A stretch of DNA of 64,000 nucleotides from Labia minor (Eukaryota; Arthropoda; Insecta; Dermaptera; Spongiphoridae). The first letter of the stretch is position 1, and each line of letters opens with the position of its first letter. The stretch is taken from assembly GCA_963082975.1 (NCBI GenBank), contig OY720347.1:45893155-45957154 (forward strand), given 5' to 3'. The notes below the pieces were generated by a model. It saw nothing but the letters and a program-made list of their open reading frames with translations, was not told the DNA's origin and ran no database searches. Shown here one piece after another: positions 1-64,000 of this stretch. Made by a program: the position numbers and the translations under genes.

Positions 1-106
1 TTACTACTCCCACTCAATTATATAATATAATATTAGAGTATAGTTGAATGGAAGTAATAAATTAATAAAGATAAGATTTGTTATTTTATCATATGTATAA
101 GACTTT

Positions 107-490
107 GTGGCTCCTATCCCACTTGCACTAGGTTGGTTGAATGAATCGATGATAAAAGAATCTAGAAATGCTAATCTAATCAAATCCATCAAAAAAAAAC
201 ATTTAAGAGAGCCCAGTTTGTTTTTTACTTTCCCGCATACTTTGTATAAGGGAAGTATTGGAATCGTCAAAAATTTCGACTTCGAGATTTCGATAGATCT
301 TGACGTTTTAGACCTCCCTGAGTCGGAAAATACCATTTTTCGAATTATGTCTGTGTGTTTGTATGTATGTATGTATGCATGTAATGTCTGTGAGCAAATT
401 TACTCAAAAACTAATCAAGCTAGGACTTCGAAATTTGGTACACCGACACTCCCGCTTTTTTATTTTCTAATTATTATTCTCAAAAAATAA
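107..490 (+). repeat. Diverged repeat related to family A
   Basis: An open frame of 127 codons lies here but its protein resembles nothing I know. At DNA level about 250-470 follows the same order of blocks as the interior of the family A elements (for example 21110-21290): a TTCGA...GAGAT block, GACGTTTTA, CCTGAGTC, a TGTCTGTG/TATG microsatellite, then AAATTTGGTACAC. I therefore read it as an old copy of a related repeat, and the open frame as chance. No termini were found. Confidence 0.5.
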
Positions 491-2323
491 AAAAAATATT
501 TAATTTTTAGTTAATTAAATTAGTTAGTTAATTAATTAATTTTTTCTTAAATATTGAATTTTAACACATTAATGAAAAGTTTAATCATTATTTTTCTTTG
601 AAAAGTGTGAATATGAGTGCTAACAAACTTACAAATAAGAAACTTTCAACTAAGAAACCAGGTTTAAATTTCCTCTCACCTTTGATAAACATTTGATTTG
701 AATAAAAATTAAAATAATGAAGGGGTTAATAGTTGCTAAGATTTCTATGCTTGAAGTTAAATAAAGGAAAATAGAACAATTTTCTGCTCTGAATAAATTA
801 TATTTCATCGTTATAGGTTAGAATTAAGTTTGTTTTTACTTTAATTAAGATATTCATATGTAGTATGAATAATAATAATAATAATATTAATAATAATGTA
901 AAAGAAATAGTTTGTAAATTATAACGGTAATGAAAAACAAAACGAACAAAAAAACTTTTCCTATTTATAATACTAGATAGGTAATTATTATAAATATTTA
1001 AAGGTAGAAACAAAAGTTTTAATTAATAAAAAAAATTTATGATCAATATGACAGATACTTTTCAATTGATAATTTTATTATGATTTTTAAAGTTTTGTAA
1101 TTTATAAATAATAAATTAATTAAATTCGAATATGTATATTAGTAGAATTTCTCAATCGATTTTATGAAACTAATTAAATATATATTAATTTAATATATTT
1201 ATATTTATTTTATTTTATTTTATTGAAATTAAAAAAGAAAAAGAAAATATTATAATATAAGAATATATGTAGTTAAGTCAAATGAATTTAGTCAATTTAA
1301 AAAAAAAATTAACTATGCGTTAATTTTCGGAAAATTAATGGTGGTTTTATGGATAAGAAAAGTTCATACACGAGAGAAAAGAATAAAACAATTTCTCATT
1401 TCATGAAAACCGTAGGTTGAAAAAAAAATCACCTCGACCGTATCATTCAATGGAAATTAAAGAAAAAAATGTTCGAGGAGGGGGAGAATTGCTAGGATGG
1501 ATGCGAGTGATAAGAAAATAATTTATTGCTGTGATATAGATTTCATTCAACGGAGGGAAAGCCCATAATGGCATTATCCAACCGTATTGGGGGTGTTATA
1601 CTTTTAATGGCTATTGTATGTGATCTAGGAAGGGCCATTGAAATTATCAGCCATTATTCATGTAAGAACATTATGATTTCGAAAACGTTTCGTCCTCTAC
1701 TAATAATACATATTTTATTGGAAACAAATGAATATAGAAGTACATACATACCTGACATTATTTTTATTTTTATATGACAAATAGATCATAATCATTTACA
1801 AATTAATTAAAAACAAATAATAATTAACAATATTCATTTTAAGAAAAAAATTAAATAATGTAGCTTCAATTTGATGGGTTTTGGGTTTTAAGTTGAAGAA
1901 TTTAATATTAGTTTATATTCTTTATTAACAAATGAATTGGTTAATTGGTAGTTAATATGTAAGTAATTACCAGAATGCGCGCATAAAAAAACAAACAAAT
2001 GAATTTATTTATTTATTTATATATTCAAGAAATATATATACAATCATTTTTTTTTATATTATTTCAGTCAACCTTTTTGGGTGGTGACAAAAAAAATATC
2101 AAAAACATCCAAAAAAACAATGAAAGCAAACAAAATAAAAAAACAACATATTTACATAATAACTAACACTCTGTAATCGACGATCATAAATGTCCTTAAT
2201 TGAGGGCACGCATAACCAGAGTATCAGTTTCATCTTTTTAGATATATACATTAAAGAAGAAAGAACCAAAACCAAAAAAATAAAATACAAAAAAATGTCA
2301 AAAAACTAATGTACCTTATATAT
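491..2323. other. AT-rich non-coding stretch with one GC-richer patch
   Basis: Mostly A/T with short homopolymers. The patch at about 1320-1690 is more balanced in composition, has no microsatellite, and matches no other place in the window. It could be a conserved non-coding element. An open frame at 1568-1777 within it shows no recognisable domain and I do not call it a gene. Confidence 0.4.
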
Positions 2324-2325
2324 TA

Positions 2326-2838
2326 CAGTAGAACCTCGATAACTCAAACCTCGGTAACTTAAAAACCTCTATAACTTCAAAAAATAATATTTTCCCTTCC
2401 CATCAGAGCCCAAAACCTCAATAACTTAAAATACGCAACCTCTATAACTTAAATAAGTAATCTCTGTATTGGCCCTCAGAAGCTGAAATCTTGAAGAAAC
2501 AAGAATCAGGAGAAATTCTTCAATGTAAAAAGACGAAAAATTGCCCAATTCCCTAATTTAGAACAATGTTTGTTTACGTGGTTCAAACAGTGTTGAAACA
2601 AAACATCAGTGTTAGTGGACCCATACTGAAAGAAAAACCTCAAGAGTTCGATAATTCGCTGAAAATAAAAAATTTTAAAGTCAGCAATAGCTGGTTAGAG
2701 AATTTTAAGAAACGACATGATTTAGCCTTTGAAAAATGTTATTAACCTGTCCCTACATAGACCCTTGCTAACTTAAAACCTCGATAACTTCAAATATTTT
2801 GTGTTTCCCTTGGACTTTAACTTATCGAGGTTCTACTG
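2326..2838 (+). mobile_element. pogo/Tigger-like DNA transposon, decayed
   Basis: The 513-bp unit has inverted ends that share CAGTAGAACCTCGATAA (17 of 17) and is flanked by TA on both sides (2324-2325 and 2839-2840), as expected for Tc1/mariner/pogo insertion. Variants of CCTCGATAACTTAAA recur several times next to both ends, a subterminal repeat arrangement common in Tigger-like elements and possibly transposase-binding. The interior keeps a fragment of a CENP-B-type DNA-binding domain. It is far too short to be autonomous. Confidence 0.85.
2531..2745 (+). pseudogene. pogo/Tigger transposase fragment (CENP-B-type HTH)
   Basis: Two overlapping frames together give a coherent piece of the second CENP-B-type helix-turn-helix. 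Frame 1 (2531-2596) reads ...FPNLEQCLFTWFKQC then stops. Frame 2 (from about 2590 to the TAA at 2743-2745) continues with ISVSGPILKEK...SWLENFKKRHDL, the hallmark of this domain. So a one-base frameshift separates the halves. The catalytic DDE domain is absent, and the protein would be DNA-binding only if it were expressed at all. It sits inside the 2326-2838 element, which supports the assignment. Confidence 0.75.
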
Positions 2839-3067
2839 TATCACTTAAAACAAACAATGAATAATTTTGTACCCAAATCATAGTGTTTAAATTGAAAATT
2901 AATTAATTATTTATTTTTTAAGAATCCATAACCAACTAACTGACTTCTATGCCTAGTTTATGTTATGTATATATAGTATATATAAAGGGTTTAATTATTT
3001 AATTCTAGATTATTGCTTTAAAAAATATAAGAAATAGCGATCAGATTAAATTAGTAAATCACTTATA

Positions 3068-3570
3068 TACTACATGGGCTGAAAAGTCCCGGGATTTTTC
3101 AATTGGTGACGCCACTAGAAAATGAACATGACTCATTTCGAGAGGCTCATCTGTCACTAGTTTATGTATGAAGTATCATGACATTTCGTCCATTTGTTAA
3201 CAAGCTGCAGTCGTTTGAGTGACACTACTTTCGCCTTCATAAGAAAAATGGAAAAACAGGAATATCGCGTCTTGATTAAACATTGTTCTCGAAGGAGCAG
3301 ATGTGGGATAACATTCCTGCAACCACTGAAATGATTGTTCACAAGTTTTTCTCATTAAAAAACAACAAAAAACAAGAAGCGGTATTCCTGTTTTTCCATT
3401 TTTCTTATGAAGGCGAAAGTAGCGTCACTCAAACGACTTTATCTTGTAACGAATGGACGAAATGTACATACATAAACTAGTGACAGATGAGCTTCTCGAA
3501 AAGAGTCATGTTCATTTTCTAGTGGTGTCACCTATTGAAAAATCCCGGGACTTTTCAGCCCATGTAGTAT
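3068..3570. mobile_element. Fold-back mariner-derived MITE with ~200-bp arms
   Basis: The left arm (about 3067-3274) and right arm (about 3373-3571) are near-identical inverted copies beginning TACATGGGCTGAAAAGTCCC, separated by about 98 bp. Each arm includes a mariner-type terminus, a leader, and the first codons of a transposase (ATG at 3248 reading MEKQEYR..., and the same inverted on the right). Both halves therefore derive from the 5' end of a mariner, which makes this a snap-back derivative rather than a simple deletion. The two arms differ by small indels and substitutions, so it is not very recent. Confidence 0.85.
3248..3350 (+). pseudogene. Mariner transposase N-terminal fragment
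   Basis: Reading from the ATG at 3248 gives MEKQEYRVLIKHC, a typical start of the first helix-turn-helix of mariner transposases. The frame then decays. The inverted copy in the right arm (around 3380-3400, minus strand) starts the same way. There is no catalytic domain. Confidence 0.6.
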
Positions 3571-4379
3571 TAAGAAACTATATATAATTTTAGTGATTTA
3601 AAAATAAAATATTTTCCCCAAGTGATTCTCAAAATAAGACACCCAACATTTTTAATTTTAATGGTAAAATATATGTCTCATTTCAATGAATATTTTTATA
3701 CCATTCGTGGAGGTATAATGTGTGCCTACTATTTTTGATTTTTTATTTATAAAAATTAATTTTTGATCTTTCAATTTTTGAAATTAAATAATTTATTTTG
3801 ATATGTAGGATGTAGTATGATTTAATTCACATGATTCCAGGAGTGGAGGTTCATCCATTATACTATTTTCTCTTTGAACATTCATTTTTATTTTATTTCG
3901 TTTCCAGTAATATGATATTTTATAGAATATTTGGTTTGAGTTGAAACAGATACCTATTATATATAATAATTAAAATTTCAACGTGTTTATTTTATTTATT
4001 CTGAAAAGAATTTATATAGCATTATAAAGTGAATAAATTGGAATAATGAAGCTATTTTAGGATTTATTTTTCTAATTCTATTTTGCAGCACATAAAATTG
4101 TTTTATTATTTTAATATCTCCCCTGAAAATGTTCTTTGATTATTTTGACAGTCTATTCTACCACCCTCAATTACTAAAACGAGACAAAGATGGATGATGA
4201 GTTATAAGGGAAGAGAATGTCTTACGAAAAGGTCCACCTAAATTATTAATTAGCGTTTTTAATTGATGGTTACATTTCTAGAGATATGGAAGAGGGTGAC
4301 TTAATGAAATATAAACTAGGAAAAAGAAACATAATATTTAATTTCTAAATTTATATAAGAATAAAAAAAAATTATAATG

Positions 4380-4380
<1 letters not shown>

Positions 4381-4414
<34 letters not shown>
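4381..4414. repeat. (AT)n microsatellite
   Basis: Pure AT dinucleotide array of about 34 bp. A second shorter AT run lies near 4504-4521. Confidence 0.9.
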
Positions 4415-4416
<2 letters not shown>

Positions 4417-4629
4417 ATTTTTGTTTGTTTTTTTAAGCCCATATCTAAATATAGATTTCTTTTTACTTTAAACTTATGTATTTTATTTTATTTTATTGAT
4501 TTTATATATATATATATATATGTGTTAAAATAAAATTTAATCCATTTTAAAATTAAAAATACGTAGAAATTTTACTTTTAATTTTTATTTAACACTTATT
4601 AAATTAAATAAAAAAATAAACTCTGACTT

Positions 4630-4880
4630 TTGTCATCTCACACAGGAACGACGCCTATCAAGTCGGTTATATCAATTAGGTGTCCTATGATCAGTTCTAT
4701 CAACCTTTACCTTGATTTTCTTGATCGGAGGCGGTGCTTTTTATCAAGTAGCTTCCCAATTTTGATCCCAGAGGCTGAGTTAACTTCGACCCCAGCTAGA
4801 GAAATATCCTTGCCAGGCCCGGGACTTGTGAGCCAGCTACGCTACCTCCTACCCTGTGGCGCATTATTTGTTCAATTATA
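4630..4880. other. GC-richer island of unknown nature
   Basis: About 250 bp of balanced composition within AT-rich DNA. It contains GGCCCGGGACTTGTGAGCC near 4817-4835, which on the minus strand is faintly like a tRNA T-arm or B-box region. There is no full tRNA fold, and an open frame across the island has no recognisable domain. It may be an old SINE or another repeat fragment. Confidence 0.3.
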
Positions 4881-4962
4881 ACTACAAAACTAAAATTTAT
4901 ACAACGCACTTATAAAATGACATAAAAAGTTATTAGCCCAAACAAATATATTCCTACGATCG

Positions 4963-5160
4963 ACTTATGACTATTTCTTGTTTCCAAAGCTGAAGAAATG
5001 GCTCGGCGGGAATAGATTTGACTCAAACTATGAAATCATCTCACAAACAAATACCCATTTTGATGTCCTCGACAAATCGTACTTTTTGGAAGACATAAAA
5101 AAATTGGAGAAACGTCGAACGAAGTGTATAGAGCTCAAAGGAGATTACGTTCAAAATTAA
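4963..5160 (+). pseudogene. Mariner transposase C-terminal fragment
   Basis: In frame from about 4966 it reads DYFLFPKLKKWLGG, then ISQTNTHFDVLDKSYF and RTKCIELKGDY, ending at a TAA (5158-5160). This is the C-terminus of a mariner (D,D34D) transposase, starting at the third catalytic Asp (D of DYF). All upstream coding sequence and both inverted repeats are missing. It is the same subfamily as the fragment at 50076-50313, whose C-terminal segment is similar. Confidence 0.85.
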
Positions 5161-6884
5161 AATATCGTACTTACTATTAAATAATAAGGAAGAAGATAGA
5201 TAATAAGTAGTCAATATAAATCAACCTGTTCATTAAAATTAAAAAAAAAAAATTAATTATTGGGTTCAGTTAATGAACATATTTATAGATTTCTAAGAAT
5301 ATTTTTTTTAATTTTATGTAAGTAAAATTTATAATTTAAAACAGTTACATTTTAAATTAAAATAAATTTAATAATGAAATCAACGATGATTAAACAATTG
5401 TGATTTCTTTAAAAATACTACCATAAATAAATTTTAATTTGTATCTCTCTTTTTGTATGTTTGTATATATATTTTTGAGAATATAAAAATAATTACTCTT
5501 CATCATAACGAAAGTATAAAAAATTTATCCAGTTATATTAAAATATTCAACGTTTTTTCCCCCCATATTTAGAAGTTTAATATTTTAGGTGAAAGAAATA
5601 AAATAAAAAAATATGAATTGTAATTTATTTTTATTTACTAAATAAAAAAAATGAAAAATAAAAAAATGAAAATAAATGCGAACGAAGCCTGACAGACAGT
5701 ATCATTTTATATCATTCAACATAACTGATAAAAATTTCGCTTATTTAAAAAGAATGAAATCCAATTTAAATAATAATAATAATAATAATAATTTCCTCTA
5801 GCCGACTCATTCGCCTTTTAACCAATGGAAATGGAAGAAATGATTGATCTTGAAAGATTTATTATATTTTATTTTTATTTATCCAAAGGAGATCTTATGG
5901 ATTCCACCACCTCAGAAGGAGATTCATTTTAGTAATAGATTTTGAGAGTAACACAACAAACAACATATCGCTCCAATGCTGGTCGATTTGCATGTTTACA
6001 GCTTTTACGACTTCAACTCTTCCAACTGGTAGACTTACTACAATGGATATTTAAATCTTCACTAGCAATCCCCATTTGCTGGAGAAAGAGTGTGTGTGAG
6101 AGAGAGAGAAAGAAGAATAGGGAGAAGAGAGAAGAGTACATCACGCCCAGGATAGATATTTACTCTAATATAGTATATATAAATTAATTTAAATGATGTT
6201 GCAATAAACCCGATAACGGCGTGGACGTTCTATGGCTACCAGAGTGGATATAAAAGGTAGGCCACCCACCACCCATCCGTGGTGTAAAATAAAACCTTCG
6301 AGTTGTTTCCCCCTCTACAGAGATCCATTCAATTTTTTTTTTCTTTTTTCACTTTTTTATTCTAACAATATATATATATATATATTAATACATTCCGAAA
6401 GGATAAAAATTCGCATTTAAATCGGCTTTTTAAAGAATTTCAATCTTTGAAAAACAAGCGTTGATTTTATTGATAAAAAGGTATGAATGGTAAAATGGGG
6501 AATGTTATTTCAAACCTTTGAACTCTGAATTAAAATAATATTAATAATAATAATAATAATATAAAAATAAAATTAAAAAAAATAAAATAAAATAAAATAA
6601 CGATAATAATAATAATAATAATACTATAATATATTGTCATTATGTCGAAAGAGGTATATGCAATAAAAAAACCCATCATTCATCTATACAAATGAATGAT
6701 GATGATTTTTTTGTAATAGAAATTTAAAAATAAATATTTCTAATTATAAAAGCACTTTTATAAATATATATATAGCTGGATATTATTAAATATAGAGATA
6801 GATATATAGAGAATTTTTTTTCTGGTATAAAATAGAAGTTTATTTTTAATAAATCGACAATCAACAACTGTCAGTTACTATATT

Positions 6885-6928
<44 letters not shown>

Positions 6929-7185
6929 AATGAACCAATAATAATAGAATTATATTTTTAATTAAATATTAGATATTTTTTTCTAATCTGTTTATTAACT
7001 GTGTAATATGTAAAGTGATATATCATTTCAATTCACCGAGGAAAATAAATTTAAACTTGATTTTAAAATTAAAACTAATTTTATTTAAGATATAAATAAC
7101 AATAAGAATTACTTTTACTTTTAAGATATAAAATAAAATAATAAATAACATTATAAGATTTTTTAATAAATATTTCAAGTATATT
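5161..7185. other. AT-rich stretch with microsatellites
   Basis: AT-rich with (AAT)n-like runs (about 5768-5792, 6538-6560, 6602-6624) and an AT array at about 6891-6924. A more balanced patch at about 5890-6320 includes a short GA run near 6094-6112 and two short open frames (5942-6187, 6232-6420) without recognisable domains. I see no gene. Confidence 0.5.
6891..6924. repeat. (AT)n microsatellite
   Basis: AT dinucleotide array of about 34 bp, ending in ATGTATAA. Confidence 0.9.
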
Positions 7186-7436
7186 TGGGCCAGTCAGAAG
7201 CCAAAGCGATTATCTCCACATATAAACAAACTGAGAAAATGAAGCCCAAAGTTCACCGTTTGTATTAAATTCAGGTTTATTGAGTACAGAAAAATGTATA
7301 TTGCATTGCAATATTTAGATTATCAAGTTTCAATATTCACATCATATGTTGCAGATTACATTACATTACTTTATATTACATTACTAGCAAAATTTTAAAA
7401 ATTGGAGTTAATCGCTTTGGCTTCTGAGTGGCTCAT
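7186..7436. mobile_element. ~250-bp MITE with ~30-bp inverted ends
   Basis: The left end reads GGCCAGTCAGAAGCCAAAGC and continues GATTATCTCCA. The right end, on the minus strand, reads GAGCCACTCAGAAGCCAAAG and continues CGATTAACTCCA. About 28 of 32 bases match. The interior is AT-rich non-coding DNA. The target duplication is not clear, so the superfamily is not assigned. I saw no other copy in the window. Confidence 0.75.
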
Positions 7437-9043
7437 TTATTGCTCCTTATATTATATATATATATTTATATATATATATTAATCGTAAATAATTCAATAC
7501 TATATTTTTAAATCCATAGAAATTAAAACCATCTTGATATGATATTAAACTTTATAGGAATAAAAAAAGAACAGCAATAGGTAGAATCACCTAATTCATA
7601 AAATGTTAGCTATCTGTAAATAAAAAAATATATTTTTGATTGATATTTATTTATATGTAGCAAAGTATATCTTACATCTAACCTAATTGCAAAAGTCATA
7701 CCTATATTTGATTTCTGATTTTGTTCGAAATTCCCAATGGAAATTAAAAAACAGTAAAAATATTATATTTTACTGAGATATTTTTTTTTAATTTAACATG
7801 AATATTTTGTATTGGACAATTGGTCAAAACAAATGTTCAATTTATTTATTTATTTATTTATTCTAAAAAAAAATTGTTTTATTTTATTGTTTAATTTTAA
7901 ATTTGCCTTTATTTATTCAAGACAATTTTGAAAAGAAAAATTTTCTTGTTTTTTTTTTAAGACCACTTTTTTGAAAGAAGCACGTATCTTCATTTTGTTT
8001 ACTGTAAATAGGTTGAAAATCTATTTACTTAAACCAAATTAGAAAAAATTATAATCATCGATTTTTTACTATTTTTTGTATTTTTTTAATTAAATGGAGT
8101 TCTGGATAACAATTGCTAAAATCTCCTTCCCATGATGATATGATTATACGACCAATGTGAGGAATACTTAATTTACTTAAATGATATAGTCAAATAAGCT
8201 TAAGGTGAATTTCATTTTGCTTATTAACCTGAATTATAGGAGAATATTGTTATGGTAATTAAGGTATGCAAATTGAGATGGATAGGGTAAGTTGTTCGAA
8301 TGAGGTTGAACGTTCATCATTTTGAACTTTGATATGGAAAATAGAATATAGATAGATGCCTTTGAGGAAATGTATACGAAGTGAGAAGGTAAAATTAGGA
8401 AAAAAAGTTATTAAAATAGGATTAAGATGGTCAATTACTTTATGAACAGGTTGTATAATATATTTATATGATATTTTTTCAATTTACCAAATTCAATATA
8501 TATCCTTCATTTGAATCAATTAAATCAAATTTTATGTGGTAAACCAATAGAAATTAATTATTTATCTTAAGTTACTACTATAACATATTTAAATATTAAT
8601 GAATATTTTTAATATATATAATAAATTTATTAATTTTTAAGTCAATTTTTTCGTAACTACCTATGTTAGAAAATCTTTAATCTATGTTCATTAATTCTTT
8701 TAAATGCAAGTAATTTTATAAATTTTACTTTTAATTTTATTCCTATTTAATATTTGGAATTTTCAAATTATTGATAACAATAAAAATCAAATACTTTAAT
8801 TTTGTAACAAGAAATTTACAAATTAAATATTTAATTTTAAAATTATTTTATGTCTTTATTTATTTTATTTTATTTTTCATTTTAAAATGGTAAGTAACTA
8901 TCAATTGAAGTTTTCAGAATGTAGTAATTATTTTATTTTTATTTTGAAAAAAAATAAAAAAAATAACATGATATATTAAATTAATGAAGAATAGAATGAT
9001 GTAGGATGGAAGAAGGTCGTATTTGTGGCTTGGTTAAGAACTT

Positions 9044-9074
<31 letters not shown>

Positions 9075-10451
9075 CAAATTAATAATTGCATAAAATTACA
9101 TTAATAACGGCATCAACTGAATAAGTATATCTTTATTTTTAAATTAATAATAGCATAGATAGACTTCTCACATTCAACAGAAGGTTTAAATAAAAATAAT
9201 AATAATAATCTTTAAATTATTTTGCATTATTTAATAAACTTAATGTTGTCAAGGTGTTGTTGCGTGGTTATGAATTCATGCCTAAAATAACTTGGCTGTA
9301 AACAACAACTTTTTGCGTGAGAGATAAGATGCTGAAGAGATGGTTTTTGTGGTAAACAATAGGTGCCTGACAACCACCCCGTGTCTCGTTATTTCCCAAT
9401 TTATCATGACTTGACTTGTATCACTTTTATACTCACATGATAATTTACCATTTTTATATAATACCCGCTTAATGGATTATAATTATTTTCCAATTATAAA
9501 ATAACGAAATATTAAGTTTATTTTATAATTTATTTATATATGAATATAGAATAAATTTTTTTATGTAGGTTCTTTGAAAAAAAATTGTCATATGATTAAA
9601 CATGTATGATTTTAACACTATTTAATATATAATTTTTATTAATAATATTATTATATTATATAATATTAGAGAGTAGATTTAAGTTTGTTATCTTGCCTGG
9701 GGCCTGGAAGTACACTCAACTCTATTTATGTTGTTCGTGTCTAGCCAATCTAATTGGGAATCCCCAAAATAATATTAATAAAAAAATTTCGTCATAAAAG
9801 AATTTAAATTATATAATTTTAGAATTAAATTAAATAAGATTTTACTGAAAATTTAATTTCTATTTTTATATGTAGTATTGATAAATTCAAAGAAAAAAAA
9901 ATTATTCGTATAAATTTTTATTTAAATTATTGAAAATTTGATTATACATACGTGTATATATGGTATATAAAGAAAAAAGTAAGATATCTCAGTTATTTGA
10001 ACATTTTCAATCCATTTGCTTTAATTTGAACCATCGAAATTTCAAAAAATAAAAATCTATTGATATATACCAGTTGTGTCAAACAGGTATTTTTTCAAAT
10101 CTTATTAAAAAAAGACTGAAATAGAAGAAATAACTTTAAATCAAAATGATTCATGTGCTGGTATAAAAAGAAATCAAGAACTGACTGTGACTTAAATATA
10201 GGAAGACGAAGGGTTGAGAATTCGATGGATAGGATGGTTGAAATGTAACGAGAATATATCTTCAATCCATTTTAGAACGAATGGATTTCATGAATGATAA
10301 ATAATATTATATATTCAATTCTTTTAAAAGATTTATAGAAATTAGACAAGGTAATATATTAAATAATTTATTAATTAATAAATTATATAAATATATCATA
10401 TTAAAAACGAAAAATTAAATTAATATATTTTATTATATATATATATATATA
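7437..10451. other. AT-rich non-coding stretch
   Basis: Long AT-rich stretch with an AT array at about 9049-9074. A patch at about 9240-9430 is better balanced and holds two GTAAACA motifs (near 9299 and 9352), the core of forkhead-factor binding sites. That makes it a candidate regulatory element but proves nothing. An AT array immediately precedes the Helitron-like element at 10452. No coding region is recognised. Confidence 0.45.
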
Positions 10452-10565
10452 TCTATATATATAAAAAAAGGTTTTTGTCTGCACATTGCTCAGAATTTAA
10501 AAATTTTTGCATATCTTCGCGTTTCATGACCTCTAGAATCCAAAAGTGACTTTAGAATTTTTCAC

Positions 10566-10632
<67 letters not shown>
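10566..10632. repeat. (CTGT)n microsatellite
   Basis: About 67 bp of near-perfect CTGT repeats within family H copy 1, followed about 60 bp later by GGCTGAACCGATTTCTTTG. Confidence 0.95.
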
Positions 10633-11174
10633 CGGAAAATTACTATTTTATAGACTCAGAATTGGCTGAACCGATTTCTTTGAAATTACATCACAATATT
10701 CTTATATACCTCTAGAGTAACATAGGCTATACATTTTATTAATATCTTATCAATAACCGCAGAAATTAATTTTTTAAAGTTTATATAATTCTCCGTGTTG
10801 TTCATTCAAGAGCAGCTCGCGGCTCACTGTCGGCCTAGCGGAATCATTTCAAACAATGAATTATCATAGAGATTCCCAATCGAAGAATTATTATAATATT
10901 TCCCTTTTATTTTAAATTCTAATATACAAATATCAATTCAATTAAATAATTTATTCTAAAAGTTCTCAATTTAATTAAAATATTTATTAGATCATATTTT
11001 TATCTTAAATTATTTTTTATTTAATTGAATATTTCTTCTTTTCTATAATATATATATAATAATATATAAATTTTATCATTGAATAATAAAAAAAAATATT
11101 ATTTAACCTGAATTAAAATGACTGAATTATATTATCTTTGTTTTTTATTTTAATTTAATTACTCTATTTTTAAT

Positions 11175-11211
<37 letters not shown>

Positions 11212-12539
11212 AAAATTAAAATATGATGATATAAAGTTGTTTTAAATTTTTGACATTTTTAAATTGGGTATATTTTTTAAATTTATTAAAATGTCTTTTT
11301 TATTTATTATGTTTAAAAGATTCATTTTTATTATGTGATATTAATAAAAAATAACGATGCTCTGTGCAAGTCGAATCATGTTGCACATAATTAAATAACA
11401 ATTGCCAAACAAAGAATATAATATTTTTTTAAATTCTTATATTTAAATATCATTTCAATTAAATAATTTATTCTAAAAGGTCTCATTTTAATTAATTTAA
11501 TAAAATATTTAAATCACCATTCAATTTTTTATTAATAGGCTTCTTTTTTTATTTTTAATTTTTAATAAATTCTCTTTTTTTGATATGATATTAATAAAAA
11601 ATAATATTAAATTGTATATATAAATATAAAAATTAGAATATTTGAATTTTTTTAAATTTTAACACATGTAATCAATCATATGCATTAAGAATGGAAAATT
11701 TTTAAAATCAACTTGCTATTAAATTCAGAAAAAAAATACTGATATATAGAATATATAGACTATTCGAATATAATTTAAAACTCTTTCTCTCCTTCTATTT
11801 TAAATTAAAAAAACGGAGTTTTAAGAAATTTAGATGCCATATGCAACATGGGTGGGTAAATGAATTGGGCTGGAAGAGGAGGCAATTTATAATTTTCTTC
11901 TAATTCAGATTTAGGACAAATCGTACAACATTATATCAAATCTCGCTAAGAACATTCAATATTTTTGTACACAAAATATTCAGAGTATTGGCTAAGCGTA
12001 TCACTCACAATCAGTTTATATTGAAATTTATATAAATTAACAAAATAAAAATTTTTATTTGTTTAAATTTTATTATAATGAATCAAAAAAAATTAAATAT
12101 ATAGATCACATGATTAAGACAAGCAAAAAACTTAACAGAAAATAACTGTTGGATGGAGGTCGGACATGACAGAAACTGTAAGCGAAATCTTCATATTGCG
12201 ACGAATAATTTTCAAATCCCCTAGCACCACAGAATTTAAGTTTCTTTTAAGGAAAATAACTATGATCTAAAAAAATTAATAAATGAGCTTAATAATAAAA
12301 AAAACAAATAAATCAATTAATTTAAATTAATACTATTAATGAATGTATATATTGGTAATTTATCTATAGTTTTATACCGTTAATTTTTATAAATTGTCTC
12401 AAGTCTCTATTTTTGCATTTTCTCAAGTTTCATTATAATTAAAAATATTCAATAATAATCTAGCAATGAAAATAAAATACCAAAATGTAATGATCAAGAA
12501 ATATTATACTCTATTATAACATATACAATACTTATAAAC

Positions 12540-13535
12540 TATAGGCGGAGGAAATATTAGGAGATATCATTGCGGGTTCAGGCCAAATCGACCAACATTA
12601 ATTAAGATATTTTCATTATGACAGATATTAGGAACAAAACCGCGAATTCAATATTTCTGTTCACTAATTATTTGTAGACTTTAGTAAAACATACACATGA
12701 CTCAATATAGATCAGCATAAACTTTTTCAAATTTTCAATCTTCAAATTTCTCTTGAAGGTAGTAAAGAAAGAATAAGATGGGGAAATCAATTGTAAAATA
12801 TTAGGTTACTCAGACGACTTAAATATAATAGGAGATTCGGCAATTGCAATTACAGATAGCGAGGAAAATTTAATGGAGGTTTGAAATTAATAGTGATAAG
12901 AAAAAATATTTAGTAACAAAGAGGAAGAGTATTAACATACAAAATCTTAAGATACAAAATGTAGAATTTGAATATGTAGAAAAATTGAATGTAATCACGA
13001 AGGATAATAATATTTGAGAAGAATTTAAATCGGGGTTGCAATCGGGAAACGCCTGTTATCTGCAATAAAGAGGCTTATCTCTTCAAAATTATTATCAAAG
13101 GGAATATATAAAAAGATTATTTTGCCTGTTGCATTATATGGGTGGGAGGCATGGTCTATGACCCTTGGAGATGAGAGTAGATTCAGAGTATTTGAGAATA
13201 GGATTCTTCCCTGCATTTATTGGCCAAAGAAAGATGAGGTCACCGGGTATGAGGGAGACTGTATAACAAGAAATTGCATGGCCTCTCTGCATCTTCAGAA
13301 ATAGTTAGGGTTATAAAAGGGAAAAAGCTGCGATAGGCAGGGCACGTGGCAAGAATGGGAGAGGAAAAAGATATTGGTGGGAAGACCGATTGGAAAACGT
13401 CCGCTTGGAAAACCAATGACGCGTAGGAAGGGACGTAAGAGAGATGGAATAAGGGCTCAGGATAGGGACACTTGGAGAAATGTGGTTGTTGCGGCTAAGA
13501 ACTTTCGAGTATCTTTGAGCCACATAGGTAGATAG
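12540..13535 (+). pseudogene. Decayed LINE reverse transcriptase inside family H copy 1
   Basis: Pieces of a non-LTR reverse transcriptase follow one another in shifting frames. They are CGFRPNRPT at about 12571; the catalytic-box relic GYSDDLNIIGDSAIAI from about 12804, where YADD has become YSDD; INSDKKKYLVTKR; ILPVALYGWEAWSMTLGDE at about 13120-13175, the conserved block after the palm; and a C-terminal tail KRPLGKPMTRRKGRKRDG...RNVVVAAKNFR up to about 13520. Many stops and frameshifts, and a large deletion before the YSDD box, show it is dead. The order and spacing match the last third of a LINE ORF2. Confidence 0.85.
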
Positions 13536-13713
13536 ATATAACATATACAATAATAATATATATAATTAATATAGTGATTAAATTAAAATATATTTTTTAA
13601 ATAAGAACACAAAAAGAAATGAATGTTTTATGTAATATACTGATTGAAACAAAATGGATGAAAACCTTTTAATACTTTCAACCACCAAATACTATGTACA
13701 ACTCGGGGGTACA

Positions 13714-13758
13714 GGGGGCGGAGCCCCCGTCTAGGTGTGAAGAGCGCCGAAGGCGCTC
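13714..13758. other. Twin GC-rich hairpins at family H 3' end
   Basis: Two perfect stem-loops lie 13 bp apart: GGGGGC-GGA-GCCCCC and GAGCGCC-GAA-GGCGCTC. The same pair occurs at 36093-36140 (minus), 45708-45747 and 56010-56055. By position the second matches the Helitron 3' terminator hairpin. The role of the first is unknown. Confidence 0.8.
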
Positions 13759-13769
13759 TGAGCAGCTAG

Positions 13770-14328
13770 TATTATATAATTAATATCTAGTTCAAATGAA
13801 AGATTATTTAAATTTCATATAAAATTAAATAATAAGGTCAAGAGATGGAAGTATATGATTTCAATTTTTATAGCTAGAAAATACATAAAAGGATTTTTTC
13901 AAAAACCAAATATATATATATATACGTATATATATTTCAGATTATCTAACATATAAAAAATGGATGAGATATCCCTGAAACGGTGTTTTCTTTTTATTCA
14001 TCTCAAGATTTTATCAAATTCCAAGATATTAAATGGACACGGAACACCGTTTGGATGAGTGAGAAAAGAACCATAAAAGGACCTTTGTTAAATGTGGGGA
14101 TAGACAAGGGGAATGTCTTATAAAATAGCGAGTCAGGTTAACATTTAAAGTCAATGTGAATATGATACCTTATATAACCGTTAATTTGAGAAAATGTGAT
14201 ACAATATACGTAATTATAAAACATAATGAATACAGACATATTTATAAAAAAAACTTTATTTTACTTAATTAAACATATACTTTTTCAATTATTTTTCTAT
14301 ATTTATTTTTTCTTTTATATAAAAAAAT
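13770..14328. other. AT-rich spacer
   Basis: AT-rich, non-coding. A short inverted pair, AAACGGTGTT (near 13979) and AACACCGTTT (near 14043), could form a loop of about 55 bp. No gene is seen. Confidence 0.4.
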
Positions 14329-14845
14329 CTGTAGTTTCTCTACTCGACTATCTAGCAAATCTGAATTTGATTAATTGACATAAAATAAATTTAAATTAAA
14401 TTAAATTAATTAAATTATAAATTAAAATTAATAAATAATATTAAACCAGCGCGTTTTTGGCTCTTTGTTGATGGCGCGTGATTGCCAGACAACGTGTTAA
14501 AAATGAATTCCGGTACTTTCAGCGATTCAATCAAGCTGAAAATCTATATATAGCAGTTTTATACAATTTTTAATCATGTGGAAAAATATCAAATATATAT
14601 CTTTATTTTTATGGTCAGTTTAGAGGAAAAAAAATCAAAACGTAGCAGGTAATGACCCACTTCCAATAATTCCCCTGTACCAAATTTCATTATTCTAGCT
14701 CAAACCATTTTTGCATAATCTTGTCACACACACACAGACAGATATTTTTCCTCAACTTTAGTGAAAATGACTCAGGGACCTTCAAAACGTATAAAAACAT
14801 CAAAATCTCGACATCGAAAATTTTCATGATCTCTGACGAGTTAGT
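14329..14845 (+). mobile_element. Family A copy (517 bp)
   Basis: It follows the consensus order seen at 26399-26986: a decayed 5' end resembling CTGGAGTGTCTCCACTCGAC, ACTATCT, an AT-rich block, CCAGCGCG...TGATGGCGCGTGATTG, the TTTCAGCGATTCAATCAAGC core, TATATCTTTATTTT, CAAACC.TTTTTGC.TAATCTTG, an ACACACACAGACAGA run, and an end at CTCTGACGAGTTAGT. It is shorter than other copies through an internal deletion. Non-coding. Confidence 0.75.
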
Positions 14846-15796
14846 AACAATTTATTTCATTCTTTTGTTATATTTTGATATTTTAAAAATTACAATTTGA
14901 ATAATTTCTTATAATTACGTTATACAATAGAATAATAAAATCTTTTCAAAATGTGTTGGTATACATAGTGATTTATCTACTGAACATAAAAATTAAATTA
15001 ATAAATAAAAAAAAATATTCTATAAAAATTCTCATATATGTTAATAATTAAAATATTTATAATATTTTTATGTATTTAAATTAAAAATACATATGAGAAA
15101 ACATTAATAATACTTGGTTGCGTGAAATGAAAACATGAGAGTAAAAATAAATAAATAAAAAAAAATTATTTGTTCACTTAAAAACATGTATATTTCCATT
15201 TCCCCTGTAGTTACAAATATTACAGACATGGGGCTTTAATGAATCAGGGGGTTTGACTCTCTAGATAGGGTCCGTTCGATTTTGAATTTACATATAAACG
15301 TATAACGGACACCCTTGGGAAATGGTTTAAAGAGACGTGGGAGAAAAGATTTGTAAACTAATTTGCTTACTCAGGAGAATCAGAATTTGTAAACTCAGGG
15401 AAATTGACTGATTTTCAGAAGGTAAAATCACTTTTGGTTCGTAGTGCCCACATTCTTTTGATAAATTTTAAATTTGTCATTCTTTTTTAAATTAATTCAA
15501 ATTTTTTCTTAGACGCACAGGACTATAATCAGGATACGGATAGTATTCCTGTAATTTACCATAATTTTTTTTTTAAATAAAATGTTCTTAGCAAAGTTAG
15601 GTTATAGTTTTGATCAAGTGTTTAAACCTCCCGTCCGCTTAGATTTAAGATTAAATAGTTAATTTCAAATGGCTAAATTGTTAATTTATCTAAAAAGTCA
15701 AAAAAATTAATTTAATTATTTATTTTTTTTATAATTGTAATTTCATAAAAAAAAATAAAGGACGTGTACACTATATTATAAAATAAATAGATAATA
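14846..15796. other. AT-rich spacer with one balanced patch
   Basis: AT-rich. The stretch at about 15190-15440 is better balanced but shows no open frame with a recognisable product and no repeat match within the window. Confidence 0.35.
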
Positions 15797-16677
15797 GGTT
15801 GTCAAATATCTCCCTTCCGCCTTTTTCGCGGCTATGTACAAAGCGCTACAGAGCTCGTATCTGGTAATACTATACATCATTTGAAAGGTCTTGACATAAC
15901 CTATAAAACGACGCTAAGCATGATTAGTTTGGATATTGCGTTCAACAGTTATAGACGAGTAAACATGGAGTTCACTAAAGCCGAAATTCGCGTTATTTTA
16001 AAGTTTCCCTTCGTTAAAGGCAAATCCGCTAGAGAAACGTTGCGTGAGATTAATGGTGTTTTGGGGGATGATATTCTATCATTTCGAACCGCGGAGGAAT
16101 GGTTTCGACGATTCAGAGCCGGTGAAAACGACACCATGGTTTTCCTGTATGTTTGGTGGGATTGGAAGGGAATCATCCACTATGAGCTGCTCCCATATGG
16201 CCAGACGCTTAATTCTACCATCTACTGCGAACAACCGGACCGCTTGAAGCAGGCAATCGACCAGAAGCGTCCAGAATTGGCCAACAGGAAGGGTGTAGTG
16301 TTCCACCAGGACAACGCCAGACCACACACCTCGTTGATGACTCGTCAGAAGCTACGGGAGCTCGGATGGGAGGATTTATCACATCCACCATATAGCCTGG
16401 ACATAGCGCCAAGTAATTACCACCTGTTCCTGTCCATGGCGAACGCCCTTGGTGGTGTAAAGTTAGACTCAAAAAAGGCTTGTGAAAAGTGGCTGTCCGA
16501 GTTCTTCGCAAATAAGGAAGGGGGTTTCTACGAGGGGGTTATTATGAAGTTGCCGTCTAGATGAAAACAGATTATCGAACAAAACGGCGCATATTTGAAC
16601 TAAATCCGATCACTGTAACACTTTTTATAAAGCATTGAATAAAGAGCAAAAAAGCGGAAGGGAGATATTTGACAACC
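15797..16677 (+). mobile_element. Internally deleted mariner with perfect inverted repeats
   Basis: Ends begin GGTTGTCAAATATCTCCC and match perfectly over 24 bp, flanked by TA (15795-15796 and 16678-16679). The unit is 881 bp, against about 1.3 kb for full mariners. The deletion is within the transposase gene, joining the first helix-turn-helix to the middle of the catalytic domain. The perfect inverted repeats suggest it moved fairly recently, presumably using transposase from an intact relative. Confidence 0.95.
15965..16604 (+). pseudogene. Mariner transposase, internally deleted and catalytically broken
   Basis: The start is the ATG at 15965 (MEFTKAEIRVILKF), because that is where the mariner helix-turn-helix begins. 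The frame is also open upstream from 15881. Residues 1-57 form the first HTH, with RTAEEWFRRFRAGENDT at its end. The next residues jump straight to VWWDWKGIIHYELLPYG, so the second HTH and the first catalytic Asp are deleted in frame. The second Asp is kept in HQDNARPH. The third, 35 positions on, is Asn (IAPSNYH instead of the usual SDYH). A TGA at 16562-16564 truncates the frame, and 13 codons of normal C-terminus follow to the TAA near 16602. Three independent lesions mean it cannot catalyse transposition, though the HTH could still bind inverted repeats. Confidence 0.9.
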
Positions 16678-16679
16678 TA

Positions 16680-19600
16680 ATATTTGAGGCTTTGATTTCT
16701 TCAATAAAATTTGTCACCTTCAAAGTGGACGATCATCGAATTTCAAGTCTAGAGTTCAAATTTTATTACGCCATTATCCAAAATTTTTTTATATTTTAAT
16801 TAATTTTTTTATACAGTTTGCTTATTTTCTTATTATAAAAATATTGATGAATTAATTTTATTTTATTAATTTTCATTTATCTCCCAAAAACACTTTTTGA
16901 ATCATTGTTAGCAGCTTTTTCAATTATTTTGAGTATAATTTTAAGAATGAAATAAACCTGAATTCAGAGAATTAATATTTAAATTTGTAAAGACATCTCA
17001 TAGAACTATGAGTGAAATTAATAAAAATTGTCTTTCGAACTAGATATTTATATTTATTTATAAATATATATAAAGAAAGAGAGAAGCATAATAATGTTAA
17101 CATTAATGCAAATTATGAATAAGGAGAATAATTAAAAAATATTTGAATTCAATTCTCTAATTAATTTTTCATATTCATATCATTCATATTTTTTTAATAT
17201 TTATATTTTCATAATTATATTTCCGAATAATTCATATTTTTATAAGATCAATTTAGTATTCTTAAACTTAAAATTTATATATTATATATATACATACATC
17301 AACAAATAAAATTTCTTTTGGAGGAATTGGTTGGTTAGTGAAGCGAGAATGGAGCTTAAGTTTATGTTTAAAATTAATGCTTAAACAAAAAACAAATTAT
17401 CATAAAATGGTTTCAATGGTATGTGATGTTGGTCTATTTTTAAACATAAGAGCAACATTTATTTATTTAAGAAGGAAACTTGTGCACGTTTAGTAAATTT
17501 GCAGAAGTTGTAATTTATTAGTGAAATGCCATTTACGAGGTTCACGAGATGCTTCATATTAAGTGTTTGAAATTTTATTATTATAAAGTATTATAAAGTT
17601 TGTATATTCTATAATTACCTTCAAAACACAGGAAAACATATTCAAGAAGTAAAATAATGTTTAAAGGCCTCTTACCTGAAACAAAAATGAAATAAGAATT
17701 AATTATCTTAAAATAGAAATTAGATTTGGAATTATAATAATAATAATATTATAAAACATTTGTAGTTAAGTTATAATATAATTCATTAATAATTTTATAT
17801 ATATTTATGATTATATATATTATTTCTAAAAATATGCATTTAAAGATTACAAAAAAAAATGTTGGGGGACATTTTAATGAATAAAAATATTTTAATGAAT
17901 AGTTTTATTTTTATTCCATTGGTTGTTGATGATTTTAGATGACAGATATAATGAATTTAAAATAAATCAATAATTTTATTGATATTAATAGTAGAATCTT
18001 AGCCATCTACTATTATAACAAAATTTTATTTTTAAGATAATAAATTAGAGCTTTTGTTTTTCCTCTCTTCTTTAATTTAATTTATTATTTCTATTAATGT
18101 TGAAATAATAATTTGATCTATAAAAATTAAAGTTGATTAAAGTAATAAAATAATAGAATATAATGAGTTAAACTTAAAAAAAAAAATAATGAATTCAATT
18201 AAATTGATTAAAAAAAATATATTAGAAAAGATTTTATATTATGTTGTTAAAATTTAAAGGTGAAAAATGGATGAAATAACAAGAATGGAGGTGGTTATGG
18301 AATGAGAAATTGCATGATATCAAGGCATTTTGGGATATAATTATAATTATAAAATTAAATTATTGTTCGTTTAGGGAAAGAAATAATTGTTTTGGAGAAA
18401 CCACTTGGGAAATAGCAGTAGATAATAACCAAAGAGTGCAATTGAATGATGAGGGTAAATACTAGGAAACTAGGAGAATGTTAATTGGATATAAAGATGG
18501 GGGGCAAAAGATAGTATTACCGCAGAGAATTTTAAATTTGTTTGACAAGCAATTAAATTTTTTCAGATTATTAATTTTAATAGAAAATAAATAAATAAAT
18601 AAATAGATTTTTATTGAATAAAAGAAATCAATTATTTTTCAATTTATAAATTGTAAAATAAAAATAATTGAAATTAAGCTATAGATTTCAAGCTTTGTAT
18701 TTAAGCTTATAGTAAAAATAAAATAATAATAAAAAAAATCAATTCTGCTATAAAAGTGATTAGAGTGAGTGGAAGCAGCTTGCTGTTAATTGAGTCTCCA
18801 CTTTGTTTCATTCTCTGCATGACCCAATTGCCACTAATTAATATAAATGTTCCGAATGCGGGATGAGACTTCCGCAACTTTGTCAATGAATTTGCCTCTC
18901 TAGACAAATGGACTTTTCCATTAATAAGATACAATAAATTAATATACAACACCTTTATAACTTAAAAACTTAAATAATATTTCAATCAATATCATATATA
19001 AATAGATATATAAATAATTAAATAAAATAAAAAATAATCAATTCAATATAATATAATTATATGATAAAATCTAATAATATGAAAGAAAATCTTATTAATT
19101 ATTTTTGTGTTATAGATATAGAACATATTATATGAATGTTAGATGTGATCCACCTCTTTAAGGAAGAAGAATATATTCGGAGTAGTTGAAACGGATTCTT
19201 TATAGAATTTATAAATTGAAAAAAGGTGGAAACATTACATAATTACATGACATGTTAACATTATCTTATAATTGTGTGGATGAAATGGGTGAAGAAAGAT
19301 TGATAATTTCATTTTTCATGTTCAATAATTACAAAAAATAATTTAATCTAAAAAAATATTTTTTCTTTTAAATTGTTTTTTTTTAGTATACACTACTAGC
19401 AATTGTCATATTCGATATAATTAAAACGTTCATAAATGTAAGTATTTTTCATTAAAAGTTTTACTTTTTCATCTGTATTCCCTTAAATATTATAATTAAT
19501 ATGTGTTAAAGCACTATACATGAATTTATCAATCAATTATTTAATGTTTAATATAAAAATAAAAAATGTTACTAAAGTAATGTAAAAAACTAAGAATTCA

Positions 19601-19879
19601 TTTAAAAAAATTGAATTTATGTTATGAAATTTGAACTTTGTAGAATTTGAGATGCGTCTTAAAAATGAATCCTTTCTTTACCAAATCAGGCTTATTTATA
19701 TAAACTTTAAAATTAAAAGAAAAATATAAATAATAATAAAATAAAATATCTTAATATGACAAATGCATTTAGAATTAAATAGAATAGAAATGAAGGATAT
19801 TTTTATTTTCATTTAAAAATTTAAATGAATCCATATTAATCGATCACTTAACATTAATGATTAACGCCTCGTCATTTAT

Positions 19880-19913
<34 letters not shown>

Positions 19914-20489
19914 GGAATTATAATATTATTTTTCAAAATAAAATGACATTAATCTAAAATTTTGAATGATAATGCAAAGTAAATTCTTACTTATGCAAAT
20001 TTAGATAATTTATAATCATATTTGATTAATTAAAAATAATCTAAATATATAAATAAACAAAATTTACTAAATGATTCTGAATTTTTATTTTATTTCTGGT
20101 TTTTTTTAATCTTCACATTCGTAACTTTATCATTATATGTAAGTAATTAGCAGTTTCGTTTCCTTAAGCTGCTTGAGTTTTCTTGAAGATATCTTTCTTA
20201 CAATTATGTAGTTAAGATTGTGCATACTGTGTTACATCATCAGCCACCTTCTGTCATACACTCACAATTCTTGACATTTCACTCTTTTTGGGCACTATAA
20301 TATTGTTAGATTATAAGTATTTTTAACAAAGGGTCTAGAAAAGCACTTACGAAAATTTAGATAGAGGATCAAAAACCATTTGGCGTATATAATTGACGTT
20401 TCGGCGTACAATAGCCAATCTATTGAATATGACAACCAAGTGAGGCTCTCACTTATACCTAACATAGGTTATTACCACATTATGCACCG
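16680..20489. other. Long AT-rich stretch, one candidate conserved island
   Basis: Mostly AT-rich. The patch at about 18740-18955 is balanced, lacks repeats, and carries an 81-codon minus-strand frame (18707-18952) that matches no family I recognise. It also contains TAATTA-type homeodomain-like cores, so a conserved regulatory element is as likely as an exon. A TG array lies at 19882-19911. The patch at about 20150-20300 is also slightly richer in G+C. Nothing else is seen. Confidence 0.4.
19882..19911. repeat. (TG)n microsatellite
   Basis: Fifteen perfect TG units. Confidence 0.95.
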
Positions 20490-20625
20490 AGAGCTAAGAA
20501 GTTACAATTAGTTTTGTTCATTATCCGAATATATGTTCGTTGTCTGAAAACAAAAATCTTTCGTGAAAATGTTCGTTATCCGAGGTGATCGTTGTCCGTA
20601 TAGTTGGTTAACCGATCACCCAGTG
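20490..20625 (-). mobile_element. One end of a pogo/Tigger-like element
   Basis: Read on the minus strand it starts CACTGGGTGATCGGTTAACC next to a TA. Direct variants of GTTCGTTATCCGA recur at about 20515-20527, 20535-20548, 20571-20583 and 20588-20600. Subterminal repeats of this form resemble those near the ends of Tigger-like transposons. The opposite end was not found, so this is probably a truncated relic. Confidence 0.45.
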
Positions 20626-21073
20626 TAGTATAGTAATATTTATAAATATGTAAAGGTCATTTTAATGTTATTAGGCTCTTCAATAAGAAAAAAAGATTTT
20701 TTGAAATTTTATATGAAAATTTAAAATTGATTTAATTGAATATTTGATAATTATAAAAATATGGTATTGTAATTATAAATAAATTGTTTATTTTATTTAA
20801 ATTCAAAATTGTGTATTTAAAAGATAAAAAGTGGAATTGAAGGGCCTTCTCTATCTATTGTTCCTACTTTCCTATTTTCTTAATTTTTACTAAAAAAAAT
20901 TTCTGATTATTGAAATACCACATAATGAAAACTATATTCAATTTGAAATGGTTCAGACACATGATATATGATATGGATTTCTCCAAAATTTCGACACAGT
21001 TAAGGCTTGTTTATAAATTAATTTTTTGACTGAGAAAATTCTGTTTGAAAATGAAAGCTTTAATATTTTTAAT

Positions 21074-21643
21074 TACTATCTCGCCACTATGTTTATTTAT
21101 ATATTACTATGCGACCACGAAAATTTTCGATCTCGAGATTTTTATGTTTTTATACGTTTTAAAGGACCCTGAGTCATTTTCACTGAGGATGAGAAAAATG
21201 TTTGTCGGTCTGTGTGTATTTAGACAAGATTATGCAAAAACGGTTTAAGTTAGAATAATGAAATTTGGTACACGGGCATTATTCAAAATTCGTAGTTTTC
21301 TATCAACTTTTGAGAAATGTAGCTCATCTGGAATTGGCCATAACCTATCACGTTTTTATTTTTTTCCTCTAAACAGAGAGTATAAATAAAGATATATGTT
21401 TGATAATTTTTCAAATAATTAAAAATTGTATAAAACTGCTATATATAGAATTTCAGCTTGAATGAATCGCTGAAAGTACCGGAATTCATTTTTTAACACG
21501 ACTGGTGAAGACGCGCCCGCACGTGACGTGGTGCCATCAACAAAGAACCAAACACGCGCTGGTTTAATATAATTTAAATATAATACGATATATGTTAATT
21601 AATCCAATTCAAAATTGCGAGATAGTCAAGTGGAGACACTCAA
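21074..21643 (-). mobile_element. Family A copy (minus orientation)
   Basis: The 3' end is at 21074 (ACTATCTCG, with the terminal hairpin disturbed by extra bases) and the 5' end at about 21643 (TGCGAGATAGTCAAGTGGAG, then ACACTC). The interior carries all family blocks: CCCTGAGTCATTTTC, GTCTGTGTGTATTTAGACAAG, AAACGG, the TTGAATGAATCGCTGAAAG core, and the CACGTGACGTGGTGCC segment. A short open frame at 21045-21248 crosses it and is not meaningful. Confidence 0.85.
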
Positions 21644-24084
21644 GATATTTTTCTTATGATTAATCATTTTTATATTAGTATTATTAAATTTATTATTATA
21701 ATTATGTTATATTATAAGTATTTAAAGAGAATTATTTAATTACCATAATTATCTTAAATTGTTGTTGTAAGTATACCATGACATTTCAAATATCATATTT
21801 AAAATGTAGATTTTGATGGAAACGGTCTAATTTAAGTGTTAAATAAGTTTAAAAGAACAAAAATCTTCATAAGAACTGATTCTACTTCTAATAAACTTTA
21901 TTGTTACTGGGCGATAACATTTTCAAAGCAGATAATTTGATTTTTAAATTTCTACTTCACCAAGATACTTTAATTATTTATTTTATTATCACACCAAAAA
22001 AATATTTCAATTCTCTTTGGGTCTTTAAATAATTTTACCTTTCCTCAGTAATAACTTCTTTATAGACTAAAACAGACAGGCATTAAATCTTTCTAAAGAA
22101 ATAAAAACTTTGTCTTTTGAAAGAAATATAGAGGTTAACTTTTTTTTTTTTTTTTTTTTGAAAAATTGACCAATTCTTAGCTATCAACAGAAGATTATAA
22201 TCCGGAAAAATATGTGAATTTTCTTTTCAAAAGTAAATCTTAAAAATTATTCGATTTTTAATTTACGATATAAAATATATTTGTGTCATTAAGTTTTTTT
22301 CTTATTTCTTAAGGTTTTTTTTCCTCAAACCATAACAAAACGAATTTACATCTAAATAAGCATAAATTGTATTCAACAAAATAAAATAAAAAAAATAAAA
22401 ATATAAATCATGATTTTATTTTTTTATTTTTAAATAATTACTTATATTTTATAATATTCAAATTATTATATAAAATGTGCTAAAAGAGAAAAAGGTATAA
22501 TTAAAAAAAATATATTGATTTTAAAAAATTAACTATTCAATTAATAAATCTAAAATTCAATATTTGTAAGATGAAATTATAATTAATAGATAAAGAGGAA
22601 AACAATAGCTTATTATCATTTTCAAAGATATTTTTTATTTACACCTTCAGAATAAATTGTTTGGTTTATAAAAAATTGAACATACTTTATAGTAATAGAC
22701 ATTTCAGCAACTTTTGCATCACGGATCAATATTGATGAAAAAATTCCAGTTTCTATATTCCTAGACAGGCAAAATATTGTTTGTCAAAATAAAGGAAATT
22801 GGAAAGAGGAATAAATTGAATTTTTTATTTTGTAAAATACAATTTAAAACTATTCTTCTCTCCTTGGTAGCTAGTATTGTATTATTATCGAAATTTATGA
22901 TATATATATATTAAATTTTTTAAAGTTTTTTTTTGTAGGGGGGAGCGAGGGAAGGGATAAATTGAAGAGTAAGAGGTTATTTATTTTCTGTTATATGTTT
23001 ATTACATATGCGAATATATATGTCGTGTATAACATGCCCACGTTAATGTATATAATAAATCTGAATTCAAAACACCCTTCTTAATAATAGAAGGCTAAAT
23101 GAGATAGGAGGGCGATGAGGGCCGCATATAGAAAGGAGAGGGAGAGCGGGAGGGAGCGCCTTTGATTTTCTCCTGGTATAAACTTTGCAAAGTGGTTGTA
23201 TTTCCAATGGAATGAAATTTGCATAAGTGCTTAATAGTGAACAAGACAAGTCTATTTGGCAAAGAGAAATTAGCCCAAACGGTCGGGATTGGAAGGCAGA
23301 GGTAAAAATTCGAGGATGACACTTCGAGTCTATTTTGGAATTCGAGATTTATTACAACGTCTATTTGGTGATATCTTAATGAAATCAGGAGAAGTGGTGA
23401 CGACCACGATGTCAAGCGAAAAGTAGGGGTGTGATCATGGACGAGGGAAGCGTCTCGGAGGAAAGAGAAGTGATAGGGGGAGAAAGTGGGGTGGGGGGAG
23501 GCTAGCGGCAAATTGAGCCCGCGAAGTTGGCACAGAGCGACACTGCGCCAGGGGCTGAATTTGGCGAGAAGTCATGAAAGGACCCACCCTCTTTTAACCC
23601 CCAGGACGAAAACTTACCCTCATCCACGGATTCTCATTATCGATCTACCCAGATGCCAAAAGGAAACTTGGCGCATAATATGTCAATTAGTTAAGATAGA
23701 AAACTTTGAAACTTAAACAGAGAGTGAGAGTGGAAAAATAAAAAAAATAAAATGAAATTGACTCAAGATCGTCTAAAAGCACTATTAATAGCAACAAATA
23801 AATATAAGAATGGAGTTTGAATGAATAAACAGTCCTATGGAATCTACAAACTAAAATAAATAAACTGTTGTACTGAGCATCACACTACTTTCACTTCTCT
23901 ACAACATTCAATAATAAAAAATATTATTCTAATTTTTTCGAATGATGAATTTATCGTTTAAAATGTAAAATTCAATAAAATATATTAAAATTTAATTCAA
24001 TTCAAAAATTTTAAAAATAAACATCAAACAAAATTTCCCGTTGATCAATTTTTAATTGTTGTACATATTGTTGTATATATTTAT
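21644..24084. other. AT-rich stretch with a GC-richer island at 23.0-23.7 kb
   Basis: AT-rich apart from about 23040-23715, which is clearly richer in G+C and has a purine-rich top strand. A 138-codon open frame lies on the minus strand (23095-23511), but its Pro/Ser/Leu-rich product is what reverse-complemented purine tracts produce, and no domain is visible. The island occurs once in this window. It may be a conserved non-coding element, a promoter or an untranslated exon. A poly-T tract is at about 22141-22159. Confidence 0.4.
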
Positions 24085-25590
24085 TAGAAAGCGCAAAAAA
24101 AGGCTAATTTTTTTAAAAAAAAGACAAGTTTTTTGTTAAAAAGCCTGTCAGAACTTTTATAAATTAAAAAAATAATAAAAGGTTGCCTTATGCTTGTAAA
24201 ATAAAATTTTATTATATAAAGAGATTATACTGTAGTTTTGAGGACTTTGTCTTATAGACTGATGAAGAGAACAAATTCCTCTAAACTATAGTTCCTTAAT
24301 ATAAATTAAAAATATATTGTTTGTAAATCATAACAAGAGTAATAAAAAATAGAATGTCGATAAGAGTTTTTTATTGACACAAGACCAAATCATAGATAAG
24401 ACCAAATGTATAAACAGGTTTAAACTAAATAATATATAATCTGAATATTACAGATATCAATCTTTTTGCTAATGACTGGGCTGGTTCTCAAACTTTATTG
24501 CTGTCTGGTGTTGAATCATATTAACTATATGAAATTTTCGCGAAAATCCACTTCTCTACTCCCTCTCTATTACTTCGACTCTTGTTTTTTAATATAATAT
24601 TTTTAATTTCTAAATGAAATTCAAAATTATATTTACTTAAAATGTCAAATTGCAAGAGTTTGAGTGGATTTTATGAATTTGCAAAAATACTGCAAATGAC
24701 TGAAAAAAAATTTTTGTTGCAAAAAGGCAAAAAAATGTAAAAAAAAAAATTGCGAAAAATGGAAAAAAAAAGCTCGAAAAAAGGCGAATTTTTTTGAAAA
24801 AGGTGCGGAATGCCAAAAAAGCAAAAAAGGCGAAAAAAGCGTTTTTTAAAATCTACCAATGTGTTTGATTTTTACCGACCGACGATAGTAAGGGAGGTAT
24901 TGTTTTCACACCAAATTTCACATGTGGAGATTTTTACATATATCCACGAATCATGCATTTTCTTAACAGAAAAAAGTATTTTTAGCATGATGTCTGTCCG
25001 TCCGTCCGTCTGTCCGTTCGTATAGATGTGTACAGCCTGAACGGCTCAACGGATTTTGATGAAATTTGGTATATTTACTTAATGCATCAGTAGGATGAAT
25101 TGATCAACTTTTGGTGCAAATCCGGAAAACGGAAGTGGTAGTATTAAAATCGACGATAGGAAGGGAAGGGTTATTTTCACACCAAATTTCATATGAGGAG
25201 ATTTTTTACATATCACCACGAATCATGCACTTTGTATTGGTTTTATCCTCGAGAAAAATCATCTTTATTAGTTTTTTGTCAATTTAAAATTATATGACGT
25301 CATCCAACCATTCATGACGTCACAGCCTGGTCTTACATATATATTATAAATAAAATAAAATTAAAAATATTTATGTTATATTTATATCTGTTTTTTATTA
25401 CATTAATAGATAAGTATATTTAAATTATTTGAAATTGTTTCTGTAGCTGGAAATTAATTTACTTCAAATTACTTTACGTCGGTTCGGACATGGCCACAAG
25501 TCAACTTATTATAGATCGGTGGAGATCTAGAAAAAAATCTTGAAAAGGCTCAAATTTTTAAAACGGCAAATGCCTTTTTTGCGCTCTCTA
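24085..25590. mobile_element. Decayed hAT-like element
   Basis: The left end reads TAGAAAGCGCAAAAAAAGGC. The right end on the minus strand reads TAGAGAGCGCAAAAAAGGC. Flanking octamers ATATTTAT (24077-24084) and ATATATGT (25591-25598) match at 6 of 8 positions, fitting a degraded hAT target duplication. The interior near 24670-24850 is full of GCAAAAAAGGC-like motifs, a possible array of subterminal transposase sites. No transposase remains. A separate repeat with internal direct duplication (24880-25235) sits within it. Confidence 0.65.
24880..25330. repeat. Nested repeat with internal duplication and CTGT/CCGT core
   Basis: Two copies of an ~85-bp segment (about 24885-24970 and 25150-25235) share CACACCAAATTTCA, GGAGATTTTTACATAT and CCACGAATCATGCA. 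Between them lie GTCTGTCCGTCCGTCCGTC and then GGCTCAACGGATTTTGATG followed by AAATTTGGTA. Its right-hand flank (TGACGTCACAGCC onward, about 25311-25440) is also similar to 44765-44905. Non-coding. Confidence 0.65.
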
Positions 25591-26398
25591 ATATATGTAT
25601 ATATATATAATTTAAATTAATTAATTTTAATAAAAAGAAATAATTAATTATTAATAATAAAACAAGAACTTTTGAAGCAAATAAAAAAAAATAATAATTA
25701 AGATTTATTTTTATAAAATTTTATTTTATGTTATAATAAAAAAAAATTGATTACATTAAAACAGGCACATACTTCTCATTATAAGACGAATTCGAGATAA
25801 GAGTTGTTTCTAAATTAAAATTATTGGGCAATTGTCTCCTGTTTCAGTTTCTCTTTTCAACCTCTTGGAATCCTGCAAATCATCTTTATGTTAACTGTTT
25901 ATAATGTTTACTTATAAAAACATTGTTATTGCTCTCTTGTAAAGTTTGCAAAAATAAGATAGCTGGTGTTGCCGCTACAGAAATCGTATATTATTTTGTT
26001 AAAATTTCAATGTAATTTAATTCTTTTTTCCTATATTATACTTATAATAAAATTTATTATTTTTTAGAATATAAAATAATTATAATTTAATTAATTTAAT
26101 AATTTTATAAATAGAAAATTTAAGAAAAGTTAATTCTGGTTATTCACTAAGAAATTGAGAATAACTTTTACTTACTTGTATATTCTAATATTGATTCATT
26201 TATAAGTCATTTATAAGAATATTTATATTTTTTTGTTTTGAAATCCTGAAAAATAATTTTTAAAATGAAAATAATATTTGAATTGAAATGTATTATAACA
26301 CATGAATATGCAATTAATGGATTGGTCGAGATGTTCCCAATTACTAGTCTCTGATGTACTAAAAATAACACAATATAATATCTATATTGTAAAAAAGT
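25591..26398. other. AT-rich spacer
   Basis: AT-rich. A slightly more balanced patch at about 25780-25985 shows no coding signal. Confidence 0.4.
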
Positions 26399-26986
26399 CT
26401 GGAGTGTCTCCACTCGACTATCTCGCAAATTTGAATTGGATTAATTAACATATATTATATTTAAATTAAATTTAATTAATTATAAATTAAAATTAATAAA
26501 TAATATTTATTTAACCAGCGCGTGTTTGGCTCTTTGTTGATGGCACCACGTCATGTGCTGGCGCGTGATTAGCAATTAAAAAATCAATTCCGGTACTTTC
26601 AGCGATTCAATCAAGCTGAAATTCTATATTTAGCAGTTTTATACAATTTTTAATCATGTGAAAAATTATCAAACATATATCTTTATTTTTACGGTCACTT
26701 TAGAGGAAAAAAAAATCAAAACATTGTAGGTATTGACCCTCTTCCGGTTGAGCTATATTTCTCAAAATTTGATAGAAAACTACGAATTTTGAATAATGCC
26801 CATGTCCAAATTTCATGATTCTAGCTCAAACCGTTTTTGCGTAATCTTGTCTAATTACACACACATATACATTTCTTTCAACCTTAGTGAAAATGACTCA
26901 GGGACCTTTAATTAAAACGTATAAAAACACAAAAATCTCGACATCTAAAATTTTCGTGATTGCAATACTATCTCTGACGAGATAGT
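26399..26986 (+). mobile_element. Family A, best full-length copy (588 bp)
   Basis: It starts CTGGAGTGTCTCCACTCGAC (26399) and ends in the perfect stem-loop ACTATCTC-TGAC-GAGATAGT (26967-26986). GAGTG-TCTC-CACTC at the 5' end is another small stem-loop. ACTATCTCG occurs inverted near both ends (about 26417 and 26978). The interior has an AT-rich block, the GTGTTTGGCTCTTTGTTGAT segment, a TTTCAGCGATTCAATCAAGC core and an ACACACATATACAT run. No open frame has a recognisable product. Whether it is a TIR element, a Helitron-type or a SINE-like element is not settled: the inverted repeats are short and I see no clear target duplication. Confidence 0.8.
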
Positions 26987-29900
26987 AAAAAAGAGGAATA
27001 TCAAATATTTCTCATATAATAATAAAAATAATATTTTTTAATTAATTAAGGTAAGTGATGTTTCAATTAAATAATAAAAAATATCTTCGTTCACTTGCAA
27101 AAGTTTCAAGAAAAGAGTTTGTAGTTAAAAACTTTTATTTATTTATTTACTATTTATTTATAAATTTCAGTCAGATACATAGTCAGATGGTTCAAGTTTT
27201 AATCTTGTCAGATTCACTTGGATTATATTCCTTATCAAGTATGTATCGTCTGATTTTGACATGAGATCTGGTAGAGTCATACCAGAATGTTTGATAAAAT
27301 AACAGAGTTCTACACAATTTTGATAACAATAATTAACAAAAAATAGATTAGATATGTTTTTTTTATAATTTAATAATTAATTTTAATTATATTATTTTTA
27401 TTTTAGTTAATTAATTATTAAAAATAATTATTAGTTGTAGTTCGATCTCTTGAATTCATTAATAATTTACGAACACGCAATGTCAACCACTTGTTTAGTA
27501 TTTATATTTTTGTTTCAATTTTAAAATTTACTTTTAATTGAACAATAATTGATAATACATACTATTTTTAGATAATTTAATTCTCTTAAAATATACATTT
27601 TTCATTATAAAAACAAATTGAGAATGGATTAATATAATTCAATTTATTTATCCTTTATTTATTTATAAATAGGGTAATTTATTTTTTAATTTATTGTTAA
27701 TCAATTTGTTTTGGAATAATTAAAAATTAAAATGAACTCTAAATATTTCCAAAATTTGTTTAATCCAAAAATATGTGATCATTAGAAAAAATTTCTAACA
27801 ATTTCACCTGGACTTTACTATAATTATAAATAATTTATGGAAGTATTAAACCTAGCTCTTAAACGGTATCTAACCTTGACCCTTCCTTATGTCAATCATA
27901 TCTGCCCTTAAATTATTTTCATAAATTTACCCAATTCTACATTTATCATTATAAATTTGTTCTACCTTCATTCAAATTATTGTATTTATACTGCATTTTA
28001 CTATTGAAAACAAATGATATAATAATTTTCTAGTCTTTTATAAAAATATGCATCTGATTTTCTTTAATTTCACAATATTAAATAATTTTGAATAAAGAAA
28101 AACAATTGAACTTGTATCAAAATCATTTTAGTATTATATTTTACTCGCTTTGTTAATAAACATCGATGAAGTTTCCCCATCGCCATTGCTAATAGCATCT
28201 TTCAACCAACGAAGAGAAACAAAGTTAAGAATCTCAATGGGATTAGTTTATGAATTATGAGGTTTATTCTTGAATCCACAAACAACAAAAACAATCCTAA
28301 CAAGGGGGCTTAAAATAAATCAAAAAGACTGAGTTGAGATGGATGATTAAAATACGTATAATTGATCAAGAAAATAAATTGTTTTGTCATTTATATCAAC
28401 ATTGAATAAATAAGAATAAAAATAAATAGTATATTTACATTAAAATTAATTCGACAGATATAAAGAGCAAAATGTCTTAAAGCAATCCAATTGATCCCTA
28501 TGATCAAAATTTAAGGAATTATTTGGATGTATAGCTGAGATAGTATCACTAAACGTTTTTATTTATTGATTCTTATATATAATATTTTACCCAAAACTTG
28601 ACTCATATCGTTCCACAAACAACATTTTCGTTTGATTTAGTTCCGTGCTATTTTTGAATATTCCAATCTTAATACATAAATACTAATATAGGTTAGATCA
28701 AATTTAAACAAAATTTATATTTATTTAAAATAAATTTATAAATAAAATGGATAAAAATTTTGAAAAGAAATAATAAATTCAAGTTTAAATGTCAATAAAA
28801 TATAACAATAGTGACTGTCCTAGTGTATTTATTACAAGAGAATTGGGTGTAAAAGAGAAAGGTTAGGTTCCAATAGGAAGTTGAGATCTAGAAAGACCAA
28901 AGATATTTTCTCTTCCACCTATCAAGAAGAGAATATTAAGATGGGAATGAAAGAAGCGTTTCCAGTTCAGTTAGAATTTCATAAGTTTCTTATTGTACTT
29001 TGTATGTTACGGACAACACTCAAATACAATGTCAAAGAGAATTTCATCTAGCCGTTTTGGAAGGGCTCTGATCTTAAAGTGAGATGAAGAGACAAAACTC
29101 AACCACAATTATATTATTTCTAAGATTTACGAGTAAAGTAAAGGAAGCCACTTTATGAGTTCGAGTTCCTCTTTGCTCGTTCATAAATTCAAATCTATTG
29201 GGACAATTGTTCAAGACAACTGACATTTGACAAAGAAACGTTCAAGAAGTCTACAGTATAAATGCTATCTTGTAATCATGCGCACATTCTATATTTTTAA
29301 TTTATTAAAATTTTAATTTTAATTAAAAAAAAAAAATAATTATAAAAAATGATTTCTTTTTTTTTATAAAAATGCTTCCAACATAAAATTATGCAAATAT
29401 TTAATATATTTTTCGTCAGATAATATTATTAAGTAAATAGTCAATTGCATTATATTAGTTTAGTAGTATAGTGCAAATATAATGAACAAGAAGGGCCAAA
29501 AAATTTTTAGTATTAATAATTATAATAAAAGCTCCACTGTGACCTGAAGGATGTTGTACTGATAGTACAACTCCACTATAGTTAATGTTTGATATGATGG
29601 ATGCCGAAAAAAGGACTTAAATCCGGATGGTCAATAAAAATAATTATTATATAAAAATGGTATAATTATTCTTAAAAACGAAAAATAAAATTCTTTAAAT
29701 AAAATAATTTATAGTGATGAAAATGAATTTAGTGTAGCCTATTGTGAAATAAATGGTATAAAATGACAAACAAATGCATTTTTAAATTGTTTTAAATATT
29801 CATTTAAAACAATATTTATACAAAGTTTTATTTCAAAAAAATCAATAAATCGATAAAAAAAACAATTCGATTAATATTAACGAACCAACCGAGAAATGTT

Positions 29901-30039
29901 TTAAGAAAGAGAATATTTTTTTATTATTTAAGAGAAAATATTCTCAAAGTTTTTTCTACTTCTGGATTTAAAAAAAGAGAAGATTTGATGGTAAAGTCAA
30001 ATCCAATTTATAAATTATTCTAATAAGTTGAATAGGAAT
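26987..30039. other. AT-rich stretch, no gene recognised
   Basis: AT-rich. Somewhat balanced patches occur at about 28140-28330 and 28820-29260, without recognisable frames, repeats or splice patterns. An open frame at 27055-27264 is AT-driven. Confidence 0.4.
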
Positions 30040-31140
30040 TTTTCGTCTGGTAATGGTATGATAATTCATTTTTATTCGATTCCGATTTTGCCGACAACCT
30101 GTAACACCGACCGGCTGGATTATCTTTTTCAATAATAAATTTCATTGACGGCTTGAGGTAGGGAAGATTTTTTTATTCAACCACATCTATTAGACGGTCC
30201 GAGGGTTAAATTAATATTCTAGAAGAAGGAAATTATAGAGAATTCAATTTGACACATTGAGCTAAAGGAAGAGCTGGCGACGCAGTTTCCTTCCCCCTTG
30301 AAATATTTATGGATTTAAGGCACGAATGAATGGCGATAGGTTCGCGGAGGGGGGTTAAAATAAAAAGGATCAGACTTTAAAAAAGGCACCTACGTGCAAA
30401 TCGGATTTAGCATTGCGGGGACAGAATGAAATATTTATGAGAACAAGAAAATTAATTGTTAAAAAAAAAATAAATACATTACCATGTAGAATATTTCTAT
30501 AAAGGGGGTGTAATTTTCCTCTTCGTCTGGTTTTGACGTGAAATTTTTCTAAGTAATTATTTATAAAATGTTCTTTTCATAAAAAAAAATGAGGGACAGG
30601 AGTAGAGTGCCGAAATTTTAATGTTACACTTTAATAAATCATGCTATTAAAAAGTGCATGGTTTAAAGGAAGGGCTGGACTTCATAAAAAGCTCCAGACT
30701 ATGTTATTTTTTTTTTTGCTGTTTATATAAATGGGAATCCACAGTATATAAAGTTTAAAAAATATTCTAGCCCAGCTCTCATAATTTATAAAGGCAGATG
30801 CTTTTCAAAATATTGCTCACTTGCCAAAAGGAATGGATCCATTTCAGAGAATTTTTCAAAAATAACGTAATGTTTTTTTTTTCATTGTCGTTTGTGAAAA
30901 TGATTAAACGAGGTCGTGTCATCTTTATGGATTTTATTTGGGGGACTATTATAAAACAGACGCTCATGTCGGACAAGGATTGAAAGTTTGGTAACCCCTT
31001 TTTATAGGTCGCCCTTTACAGAGGGTTGATCTGCTCTACCCTTCGCTATTCAAATGGAATGGAATAACTTTCCAGGCATTGTTGAGAGCCACTTTAGGCC
31101 AACGTTGGCCACTTCCATTTCGAGTGACTGTCGTTATGAA
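30040..31140. other. GC-richer non-repetitive island
   Basis: About 1.1 kb of more balanced sequence. It includes GACAACCTGTAACACCGACC near 30090, CGCGGAGGGGGG near 30341 and CACCTACGTGCAAATCGG near 30388. No open frame longer than about 65 codons shows a domain, and no copy exists elsewhere in the window. It is a candidate conserved non-coding cluster or untranslated exon. Confidence 0.35.
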
Positions 31141-31520
31141 ATTTGTCATTTCATTACACGTTCAAAGAAAAAAAATAGAAAATCAATTTAATTCAAAATA
31201 GAAGATGAATATGATCAGAAAAGTCAACATGAATATTTAATAAATTTAAAAGAAAAAAATAAGGATAATATTGGTGAGAAATAAATTAAATATTAATAAA
31301 AGATGAAGATGATCACTATTATTTTCATAATATAGGATATTTATTTATTACTATTTATTTACTGGATGAACCCGTTGCAAACGGCGTTTGCAATTTCAGT
31401 TTGAAATGATTTTATCGTAGAGTGCAGCAATTAATCAAATAGTTCTTTGAAAACAATATTTTTTATATACCAATGATCATTTATTAGTAATCTGCCTTGC
31501 GGAGTTTTCTTTAAATTTTG

Positions 31521-31991
31521 GTAGACAAGATTACGCAAAAACGGTTTGAGCTAGAAGCATCAAATTTTGTATACGGGCATTATACAAAATTCGGAGTTTG
31601 CTATCAACTTTTGAGAAATGTAGCTCATTCAGAAGAGGGTCATTACCTAAAACGTTTTTATTTTTTCTCCTCTAAAGTGACCGTAGAAATAAAGATATAT
31701 GTTTGATAGTTTTTCACATACTTAAAAATTGTATAAAACTGTTATATATAGAATTTCAGCTTGATTGAATCGCCAGAAGTACCAGAAATAATGTTTTAAC
31801 ACGTTGACTTGCAATCACGCGCCAGTACCTGACGTGGTGCCATCAACAAAGTGCCAAACACGCGCGGGTTTAATAAATATTATTTATTAATTTTAATTTA
31901 TAATTTAATTAATTAAATTTAATTTAAATATAATATATTATGTTATTTAATATAATTCAAATTGCAAGAGAGTCGAGTGGAAACACTCCAG
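31521..31991 (-). mobile_element. Family A copy, 3'-truncated (minus orientation)
   Basis: The 5' end lies at 31991 (CTGGAGTGTTTCCACTCGAC on the minus strand) and the element runs down to about 31521, stopping at the GTAGACAAGATTACGC block. The last ~110 bp with the terminal hairpin are missing. The core and the CACGCGC...GTGGTGCC segment are well kept. Confidence 0.85.
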
Positions 31992-32246
31992 CTAATTTTA
32001 AAATTGACATTTGTTGGTTGCTCTAATCTATCGTTTGTTGACTGTGTGGAATCCATGACATAGGGTTGGGCGTATTTTTTTGAATATCCGTCTTGTGGGT
32101 TTAAATGCGAATTTTTTCTCTAATCAACCGTCTTTTTTTAAATTAGGGTTTTCCATTGTTATATCTGTATGAAATTGGGCAAATATATAATCCATTTATT
32201 TTATTTTAATTAAATAGAATTAATATACTTAGAAAAATTAAAATTA

Positions 32247-32450
32247 ATGGCGACGAAACTGACGAGACCAATGAAAGGAAAGCGTTTAGCCACAATTGAT
32301 TAAATAAAGTCGGAATCGAAGAACGAGCTGATGGCCATACCTAAAAGTGCATTTCAGAAGTGCTTCAGCGATTGGAAGAATCGCTGGCATAAGTGCATTA
32401 TATCTGAGGGAAACTACTTTGAAGGGGACAAAATGGATATCGATGAATAA
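32247..32450 (+). pseudogene. Transposase C-terminal fragment, second mariner type
   Basis: From 32247 the frame reads ...RPMKGKRLATID, a TAA stop at 32301-32303, then ELMAIPKSAFQKCFSDWKNR and WHKCIISEGNYFEGD, to the TAA at 32448-32450. This is the C-terminal signature of a Tc1/mariner transposase group different from those at 15.9 and 50.1 kb. There is one nonsense codon and no catalytic part. No inverted repeats were identified around it. Confidence 0.8.
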
Positions 32451-32764
32451 ATAAATACTTTTCGAAATAATTCAAAATTCGCCTTTTCTTTTGAACAAAC
32501 CTCATTTAATGGAACACTTGGTACTTATCAGCGAGAGAAGCTTTTAAGGGTGACAGAAGGAATAAACCATTCATTCGTAAAGGAGATGATCAAAATTATT
32601 TATTTTATAACAATTATTAATTATATAATAGTTTATATTAATACATTATATTAATAATATTTAAAAATACCAATTACCTATATATATATATTAATAAGAT
32701 CTAATTTATCAACAAATCCAAACACCAAGAAGAAATTGGATTAAAAGAATGAAATATAGGCATA

Positions 32765-33005
32765 TTATATATAGTACCGGGACCCCGAGCCTCGGCTCGG
32801 TACTTAAGTTAAAAAAAATGATTCATTATTATTGGATTTGGCTGGTAATATTAATACCTGGGACACCGAGCTCTCGCTCTACCCTTTAAAAAATATTGAT
32901 ACACAATTCTTTAATTATTTATTACAATTATTAAATGTTACACATTTGCATCAATCTGATTAAAATTAATGAACTTGTGCTCCTCAATAATACATAAATA
33001 TATAA
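32765..33005. repeat. GC-hairpin-bearing repeat
   Basis: GTACCG...CCGAGCCTCGG...CGGTAC at 32774-32803 is a nested stem-loop. A diverged second version (ACCTGGGACACCGAGCTCTC, then GCTCTACCC) follows at about 32865-32894. The next ~90 bp (32915-33005) recur at 33755-33840. Non-coding; class unknown. Confidence 0.5.
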
Positions 33006-33347
33006 TATATAGGTACATATATTTTTTTTCTATAGTGTTTTTTTGAAAAACTGTTTAGCGCCCCAAGTGGTTATAAAACAAACTAAAGACAAAAAAACGT
33101 GCTTTGCAGCTTTTCGGAATTAAAAAAGCAAAATTGGCAGTCGTGGGACTGGCCGACAGAAGTGAAAACTTCTGCGTAAGAAATTTTAAAACAGACGAAA
33201 TTCGCGCTATTTCACGAGAAAGATGAATTTCATATGCATGTATATATATATAACTTATATATTATTTTAAACATATATTTTAAACAAATTTGTAACTTAT
33301 ATTTATATATATATAAATACACAACTTTGTTTAAAATATTGCAATAC

Positions 33348-33499
33348 GAACTGTTTTATAATTCTTATCTCTAACATAAAATATATATTTATTATGTGAA
33401 GTTCATTTCGTATAATTTTGATTATATATGTATATATGAAATGAACTTTACATAATAAATATATATTTATATGTTAGAGATAATTTATAAAACAGTTCT
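33348..33499. repeat. ~65-bp-arm palindrome
   Basis: GAACTGTTTTATAA... (33348-33412) is inverted at 33437-33499, with a ~24-bp spacer and a few mismatches. Outside it, GAAGTGAAAACTTCT (about 33159) and GAAGTTTTCACTTC (about 33628) are also inverted relative to each other. Direct copies of TAAGAAATTT flank as well. The region 32915-33840 therefore looks like one composite fold-back element. Confidence 0.65.
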
Positions 33500-33754
33500 A
33501 ATGACAATTCAAATTTCGCGCTCTGTTATAAGAAATTTGAAAGCAGATGGTTTCATGGTGTTGGTCACGATCACGCGAGTTCTATACTTTTTCCCCATCC
33601 CGCAAAAGTGCTCAACGCCGCTAAAGAAGTTTTCACTTCAAAAATTATTTAATATTTGGAAATATATCTGACTTATAGAAAAAATGAATATTAATTAAAG
33701 AAAGAAATAGTTTTTAAAATATCCTGAATAATATGTAACAATTTTCAAGATAGA

Positions 33755-33840
33755 AATTTATTACAATATTACAATTATTAACTGTTGCATCATTGCATCA
33801 ATCTGATTAAAATGAATGGAACTTCGGGTACTCAATAATA
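33755..33840. repeat. Direct copy of the 32915-33005 segment
   Basis: It shares ATTACAATTATTAA, GCATCAATCTGATTAAAAT and CTCAATAATA with 32915-33005, at clear but incomplete identity. The two copies flank the palindromic region. Confidence 0.65.
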
Positions 33841-34020
33841 ATAAATAAAATAATATTAATAAATATATTGAATAATATTTTATTGAAAAAATATTAAAAC
33901 TTATAAAACTATCTAAAACTTTATTAATAAAAGAACAATGAATAAATAAATTAAAAAGTAAACAATAGATAAAAAGAAAAAAAAATAACAAAATCATTAT
34001 TTTCATTTTTAAATAACGAT

Positions 34021-34088
34021 TCACCCGGCGAGTTTCGAACCGACGAAATCCACTCGTTAAAACATCAGTCCAACCGCTGGACTATATG
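34021..34088 (-). repeat. tRNA-like (SINE head-like) sequence
   Basis: On the minus strand, TAGTCCAGCGGTTGGACTG resembles a tRNA D-arm/A-box, and GTCGGTTCGAAACTCGCC about 35 nt later resembles a B-box/T-arm. The T-stem does not pair properly and no acceptor stem closes, so it is not a functional tRNA gene. A tRNA-derived SINE head or tRNA relic is more likely. Confidence 0.5.
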
Positions 34089-34090
34089 TA

Positions 34091-34350
34091 TTTAGATAAA
34101 AAATTGTCATTTTTTTACTGTCTTAGCAGGCAGTATTAAAAATTTTGACGTTTTCCATATAATATATAATTTTCAATTAAGAAATTAATAATGAAGCTGT
34201 ATGTTTCAAGAGATATCATCAATAAAACTTAATTTTTCTTTATAAATACTATATCTAGTGTGAATTTGAAAAAAATCGTTAGAGCGGTTTTTGAGAACCA
34301 TGATATATAGATAAATACATATATACAATTTTAGCTAGCATAATAAGATA
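34091..34350. repeat. Repeat shared (inverted) with 44570-44720
   Basis: AATCGTTAGAGCGGTTTTTG (about 34273) matches the reverse complement of the sequence at about 44636-44660. Neighbouring stretches (AAACTTAATTTTTCTTTATA; ATAAGATAAGATA) also match in inverted order. Non-coding dispersed repeat. Confidence 0.6.
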
Positions 34351-34352
<2 letters not shown>

Positions 34353-34406
<54 letters not shown>

Positions 34407-34408
34407 GC
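34353..34408. repeat. (AT)n(AG)n microsatellite
   Basis: An AT array passing directly into an AG array. Confidence 0.9.
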
Positions 34409-34575
34409 TGTGGAGGAGGTGCCTAGGGGTAAATTTTGGTAAGTAGAAAAACATTTTGAAACACATGTAGTCAATGCCCTTCGAGGGTCTGTCGGCTTTC
34501 ACTTCGCATATATATATATATACGTTTCCATAGCAACGTATGGTTACGGAAACAGTGAGTGAGTGAGTGATTATG
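34409..34575. promoter_or_regulatory. Possible RFX X-box-like palindrome region
   Basis: GTTTCCATAGCAAC at about 34526-34539 differs by one base from the RFX X-box consensus GTTNCCATGGNAAC. An imperfect inverted GGTTACGGAAAC follows at about 34542-34553, and then a GTGAGTGA array. It lies between microsatellites, so it may be part of a repeat. Function is only inferred from the motif. Confidence 0.25.
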
Positions 34576-35683
34576 GTTTGTATATATATAAATAATTATT
34601 ACTATTCAAACATACATAGATTTGATTGTAGACCACAATAATTAAGAAAAAATAATAATTTCGGAAAAGATAACTCAAAAATTGAGAATGAAGAATAAAC
34701 ATGGTAAAACTAAACATGACAAAAAATAAATTGGCAGAAACAATTTTTGATAAATGAAACAATTAATGGATGCTACAGGGAAAATAATTAAAAAATAAAT
34801 AAAAAAAGATTAAATAGCGGTAGTGTAATATTATAATAACATAAATTCTTTTGACGAACATATTTTAATTATTAATATGAAAACTCCTAATAAATTATAT
34901 TTTTTTTTGTTAATTATAATAATAAATCAAATAGATGGTGATAAATATAAATATCGTAACCCACAAATAAAATGCTGAACCTCTGAACTTGAAGATAAAC
35001 CTCAACAAGTTCACGAAAATTTAAAATTTTGGAATTATTTAATATGATGGAATAAATATAAGTAATTATATAAACTGGCTAATAAGGGCTTAGCTCTCAA
35101 AAAAAAAAAATATTAAATTAAAATATTTTAATAATTCAAGTGGTTTATTAATCTGATTTAAAAAAAATAATATTTAGATAGCTCTTCTAGAATTTTTAAA
35201 TACATAATTTTATTATTATTATCATTATATATATATATGTCATTTTCGAGATGAAAATATTGCAAGGAACTTTTTTGTTTTATTGAAAATATTTAAATTA
35301 TATTCGTATGCATTTGTAATCAATTAATATATTAAAACGATCATGATGTGAGCATTAAAATGTTAAAAATGAAATGGGAATGATAAAAATTGTATGATGT
35401 TTATCATTAAATAACAAATGATTTGATTTAAAAACACACAAATAATAAATTTGCATACATAAATCATACAACACAAATAACTATTATTAGTTAATATAAA
35501 TAATTAAAAAAGAATGATTAAAATAGTTATTAATTACCTATTAACACGCACAGTTTCAGATTGTAGTATTGTCCTATTCACTACTAAATGCAAACTAAAT
35601 AATATGTTGTTTTGTTTTTTAATCGATTTCAAGTGAATTGGCCGAGTGACTTATCGCTTATATTGAAAAAGGATTGTGCTGGA
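34576..35683. other. AT-rich stretch
   Basis: AT-rich non-coding DNA. A 63-codon minus-strand frame at 34571-34762 is low-complexity and not convincing. Confidence 0.4.
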
Positions 35684-36083
35684 GAAACGAAAACGTGGTA
35701 GGTAATGGTCCTCTTCCGAATGAGCTATATTTCTTAAAAGTTGATAGAAAACTACGAATTTTGAATAATATACGTGTACCAAATTTGATGATTCTAGTTC
35801 AAACCGTTTTTGCGTAATCTTGTCTACATACATATACACACAGACAGTGGCGTAACTAGGGGGGAGCAGGGGGGGACATATGTCCCCGGGCGCCAAATTT
35901 AGGGGGCGCAAAATTAGGGAAGCCTATTTGGAACAAAAGAAGAATTAATATTTAAAGTTAAACTGTATTTTGTGTAAGTCAATAAATATTATTTATACGC
36001 TTATTAAAATCTGTTAAACCTGTTTCGTTATTCGTCATTAATATTCTTTAAAAAGAATTAAATTATATATATATATATATATA

Positions 36084-37785
36084 CTAGCTGCCCCGAGCGC
36101 CTTCGGCGCTCTCCGCACCTAGACGGGGGCTCCGCCCCCTGTACCCCCCCGAGTGGTACATAGTATTTGGTTAAGAGTAGTAAAAGGTTTTCATCCATTT
36201 TGTTTCAATCAGTATATTACATAAAACATTCATTTCTTTTTGTGTTCTTATTTAAAATATATTTTAATTATATATATTATTATTGTATATTATTGTATAT
36301 GTTATATCTATCTATCTCTGTGACTCTAAGGAACTCGAAAGTACTTGGCCGCAGCAACCACATTTCTCCAAGTGTCCCTATCTTGAGCCCTTGCCCCATC
36401 TCTCTAACGTCCCTTCCTACGCGTCCTTGGTCTTCCAAGCGGACGTTTTCCAATCGGTCTCCGCACCGTTTTCCAATCCAATATCTTTTTCCTCTCCCAT
36501 TCTAGCCACGTCTCCTGCCTATCGCAGCTTTTTCGCTTTTATAACCCTAACTATTTCTGAAGATGCATAGAGGTCATGTCATTCCTCGTTATGCAGTCTC
36601 CGCCATTCCCCGGTGACCTCACCTTTCTTTGGCCAATATATGCTGGAAAGAATACTCTGAATCTACTCTCATCTCCCAGTGTCATAGACCATGCGTCCCA
36701 CCCATATAATACAACAGGCAGGCAAAATAATTGGTTTATATATTTTAATTTTGATTCCTTTTGATAATAATTTTGATGAGATAACCCTCTTTACTGCATG
36801 ATAACAGGCGTTTCCCGATTTCTACCTCGATTTAAATTTTCTCAAATATTATTATCCTTCTACATATTCAAATTCTACATTTTGTATATTAAGATTTTGT
36901 TAATAAATATATTTTCTTATCACTATTAATTTCAATCTGAATTAGAAGAAAATTATAAATTGCCTCCTATTCCAGCCCATTTACCTATCCAGGCATCTTA
37001 ATTTCGTAACACTCCGTTTTTTTTTAAATTTAAAATAGAAGGAGAAAAATAGTTTTAAATTATATTCGAATGGTCTATTATATTCTATATATGAGTATTT
37101 TTTTCTGAATTTAATACTAAGTTGATTTTCAAAATTTTCCATTCATTATGCATATGATTGATTACATGTGTTAAAATTTAAAAAAATTCAAATATTCTAA
37201 TTTTTAATTTTATATACAATTTAATATTATTTTTTATTAATATCATATCAAAAAAGAGAATTTATTAAAAATTAAAAATAAAAAAAGAAGCCTATTAATA
37301 AAAAAATATAAAAAAGACATAAATTTAAAACATCTCGTTTATATCATTTGTCTAAAAAACATATTTTAATTAACCAAGAAATCATTTTTGCACTTAAAAT
37401 ATATTTGTAATTAATAATTGAAACAAAAACAAAAATAATATAATTTAGTCATTTTAATTGACGATTAGAAAATATTTTTGTATTCATAAAAGTTTAAAAA
37501 TAATATATTCTGTTTTTTTAAGCTTTCATTTTCAAATAGAAAAGAAGAAATATTCAAATATATATAAAGAATATAAATATATAAAGAATTAAGTTAAATA
37601 TGATCTAAATATTTTATTAAATAAATTTAAATGACAACTTTTAGAATAAATTATTTAATTTAATTGATATTTGAATATTAGAATTTAAAATAAAAAGTGA
37701 AATATTATAATAATTTTTAAATTCTGAGCACAGAGCATCCAGCTGCAATATGCAGACAAAAACCTTTTTTATATATATACATAGA
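36084..37785 (-). mobile_element. Family H copy 2 (Helitron-like), nested in the hAT
   Basis: On the minus strand it begins TCTATGTATATATATAAAAA after an A and ends in CTAG before a T. The same twin hairpins as copy 1 lie just inside the 3' end (36093-36140). The 1702-bp unit shares its 5' start (AAGGTTTTTGTCTGC), central AT-rich blocks and LINE-derived part with copy 1, but lacks the CTGT array and much of the reverse transcriptase. It inserted into an AT array without a target duplication, as Helitrons do. Confidence 0.75.
36310..36900 (-). pseudogene. LINE reverse-transcriptase C-terminal relic in family H copy 2
   Basis: The minus strand carries the same tail as 13100-13530 (GGGTGGGACGCATGGTCTAT, then GACACTGGGAGATG; the GGAAAACGTCCGCTTGGAAG block; the AGAAATGTGG block), with shifted frames. 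Plus-strand open frames here (36167-36505, 36283-36570, 36576-36764) are antisense shadows of this relic. Confidence 0.8.
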
Positions 37786-37936
37786 TAGTTGACGCTAGGG
37801 ATGGCAATATGGGTTTTTCCAAGAAGGAAGAGAAAGTTAATATCATTTTAGATGAATGAATGGATGAAAATTCAAATTTTATATATAGTTTTTTATATTT
37901 GTTTATTTATTCACAAAAAATTAATTGACATAATTA

Positions 37937-38150
37937 TTAATTTAATAAAATAAAATTTAATAAAATAAAATTTAATAAAATAAAATTTAATATTAAAATT
38001 TAATAAAATACAATTTAATAATAAAATTTAATTTAATAAAATACAATTTAATAATAAAATTTAATTTAATAAAATACAATTTAATAATAAAATTTAATTT
38101 AATAAAATTAATTTAATAAAATAAAATAATTTAATAAAATATTAAAATAA
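37937..38150. repeat. AT-rich minisatellite
   Basis: Tandem units: first several ~15-bp TTTAATAAAATAAAA units, then about three ~31-33-bp units containing AATACAATTTAATAATAAAA. It lies inside the hAT element. Confidence 0.8.
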
Positions 38151-38216
38151 TAAAAATTAATAAATTTGTAAACAAAATATATAATACTTAAAGAAAAAAA
38201 TGTGCCTTTGCAAGTT

Positions 38217-38285
38217 TCGAACTCAGAGTGCAAAGTCATAAGAAGACGCGCTAGCTAGCTCGGCCAGGAACCGCTTTTGTTTGGA
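38217..38285 (-). repeat. tRNA-like sequence within the hAT element
   Basis: On the minus strand GGCCGAGCTAGCTAGCGCG resembles an A-box/D-arm, and GAGTTCGAAACTTGCA about 37 nt later resembles a B-box. The clover-leaf is incomplete. It compares with the similar element at 34021-34088. Downstream (plus strand, about 38455-38530) lies AGAATCGGTCAAGCCGTTTC, a motif common at the ends of several invertebrate repeats. Confidence 0.45.
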
Positions 38286-40028
38286 AGCTTCTTATAAGGG
38301 TATATATAAGATTTCAAATTTTTGCCACCAGCGCCTCTATGAGCTAGTATGGTAACTAAACTATTTTTAATTAATTAGCATTTCCTGGACACACCTTACC
38401 AATTAGCGGTTTTCTAAAGGAAGTCTGACATGCCCTGAGACCTACTGAATATACATAAAAAATTTCATAAGAATCGGTCAAGCCGTTTCGGAGGAGTATG
38501 ATTTCAAAGTTTTGTGACACGAGAATTTTATATATAAGATATATACGAAAGGGGGCGCTGATTTCTCAGTTGCCCCTAGGCGCAAGAACCTCACGGTACG
38601 CCACTGCACACAGAGAGACATTCTTCTCAACCTTAGCTGAAATTCTATATATAGCAGTTTTATACAATTTTTAATTATTTGAAAAATTATCAAACATATA
38701 TCTTTATTTATACTCTCTGTTTAGAGGAAAAAAATGAAAACGTGATAGGTAATGGCCAATTCCGCATGAGCTACATTTCTCAAAAGTTAATAGAAAACTA
38801 CGAATTTTGAATAATGCCCGTGTACCAAATTTCATTATACTAACTTAAACCGTTTTTGCATAATCTTGTCTAAATACACACAGACCCACAAACATTTTTC
38901 TTAACCTCAGTGAAAATGACTCATGGACCTTCAAAACTTATAAAAATATCAAAATCTCTACATGGAAAATTTTCATGATCGCAATACTATCTCTGGCGAG
39001 ATAGAAAAAAATAAAATAAATTATTTATTTAAAATTTCACTTTACAAATTTTCAAGTCTCTCTCAATGTACCAGGCATTATTATACTTAAATTTAATAGT
39101 TAATTTAATATCTTGAAATTTATTAAAAAACAATAACAAATGGCTGTAAATAAATTGGTATTTTGTAAAAATTTTAATTCAATTTAAGTTAATGAGAGTA
39201 AAAAAACAAACTTTTTATTTTTAGACAAAGAATAACGAACATAGGTGTAATTCGCAAATTTGATTAGACTTTTGCCGGAGTGTTTCATAAAAACTCCAAC
39301 CATTCAGAATGTAAAAATTATATATGGATATTTCTCGTTTACAATAGAAGCTTCTCGGTTTTTAGAATCTACTCAATTTAGATGAAACAATTTTCCTTGG
39401 ATAATAGCTGGAAAATAATAATAATAAAAAGTAAAGAAAAAAAAACATCTAAAATATTCTTTTTCTTTTGTTTCTTTTCTTTCATCAATGGATTTAATTA
39501 ATTGGAAAAATAATCATTTTTTTATATATATCTTTTTGTGTGTCTACAAAATATCAAAGTAAAATCGTGATGTAAAAAAATAATTCATCAATTCATTGTT
39601 TTTTACATTAACAGTTTTGAATGTCAATAAACATTTATTTATTCGAATTTCGCAATGAAATCTGTAATTCAAATTTTCTGAAAATAATATTTAGAACTGA
39701 TTACACTCGCATAACAAAAATTTCGAAATTAGTCACATTAAGAACAATTGAAAAATATTCGATATTTCGATTTGACTGAATTTTGTATTTCATTTTCTTT
39801 AAATAAAACAAAATATATAATAAATTATAAATCAATTGAAAGTAATAATTGAGTCATAATACCATGCTAAAATTGATGTACATGTTGTTTATTAATTAAA
39901 AGGAAAAATAAACTTATGATAGGGACTTCCGTAGGCGTCACTATCAAAAATCTCAAATATTTCTCGAATCTAGGATGATATATGTCAAAATTGGGCAGCA
40001 ATTAGTATCGCGATTTAGTTTCAAAACA

Positions 40029-40160
40029 ATGAAGTTGTTTGAATTGGGCTATAAATTGGTCCCCCATTCACCGTACTCCCCAGACCTGGCTCCCAGTATC
40101 CGGTTTCAAGTTTTCAAAAGAATGCTCATTATAATAAGGAAGGAATTTAAGGAGAAAAAC
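40029..40160 (+). pseudogene. Mariner transposase relic
   Basis: The frame reads MKLFELGYKLVPHSPYSPDL then AP, typical of the stretch just before the third catalytic Asp of mariner transposases. It continues SIRFQVF where SDYxLF is expected, so the Asp is lost. Upstream and downstream sequence is unrecognisable and no inverted repeats were found. A very old fragment. Confidence 0.6.
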
Positions 40161-41399
40161 TTATTATATAAAATTTTCAAGAACAGAAGCATGTTAATTA
40201 TTTTATTTTTCTTATGTTTATAAAAAATTTATATGAACAAATAAATTGTTATCCGGTAAGAAATAAAAAAAGATATACGAATTTATTTATTTTTTAATTC
40301 TTTACGTATAAATATATGACATATTTGAAACGTTGCTTTTGTAGTGGAATGAATGTTGATGAATAAACGAACATGCCCTAAGGAAATAAAACCAGCCGCA
40401 TTCAATTCATAATGTTTTTGAAATCCAGGCAATCTCGATGTTAACCAACCGAGACCCTGGGGCTTCCCTCCCTATAAGCGCACAAATGGATTCAGAATAA
40501 ACTTGGTCATTGAAAAATGAACGGGAACGGATCCCAGGGTGCATAAGCTTGAACAATGACTCCTTTATTTATGTGCTAATAAAAAATTTAGAAAATTTTT
40601 TTTGGATTATGTATTATATATATTTATATATTAAAATAACCTTCAAATATTAAATTGAAAAAAGACCAATATCTTGGAATAACAAACAACAGAATTTCTT
40701 TTAGAAATTTATAGTAGAAAAATTCGGTATCCAATTCCTCATAGAATCTAATATTCTTCTTCAATCAGGTCGAATTGGTAACAGAAGGGTTTTTAATTAA
40801 ATGAATAAAAATTTGAATAAGTCACTTTATATGTAGATATACGTAGTCATGAATTTGATAAAAATATATTTCAATCTCGATTGTTCAAATGAAACCAAAA
40901 AGTTAAATTAAAATTCCAAATATATTTATTTTCGTATTAATAATTAATACAAATTGTAGTTCTTTATTAGAATAGAATAAAGGAATACCCTACCTAATAG
41001 TAGAATAATGTTTCAGAGTAATATAAAATTATTTCGTGATTATTTATAAAGGTTGATATTTTTATATAAATAATAAAAGAAGTTATTTATTTATGGATCT
41101 CTATTCAAATAAATAATATAACATAATTTTATGTTGAAATTTGAATTATTAGAGACAGTTTTGAGGACATTACCTGCACATGTTTAAAAATTAAAAAATT
41201 GATGCTGATACAATACAACCAAATACACATATATAGAATACACAGTTTAATCAAATAATTAATGAAAGTTAAAAATATATATGCAAAAGACTAAACAGAG
41301 GGGTTTCATTAGATATATTACTTGTTTAGGAAAAGATTTCCTTCTGATTCAATGGAGAATATAATAATGAATCAGATTGGAGAGAATTAAAAATGAAGA

Positions 41400-41560
41400 T
41401 TGTGTAATTTATTAAATTTAATTAAAAGTTAATTAAACAAATAGTTTAATTTTAATTTAATTAAAATTTAATTAAACTAAAGACTTAATTTTAATTTAAT
41501 TAAAATTTAATTAAATTAAAGATTTAATTTTTAATTTAATTAAATTTAATAATTTAAATT
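41400..41560. repeat. Tandem TTTAATTTAATTAAA-type repeat
   Basis: About three imperfect units of ~47 bp built from TTAATTTTAATTTAATTAAA and ATTTAATTAAACTAAAGAC. Confidence 0.75.
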
Positions 41561-41604
41561 TTTGCAAAATTTAAAACCTTTACTTTCATTTTTAAGTCAA
41601 AATT

Positions 41605-41878
41605 TAAAAAAATAATTCAGGTACTTTCAGCGATTCAATCAAACTGAAATTCTATATATAGTAGTTTTATTCAATTTTTAATCTTGTGAAAAGTTATCAA
41701 ACATTTATCTTTTTTTTTACTGTCAGTTTAGAGGGAAAAAAAATGAAAACGTGGTAGGTAATGGTCCTCTTCCGAATGAGCTATATTTCTCAAAAGTTGA
41801 TAGAAAACTACGAATTTTGAATAATATATGTGTACCAAATTTTATTATTCTAGCTCAAACCGTTTTTGCGTAATCTTG
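41605..41878 (+). mobile_element. Family A partial copy
   Basis: It runs from the AATTCAGGTACTTTCAGCG block to CGTTTTTGCGTAATCTTG and then stops. Both ends are missing. It lies 80 bp before a full copy in the same orientation. Confidence 0.8.
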
Positions 41879-41958
41879 CGTAAAAAATCATGGGTGAGCT
41901 AGCAAAATAATAATTTCTTACAAATAAATTTCAGAACTTTAATTAAACAAAAAATTAG

Positions 41959-42558
41959 CTGGAGTGTCTCCACTCAACTATCTCGCAATTTGAATAGGAT
42001 TAAATAACATTATATATTATATTTAAATTAAATTTAATTTATTATAAATTATAAATAATAAATATTAAACCAGCGCATGTTTGGCTTTTTTTGATGGCAC
42101 CACGTCACGTGTTGGAGCGTGAGATTTGCAGTGTTAAAAAATTAATTCTGGTAATTTCAGCGAATCAATCAAGCTGAAATTTTATATATAGCAGTTTTAT
42201 ACAATTATTAATCATGTGAAAAATTATCAAACGTATATCTTTATTTTTACGGTCACTTTAGAGGAAAAAAAATCAAAACGTTGTAGGTAATGACCCTCTC
42301 CCGGTTGAGCTTCATTTCTCAAAAGTTGATAGAAAACTACGAATTTTGAATAATGCTCATGTACCAAATTTCATCATTCTAGCTCAAACCGTTTTTGCGT
42401 AATCTTGGTTACATACACACATACACATACACATACATACACAGACATTTTTCTCAACCTTAGTGAAAATGATTCAGGAACCTTCAAAACGTATAAAAAC
42501 ATCAAAATCTTAACATCGAAAATTTTCGTGATCGCAATAATATCTCTTACGAGATAGT
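41959..42558 (+). mobile_element. Family A full-length copy (600 bp)
   Basis: It starts CTGGAGTGTCTCCACTCAAC and ends ATATCTCTTACGAGATAGT. All interior blocks are present, including an expanded ACACATACAC run. It is close to the copy at 26399-26986, and the slightly mismatched terminal hairpin shows decay. Confidence 0.85.
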
Positions 42559-43665
42559 TATAAAATATTTATTATTAAACTATAATTTACATTTAAAGGT
42601 ATTGTATTGAATTTATAGAGTATGTGTTGATTTTCCAATTTATATATATCTTTTTTTTATTTATATAGCATTGATTAAAAGTTAATTGGTATATCACTTG
42701 TTTGAACCAGAGCTTATAATAGAGATTTTAGATTTTACATTAATTTAATTTTGTCCCGACAAATTGCGTGGATTGAATAATGAATTATAGATATCTCCAA
42801 ACAGAGGATGCCTTCGTTTTAATTACAATTCTTTTTATTTTCTTTAGAAGAAAAAGAAATTTAATCTTTTCTAATTTATAGAGGTATTCAACTGAAATTT
42901 TAATCTTGAACAATTCCTAGTAAACTTTATTTGTACGAGAAGGAGATGGAGTAATTTCGTTTCTGTTCTCCGACACAATAAGTCCATTGGATAATCAGAA
43001 ATTCTTTTCTCGGCCCCAGAGGAAGTGAGTAAAGAAAGCAGACTTTTCGGTAAGATGGAGGTAAGTTGAATTTCTATTGATTTCTTCCTGGAACAGAATC
43101 GAATGCTTTCGATATTGTTATGGAAATGACCAAACTTCGTTTTTTTATTGGAAGAATGGGAAATGGGAGTCTGGGGGGAGGGGGTGTAGGAGTTGGAGAG
43201 AACAAACTACGAAACACGAACATTTTGTCTCTGTGGACATCGTCTATCAATTGGAAAATTGAAAACAAATAGAAAAACAAGCATTTCTTAAATATAGATG
43301 AAAAGTTGATATTTCTATTTAAAAGGCATTTATTTTTAATTTTTTAATTATTTAATGTGAATTAATAATATTTCATTAGTCAAACGCTATTATTATGTTA
43401 TTTATTATACTGTTACTATTAGTTATTACCTATATTAAGTATTGATGGAATAATTATTATGCAATTATACAATAATCACCTTTTTTTTATTCGTTTAAAT
43501 GTATTGTAGATTTTTTTTTATTTTTAAATATAATTTATAATATTTAATATTTATTATATATTATATATTTATAAAAACAAAAAAAATATTACTAACCTAT
43601 TATAATATAAAAAATACATTATTAAAAAGTATTAAGTAATCATATAATTTTAAAAAATGAATTAA
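42559..43665. other. AT-rich stretch with one balanced patch
   Basis: A patch at about 42940-43265 is balanced and purine-rich on the plus strand. Short frames on both strands (43077-43262 plus, 43074-43280 minus) have no known domain. GGTAAGATGGAGGTAAGT near 43050-43067 looks like a splice donor context, but there is no supporting exon. Confidence 0.3.
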
Positions 43666-43669
43666 TTAA

Positions 43670-43910
43670 CACACTATGAGCGGGGCGGGTATTTGTACCC
43701 GTTGCGGGGACTGCCACTTATAAGCGGGGCGGATATTTATACCCGTTGCCACTTATATAATATATATTTTCCCTTGTCACTTAAAATTACTTATTTTAAA
43801 CGATAACTAATTTATATCCCTCATATAAGTGGCAACGGGTATAAATACCCGCCCCGCTTATAAGTGGCAGACCCCGCAACGGGTACAAATACCCGCCCGC
43901 TCATAGTGTG
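43670..43910. mobile_element. piggyBac-like cruciform MITE
   Basis: A 241-bp unit flanked by TTAA on both sides (43666-43669, 43911-43914), the piggyBac target. Its ~95-bp inverted arms start CACACTATGAGCGGGGCGGG. Each arm contains two tandem GC-rich modules (GCGGGGCGG...CCCGTTGC), and each module is itself a stem-loop (CGGGTA-TTTG-TACCCG). The centre is AT-rich. It stands out sharply in G+C from its surroundings. Superfamily assignment rests on the TTAA target only. Confidence 0.8.
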
Positions 43911-44044
43911 TTAATATAAAAATAGGCTATCATTAATTAAAAAAACATTATTTATAAAAATATTTATAATCATTTATTTCTATAAATAAATAAAGTTTGT
44001 ATCATCTGATGAAATCGAATTTTAGTACTTTGTTTCCACTATTA

Positions 44045-44335
44045 TCTATGTAACTATCTATCTCTGTAGGTCTACGGAACTCGAATGTTCTTGGCCACAA
44101 CAACCACATTTCTCCAACTGTCCCTATCCTGAGTCATTACCATCCAACTCCTACTCTCTCACGTCCCTTCCAGTATTGCTCACCCACTGCGTCCTTGGTC
44201 TTCCAGGTGGATGTCCCCCAATCGGCCTCCCCACGAAAATATTTTTCGCCATTCTTTCCTCTTCCATTCTAGCCACGTGCCCTGCTCATCGCATCTCGAT
44301 TTTATAATTCTAACTAGGTCTGAAGATGCAATCAT
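44045..44335 (-). pseudogene. LINE reverse-transcriptase C-terminus, stand-alone copy
   Basis: The minus strand reads a GHVARM-like block, then GRPIGGHPPGRPRTQW and RDVRE, then frameshifts before a relic of the RN...A(K/Q)E tail. This is the same LINE tail carried by family H, but here without the twin hairpins and with a longer in-frame stretch. It may represent an independent LINE insertion. Confidence 0.75.
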
Positions 44336-44512
44336 GTCATACAATTCTCCACTATTTGATAAATATAAATAAACATAAACTATTTCAACATTAACAATAA
44401 TAATAAGTACAAATTATAGGTCAGACTTAAAGATGAACATTTAAAAAAAAACAATTTGAGTATTTCAATATTATATTAATTCATCTAATTATTATATATA
44501 AAAAGATTAATC

Positions 44513-44561
44513 ATTTGAAGAATAGTGAGTTAATAATAATATTAACCCACTATTCTTCAAA
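44513..44561. repeat. ~20-bp-arm palindrome
   Basis: TTTGAAGAATAGTG is inverted as CACTATTCTTCAAA, with arms of about 20 bp, one mismatch and an AATA-type loop. Confidence 0.8.
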
Positions 44562-44569
44562 TTCATATT

Positions 44570-44950
44570 TCTTATCTTATCTTATCTTCTTATACGAGTA
44601 AAAATTGTTTCTCTGTTTCTCTGTTTCATTGTTCTCAAAAACTGCTCTAACGATTTTTTTGAAATTCACAACAGAGATAGTATTTATAAAGAAAAATTGA
44701 GTTTTATTGATCACATCTCACGAAACTTTATTAGTTCTTCTTAATTTAAATTTATAATATATTGATGACGTCACAACCACCGCCTGTGAGATATATATAT
44801 CTATTCTTAAAATAAAATTAAAAATATTTATATTATATTCATATATTTGATTTTTTAATTTCATTAATAGTTTTACATTTAAATTATTTGAAATTGTTTC
44901 ACACAACGTTTAAAAGAAGATTTATCTTTATATTCGATTCGATACATAGT
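44570..44950. repeat. Dispersed repeat shared with 34.1-34.35 kb and 25.3-25.45 kb
   Basis: The left part (44570-44720) matches 34091-34350 inverted. The right part (44765-44905, TGACGTCACA..., ATTAAAAATATTTAT, AAATTATTTGAAATTGTTT) matches 25311-25440 directly. It is therefore a mosaic of two repeat blocks. Non-coding. Confidence 0.6.
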
Positions 44951-45289
44951 AGGAGAATTAAATGACATCATCAATTTATTATAGAACGAATCCGTAAATA
45001 TATTTTTAATATTATATATTAGCTATTGATTATATTGTAATTCCACTCTTAATTATATACTTACATGAAAAAGGAAATCCAATTATGAGATCAAAATTAA
45101 AATTAAAATATGATTTTTTAGACATCCTCTAGGCATTTTTAATATTAGATTTATTGATTAAAAGAAAACAAAAACAAAATTAAATTATAAATATAAATAA
45201 AACATAAAAATTATAAATATTATATACATATTCTTTGACCAATTATATGTTGCATGTTGTGAGTATGTGATTACACAAATTGGGAAAAA

Positions 45290-45757
45290 ATCACTCAAGT
45301 TAGGCTAAGCAGACGTCTTAAATATTATAAGAGATTCGGCAATTGCAATTACAGATAGCGAGGAAAAATTAATGGAGGTTTGAAATTAATAGTGATAAGA
45401 AAAAATATTTAGTGAGACAAAGAGGAACAGTATTAACATACAAAATCTTAATATACAATTTAAATCGAGGTATCAATCGGGAAACGCCTGTTATCATGCA
45501 GTAAAGAGGCTTATCTCATCAAAATTATTATCAAAGGGAATCAAGACCATGGACGCATAGGAAGGACGTAAGAGAGATAGGACAAGGGCTCAGGATAGGG
45601 ACATTTGGAGAAATGTGGCCAAGAACTTTCGACTATCTTTGAGCTATATAAATAGAAGAATACTACTTTTAACCAAATACGATGTACCACTCGGGGGTAC
45701 AGGGGGCGGAGCCCCCGTCCAGCTGTGAAGAGCGCCGAAGGCGCTCGGACCAGCTGG
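45290..45757 (+). mobile_element. Family H copy, internally deleted
   Basis: It starts within the LINE part (AGACGTCTTAAATATTATAA with GGAGATTCGGCAATT-like sequence, the relic of the DDLNIIGDSA box), keeps scraps of the tail, and ends with both hairpins and CTGG before T (45754-45757). The end is CTGG rather than CTAG, still within the Helitron CTRR rule. The 5' terminus is missing. Confidence 0.75.
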
Positions 45758-46748
45758 TTATTATTATATTTATAAATTATCTTATTGTTAGTAGATGTAT
45801 ATCAAAATAAAAATATATAAATTGATATATTGAAATATATTATTTCTTATAAGTACTTTTGAACTTATTCAATGATCTGTTAAGAAAATAATTCATTCTT
45901 TTCAATATGATATGATTTTGTATACAATTCGTTCTGCCTCATCACCCACCATCTTTTCTATTGGCCATTAAATATAATTTTTTTTCTCAGATTCTTTCAA
46001 ATTTTCATAAAATGATTTAAGATATATATTGTGAACTAACAACTCTCTTTTAAAATTATTCGTGTAAAATAATTTTGAAAAATTTGAAATGGTTTTAGTT
46101 TTAGAATTATTTTCAATGTATTGTTATATTTTTTAATCACAATAACTGAACAGGTTTTAATGATGATTTCTATATTCAATCTTGATTTGTTTAAGGAACA
46201 AATGGACGTGTCGTTTGTGTAAAACATTGTTGTGCAAGAGGTGTGGTGAACATCGCGCATGATATGAACTGTTTGTCAAAGTGAGGTTCTCACTAATGAA
46301 GCTATTTGCGCCCATTCCGGCGCTTGCCCTCTGCCCGCCATTGTTTTACACCCCTGGGTATAAATAATTATTAGGGATCAGTCCCATTCGGGGAAGTACA
46401 TGCATTCATGCAAACTAATTTTGCAAATTTACTACAACCAGTTGAAATATAATTGGACTTTCCAAGAACATGAATAGTGTTTGAATATAAAAAGAATCCA
46501 ACAAGAAAATTAGAATAATTTCAAAATGAAACTATTGAAGGGTTTATTAAAATGAAGACTAGAATCGAGAAATTCAAAATCATTGAATAATTAGAGTTTT
46601 TGCATATTAATGAAATATTATTTAATAAATGATTCATTGGTATATAGTTCATATCTGACTTGATTAGAAGAATAATATATTATATAAATTAAATTCTATA
46701 TCAAAAGGAGATTAAATAATGAAATGAACAGGAATTTTTTATATACTA
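45758..46748. other. AT-rich spacer with a balanced patch
   Basis: The patch at about 46255-46400 is richer in G+C (GCGCCCATTCCGGCGCTTGC). It shares GTGAGG.TCTCACT with about 20441, which suggests a small repeat. No gene. Confidence 0.35.
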
Positions 46749-48306
46749 TCTTTATATAGTATAAAATAAAGTCGATTTCTCTGTCCCTATAAACACTTCA
46801 ATCTTTAAAACTACGCAACGGATTTTGATGGTTTTTTTTAATAGATAGAGTGATTGAAGAGGAAGATTTATATGTATAATATCAGAATTTATCCACTATT
46901 TAATTATTAATTAATTAATTATGTTTTCATTCAAAGACAACGCGGCTCACTTCAATCAACATATCAAAATTAATATTAAATGAATACAAAAATATTTTCA
47001 AAATGTCAATTAAAATGACTATTATATTATTTTTTGTTTTTGTTTCAATTATTAATTACAACTAAATTTTAAGTGAAAAAATAATTTCTTGGTTATATAA
47101 AAATTAAAATATGATTTTTTTGACAAATGATAAAAAGGAGATGTTTTAAATTTTTGTCTTTTTTATAATGAGTATTTTTTTAAATTTGTTTTAAATCAAA
47201 ATTATTGTATTTTATTAGATCTTTTTATTAATAGGCTTCTTTTCTTATTTTTAATTTTTAATAAATTCTCTTTTTTGATATGATGCTTTATTAAAAAATA
47301 ATATTAAATTGTATATAAATTTAAAAATTAGAATATTTAAATTTGTTTAAATTTTAACACATGTAATCAATCATATGCATAAAGAATAAAAAATTTTGAA
47401 AATCAACTTGGTATTAAATTCAGAAAAAAAAAATACTGATATATATATATATATATATAATATATAGACTATTCGAATATAATTGAAACTCATTCTCTCC
47501 CTCTATTTTAAATTAAAAAAAACGGAGTGTTAAGAAATTAAGATGCCTTATGCAACATGGATGGCTAAATGAATGGGGCTGGAAGAGGAGGCAATTAATA
47601 TTAATATTAATCCCTTAAAATAAACTTATCTAATTCTGTGGTCTAGGAGATTTGAAAATTATTAGACACAACATGAAGATTTCGCTTACAGTTTCTGTTC
47701 TGTTCGACCTCCAACCAACACTTATTTTCTCCCAAGTTTATTTCAATCGAATTTTCAAATTTTGATCTTCAAATTTGTCTTGAAGGTAGTAAAGAAAGAG
47801 TAAGATGCGGAAATCAATTGTAAAATATTAGGTTACCCAGACGACTTAAATATAATAGGAGATTCGGCAATTGCAATTACAGAGAGCGAGGAAAAATTAA
47901 TCGAGGTAGGAAAAGAGTTGGGGTTTGAAATTAATCGTGATAAGAAAAAATACTTAGTAACAAAGAGGCACAGTATTAACATACAAAATCTTAATATACA
48001 AAATGTAGAATTTGAATATGTAATAAAACTGAATGTAATCTCGAAGGATAATAATATTTGAGAAGAAGGTTGCAATCGGGAAACGCATGTTATCATGCAG
48101 TTAAGAGGGTTATCTCATCAAAATTATTATCAAAGGGGATAAAAATTAAAATATACAAAACAATTATTTTGCCTGTTGTATTATATGGGTGGGGGCGTGG
48201 TCTATGACCCTGGGAGATGAGAGTAGATTCAGAGTATTTATAGAATAGGATTCTTTCCAGCATTTATGAATCAAAGAAAGATGAAGACACCGGGGATGGC
48301 GGAGAA
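46749..48306 (+). mobile_element. Family H copy 3, 3' end missing
   Basis: A TC start (TCTTTATATAGTATAAAATA) follows an A. It continues into CTCTGTCCCTATAAAC and ACTACGCAACGGATTTTGAT, then the AT-rich blocks shared with copy 2 (AATTAAAATGACTA, TTTTTGTTTTTGTTTCAATT, GACAAATGAT), and then the LINE part. No twin hairpin was found. The ~47610-47735 segment is inverted relative to copy 1 (12140-12260), so this copy has rearranged internally. Confidence 0.65.
47762..48300 (+). pseudogene. LINE reverse-transcriptase relic in family H copy 3
   Basis: GYPDDLNIIGDSAIAI begins at 47831 (YADD has become YPDD). An unbroken stretch continues through VGKELGFEINRDKKKYLVTK and HSINIQNLNIQNVEFEYV, the longest in-frame piece of this LINE in the window. 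Frameshifts follow, then a relic of the LPVVLYGW block near 48170. The region coding the palm residues before the catalytic box is deleted. Confidence 0.85.
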
Positions 48307-49986
48307 TGCTTAGACATTAATAGACATGCATAGACATTTTGATTATAAGATAATAATGGTAGAAAAGGGGATTGTCATTATATAAACGCCCCAACGAATT
48401 TATTAATATTACGAGTCAAACTCGATAATAAGGAGTATTTTTCGGTGAACCAGGTGCTATATATATTACAATAGATATATCATTTAAGTAATTAATTTAA
48501 ATATTGTATACAATTTGATAAGTATACCATTAATATATTTATTAATAAAAATTATTTCTAGTTAAATAATAGGAGTATTTTTTTATTATGTTCAATTTCG
48601 TTTAATTGAAATAAAAACCCAAGTGGTGGTGTGTCATAATCACTTTTATTTTATTCTATCTAGATATTATATTCGTTAATTTTATTAAATTCATTCAAGA
48701 TAATCTAACAAGAAACCGCTACAAAGGGAATGAATATTTCCGAAATGCCCAAAGGGTACTCCCTCTCCTTTACCACACACCCAGGCTCAAAGAATCCGTA
48801 AAAATTTAATATCTAAATTCTTGAAAAAAGAAAAGAAATGTATGTTCATAAAATGAAAATGGAATATTTTCTTTAAATTTCCCTATCGGCCTATCTTTAG
48901 TTTAATTTAATATAATAATTTAAATTTCATATTTATAACAAAAATAATTAATATTTAAACATTTAATATATGTAATAATAAATCTTATTAATGTGTTTAT
49001 ATCTAGGTGTTATATATTTTATTAATATTATAGCTCATATTTGATGTATTCGAATATAAAAATGATGATTTTATCATTATCAGAATCGTTCAAATAACTA
49101 ATATTTTGTTTTATATATAATAATAAATATAATAATACATTTTTGTGGTAAACGATAATTTACAATAATAATAATAATATAAATATAAAATAGATAAATA
49201 ATATATATATATATATTCTATTAAAAGTTCAGTAAATGGAACCCAAATGGAATCAGCAAAACAAATAAGAAAAATGGAATAGATAGTTGCCACAACAGTC
49301 TTATGCATTTATGTCAAATTTGAAATCGGTCTTCAAATAGTGACAGATTCGTGTAAGTAGTGTAGAGTAAGTGCCGCGCATATTGACATTGGATCAAAAC
49401 CGCCGGAAAATGAGAATTTGAATTTTTCAAGAGAATCTAAACTTTAGACCTGGGGTTGCCAACGTGGGGCGTACACCCCTCAAGGAAAAATGGAAAAATT
49501 TAATGAGCGGTCAGAAATATATACATCATTTAAATTTGTCTGAATATTTATTATAACAGTTAAAATATATTTTAAAAAAAATATTTTTCATTTTCCTCCA
49601 TTTCTTGCGAGATAAAGAAATTGTTAAATATAATAATAAAACTCTTAATCGCATGAAAATCAAATTCACATTTTAACATTTTAATCTCTTTTTCTAATTT
49701 GAGAAGTTATTATGAGATAAAATTGAATAATGGAGTATTTTTTTCTAACTTCATTATTTTTAAGATACCCTTCTCCTTTATAAATTTTACTAATTTATTC
49801 CACCATCGATTTTGAATTGGTTGTTTTTTGAATGAATTATGTCATTACTAATATTGATGGACATCACACAAACAGAAAACTTAATTTTATACTCCAGCAC
49901 TCACAGACTTTCTTTTGATACTTTATAGCTGCTGATTATATACCAATGTTTGCTTAACTATATAATGTATTCTCTCTAAGTAAATA
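48307..49986. other. AT-rich stretch
   Basis: AT-rich. CCTGGGGTTGCCAACGTGGG (about 49449) followed by GCGTACACCCC looks like one end of a hAT-type element, but no partner end was found. The patch at about 49330-49500 is otherwise unremarkable. Confidence 0.4.
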
Positions 49987-50513
49987 CGTGGGCTGGTCAA
50001 TAAGTCCTTTTCTTTTTGAATGAAAGACAGGTTTTTGGATAAGAAATTATTTTATTTTTCAACGTAGTCTCCTTTGAGCACTATACACTTCGTCCAAAGT
50101 TTCTCCAATTTTTTTTATCCCTTTCAAAAATTAAGATTTGTCGAGGACATCAAAATAGGTATTTGTTTGTGAAATGATTTCATCGTTGGATTCCAATCTC
50201 TTTCCGCTGAGCCATTTCTTCAGGTTTGGAATCAAGAAATAGTCATTCGGGGCTAAATCCGGAGAATAGGGGGGATGATGGAACAATTCGTATCCCAATT
50301 TATCGATTTTCATGGAAATTCACTTTTTTCCATTATCTTCTCAAATTCCGAGGTAGTCTGCTATTAATGGATATCAAAGAAAATCTTTAAGACCCAGGTG
50401 GTTCAAATTTCGACAGGAATCAGCTGATAGTTTCCTGCTGACAGGAGAAGTGTTGCCATTTCAATTAAAAGACGGGAAATTCAAAAAGTCACTGACTTAT
50501 TGACTTGCTCTCG
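49987..50513 (-). mobile_element. Internally deleted mariner
   Basis: The left inverted repeat is CGTGGGCTGGTCAATAAGTC. The right one on the minus strand is CGAGAGCAAGTCAATAAGTC. Both are flanked by TA (49985-49986 and 50514-50515). The unit is 527 bp, holding only the last part of a minus-strand transposase gene. Confidence 0.9.
50076..50313 (-). pseudogene. Mariner transposase C-terminal part
   Basis: The minus strand reads MKIDKLGYELFHHPPYSPDL, then APNDYFLIPNLKKW, where D of NDY is the third catalytic Asp, followed by NDEIISQTNTYFDVLDKS and a TAA (50131-50133). Sequence beyond the stop still resembles the normal C-terminus (KIGETLDEVYSAQ) to about 50076. The HTH and the first two Asp residues are deleted. 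Same subfamily as 4963-5160. Confidence 0.9.
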
Positions 50514-51715
50514 TATTTATTTTATTCTATCTTCTACTATATATTTGAATTACTCGTTTATTTAAAGATTGTAAACTCTCGTCGTAGTAAGAGAATATAT
50601 ATAAATTATTTTTTTTTAATAATTTATTTAAAATGAAATAAGAAAAAAAATTCATTCAATTAATTTTCTACGAGATTTTAAGTTTCATATTTATTAAAAA
50701 CAAAAAAAATTTACATAAATAATACTATATTTAGAAATTTGTTTTATTTTATTTTTTTAAATCATTCTTTATTTACTACTCCAATAAAATAATAAAAAAG
50801 AAAGAAATCTTCCCTGAGTTTTAGAATACTTTTATTATACTTTAAGTTACATATAAAGTTTATTTATTCAAATTATAGAAGTAGTTTCTTTGCAAAGGTT
50901 AAATATTGATTTTGGTATTCTTATTCAGTCACTTTAATAATGAAAGATGAAGAAAGAGTTTAACTAAAAGAAAAATGAAAAATAGTGATTAAATCATTTA
51001 TGTATACTTAATAATTTTATGGAAACCTCATTATAAATAATGGCAATGTTAAATCCACATATTTTATTAATATAAAGGCATTTTATAGTTTTTTTTTTAA
51101 TTTTACCAATAATCAAATCAAATTTAATTTAATTGAGTGATACGTATGACAGGTCCATTCCTTTATATTATTTAATATTATAGAAAAATAATGACCTCTT
51201 CAATTACGGATAATAAATATTGATTTTATAGTATCAATTTTAATCAACTTAATAAAAATGTATCTTATTAAATTATAGAAATATATAATAATTTGTAAAA
51301 ATAATATGTGCTGAAAAATAAATGATTAAACATAATATATATAATATAAATTAAAAATGTTGGATAAAATGAATCATTTATAAATAAATTGTATATAAAA
51401 TATAATTATTATATTTTTAAAAATATTTTATAAAATTATCTATATTAATTCATTAAATCATATTATTTGGAAGTATAAATACAAATAAGAAACTTTTTTT
51501 TTAAATTATTGTTTAATATATTATTTTTTAAAATTTATTTTTGTTACAGGCAACTCTTTCTCATTTAATTTTATCAATATTTGATAATAAAAACTAAAAA
51601 GTTGAAAGTTAAGAGTATATTGCTTTTCTATTCATCAATTTATTATATTATTATTTGACAACATACTTTATTGACAATTGACAGTGTGAATTTCAAATTT
51701 GCATTCAAGTAATTT
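50514..51715. other. AT-rich stretch, nothing seen
   Basis: Uniformly AT-rich. No repeat or coding signal recognised. Confidence 0.5.
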
Positions 51716-52450
51716 TAAACTTGTTTCATGGCTTATTTCGTCTTTTTAAGATGCCAGATGATGGATGGATATGGAGTAGCAAGTTGTCGGCTCAAAGCAA
51801 ATAAAGGCGGATATAAAGACCAGCCTGGATTTTCGGAATAATTTAATATTTTCTTGTGCGTGGGTTTTTTTTTATCCTGCTGTGAGAACGGTTGCCGAGA
51901 ATGCGGTTGGCAGGACAACCGACGACAAGACCAGCTTGATCGGACACGACAAAAAACACGACCAGCAACTTTGATCAATCAGTTCTAGGGATCCCCTCGG
52001 TTCAATTTGCCCGATATCGTGGATCTTTCACGTTTCCGCACCGGCAATTTATCTCGCCCGGGGAAAGAAGAAATTCGGCGTACTTCCTCTCTCTCTCTCT
52101 CTCTCGACCGCTTTCCGTCTTAAAGGAACTTTCCACCAAGAAAGAGACACATCGAAACCCATAAATTAAAGTGAAGACTCGGCCCGTATTATGCACCCTT
52201 CTTAAGATGACTGCTTAAAGCAATTTCGGATTCTTTTATCATTCATATTAGAAACGTGAGGGTGTGAGGGCAGAAAAAGTGCCAAAAGTGATGGATAAGC
52301 CTACTTTGTGGCGGACTTACGTATGGAAATTCATTGAGCAAATTCGTGAATTATTTGATTTAAAAAGATTAAATTCCAGAAGGGTGACAAAAATTGTCGA
52401 TTCGGAAATGGAAAACAAATAGACGAGTCAGGCTTCAGAAGAAATTCTTT
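51716..52450. other. GC-richer island
   Basis: About 730 bp of balanced sequence with a CT run (52086-52104). Minus-strand frames at 51733-51978 and 52002-52196 are Ser/Arg-rich and have no recognised domain. Not repeated in the window. It may be an untranslated or unrecognised exon, a promoter, or a conserved non-coding element. It is one of the two most gene-like islands by composition. Confidence 0.35.
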
Positions 52451-52684
52451 TAAAATAAATACAGAACCCTTAGGTTTTACAATAAAACGAATTTTATTTA
52501 AAAAAAAAGTCTTGTTTTACATTTTTATGGAAATAGTGCACGATATATATTATTTAAATCATATAAATTGAATGATTTTATTAATAATATTTTTTATAAC
52601 CAAGTTATATCATATAATAAAATAAAAAATAGCCTCATTCGAATAAATTTATATATATTTTTTAAAAATGTAATAGAAAATTGA

Positions 52685-52752
52685 TATATATATATATATA
52701 CGATATACATATATATATATATATACATACTTATATATATATATATATATAT
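52685..52752. repeat. AT-rich microsatellite cluster
   Basis: Interrupted (AT)n/(TA)n arrays. They create a minus-strand frame of alternating Tyr and Ile (52594-52848), which is an artefact. Confidence 0.85.
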
Positions 52753-53277
52753 AATACTTAGAATTAAAATATAGATCGTGTTATAGAATAAACATTTTAT
52801 AGGAACCCCTGCCCTCTTCGCTCTTACAAGAAAGCAACTAAACGACAATAAATATCAATATTTGTTTTTTTATTTTAGAGTTTTCATAGTTTACAATATC
52901 TATATAATATTTAAAATATTGCTCTTTTTTTATTAAATTGCACAATAAAGATTTAGTTTGTTGGTTCAATTTAGCAAACTAAAGTTATGTTTCAAATCAT
53001 ATATATAATGAATTTCTAAAAAAAAAAAATTGCACAATATGAATAAATAAAAATAACATTGAAAGGATTTTAAACACGGAAAGAAAATGAAAAATGGATA
53101 TCTCAACTAGTCAATCAGTCCTCCTTAATATTTTTAATATTTATTTTAAAGTTTTTTAAGAGGATAAATTATCCCTCTCTGTATATAATAAATATCGTTA
53201 TATAAGGATTTAAATTAAACTTAATAATTTACTATAAATTATATGTACAATAATATTTTGAAAATACTATATAAATA

Positions 53278-53470
53278 TTTTTACTATCTCGTCAGAGATA
53301 CAATTATTATTATATTATTATTTATTAATTTTAAAATTTATATAATTCAACTTCACTTCATGTCTGTCTGTCTGTCTGTTCGCTCTTTTGACAAATTGAA
53401 ATCGATTTTTCATCAACTTTTATATATATTAGATTGGAAGTCAGTAGAAAAACAAAATATTTAGATATGA
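53278..53470. repeat. Fragment with family A-like end and CTGT run
   Basis: TTACTATCTCGTCAGAGATA at about 53280 equals the terminal hairpin of family A on the minus strand. The next 80 bp differ. GTCTGTCTGTCTGTC follows at about 53361. Probably a truncated or related element. Confidence 0.5.
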
Positions 53471-53968
53471 AACTAACTTCTTTTTTAACCTAATTCGGTC
53501 CCGCATCAGAACATTCTTTAGGACTTTGGTTTGATTATTTTTTGCATAAGGCGGACGATAATGAATGATGTACCTATGTTCATTAAATATATGTACATAT
53601 ATATACCTATAAATATATAGAATTTAAGTGATTCGTGGCCTTGGATCTTTCCCATTCAGGAGAGACACACATATTAAAAAAATATATTATTTTATATCTC
53701 AGATTGTAACAAACGGCCATTTTAAAACATTTCTAAGCGCCCTCTGTAAGCAGAAACTATCATCCCCTCTCCATCCCCTTCCATATGTGAATTTTGGCCT
53801 CAAGGGTCATTCTGTGTTTTACCCAGTTTTACCTTCGAGGTGTGCATTTTCCATTCACCGTATTTACCAACCACTGGCTTTTATTTAGTGAAATATTACC
53901 TCTAATTTGCTTTCTCGCAAGTTAGATATTGTACAAATTGTAAATAAGTAGTATTTCTATATTTATTT

Positions 53969-54209
53969 TGTAAGTCCCACCAAGTGGATTCGTTTTTTTC
54001 TAATATTATTAGTTACACCCTGTAACTTGAAGATAATAAAAATACCCGTCTATCAAGGCAAGCAGTGAATTTTATTTTCACCAAATTCCAATCTTCAAGC
54101 TGATTTATTTTAGCAACGAGACTGTCTTCACAGATATATATATTTTTTCCGAACTTATAATAAATTTTACGAGTTGTTATTGAGTCTCCTAGTCTTCAAA
54201 GAACAACTC
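53969..54209 (+). repeat. LTR-like sequence followed by a primer-binding site
   Basis: TGTAAGTCCCACC (53969) starts a ~240-bp segment that ends just before TTGGCGCCCA (54211-54220). TGGCGCCCA is the start of the primer site complementary to the 3' end of animal tRNA-Lys. This suggests the 5' LTR of a degraded LTR retrotransposon. The next ~180 bp (to 54396) are balanced in composition and open, but show no gag motif before AT-rich DNA resumes. Boundaries are inferred. Confidence 0.45.
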
Positions 54210-55267
54210 GTTGGCGCCCAAACTACAAACAAGTGGTAACGGTATTTTGGACTCTCCACGGGAGTTTTCGTCGAGTCGCGAAATTCGCCAGCGTTTTCAA
54301 GAAGATTATCTGCGTGGGGACGCTATCTTCCCAAGGTCAACAGACAAGCGACCTCGCGGCAGCCATTCCCATCAACTACAAGATATATTTAAATAGCTAA
54401 AAAAATAGTTTCTTTTTTTAAATTAAATTATAAAAATTGCAAAAATATCGAGGACATTAATAGCAATTTATTGAAATGGAATATTAAAGTATTAAACTTT
54501 AATTTGAATGATAAAATTAGAAATTTATTATTTATCATGATATATTTTATTATTCAGATAATATAAATATTTAAATTAAAACATTTATTATCTATATATT
54601 TAATACGATAGTGTCCGTCTGTACGCAAAAAACTCCAGAGCCTAAACTACAAGGAGTAAGGTAACCAAATTTTTCTGAGGTGAAGGGTACCTCAAATGAG
54701 ATGAAAAATAAAAAAGAAATTAGAATCTTAGGTAACTCCTGAGCTGAGCTGCGGGTGTTCCATTTTCCAGAAATATATATAAAGGCGAGTGTTTGTATGA
54801 ATGTAATTTGTTTACTTTTTTGCTGTCATAGAAACAGATATATATATATATATAATTAGAACCCCTCTCTCTCTCCCTCTATTTAAAATTTTAAAAAATG
54901 GAGTGTTCTAGCCAAATTAAGAAATTTAAATTCCTTATGCAACATTGATAGGTAAATGAATTGGACTGGAAGAGGAGACATATGATTAGAGAAATTGGGG
55001 AAAAATCAACCGAAATGTAATTAAACAAAAAAATTCAAGAATTATGATACGGATACGACTTACATACAAAATGTAGAATTTGAAAATGTATAAATATTTA
55101 AATACTTAAGATCTCTAATCACAAAGGATAATAATCTTCGAGAAGAATTTAAATCGACGTTGTAATTGAGTAACGCCTGTTAATATGCAGTAAAGGGGCT
55201 TATCTCATCAAAGAGGATCAAAATTAAAATATATATAAAACAATTATTTTTCATGTTGATCGATGAC

Positions 55268-55453
55268 TAGGGTGACCATATTTCGAAAACACCAACCCGG
55301 GACAAACGGTATACCTTTTTTTTAGAACTAAATTGAAAAAATTTTGAAAAAAAAATTACGAAATGTCCTAAATATTGAAAAAACGGGACAGTAGGGTGTC
55401 CCGAAGTCATTTTTGGGACAGAGCACCTAAAGACGGGACGTTTGGTCAACCTA
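55268..55453. mobile_element. hAT MITE nested in family H copy 4
   Basis: A 186-bp unit with ends TAGGGTGACCA (left) and TAGGTTGACCA (right, minus strand). The octamer TCGATGAC lies immediately outside both ends (55260-55267 and 55454-55461). TAGGGTGACCA-type ends are widespread among animal hAT MITEs. The inner part has repeated GGGACA motifs in both orientations. Confidence 0.9.
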
Positions 55454-55461
55454 TCGATGAC

Positions 55462-55850
55462 TCTGGGAGACGAGAGTAGATTTGGAGTATTTGAGATTAA
55501 TATTGTTCGCAGCATTTATAGGCCAAAAGAAGATGAGGTCACAGGGGGATGTCGGAGATGGCATAACGAGAAATAATGTCCAGATATAGTTAAGGTTATA
55601 AAATCAAGAAGGCTGGGATGGGAAGGGGACGTGGTTGGAATTGGAGAAAATAGAAATTGGGAGAAACCGATTGGGAAACATCCGGTGGAAGACCAATGAC
55701 CAAGGTGGGTGGACAATGAAGGAAGGGACATGGGAGAGATGGGACAGGGTAGGATTTGGTTGTAGCTCAGGATAGGGACGCTTAGAGAAATGTGGATGCT
55801 GCGGCTAAGAACTTTCGAAAACTCTAGAGACACAGAGTTAGATAAATATA
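55462..55850 (+). pseudogene. LINE reverse-transcriptase tail in family H copy 4
   Basis: It continues the LINE relic after the MITE (GACTCTGGGAGACGAGAG onward, the GGTTATAAAATCAAGAAGGC block, the GAAACATCCGGTGGAAGACC block, then AGAAATGTGG and CTAAGAACTTTCG). Frames are broken throughout. The minus-strand open frame at 55516-55860 is its antisense shadow. Confidence 0.75.
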
Positions 55851-56064
55851 ACATATACAATAATAATATATAATTAATTTACTGATTAAATTAAAATATA
55901 TTTTACAAGAAAACAAATACATGTCTTATCTACTTATTGAAACAAAATGGATGAAAACATTTTACATACAGACTTTCAACCAAATACTATGTATCACTCG
56001 GGGGTACAGGGGGCGGAGCCCCCGTCTAGGTGTGAAGAGCGCCGAAGGCGCTCGGAGCAGCTAG

Positions 56065-57146
56065 TTTATATTTAAATCTTATTAAAAAATTGAAAATAAT
56101 AATCTATAGTATATAGTTACTGAATTATGCTGCAATATTTCTTTTTTTTTTTTTAATAATATTAATTGAAAATTCTTCTTTTCGTCTCGATGACAGAAAA
56201 ATTGACGAGAAAATAATTTCTTTTGGAATTAGCACATTTTTAAATCATTTTTTTTTTTAATCTAAGAATAAAAAAAGTTAGATGAGTGTAGCGAATTTCA
56301 ACTTCCTTTTCGGATTATTAATTTCAGTCCGTCATTTAGTAAGACCGGAATGGTGTGCGTGGGGTGAAAACTGCTCTTGACTGCCATTTCAAAAAACTAG
56401 GCAAGCAACGAGTGTCTATTGGGCTCGGTTTTGATTGGCTTGCATTAATCTCAGGGGTCTTTGAGGCGGGTGGCGTCGACGGCCCCAGCACAGTGGCAAC
56501 AACATTGACACCATGTGACAATGATGTTAAGACCGGCTTTAAATTTAATTATATTAAGCTTTTGAGGGCTTTGGTAAAACTAATGGCCAGTTATCTTTTA
56601 AGCCTCAGGCCATTTAGTTCATCTTTTTCTTCTGTTTACTTATTCCTCTAGATTTGCACCATCCCAAAGGAATGGCTTTGATAAAATGATACATTGACAA
56701 GTCTACTATAAAAATTTATTAGTATAAAAATATATCTACTTCGATGATATTATTTTGATGAAATTTAAGATAGAATTACATTTTTAAAGAAATGAATCAA
56801 CAAATGTTTAATCCAAGGATGAAAAAGACAGAAATTGTAATATTTTATAATTCATATAATTAATGAAATAAATATTGAAAAGAAGATCAAAAGAAACCTA
56901 TTGTAAAGGGGTCATCTTATGCATTAAAATTACCACATTTAATTAAATATGATATATTTAAATGATAGATTGAAATACCTAACCTAAATCATCTTATATA
57001 GTAAATAGGAACATTTATTGATAATGTAAAATTTTTCTAAAAAATGTATTCTTATACATATATAAAATATTTATTTAAGAGAAATAGTTTCAATATTCGA
57101 ATATTATACAAATATTAATTTATTTGTTATAATATTATTTTAAGGA
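56065..57146. other. Spacer with a balanced, partly open island at 56.28-56.65 kb
   Basis: The island at about 56280-56660 has balanced composition. A 98-codon plus-strand frame (56355-56651) includes GFDWLALISGVFEAGGVDGP. I do not recognise it, and it opens with GTG, not ATG. It might be an internal exon or a repeat relic. The rest is AT-rich. Confidence 0.3.
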
Positions 57147-57269
57147 TTAATCAATAAATGGAATCGCCTGGTAGTACATTGCCAATTGATCCGAAGCAAA
57201 AAAGTTAATATGGTTATCTACCTCCAAGGGGTCATTTATATTGGTGTCCAACTGTTTAGGTTTCCATTC
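57147..57269 (-). CDS. Candidate terminal coding exon of an unidentified host gene
   Basis: On the minus strand an acceptor-like TATTATGTACAG is followed at 57269 by 40 open codons and TAA (57147-57149). The product begins EWKPKQLDTNINDPLEVDNH, continues INFFASDQLAMYYQ and ends AIPFID. Its composition is mixed and protein-like, unlike the Lys/Asn/Ile/Phe/Tyr strings that AT-rich DNA gives by chance, and the patch is clearly less AT-rich than its flanks. No transposon motif is present, and AATAAA-like sites follow after the stop. I do not recognise the family and no partner exon is certain, although GAAGTTGGTAAG on the minus strand near 57710-57720 could be a donor. Intron phase is assumed. 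Confidence 0.4.
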   Translation of the reverse strand, partial: EWKPKQLDTNINDPLEVDNHINFFASDQLAMYYQAIPFID

Positions 57270-57283
57270 CTGTACATAATACA

Positions 57284-59518
57284 ATCGATTATATTTGCAT
57301 AATGAAATTAATATATAATGCTAAAAAAAATTATAATAAATTTGAATATATTTCTTTATTTTGATAATTTAAAAATAATTGGTTTGTTAATTAAAAAATT
57401 ATATAAATAAATGTACTTATATTATGAGTATATAACAAATTTTAGATAAAAAAAACAATGTAAAATAAAATATCTTAATGATATTTAACGTATAACATTT
57501 ATATAAAAAAGTAATAAATATATTTAATAATCGAATTTGGAAATGTAGATATTCATATGAATTTTTATTCTTTTTTTATATACTCGTAGTATTATCATTT
57601 GATATCAAGTCTCTCATATTATCATTTTATGAGATCTACGTCCTTTGATAATCATTTGATGCACACTTGATTCTCCGAATTGACCATCGATTGCACCAAA
57701 TTCTTACCAACTTCGAAAGCATTTATTTTCCTTTATTGGTCTTGGAAAACGTGCAGAGTAAGGGTCGTTAGAAAAAAATGAGACTCTAACAATTTCACTT
57801 TTTTTAAGGAAAATTTTATCTTGTCACATCGTATTTATCCTCCCTATGGGCACTTTTCCCATTTTTAGACTAAAAGCAGTTATAGACATAAAGACTCCTT
57901 CACTGACAGTCACTATGAGTGGCTAAATATTTATTATTATAAATTGTTTGTAACCATTCGAATATAATTTTATACTTATTATGATTTAAATTTCAATAAA
58001 TAAATAAAGTATCAATATATATAAAAGTTTTGTTCTAAGTAATGCTTAGAATTCTGATCGGAATAAAGTTTAAAAATGTTTAATTTCTGTCCGTCAAAGT
58101 GTAAGGTTATTGAAAGACTAGATTAAATACAATAAAATTACTTAGTAGTGTTCTTATATGTATATTAATCTTTGCAAATTAACTATATATTTTATAAATA
58201 TTCAATAAAAAAAAATATTTGTATGTTTTTTTTATTTTTTTTTTTTTTTGTGAGTCAGAAAGGTTATAAAAATTCAATTATCTTTAGTTTTATTTAATGA
58301 ATTACTCAACTATTGTTTATTTATATCTCATAGGTGAAAAATTGTTTCTATAAATTAAAATTTGATTTTTTCATTTGAGAAAATTTAAAAATTTATAGTT
58401 ATTAAATCAATAAATTTCACTAAAAGATGTTTTTCATTGAGTTGAATTCTCTTTTGTGATTTTTTATACTGATAAAAATTAAATATATATAAAATAAAAA
58501 TAAAAATTTGAATTTCTTTAAATTTTAACATAAATAATCAATGAAAAGTAAAATAAATGAAAAATTATTAACATAAACTAGCTATTAAAATAAATTTAGA
58601 AAAATTAGTTATTATTCTATAAATTTACTAGTATATTTTAAGATATTTATATTTATTTAAAATAAAATTAGAATAATATCCTATTATTTATAATTTATTT
58701 TGTATTTTTAAAAAGAAAGAAAGTGTTCAAAATCCCACTTTTTTAATTTAAGTATCTCAATTTGAAATCTCAATAATGATATTGGCTGGGGTAGGAGACT
58801 TAGAAATAATGAAGTTTTTTATAACTGAGTGAGTAAAATTACGATGTACTGGGTACTTTTGATGTCTAACTGAGTGAAAATAATTTACGATCTCTCAATT
58901 ACTTTTATTTATGAAATGTACTTAAAACAAACAAATATATCTAATAATTTAAAAATATCTTAAATTAACTATATTACAAATTTAGAAGTTTATATATATG
59001 GAAGCAAATTAATCTTATTCAATTATGTTAATATTTTATAAAAATATTGTTGTTTCCTAATTGGTTTAATTTTATTAACTATAACATAGAAAACATAAAA
59101 ATTGTGAAAAGGAATAAGTAATTGCCTGCCTTTAAAATTTATTTTAGTAGAGAATGATATTTTCATTTCAACAGTTAAATTTCTTAAACTACTTTGATAT
59201 ATAAAAATGGAATTATCTAAAAATAAGGAAAAAACATTTTATAATTTATTAGTTTATATGATAAACTCAATAAAAGAATAGTTAATAGATATACAAACAA
59301 AAGATAAAATAGAAAAAATAGACAAAGAAAAATAAAAACCGTTATCAAAAGCATTTGCTAATGAAAAGAGAAAAATGAACGAAAAGCAAGGAGATTTATT
59401 TGTATTCAAGACAGAGAGATCGAAGATGAGCACGAAAAAAACACACGCAAACTACTTTTATGTATAAGTTAAACAATTGATATCTATTCATTATATATAG
59501 ATTTATACTAATAATATA
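57284..59518. other. AT-rich stretch
   Basis: AT-rich. A patch at about 57590-57930 is more balanced and might hold another minus-strand exon of the gene proposed at 57147-57269, but I cannot define one. Poly-T lies near 58237-58249. Nothing else is seen. Confidence 0.4.
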
Positions 59519-59520
59519 TA

Positions 59521-60007
59521 CGAGGGGTGTTCAAAGTATTCTCGGTAACGGGGTAATTTAGCAGTGACGAAGGGATTTAAATTATTCCAGTTGGTAACGA
59601 CACTCTCTGAGAACATAACCTCAAAATTTCATTTATTTATCATTAGTACTAATCTAATTATCGTTGGTGTAAGAAGACCAGAATGACTGATGCGACAATG
59701 TTGAAAAAAATGCTTTGAAGAAATAAAGCATACATCTTACAGCCCAGACCTTGCCCCGAGTGATTACTTCTTGTTTCCCAACCTAAAAAAAAAAGATCGT
59801 GGAAAAAGTTTTTCTGACGATGAAAAACTGAAGGTGGCAATTAACGTACATTTGGAGGACAAGGAGGAAAAATATTTTTCAGAGGGAATTCAAAAGTTAG
59901 TTTCCCGAGCAAACAAGTGTATTGAGGTTATGGGGGACTACATTGAAAAAATTTTAGTTAGAAGTTTCTGCATTTTCCTTCATACCTATACCGAGAATAC
60001 TTTGAAC

Positions 60008-60011
<4 letters not shown>
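59521..60011 (+). mobile_element. Internally deleted mariner, third subtype
   Basis: GGGTGTTCAAAGTATTCTCG begins both inverted repeats (left from about 59525; right ending about 60011), with TA-rich flanks. The unit is 491 bp, so most of the transposase gene is missing. The right end abuts an AT array that runs directly into the retrotransposon LTR. Confidence 0.85.
59735..59956 (+). pseudogene. Mariner transposase C-terminal part
   Basis: From 59738 it reads YSPDLAPSDYFLFPNLKK (third catalytic Asp present), then KYFSEGIQKLVSRANKCIEV and MGDYIEKI. The reading frame has no proper stop and continues by chance through the inverted repeat into the neighbouring LTR. The DNA-binding part and the first two Asp residues are missing. 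Confidence 0.85.

Positions 60012-60041
<30 letters not shown>
60012..60041. repeat. (AT)n microsatellite between mariner and LTR
   Basis: About 30 bp of AT repeats between the mariner end and the start of the LTR. It hides any target duplication of the retrotransposon. Confidence 0.9.
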
Positions 60042-60045
<4 letters not shown>

Positions 60046-60627
60046 AGCGGCACCACCAGCGCCTCTGGCAGTCGAGCGACGTACCGAGCGCTGGGTGGGG
60101 AAATGGACTGTCTCCTTTTTATATCTTTCCCGGCAAGCGGAACCACGCTGGGCGACGAGTCCTTCTTGCGTGCTGAACCTCCGTCTGAGACACACCTATC
60201 CGTTCCGTAACCGTTATCAACCGCTTTCCGACCCCGCTTAACCATTACCTGTTACTCTCACGAACCGACCCCGCTATTCAGATACCTGTATATTCTCCTG
60301 TTAACGACCCTGCTTGCTCCATTATTGAATCTTCTCCTGAAACCGACCTCCGCCTGTTAATTTATTACGATTTCGATACCTGATTTACTCCGACGCTCCG
60401 ATATTCTGTTCTGATCATCATTCCATTTACTCAGTCTGTTTCATTCCCGATCATCCGTTCTGTTATCTGTACTCTTTATTGTATTTTCTACATTTCAATT
60501 CAATTATACTTGTTACTTTATATAAAATATATTCTGTTTATTCTTTACCCGCGCCATTCCTAGACACTTTCCTGAATCTCCCGACCCACGCGATCAAATT
60601 ATATCTTTGTTAATTTAATCGCTAAAA
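60042..60627 (+). repeat. 5' LTR of a Ty3/gypsy retrotransposon
   Basis: It begins TGTTAGCGGCACC and most likely ends at ...CGCTAAAA (60620-60627), roughly the inverse of the TGTTAGCG start. It is 586 bp, followed directly by the primer-binding site. Composition is balanced and C-rich on the plus strand, very unlike the flanks. It should contain promoter and polyadenylation signals, but I could not place them. The 3' LTR lies beyond the window, so the boundaries are inferred from one copy. Confidence 0.75.
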
Positions 60628-60644
60628 GCTGTCAGAAGTGGGAT
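60628..60644 (+). promoter_or_regulatory. Primer-binding site
   Basis: TGTCAGAAGTGGGAT (60630-60644) is complementary to the 3' end of an animal tRNA-Leu-type acceptor and T-arm, as in mdg3/micropia-like Ty3/gypsy elements. The tRNA identity is from memory of such sites, not from a search. The TGG expected before it reads GC, so the first pairs (to CCA) are imperfect. Confidence 0.6.
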
Positions 60645-60762
60645 ATCTATCCACACGTGCCCACAAAAATCCCGAATCCTAATTTTTTGTGTGTCTCGAG
60701 TGAAAAAGTTTTCTATTTTTATTGTTTTGTGTATTACTACGCCGCATTTGAAAATTATCACA

Positions 60763-63700
60763 ATGGCGTCGCATCAAAATGGCCGCCCTGAAGACGCAAC
60801 GACAGCCCACAGGGAAGCTCGAACCGATGACGTCACGCCTGTGACATCACCAAACGTCCGCCCCGATGACATCACGCCCGCGTCATCACCGAACGTCCGC
60901 CCCTACCACGTTACGTTTGACATGAGGGGAGTGCCAGCCAGTACCCCCTACCCGCACCAAGCAACCTTCCCCGCTCCTCCACTATACCCCTCACCGACTC
61001 CGCATCCTACCGAGACCCCTCACCCCCCCTCCAGCCACTACGCTGAGTTGGAGAATCTCACACACAATTTGACAGCCGTTTTCGCTTCGTTGAAAACTGC
61101 TATTGAAGCAAGAGATTCCTCTCGTTCGTTCGATAATTCACGATTAATTGTAGATTCACCTGTGAAGCCATTCGATGGAAGTGGCACTGAACAGCAAGCT
61201 GAGCAATGGCTTCGTGCATTGCTCGTCGCCACGGAAACCCACTGTTACGACAATCAAAATTTTGAGTTAATTGTTCTCTCTAAGTTGCAGGGACCCGCAC
61301 TTACCTGGTGGGAACAAATAAAACCCGATCAAAAGAATTTTTCTTCAGCGTTTCGTAAGAGATTTTGCCCCGAGCCTGATTTATTGGAACTCACTCAGAT
61401 GGCCCTGTCACGTGTTCAGCTACCAGGTGAGTCAGTTGCTGAATACATGTTTGAAAAAATGAAAATTCTTAACAAGTTGAATTTGCCGTTCTCCACTGCT
61501 GAGGAAAAAGTGATTTCTGGTTTAATGTCGACTGCGTTGCGAAATTATTTGTCAGTGCGTGCACACGCCAACATTGAAGAGCTCGTTACCGATGCTCAGC
61601 GACAGAGTAGGTGTCATCCAATCCGTCATCAGACCGAGACTGGGGCGAAAACGACCTTGAACTGTCATGCCTCCGTGCCTGCTCAGCGGGTTACTTCACT
61701 CAACTCCGAGGTAGGTGCCACACCCGGCCGTAAGCCATATTATAATGAACAATCACAGCCTATGTGTTTCAATTGTGAGGAGTTTGGGCACCTTGCCCGA
61801 GTGTGTCCAAAACCGCCTCGAATACGAAAATGTCTTCAATGCGGACAGGATGGGCATACGGTTAAGCACTGTACAGTGCCCAAGGTAGCTGTAACCACCC
61901 GACAAGCCACCGGCTTGAATGAAAGCCGCGTTCAAGTGACAGTGGGCGACACCCGGCTCACGGGACTCCTGGATACCGGGAGCACTCACTGTTTAATAAA
62001 AGCATCTGCTGCTTGTTCAACTGGACTGCGCGTTACACCGGTTCGAAAGCCTTTATTTGGTTTAGGGAGTTTCTCCACGCCGCAAGTTTTTACCGTCGGC
62101 GAGCTCGAAGCTCAAGTTTCTATCGATCAAGTGACAGTTCATGTAAACCTTTTAGTTGTTTCAGATCAAACTATTCCCGAAGACGTTTTGGTTGGATTGA
62201 CTTGGCTGGACCAAGTAACAATGATGCGACGAGAAGGGGAGTTTACTTTTTGGCCCTCTGATGAACAACCACTGCTGTCTGAAACCCCGCGCACAACTGT
62301 GCCAATACACGTCATGGAAATCATGCCTGATGGTTCAAATCACGTGCGAGTGGTGTCTGAGCCGCTTCCCAATGGAACCATTGTTACTCCCGTTGGTTCT
62401 GGAGTGGGAATTCTCGTTACTCAACCTGATTTGACATGTTCACACTCTTGTCTTGTTGATGAAGCGCCTGTACCCGGTGATGTGATCACCAGGTGCCACA
62501 CTATTGGCGAGATGGATACACCTCGAGGTAGGCCAATTCCATTTACTCTTGAAATCAATTCAGAAAATGTCATTACAGGACCGACAATTACCATCGATGA
62601 GCGTAGGGCCCTCATCGAGGTTATTAACCGGCATCGAGAGGCATTTGCACTCGACACATCTGAATTAGGATGTACTAACCTCATCGAGATGAAGATAGAG
62701 GAGGTGCCGTCGTCTAAACCTGTCGCCTGCAGGGCATATAAGGCGACACGTAAGGAAAGAGAAGAGATGAAAGAAATTGTTAACGACTGGCGAGAACAAG
62801 GTTTGGTGACTGATACGCATTCGCCTTATGCCTCCCCAGCCCTTATCGTTAGAAAAAGTTCTGGTGAGCCCCGATTAGTCGTCGACTATAGACGACTTAA
62901 TAAACAAACTATCCGGGAACCGTTTCCCATGCCTAATATTGATGAACAGTTTGAAATTCTTCATGGAGCCCGCTATTTTTCTCAATTAGATCTGGCACAA
63001 GGTTACATGCAAGTACCACTGTCAACCGAGGCTCGACCGAAAACGGCATTTGTCACCCCCGACGACACTGGCGAATTTACAAGGATGATGTTTGGTTTGG
63101 TCAACGCTCCATTCTATTTTACAAAGTTAATGAATATTGCTTTAGGTAAGTTGAAATCTCGTTTTATTCTAAGCTTCATGGATGATGCATTGATTCCATC
63201 CGCAAGCTGGGATGAAATGCTCACACGTTTGGACCAGGTTTTCTGCTTGTTACGCACGGCCAAACTCACGCTCAACCTGAAGAAGTGTAGATTTGGTTTT
63301 ACAGAGGTAACTTTTCTAGGTTTCCGAATATCGGACCAAGGTATCCGCCCTGGGCTCCGAAAGATCGAGGCTATCGACAAATTCCCGAGGCCGACGGATC
63401 TGCACGGGGTAAGACGGTATCTAGGACTCACTGGCTTCTTCAGACGGTTTGTACCTAAATATGCAATCATTGTTAAACCTTTAACTGATTTGTTGAAGAG
63501 CGGTGCATGCTTCCAGTGGGGCGAGAAGGAGGATGCATCGTTTCTATTGATTAAAACTCTACTTCAGAGTGATCCTATTCTAGTAATGTTCAACCCGGCC
63601 GCCGAGACCGAAGTGCATACTGATGCTAGCGCCAACGGATTAGCGGGCCTGTTGCTACAGAGAGACTCCAGCGAAGCCCGGTGGCGCCTTGTGTACGCAG

Positions 63701-64000
63701 TCAGTAGGAAAACGAGCGCAACGGAGCGCATATATCATTCAAGTAAGCTTGAATTACTTGCTATCGTGTGGGTTTTAGATCGCCTGCGCACGTTTCTTCA
63801 GGGCCTCCGGTTCACAGTTCGAACGGACTGTCAGGCGATCACCTTTTTACACCAGTATAAACATTCTGTTTCTCAGTTAGGGCGTTGGTTCATCCTTCTC
63901 CAGGATTTCGATTTTGAAGTCCAACACCGATCCGGGAGAATGATGAACCACATTGACGCACTCTCCCGAGCTCCGGTTGAGGATCGAGTGGGAACTTCTC
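60763..64000 (+). CDS. Ty3/gypsy gag-pol polyprotein, single frame, cut by window end
   Basis: One uninterrupted frame from the ATG at 60763 to the last base (1079 codons, no stop). The frame is open from 60619, but this is the first ATG and lies 118 bp past the primer site. Order: a Pro/Ser/Thr-rich N-terminus with a 13-residue tandem duplication (residues 22-47); gag core from about 137 (FDGSGTEQQAEQW); two CCHC zinc knuckles (CFNCEEFGHLARVC 335-348, CLQCGQDGHTVKHC 357-370) for RNA packaging; aspartic protease with DTGS at 404-407; reverse transcriptase from about 687 (SPYASPALIV, VDYRRLNKQ, LDLAQGYMQVPL) with active site FMDD at 805-808; RNase H from about 950 (TDAS, Asp954) ending near HIDALSR. 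Integrase should follow beyond the edge. Gag and Pol are fused without a frameshift. The intact frame implies a recent insertion. Confidence 0.95.
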   Translation, partial: MASHQNGRPEDATTAHREARTDDVTPVTSPNVRPDDITPASSPNVRPYHVTFDMRGVPASTPYPHQATFPAPPLYPSPTPHPTETPHPPSSHYAELENLTHNLTAVFASLKTAIEARDSSRSFDNSRLIVDSPVKPFDGSGTEQQAEQWLRALLVATETHCYDNQNFELIVLSKLQGPALTWWEQIKPDQKNFSSAFRKRFCPEPDLLELTQMALSRVQLPGESVAEYMFEKMKILNKLNLPFSTAEEKVISGLMSTALRNYLSVRAHANIEELVTDAQRQSRCHPIRHQTETGAKTTLNCHASVPAQRVTSLNSEVGATPGRKPYYNEQSQPMCFNCEEFGHLARVCPKPPRIRKCLQCGQDGHTVKHCTVPKVAVTTRQATGLNESRVQVTVGDTRLTGLLDTGSTHCLIKASAACSTGLRVTPVRKPLFGLGSFSTPQVFTVGELEAQVSIDQVTVHVNLLVVSDQTIPEDVLVGLTWLDQVTMMRREGEFTFWPSDEQPLLSETPRTTVPIHVMEIMPDGSNHVRVVSEPLPNGTIVTPVGSGVGILVTQPDLTCSHSCLVDEAPVPGDVITRCHTIGEMDTPRGRPIPFTLEINSENVITGPTITIDERRALIEVINRHREAFALDTSELGCTNLIEMKIEEVPSSKPVACRAYKATRKEREEMKEIVNDWREQGLVTDTHSPYASPALIVRKSSGEPRLVVDYRRLNKQTIREPFPMPNIDEQFEILHGARYFSQLDLAQGYMQVPLSTEARPKTAFVTPDDTGEFTRMMFGLVNAPFYFTKLMNIALGKLKSRFILSFMDDALIPSASWDEMLTRLDQVFCLLRTAKLTLNLKKCRFGFTEVTFLGFRISDQGIRPGLRKIEAIDKFPRPTDLHGVRRYLGLTGFFRRFVPKYAIIVKPLTDLLKSGACFQWGEKEDASFLLIKTLLQSDPILVMFNPAAETEVHTDASANGLAGLLLQRDSSEARWRLVYAVSRKTSATERIYHSSKLELLAIVWVLDRLRTFLQGLRFTVRTDCQAITFLHQYKHSVSQLGRWFILLQDFDFEVQHRSGRMMNHIDALSRAPVEDRVGTS

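Follow-up and report, generated by a model that had tools for sequence, protein, structure and literature searches.

Very probably, a LINE retrotransposed once into a member of a large and mostly non-autonomous family of Helitron1-type elements, and the composite was then multiplied. The window, i.e. the whole stretch of 64,000 nucleotides that was analysed (G000:C5:45893155-45957154; GC content 27%), contains four copies with a readable 3' end, and LINE sequence is found inside all four. Copy A (10452..13769, forward strand) is complete from TC to CTAG, has a length of 3318 bp and is inserted between A and T. Copy B (36084..37785, reverse strand; 1702 bp) has a CTAG end. Copies C (45300..45757, forward strand) and D (54850..56064, forward strand) are 3' parts of which only the 3' end is readable: C is of the CTGG type and its LINE tail is strongly deleted, and D carries the most diverged LINE tail, about 72-77% to that of A. 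A fifth copy, made of backbone and LINE (47222..48312, forward strand; 85-89% to A), stops short of the 3' end. Another dispersed repeat family, about 0.5 kb long with ends near the ACTATCTCTGGCGAGATAGT palindrome and with many copies in the window and in the other loci, occupies 14329-14831, 21110-21500, 26399-26961, 31512-31932, 38635-38983 and 41604-42533, and a 257-aa open frame at 15791-16564 was recognised by eye as resembling a mariner-type transposase, which makes an animal source likely.

Genome-wide counts refer to the 604 Mb assembly of 71 contigs. The closer sample consists of the four window copies and the first 28 copies in the C1 list, a consecutive rather than a random choice (n=32), and 11 copies of this sample that have both ends were used to compare borders. 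Checks by position on C1 cover the region below 9.65 Mb.

The 3' ends at 13769, 36084, 45757 and 56064 had been described as twin perfect hairpins followed by CTAG or CTGG and then T, and these positions are exact. Hairpin 2, GAGCGCC-GAA-GGCGCTC (GAGCGCCGAAGGCGCTC; 13742..13758, forward strand, in copy A), is present without a mismatch at 13742(+), 36095(-), 45730(+) and 56037(+), while shuffled sequence is expected to give 0.01 matches at up to 3 mismatches. In all four copies, GGGGGC-GGA-GCCCCC (hairpin 1, GGGGGCGGAGCCCCC; 13714..13728, forward strand, in copy A) stands upstream of it, and 7 nt, CTAG (three copies) or CTGG (one copy), and T stand downstream; in copy A, the terminal CTAG occupies 13766..13769 on the forward strand. 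The genome contains 6669 exact copies of hairpin 2 and none of the reversed pattern that was used as a control. The layout of hairpin, 7 nt, CTRG and T is found in 6318 of the 6669 copies and in 32/32 of the closer sample. The canonical Helitron1 rule for the 3' end, CTRR followed by a host T, holds for the hairpin-2 family, and the hairpin itself, 17 nt in length and ending 11 nt before the 3' end, fits the Helitron1 spacing of 10-12 nt. DNA folding of the 3' ends gave z values of -3.3 to -4.6 in all four ends folded. The hairpin pattern also occurs at 17 loci in viral contigs; a blastn search of phage sequences with the LINE tail gave zero matches.

The two 5' ends that can be resolved in the window start with TC after A, as the preliminary description had it: both read A|TCTAT, at 10452(+) and at 37785(-). 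The 5' terminus of copy A, TCTATATATATAAAAAAAGGTTTTTGTCTG (10452..10481, forward strand), is preceded by A. Its 30-mer has 2288 exact copies genome-wide, and A stands before 1913 of these. The other 375 as well as the 351 hairpin-2 copies that deviate from the CTRG-T pattern are assumed to result from decay or nesting. Eleven sampled copies start with the 30-mer or a near variant of it; A precedes ten of them and T precedes the remaining one (L040), and T follows the 3' end in 11/11 two-ended copies. Among the 5' ends listed on C1 below 9.65 Mb, 28 of 32 have a same-strand exact hairpin no more than 7 kb away (0.036 for random positions). Part of the sequence to the left of TC in copy B is common to L030 and L036, so that TC is no clean border in the two B-type copies, window copy B and L030, and the pair of ends in L034 spans two LINE tails. 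The 5' region of copy A holds a long TCTG/CTGT microsatellite (10567-10632), and similar short TCTG runs are seen in other copies; by eye, TGCTCAG at 10487-10493 is complementary to CTGAGCA at 13758-13764, forming a 7-nt subterminal inverted repeat.

Target-site duplications at the borders would have spoken against a Helitron. The 11 two-ended copies have no direct repeats there beyond matches of 2-8 nt in AT runs. An empty A|T site for the whole Helitron was sought from the flanks of the two-ended copies, and none was established: L026, the starting point, has a repeat in its flank, and its right flank proved not to be that repeat, and the right flank of L040 recurs in L044, where the left flank does not continue. 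In the copies examined, the hairpin-2 family has canonical Helitron borders.

The interior of the element in the window is indeed LINE-derived, as had been noticed. In copy A it is a 5'-truncated, internally deleted LINE fragment with broken frames (12531..13536, forward strand), which runs from the reverse transcriptase (RT) region to the natural 3' end with its GATA tail; the endonuclease region of a LINE would sit upstream of such a part. The fragment is 71-81% identical to the free LINE copies L086-L089. With a probe built from free LINE copies, and at least 80 nt counted as presence, LINE sequence was scored in 27 of the 32 sampled copies; among the others, a stretch of 61 nt is left in L035, and L020, L029, L032 and L042 are free of it. 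Eleven copies have an identical LINE start at probe position 81 (90 in window copy A), and L039 has a later one. The same internal stretch of the LINE, from about 373 to 509, is missing in 11/11 copies that keep the LINE 5' start. At its right side the fragment ends with its own GATA-repeat tail, as in the free copies L086-L088, and is followed by Helitron backbone; the tail is located about 230 bp before the Helitron 3' end. Pfam assigned no family to the LINE tails.

The fragment is bracketed by a 16-bp direct repeat, TATAACATATACAATA, which is the target-site duplication of the LINE. Its left copy lies at 12515..12530 and its right copy at 13537..13552, immediately 3' of the GATA tail, both on the forward strand. 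The 16-mer is exact on both sides in window copy A, L026 and L027; the right copy has one change in L018, L025 and L037; L033 combines an exact left copy with a broken right one; and the left copy is a variant in L028, L034, L040, L041 and L045. A search that allowed for the variant and one change found the left 16-mer just before the LINE start in 11/11 copies keeping that start.

The exact right junction of LINE and Helitron occurs 3119 times genome-wide. When a 106-aa peptide of the LINE tail was used as a query, 148 of the best 150 of 27,569 candidates had an open frame of exactly 106 aa, and the remaining two had frames of 117 and 173 aa. As 148/150 scored tails share this frame, a broken fragment, and no working LINE, was multiplied. 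Of the junctions listed on C1 below 9.65 Mb, 32/49 have an exact hairpin 175-216 nt downstream, and 17/49 have none within 400 nt. A LINE 23-mer specific to Helitron-borne tails has the hairpin downstream in 27/41 cases in the same region, as compared to 0.2% for random positions. One LINE tail in L034 runs into Helitron backbone and has no hairpin within 400 nt, even with mismatches.

A state before the arrival of the LINE can also be read. On the other strand of L030, an older relative has the sequence of copy A positions 12238-12530 joined directly to that of 13537-13654, with a single 16-mer; a mariner-like stretch follows and hides its 3' end. With this empty site as a query, 40 candidates scored out of 1111 gave 43 rows of matches: 24 cross the insertion point (one being the query itself), 14 end at the 16-mer or within it, and 5 are uninformative. 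The identity of the LINE-free relatives to the L030 query is no higher than 72-79%. Of two LINE-free relatives with the 3' end read, L091 has a decayed hairpin pair in the same layout and ends with CTTG-T, and L090 has a decayed first hairpin only. The empty site, the 16-bp repeat and the LINE-free relatives together give the order of events: the Helitron came first, the LINE was inserted next, and amplification followed. According to the preliminary description, the LINE tail seemed to have been captured and then multiplied together with the Helitron. Its second half agrees with the 3119 junctions; capture at an end does not agree with the direct repeat, the LINE's own 3' tail and the empty site, all of which argue for retrotransposition into the interior. 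In the copies examined, the LINE is thus an internal insertion with a target-site duplication in a Helitron.

It might be asked whether the LINE arrived once or several times. Separate insertions or captures in the subfamilies represented by A, B, the CTGG type and D would account for the divergence of the LINE tails, which reaches about 28% between A and D, for a lineage (L022 minus strand, L031, L038) that lacks the normal LINE 3' junction, and for window copy C, in which the 16-mer was searched for and not found. Such independent events are nevertheless very unlikely. The same 16-mer follows the LINE tail directly in window copies A, B and D, in L021, in L043 (with one change) and in L085, and the L022-type junction looks, by eye, as if an internal deletion had occurred at a short CACT(T/C)GG match.

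Alternatively, the Helitron might have taken up host DNA that contained a LINE, by read-through at the 3' end or by template switching. Flanking DNA is taken up when the terminal hairpin is bypassed, as is described for Helraiser in PMC4778049, and one locus may be of this kind: at L085 (G000:C4:62276700-62277880), a LINE-bearing end of the CTGG type breaks off within hairpin 2 and runs straight into a RepHel leader. The junction looks like a natural product of 3'-end bypass or fusion. The fusion does not appear to travel as a mobile unit, as only one of 40 scored candidates (of 1307) spans it, namely the locus itself. Host-DNA capture as the source of the LINE tail is slightly less probable still than repeated insertion: capture would not produce a direct repeat exactly at the LINE borders, and the LINE-free relatives have the same backbone on both sides of a single 16-mer.

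The presence of LINE sequence in 27/32 hairpin copies would also be expected if the family were a LINE whose own 3' end had evolved the twin hairpins, its Helitron look being due to 5' truncation. This was the alternative offered in the preliminary description, and the free LINE copies contradict it. A C-terminal LINE consensus was used as the query; among 150 scored of 36,320 candidates, the matches had 62-72% identity and open frames of up to 431 aa. Five free LINE 3' ends (L086, L087, L088, L039(+) and the window copy at 44051..44347 on the reverse strand, the last with 400 nt read) end in GATA repeats followed by differing flanks and are hairpin-free in 5/5 cases (248-400 nt of flank read); a sixth, in L027, was left out as its flank is unreadable. 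No exact hairpin lies within 1.5 kb of the four consensus-matched LINEs listed on C1 below 9.65 Mb, L086 included; 5/5 copies matched by the 106-aa tail peptide in the same region do have one. LINEs ending in twin hairpins, which were proposed as a check, were thus not encountered among the free copies examined, which make up a small share of the LINE family. Furthermore, the 5' ends of the hairpin elements are constant at TC, mostly after A, rather than variably truncated, and LINE-less elements with a helicase share nearly the same 3' terminus. Of the features of a LINE as the mobile unit, neither a border target-site duplication nor variable 5' truncation is seen at the element borders; only the inner LINE fragment shows both. 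A LINE with self-evolved hairpins is hardly credible. Equally improbable is a Helentron- or HINE-like element of the Helitron2 group using LINE-derived parts: Helentrons carry a LINE-type endonuclease (described in PMC4067079), but the termini here are TC and CTRG with insertion between A and T and not into a T tract, and the LINE part runs from the RT region to the 3' end and is broken.

The internal insertion of a LINE into a Helitron leaves the question of which proteins move the composite. No Rep or helicase had been visible in the window, and queries from two RepHel families likewise gave no match there at E<=0.01. In the genome, PF14214 has 104 matches, some in open frames of up to 2181 aa. 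The RepHel loci L046, L047, L049, L063, L064 and L067 form a family and are 96-99% alike across their aligned parts. In the C1 RepHel copy, the stretch from the helicase end to the terminus is matched over at least 960 of 1005 nt at four more places, and only its last 218 nt are common to about 30 further places. Three of the four longer matches (C4, C6 and C10) were read, and the helicase-bearing elements there and on C1 all have nearly the 3' terminus of window copy A, followed by T (4/4): two out of about 65 positions are changed, and the C4 element shows a few changes more. The PF14214 search listed a same-strand Rep match upstream of the elements on C1, C4 and C10, and none near the one on C6. 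The search for a Rep/helicase-bearing relative with the same termini, suggested earlier, has therefore succeeded for the 3' terminus, nearly the same, and not for the 5' one: in the C1 and C10 RepHel elements, roughly 1.25-1.4 kb of sequence was read ahead of the ORF, and the A-type 5' terminus (with the TCTATATATATAAAAAAAGG start) was not seen in it. The frames with Rep matches at C1, C4 and C10 are short (302-524 aa), with internal stops in 2/3, and could possibly reflect introns. The long intact RepHel frames belong to families other than the one sharing the terminus. Just upstream of the LINE tail, L021 and L043 (both CTGG) and the C4 locus L085 have a relic of a helicase C-terminus (E 2e-12 to 2e-13), to which Pfam assigned no family.

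The intact RepHel at C5:34916909 is followed by a hairpin end that was considered as the element's own and rejected, as it belongs to a separate miniature of 333 bp (L077, 191-523). The miniature runs from TC to CTAG and holds no LINE; its A|TC start is located some 0.5 kb beyond the stop codon of the intact 2039-aa RepHel frame. Two further RepHel groups were encountered. Seven loci (L052-L058) of another Helitron family are 99.94-100% identical over 3.5 kb, have 69-bp coding repeats before the Rep domain and are read as a very recent burst. At C5:46739897-46792979, some 0.8 Mb away from the window, Rep-domain pseudogene matches of identical score follow one another at intervals of 9817, 9817, 5689 and 5687 bp, which is read as a tandem array containing Helitron Rep sequence.

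By combining these observations, a process can be proposed. A 5'-truncated LINE copy very probably retrotransposed into a Helitron of the family, leaving the 16-bp duplication and the GATA tail. RepHel proteins acting in trans might then nick the DNA at A|TC and displace a single strand as far as the terminal hairpin and CTRG, so that the dead LINE would be copied as passenger DNA. By analogy with Helraiser, as presented in PMC4778049, the hairpin would serve as the terminator and CTAG as the nick site. Internal deletions and point changes would then have split the LINE-bearing lineage into the CTAG and CTGG subfamilies. Judged from the nearly identical 3' terminus, trans-mobilisation of the LINE-bearing copies by the RepHel family is likely.

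The folded 3' ends have one more property. The terminal CTAG or CTGG is predicted to lie in a stem with an internal CTAG or CCAG in 4/4 ends; in copy A, the fold and the counts that follow point to the CTAG at 13731..13734 (forward strand) as the partner. Among 36 copies with an exact hairpin, the internal and terminal tetranucleotides are CTAG/CTAG in 32 and CCAG/CTGG in 4, and mixed pairs are absent. The four CCAG/CTGG copies form one subfamily, so the change on both sides may be a single event. At C1:2497630 the spacer is TTCACAG, and the outer stem would be a perfect palindrome if its upstream side were of the CTGG type. In the guide sequences of IS200/IS605 elements, internal DNA folds onto the cleavage site. 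It is conceivable, although doubtful at present, that the terminal CTRG pairs and co-varies with the internal tetranucleotide as the base of hairpin 2, presenting the site to the HUH nuclease in a guide-like manner. If general, such pairing would explain how CTRR is recognised in Helitrons and where new 3' ends come from.

The family holds a warning for repeat annotation, as it was probably in the form of Helitron cargo, rather than by retrotransposition, that thousands of the LINE-like tails of this genome moved. The literature search brought no paper on the present family to notice, and no claim of unpublished status is made. Canonical Helitrons of the Helitron1 group (Helraiser/Helibat, insect Hel-2), as characterised in PMC4778049 and PMC4344730, likewise have a 5' TC, a 3' CTRR, an A|T target, a hairpin 11 nt before the 3' end and large numbers of non-autonomous copies. 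Unlike them, the present family has two consecutive GC hairpins, a resident dead LINE fragment with its own target-site duplication, and a terminal CTRG that is itself predicted to be paired. The inner fragment matches ordinary 5'-truncated LINE insertions in its truncation, simple-repeat tail and target-site duplication; unlike these, the mobile unit follows Helitron rules at its borders and has no target-site duplication in the copies examined. A LINE-derived part is likewise present in other rolling-circle elements, namely Helentrons, HINE and DINE-1; PMC4067079 leaves open whether it goes back to the insertion of a LINE or to transduction of DNA. The present family differs from Helentrons and HINE, with their T-tract insertion and non-CTRR termini, in having CTRG-T and A-TC borders, and its LINE part is a broken RT/3' tail carried as a passenger. 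It is a clear case of the LINE-landing route asked about for Helentrons in PMC4067079, with both the scar and the empty site readable, and the composite has still multiplied to thousands. The chimeric Helitrons of Fusarium (hAT or Hornet in FoHeli; PMC5148889) are likewise mobile elements inside a Helitron, for which the authors report there no evidence of transposition of the chimera. Unlike the FoHeli chimeras, the Helitron/LINE chimera described here exists in thousands of copies.
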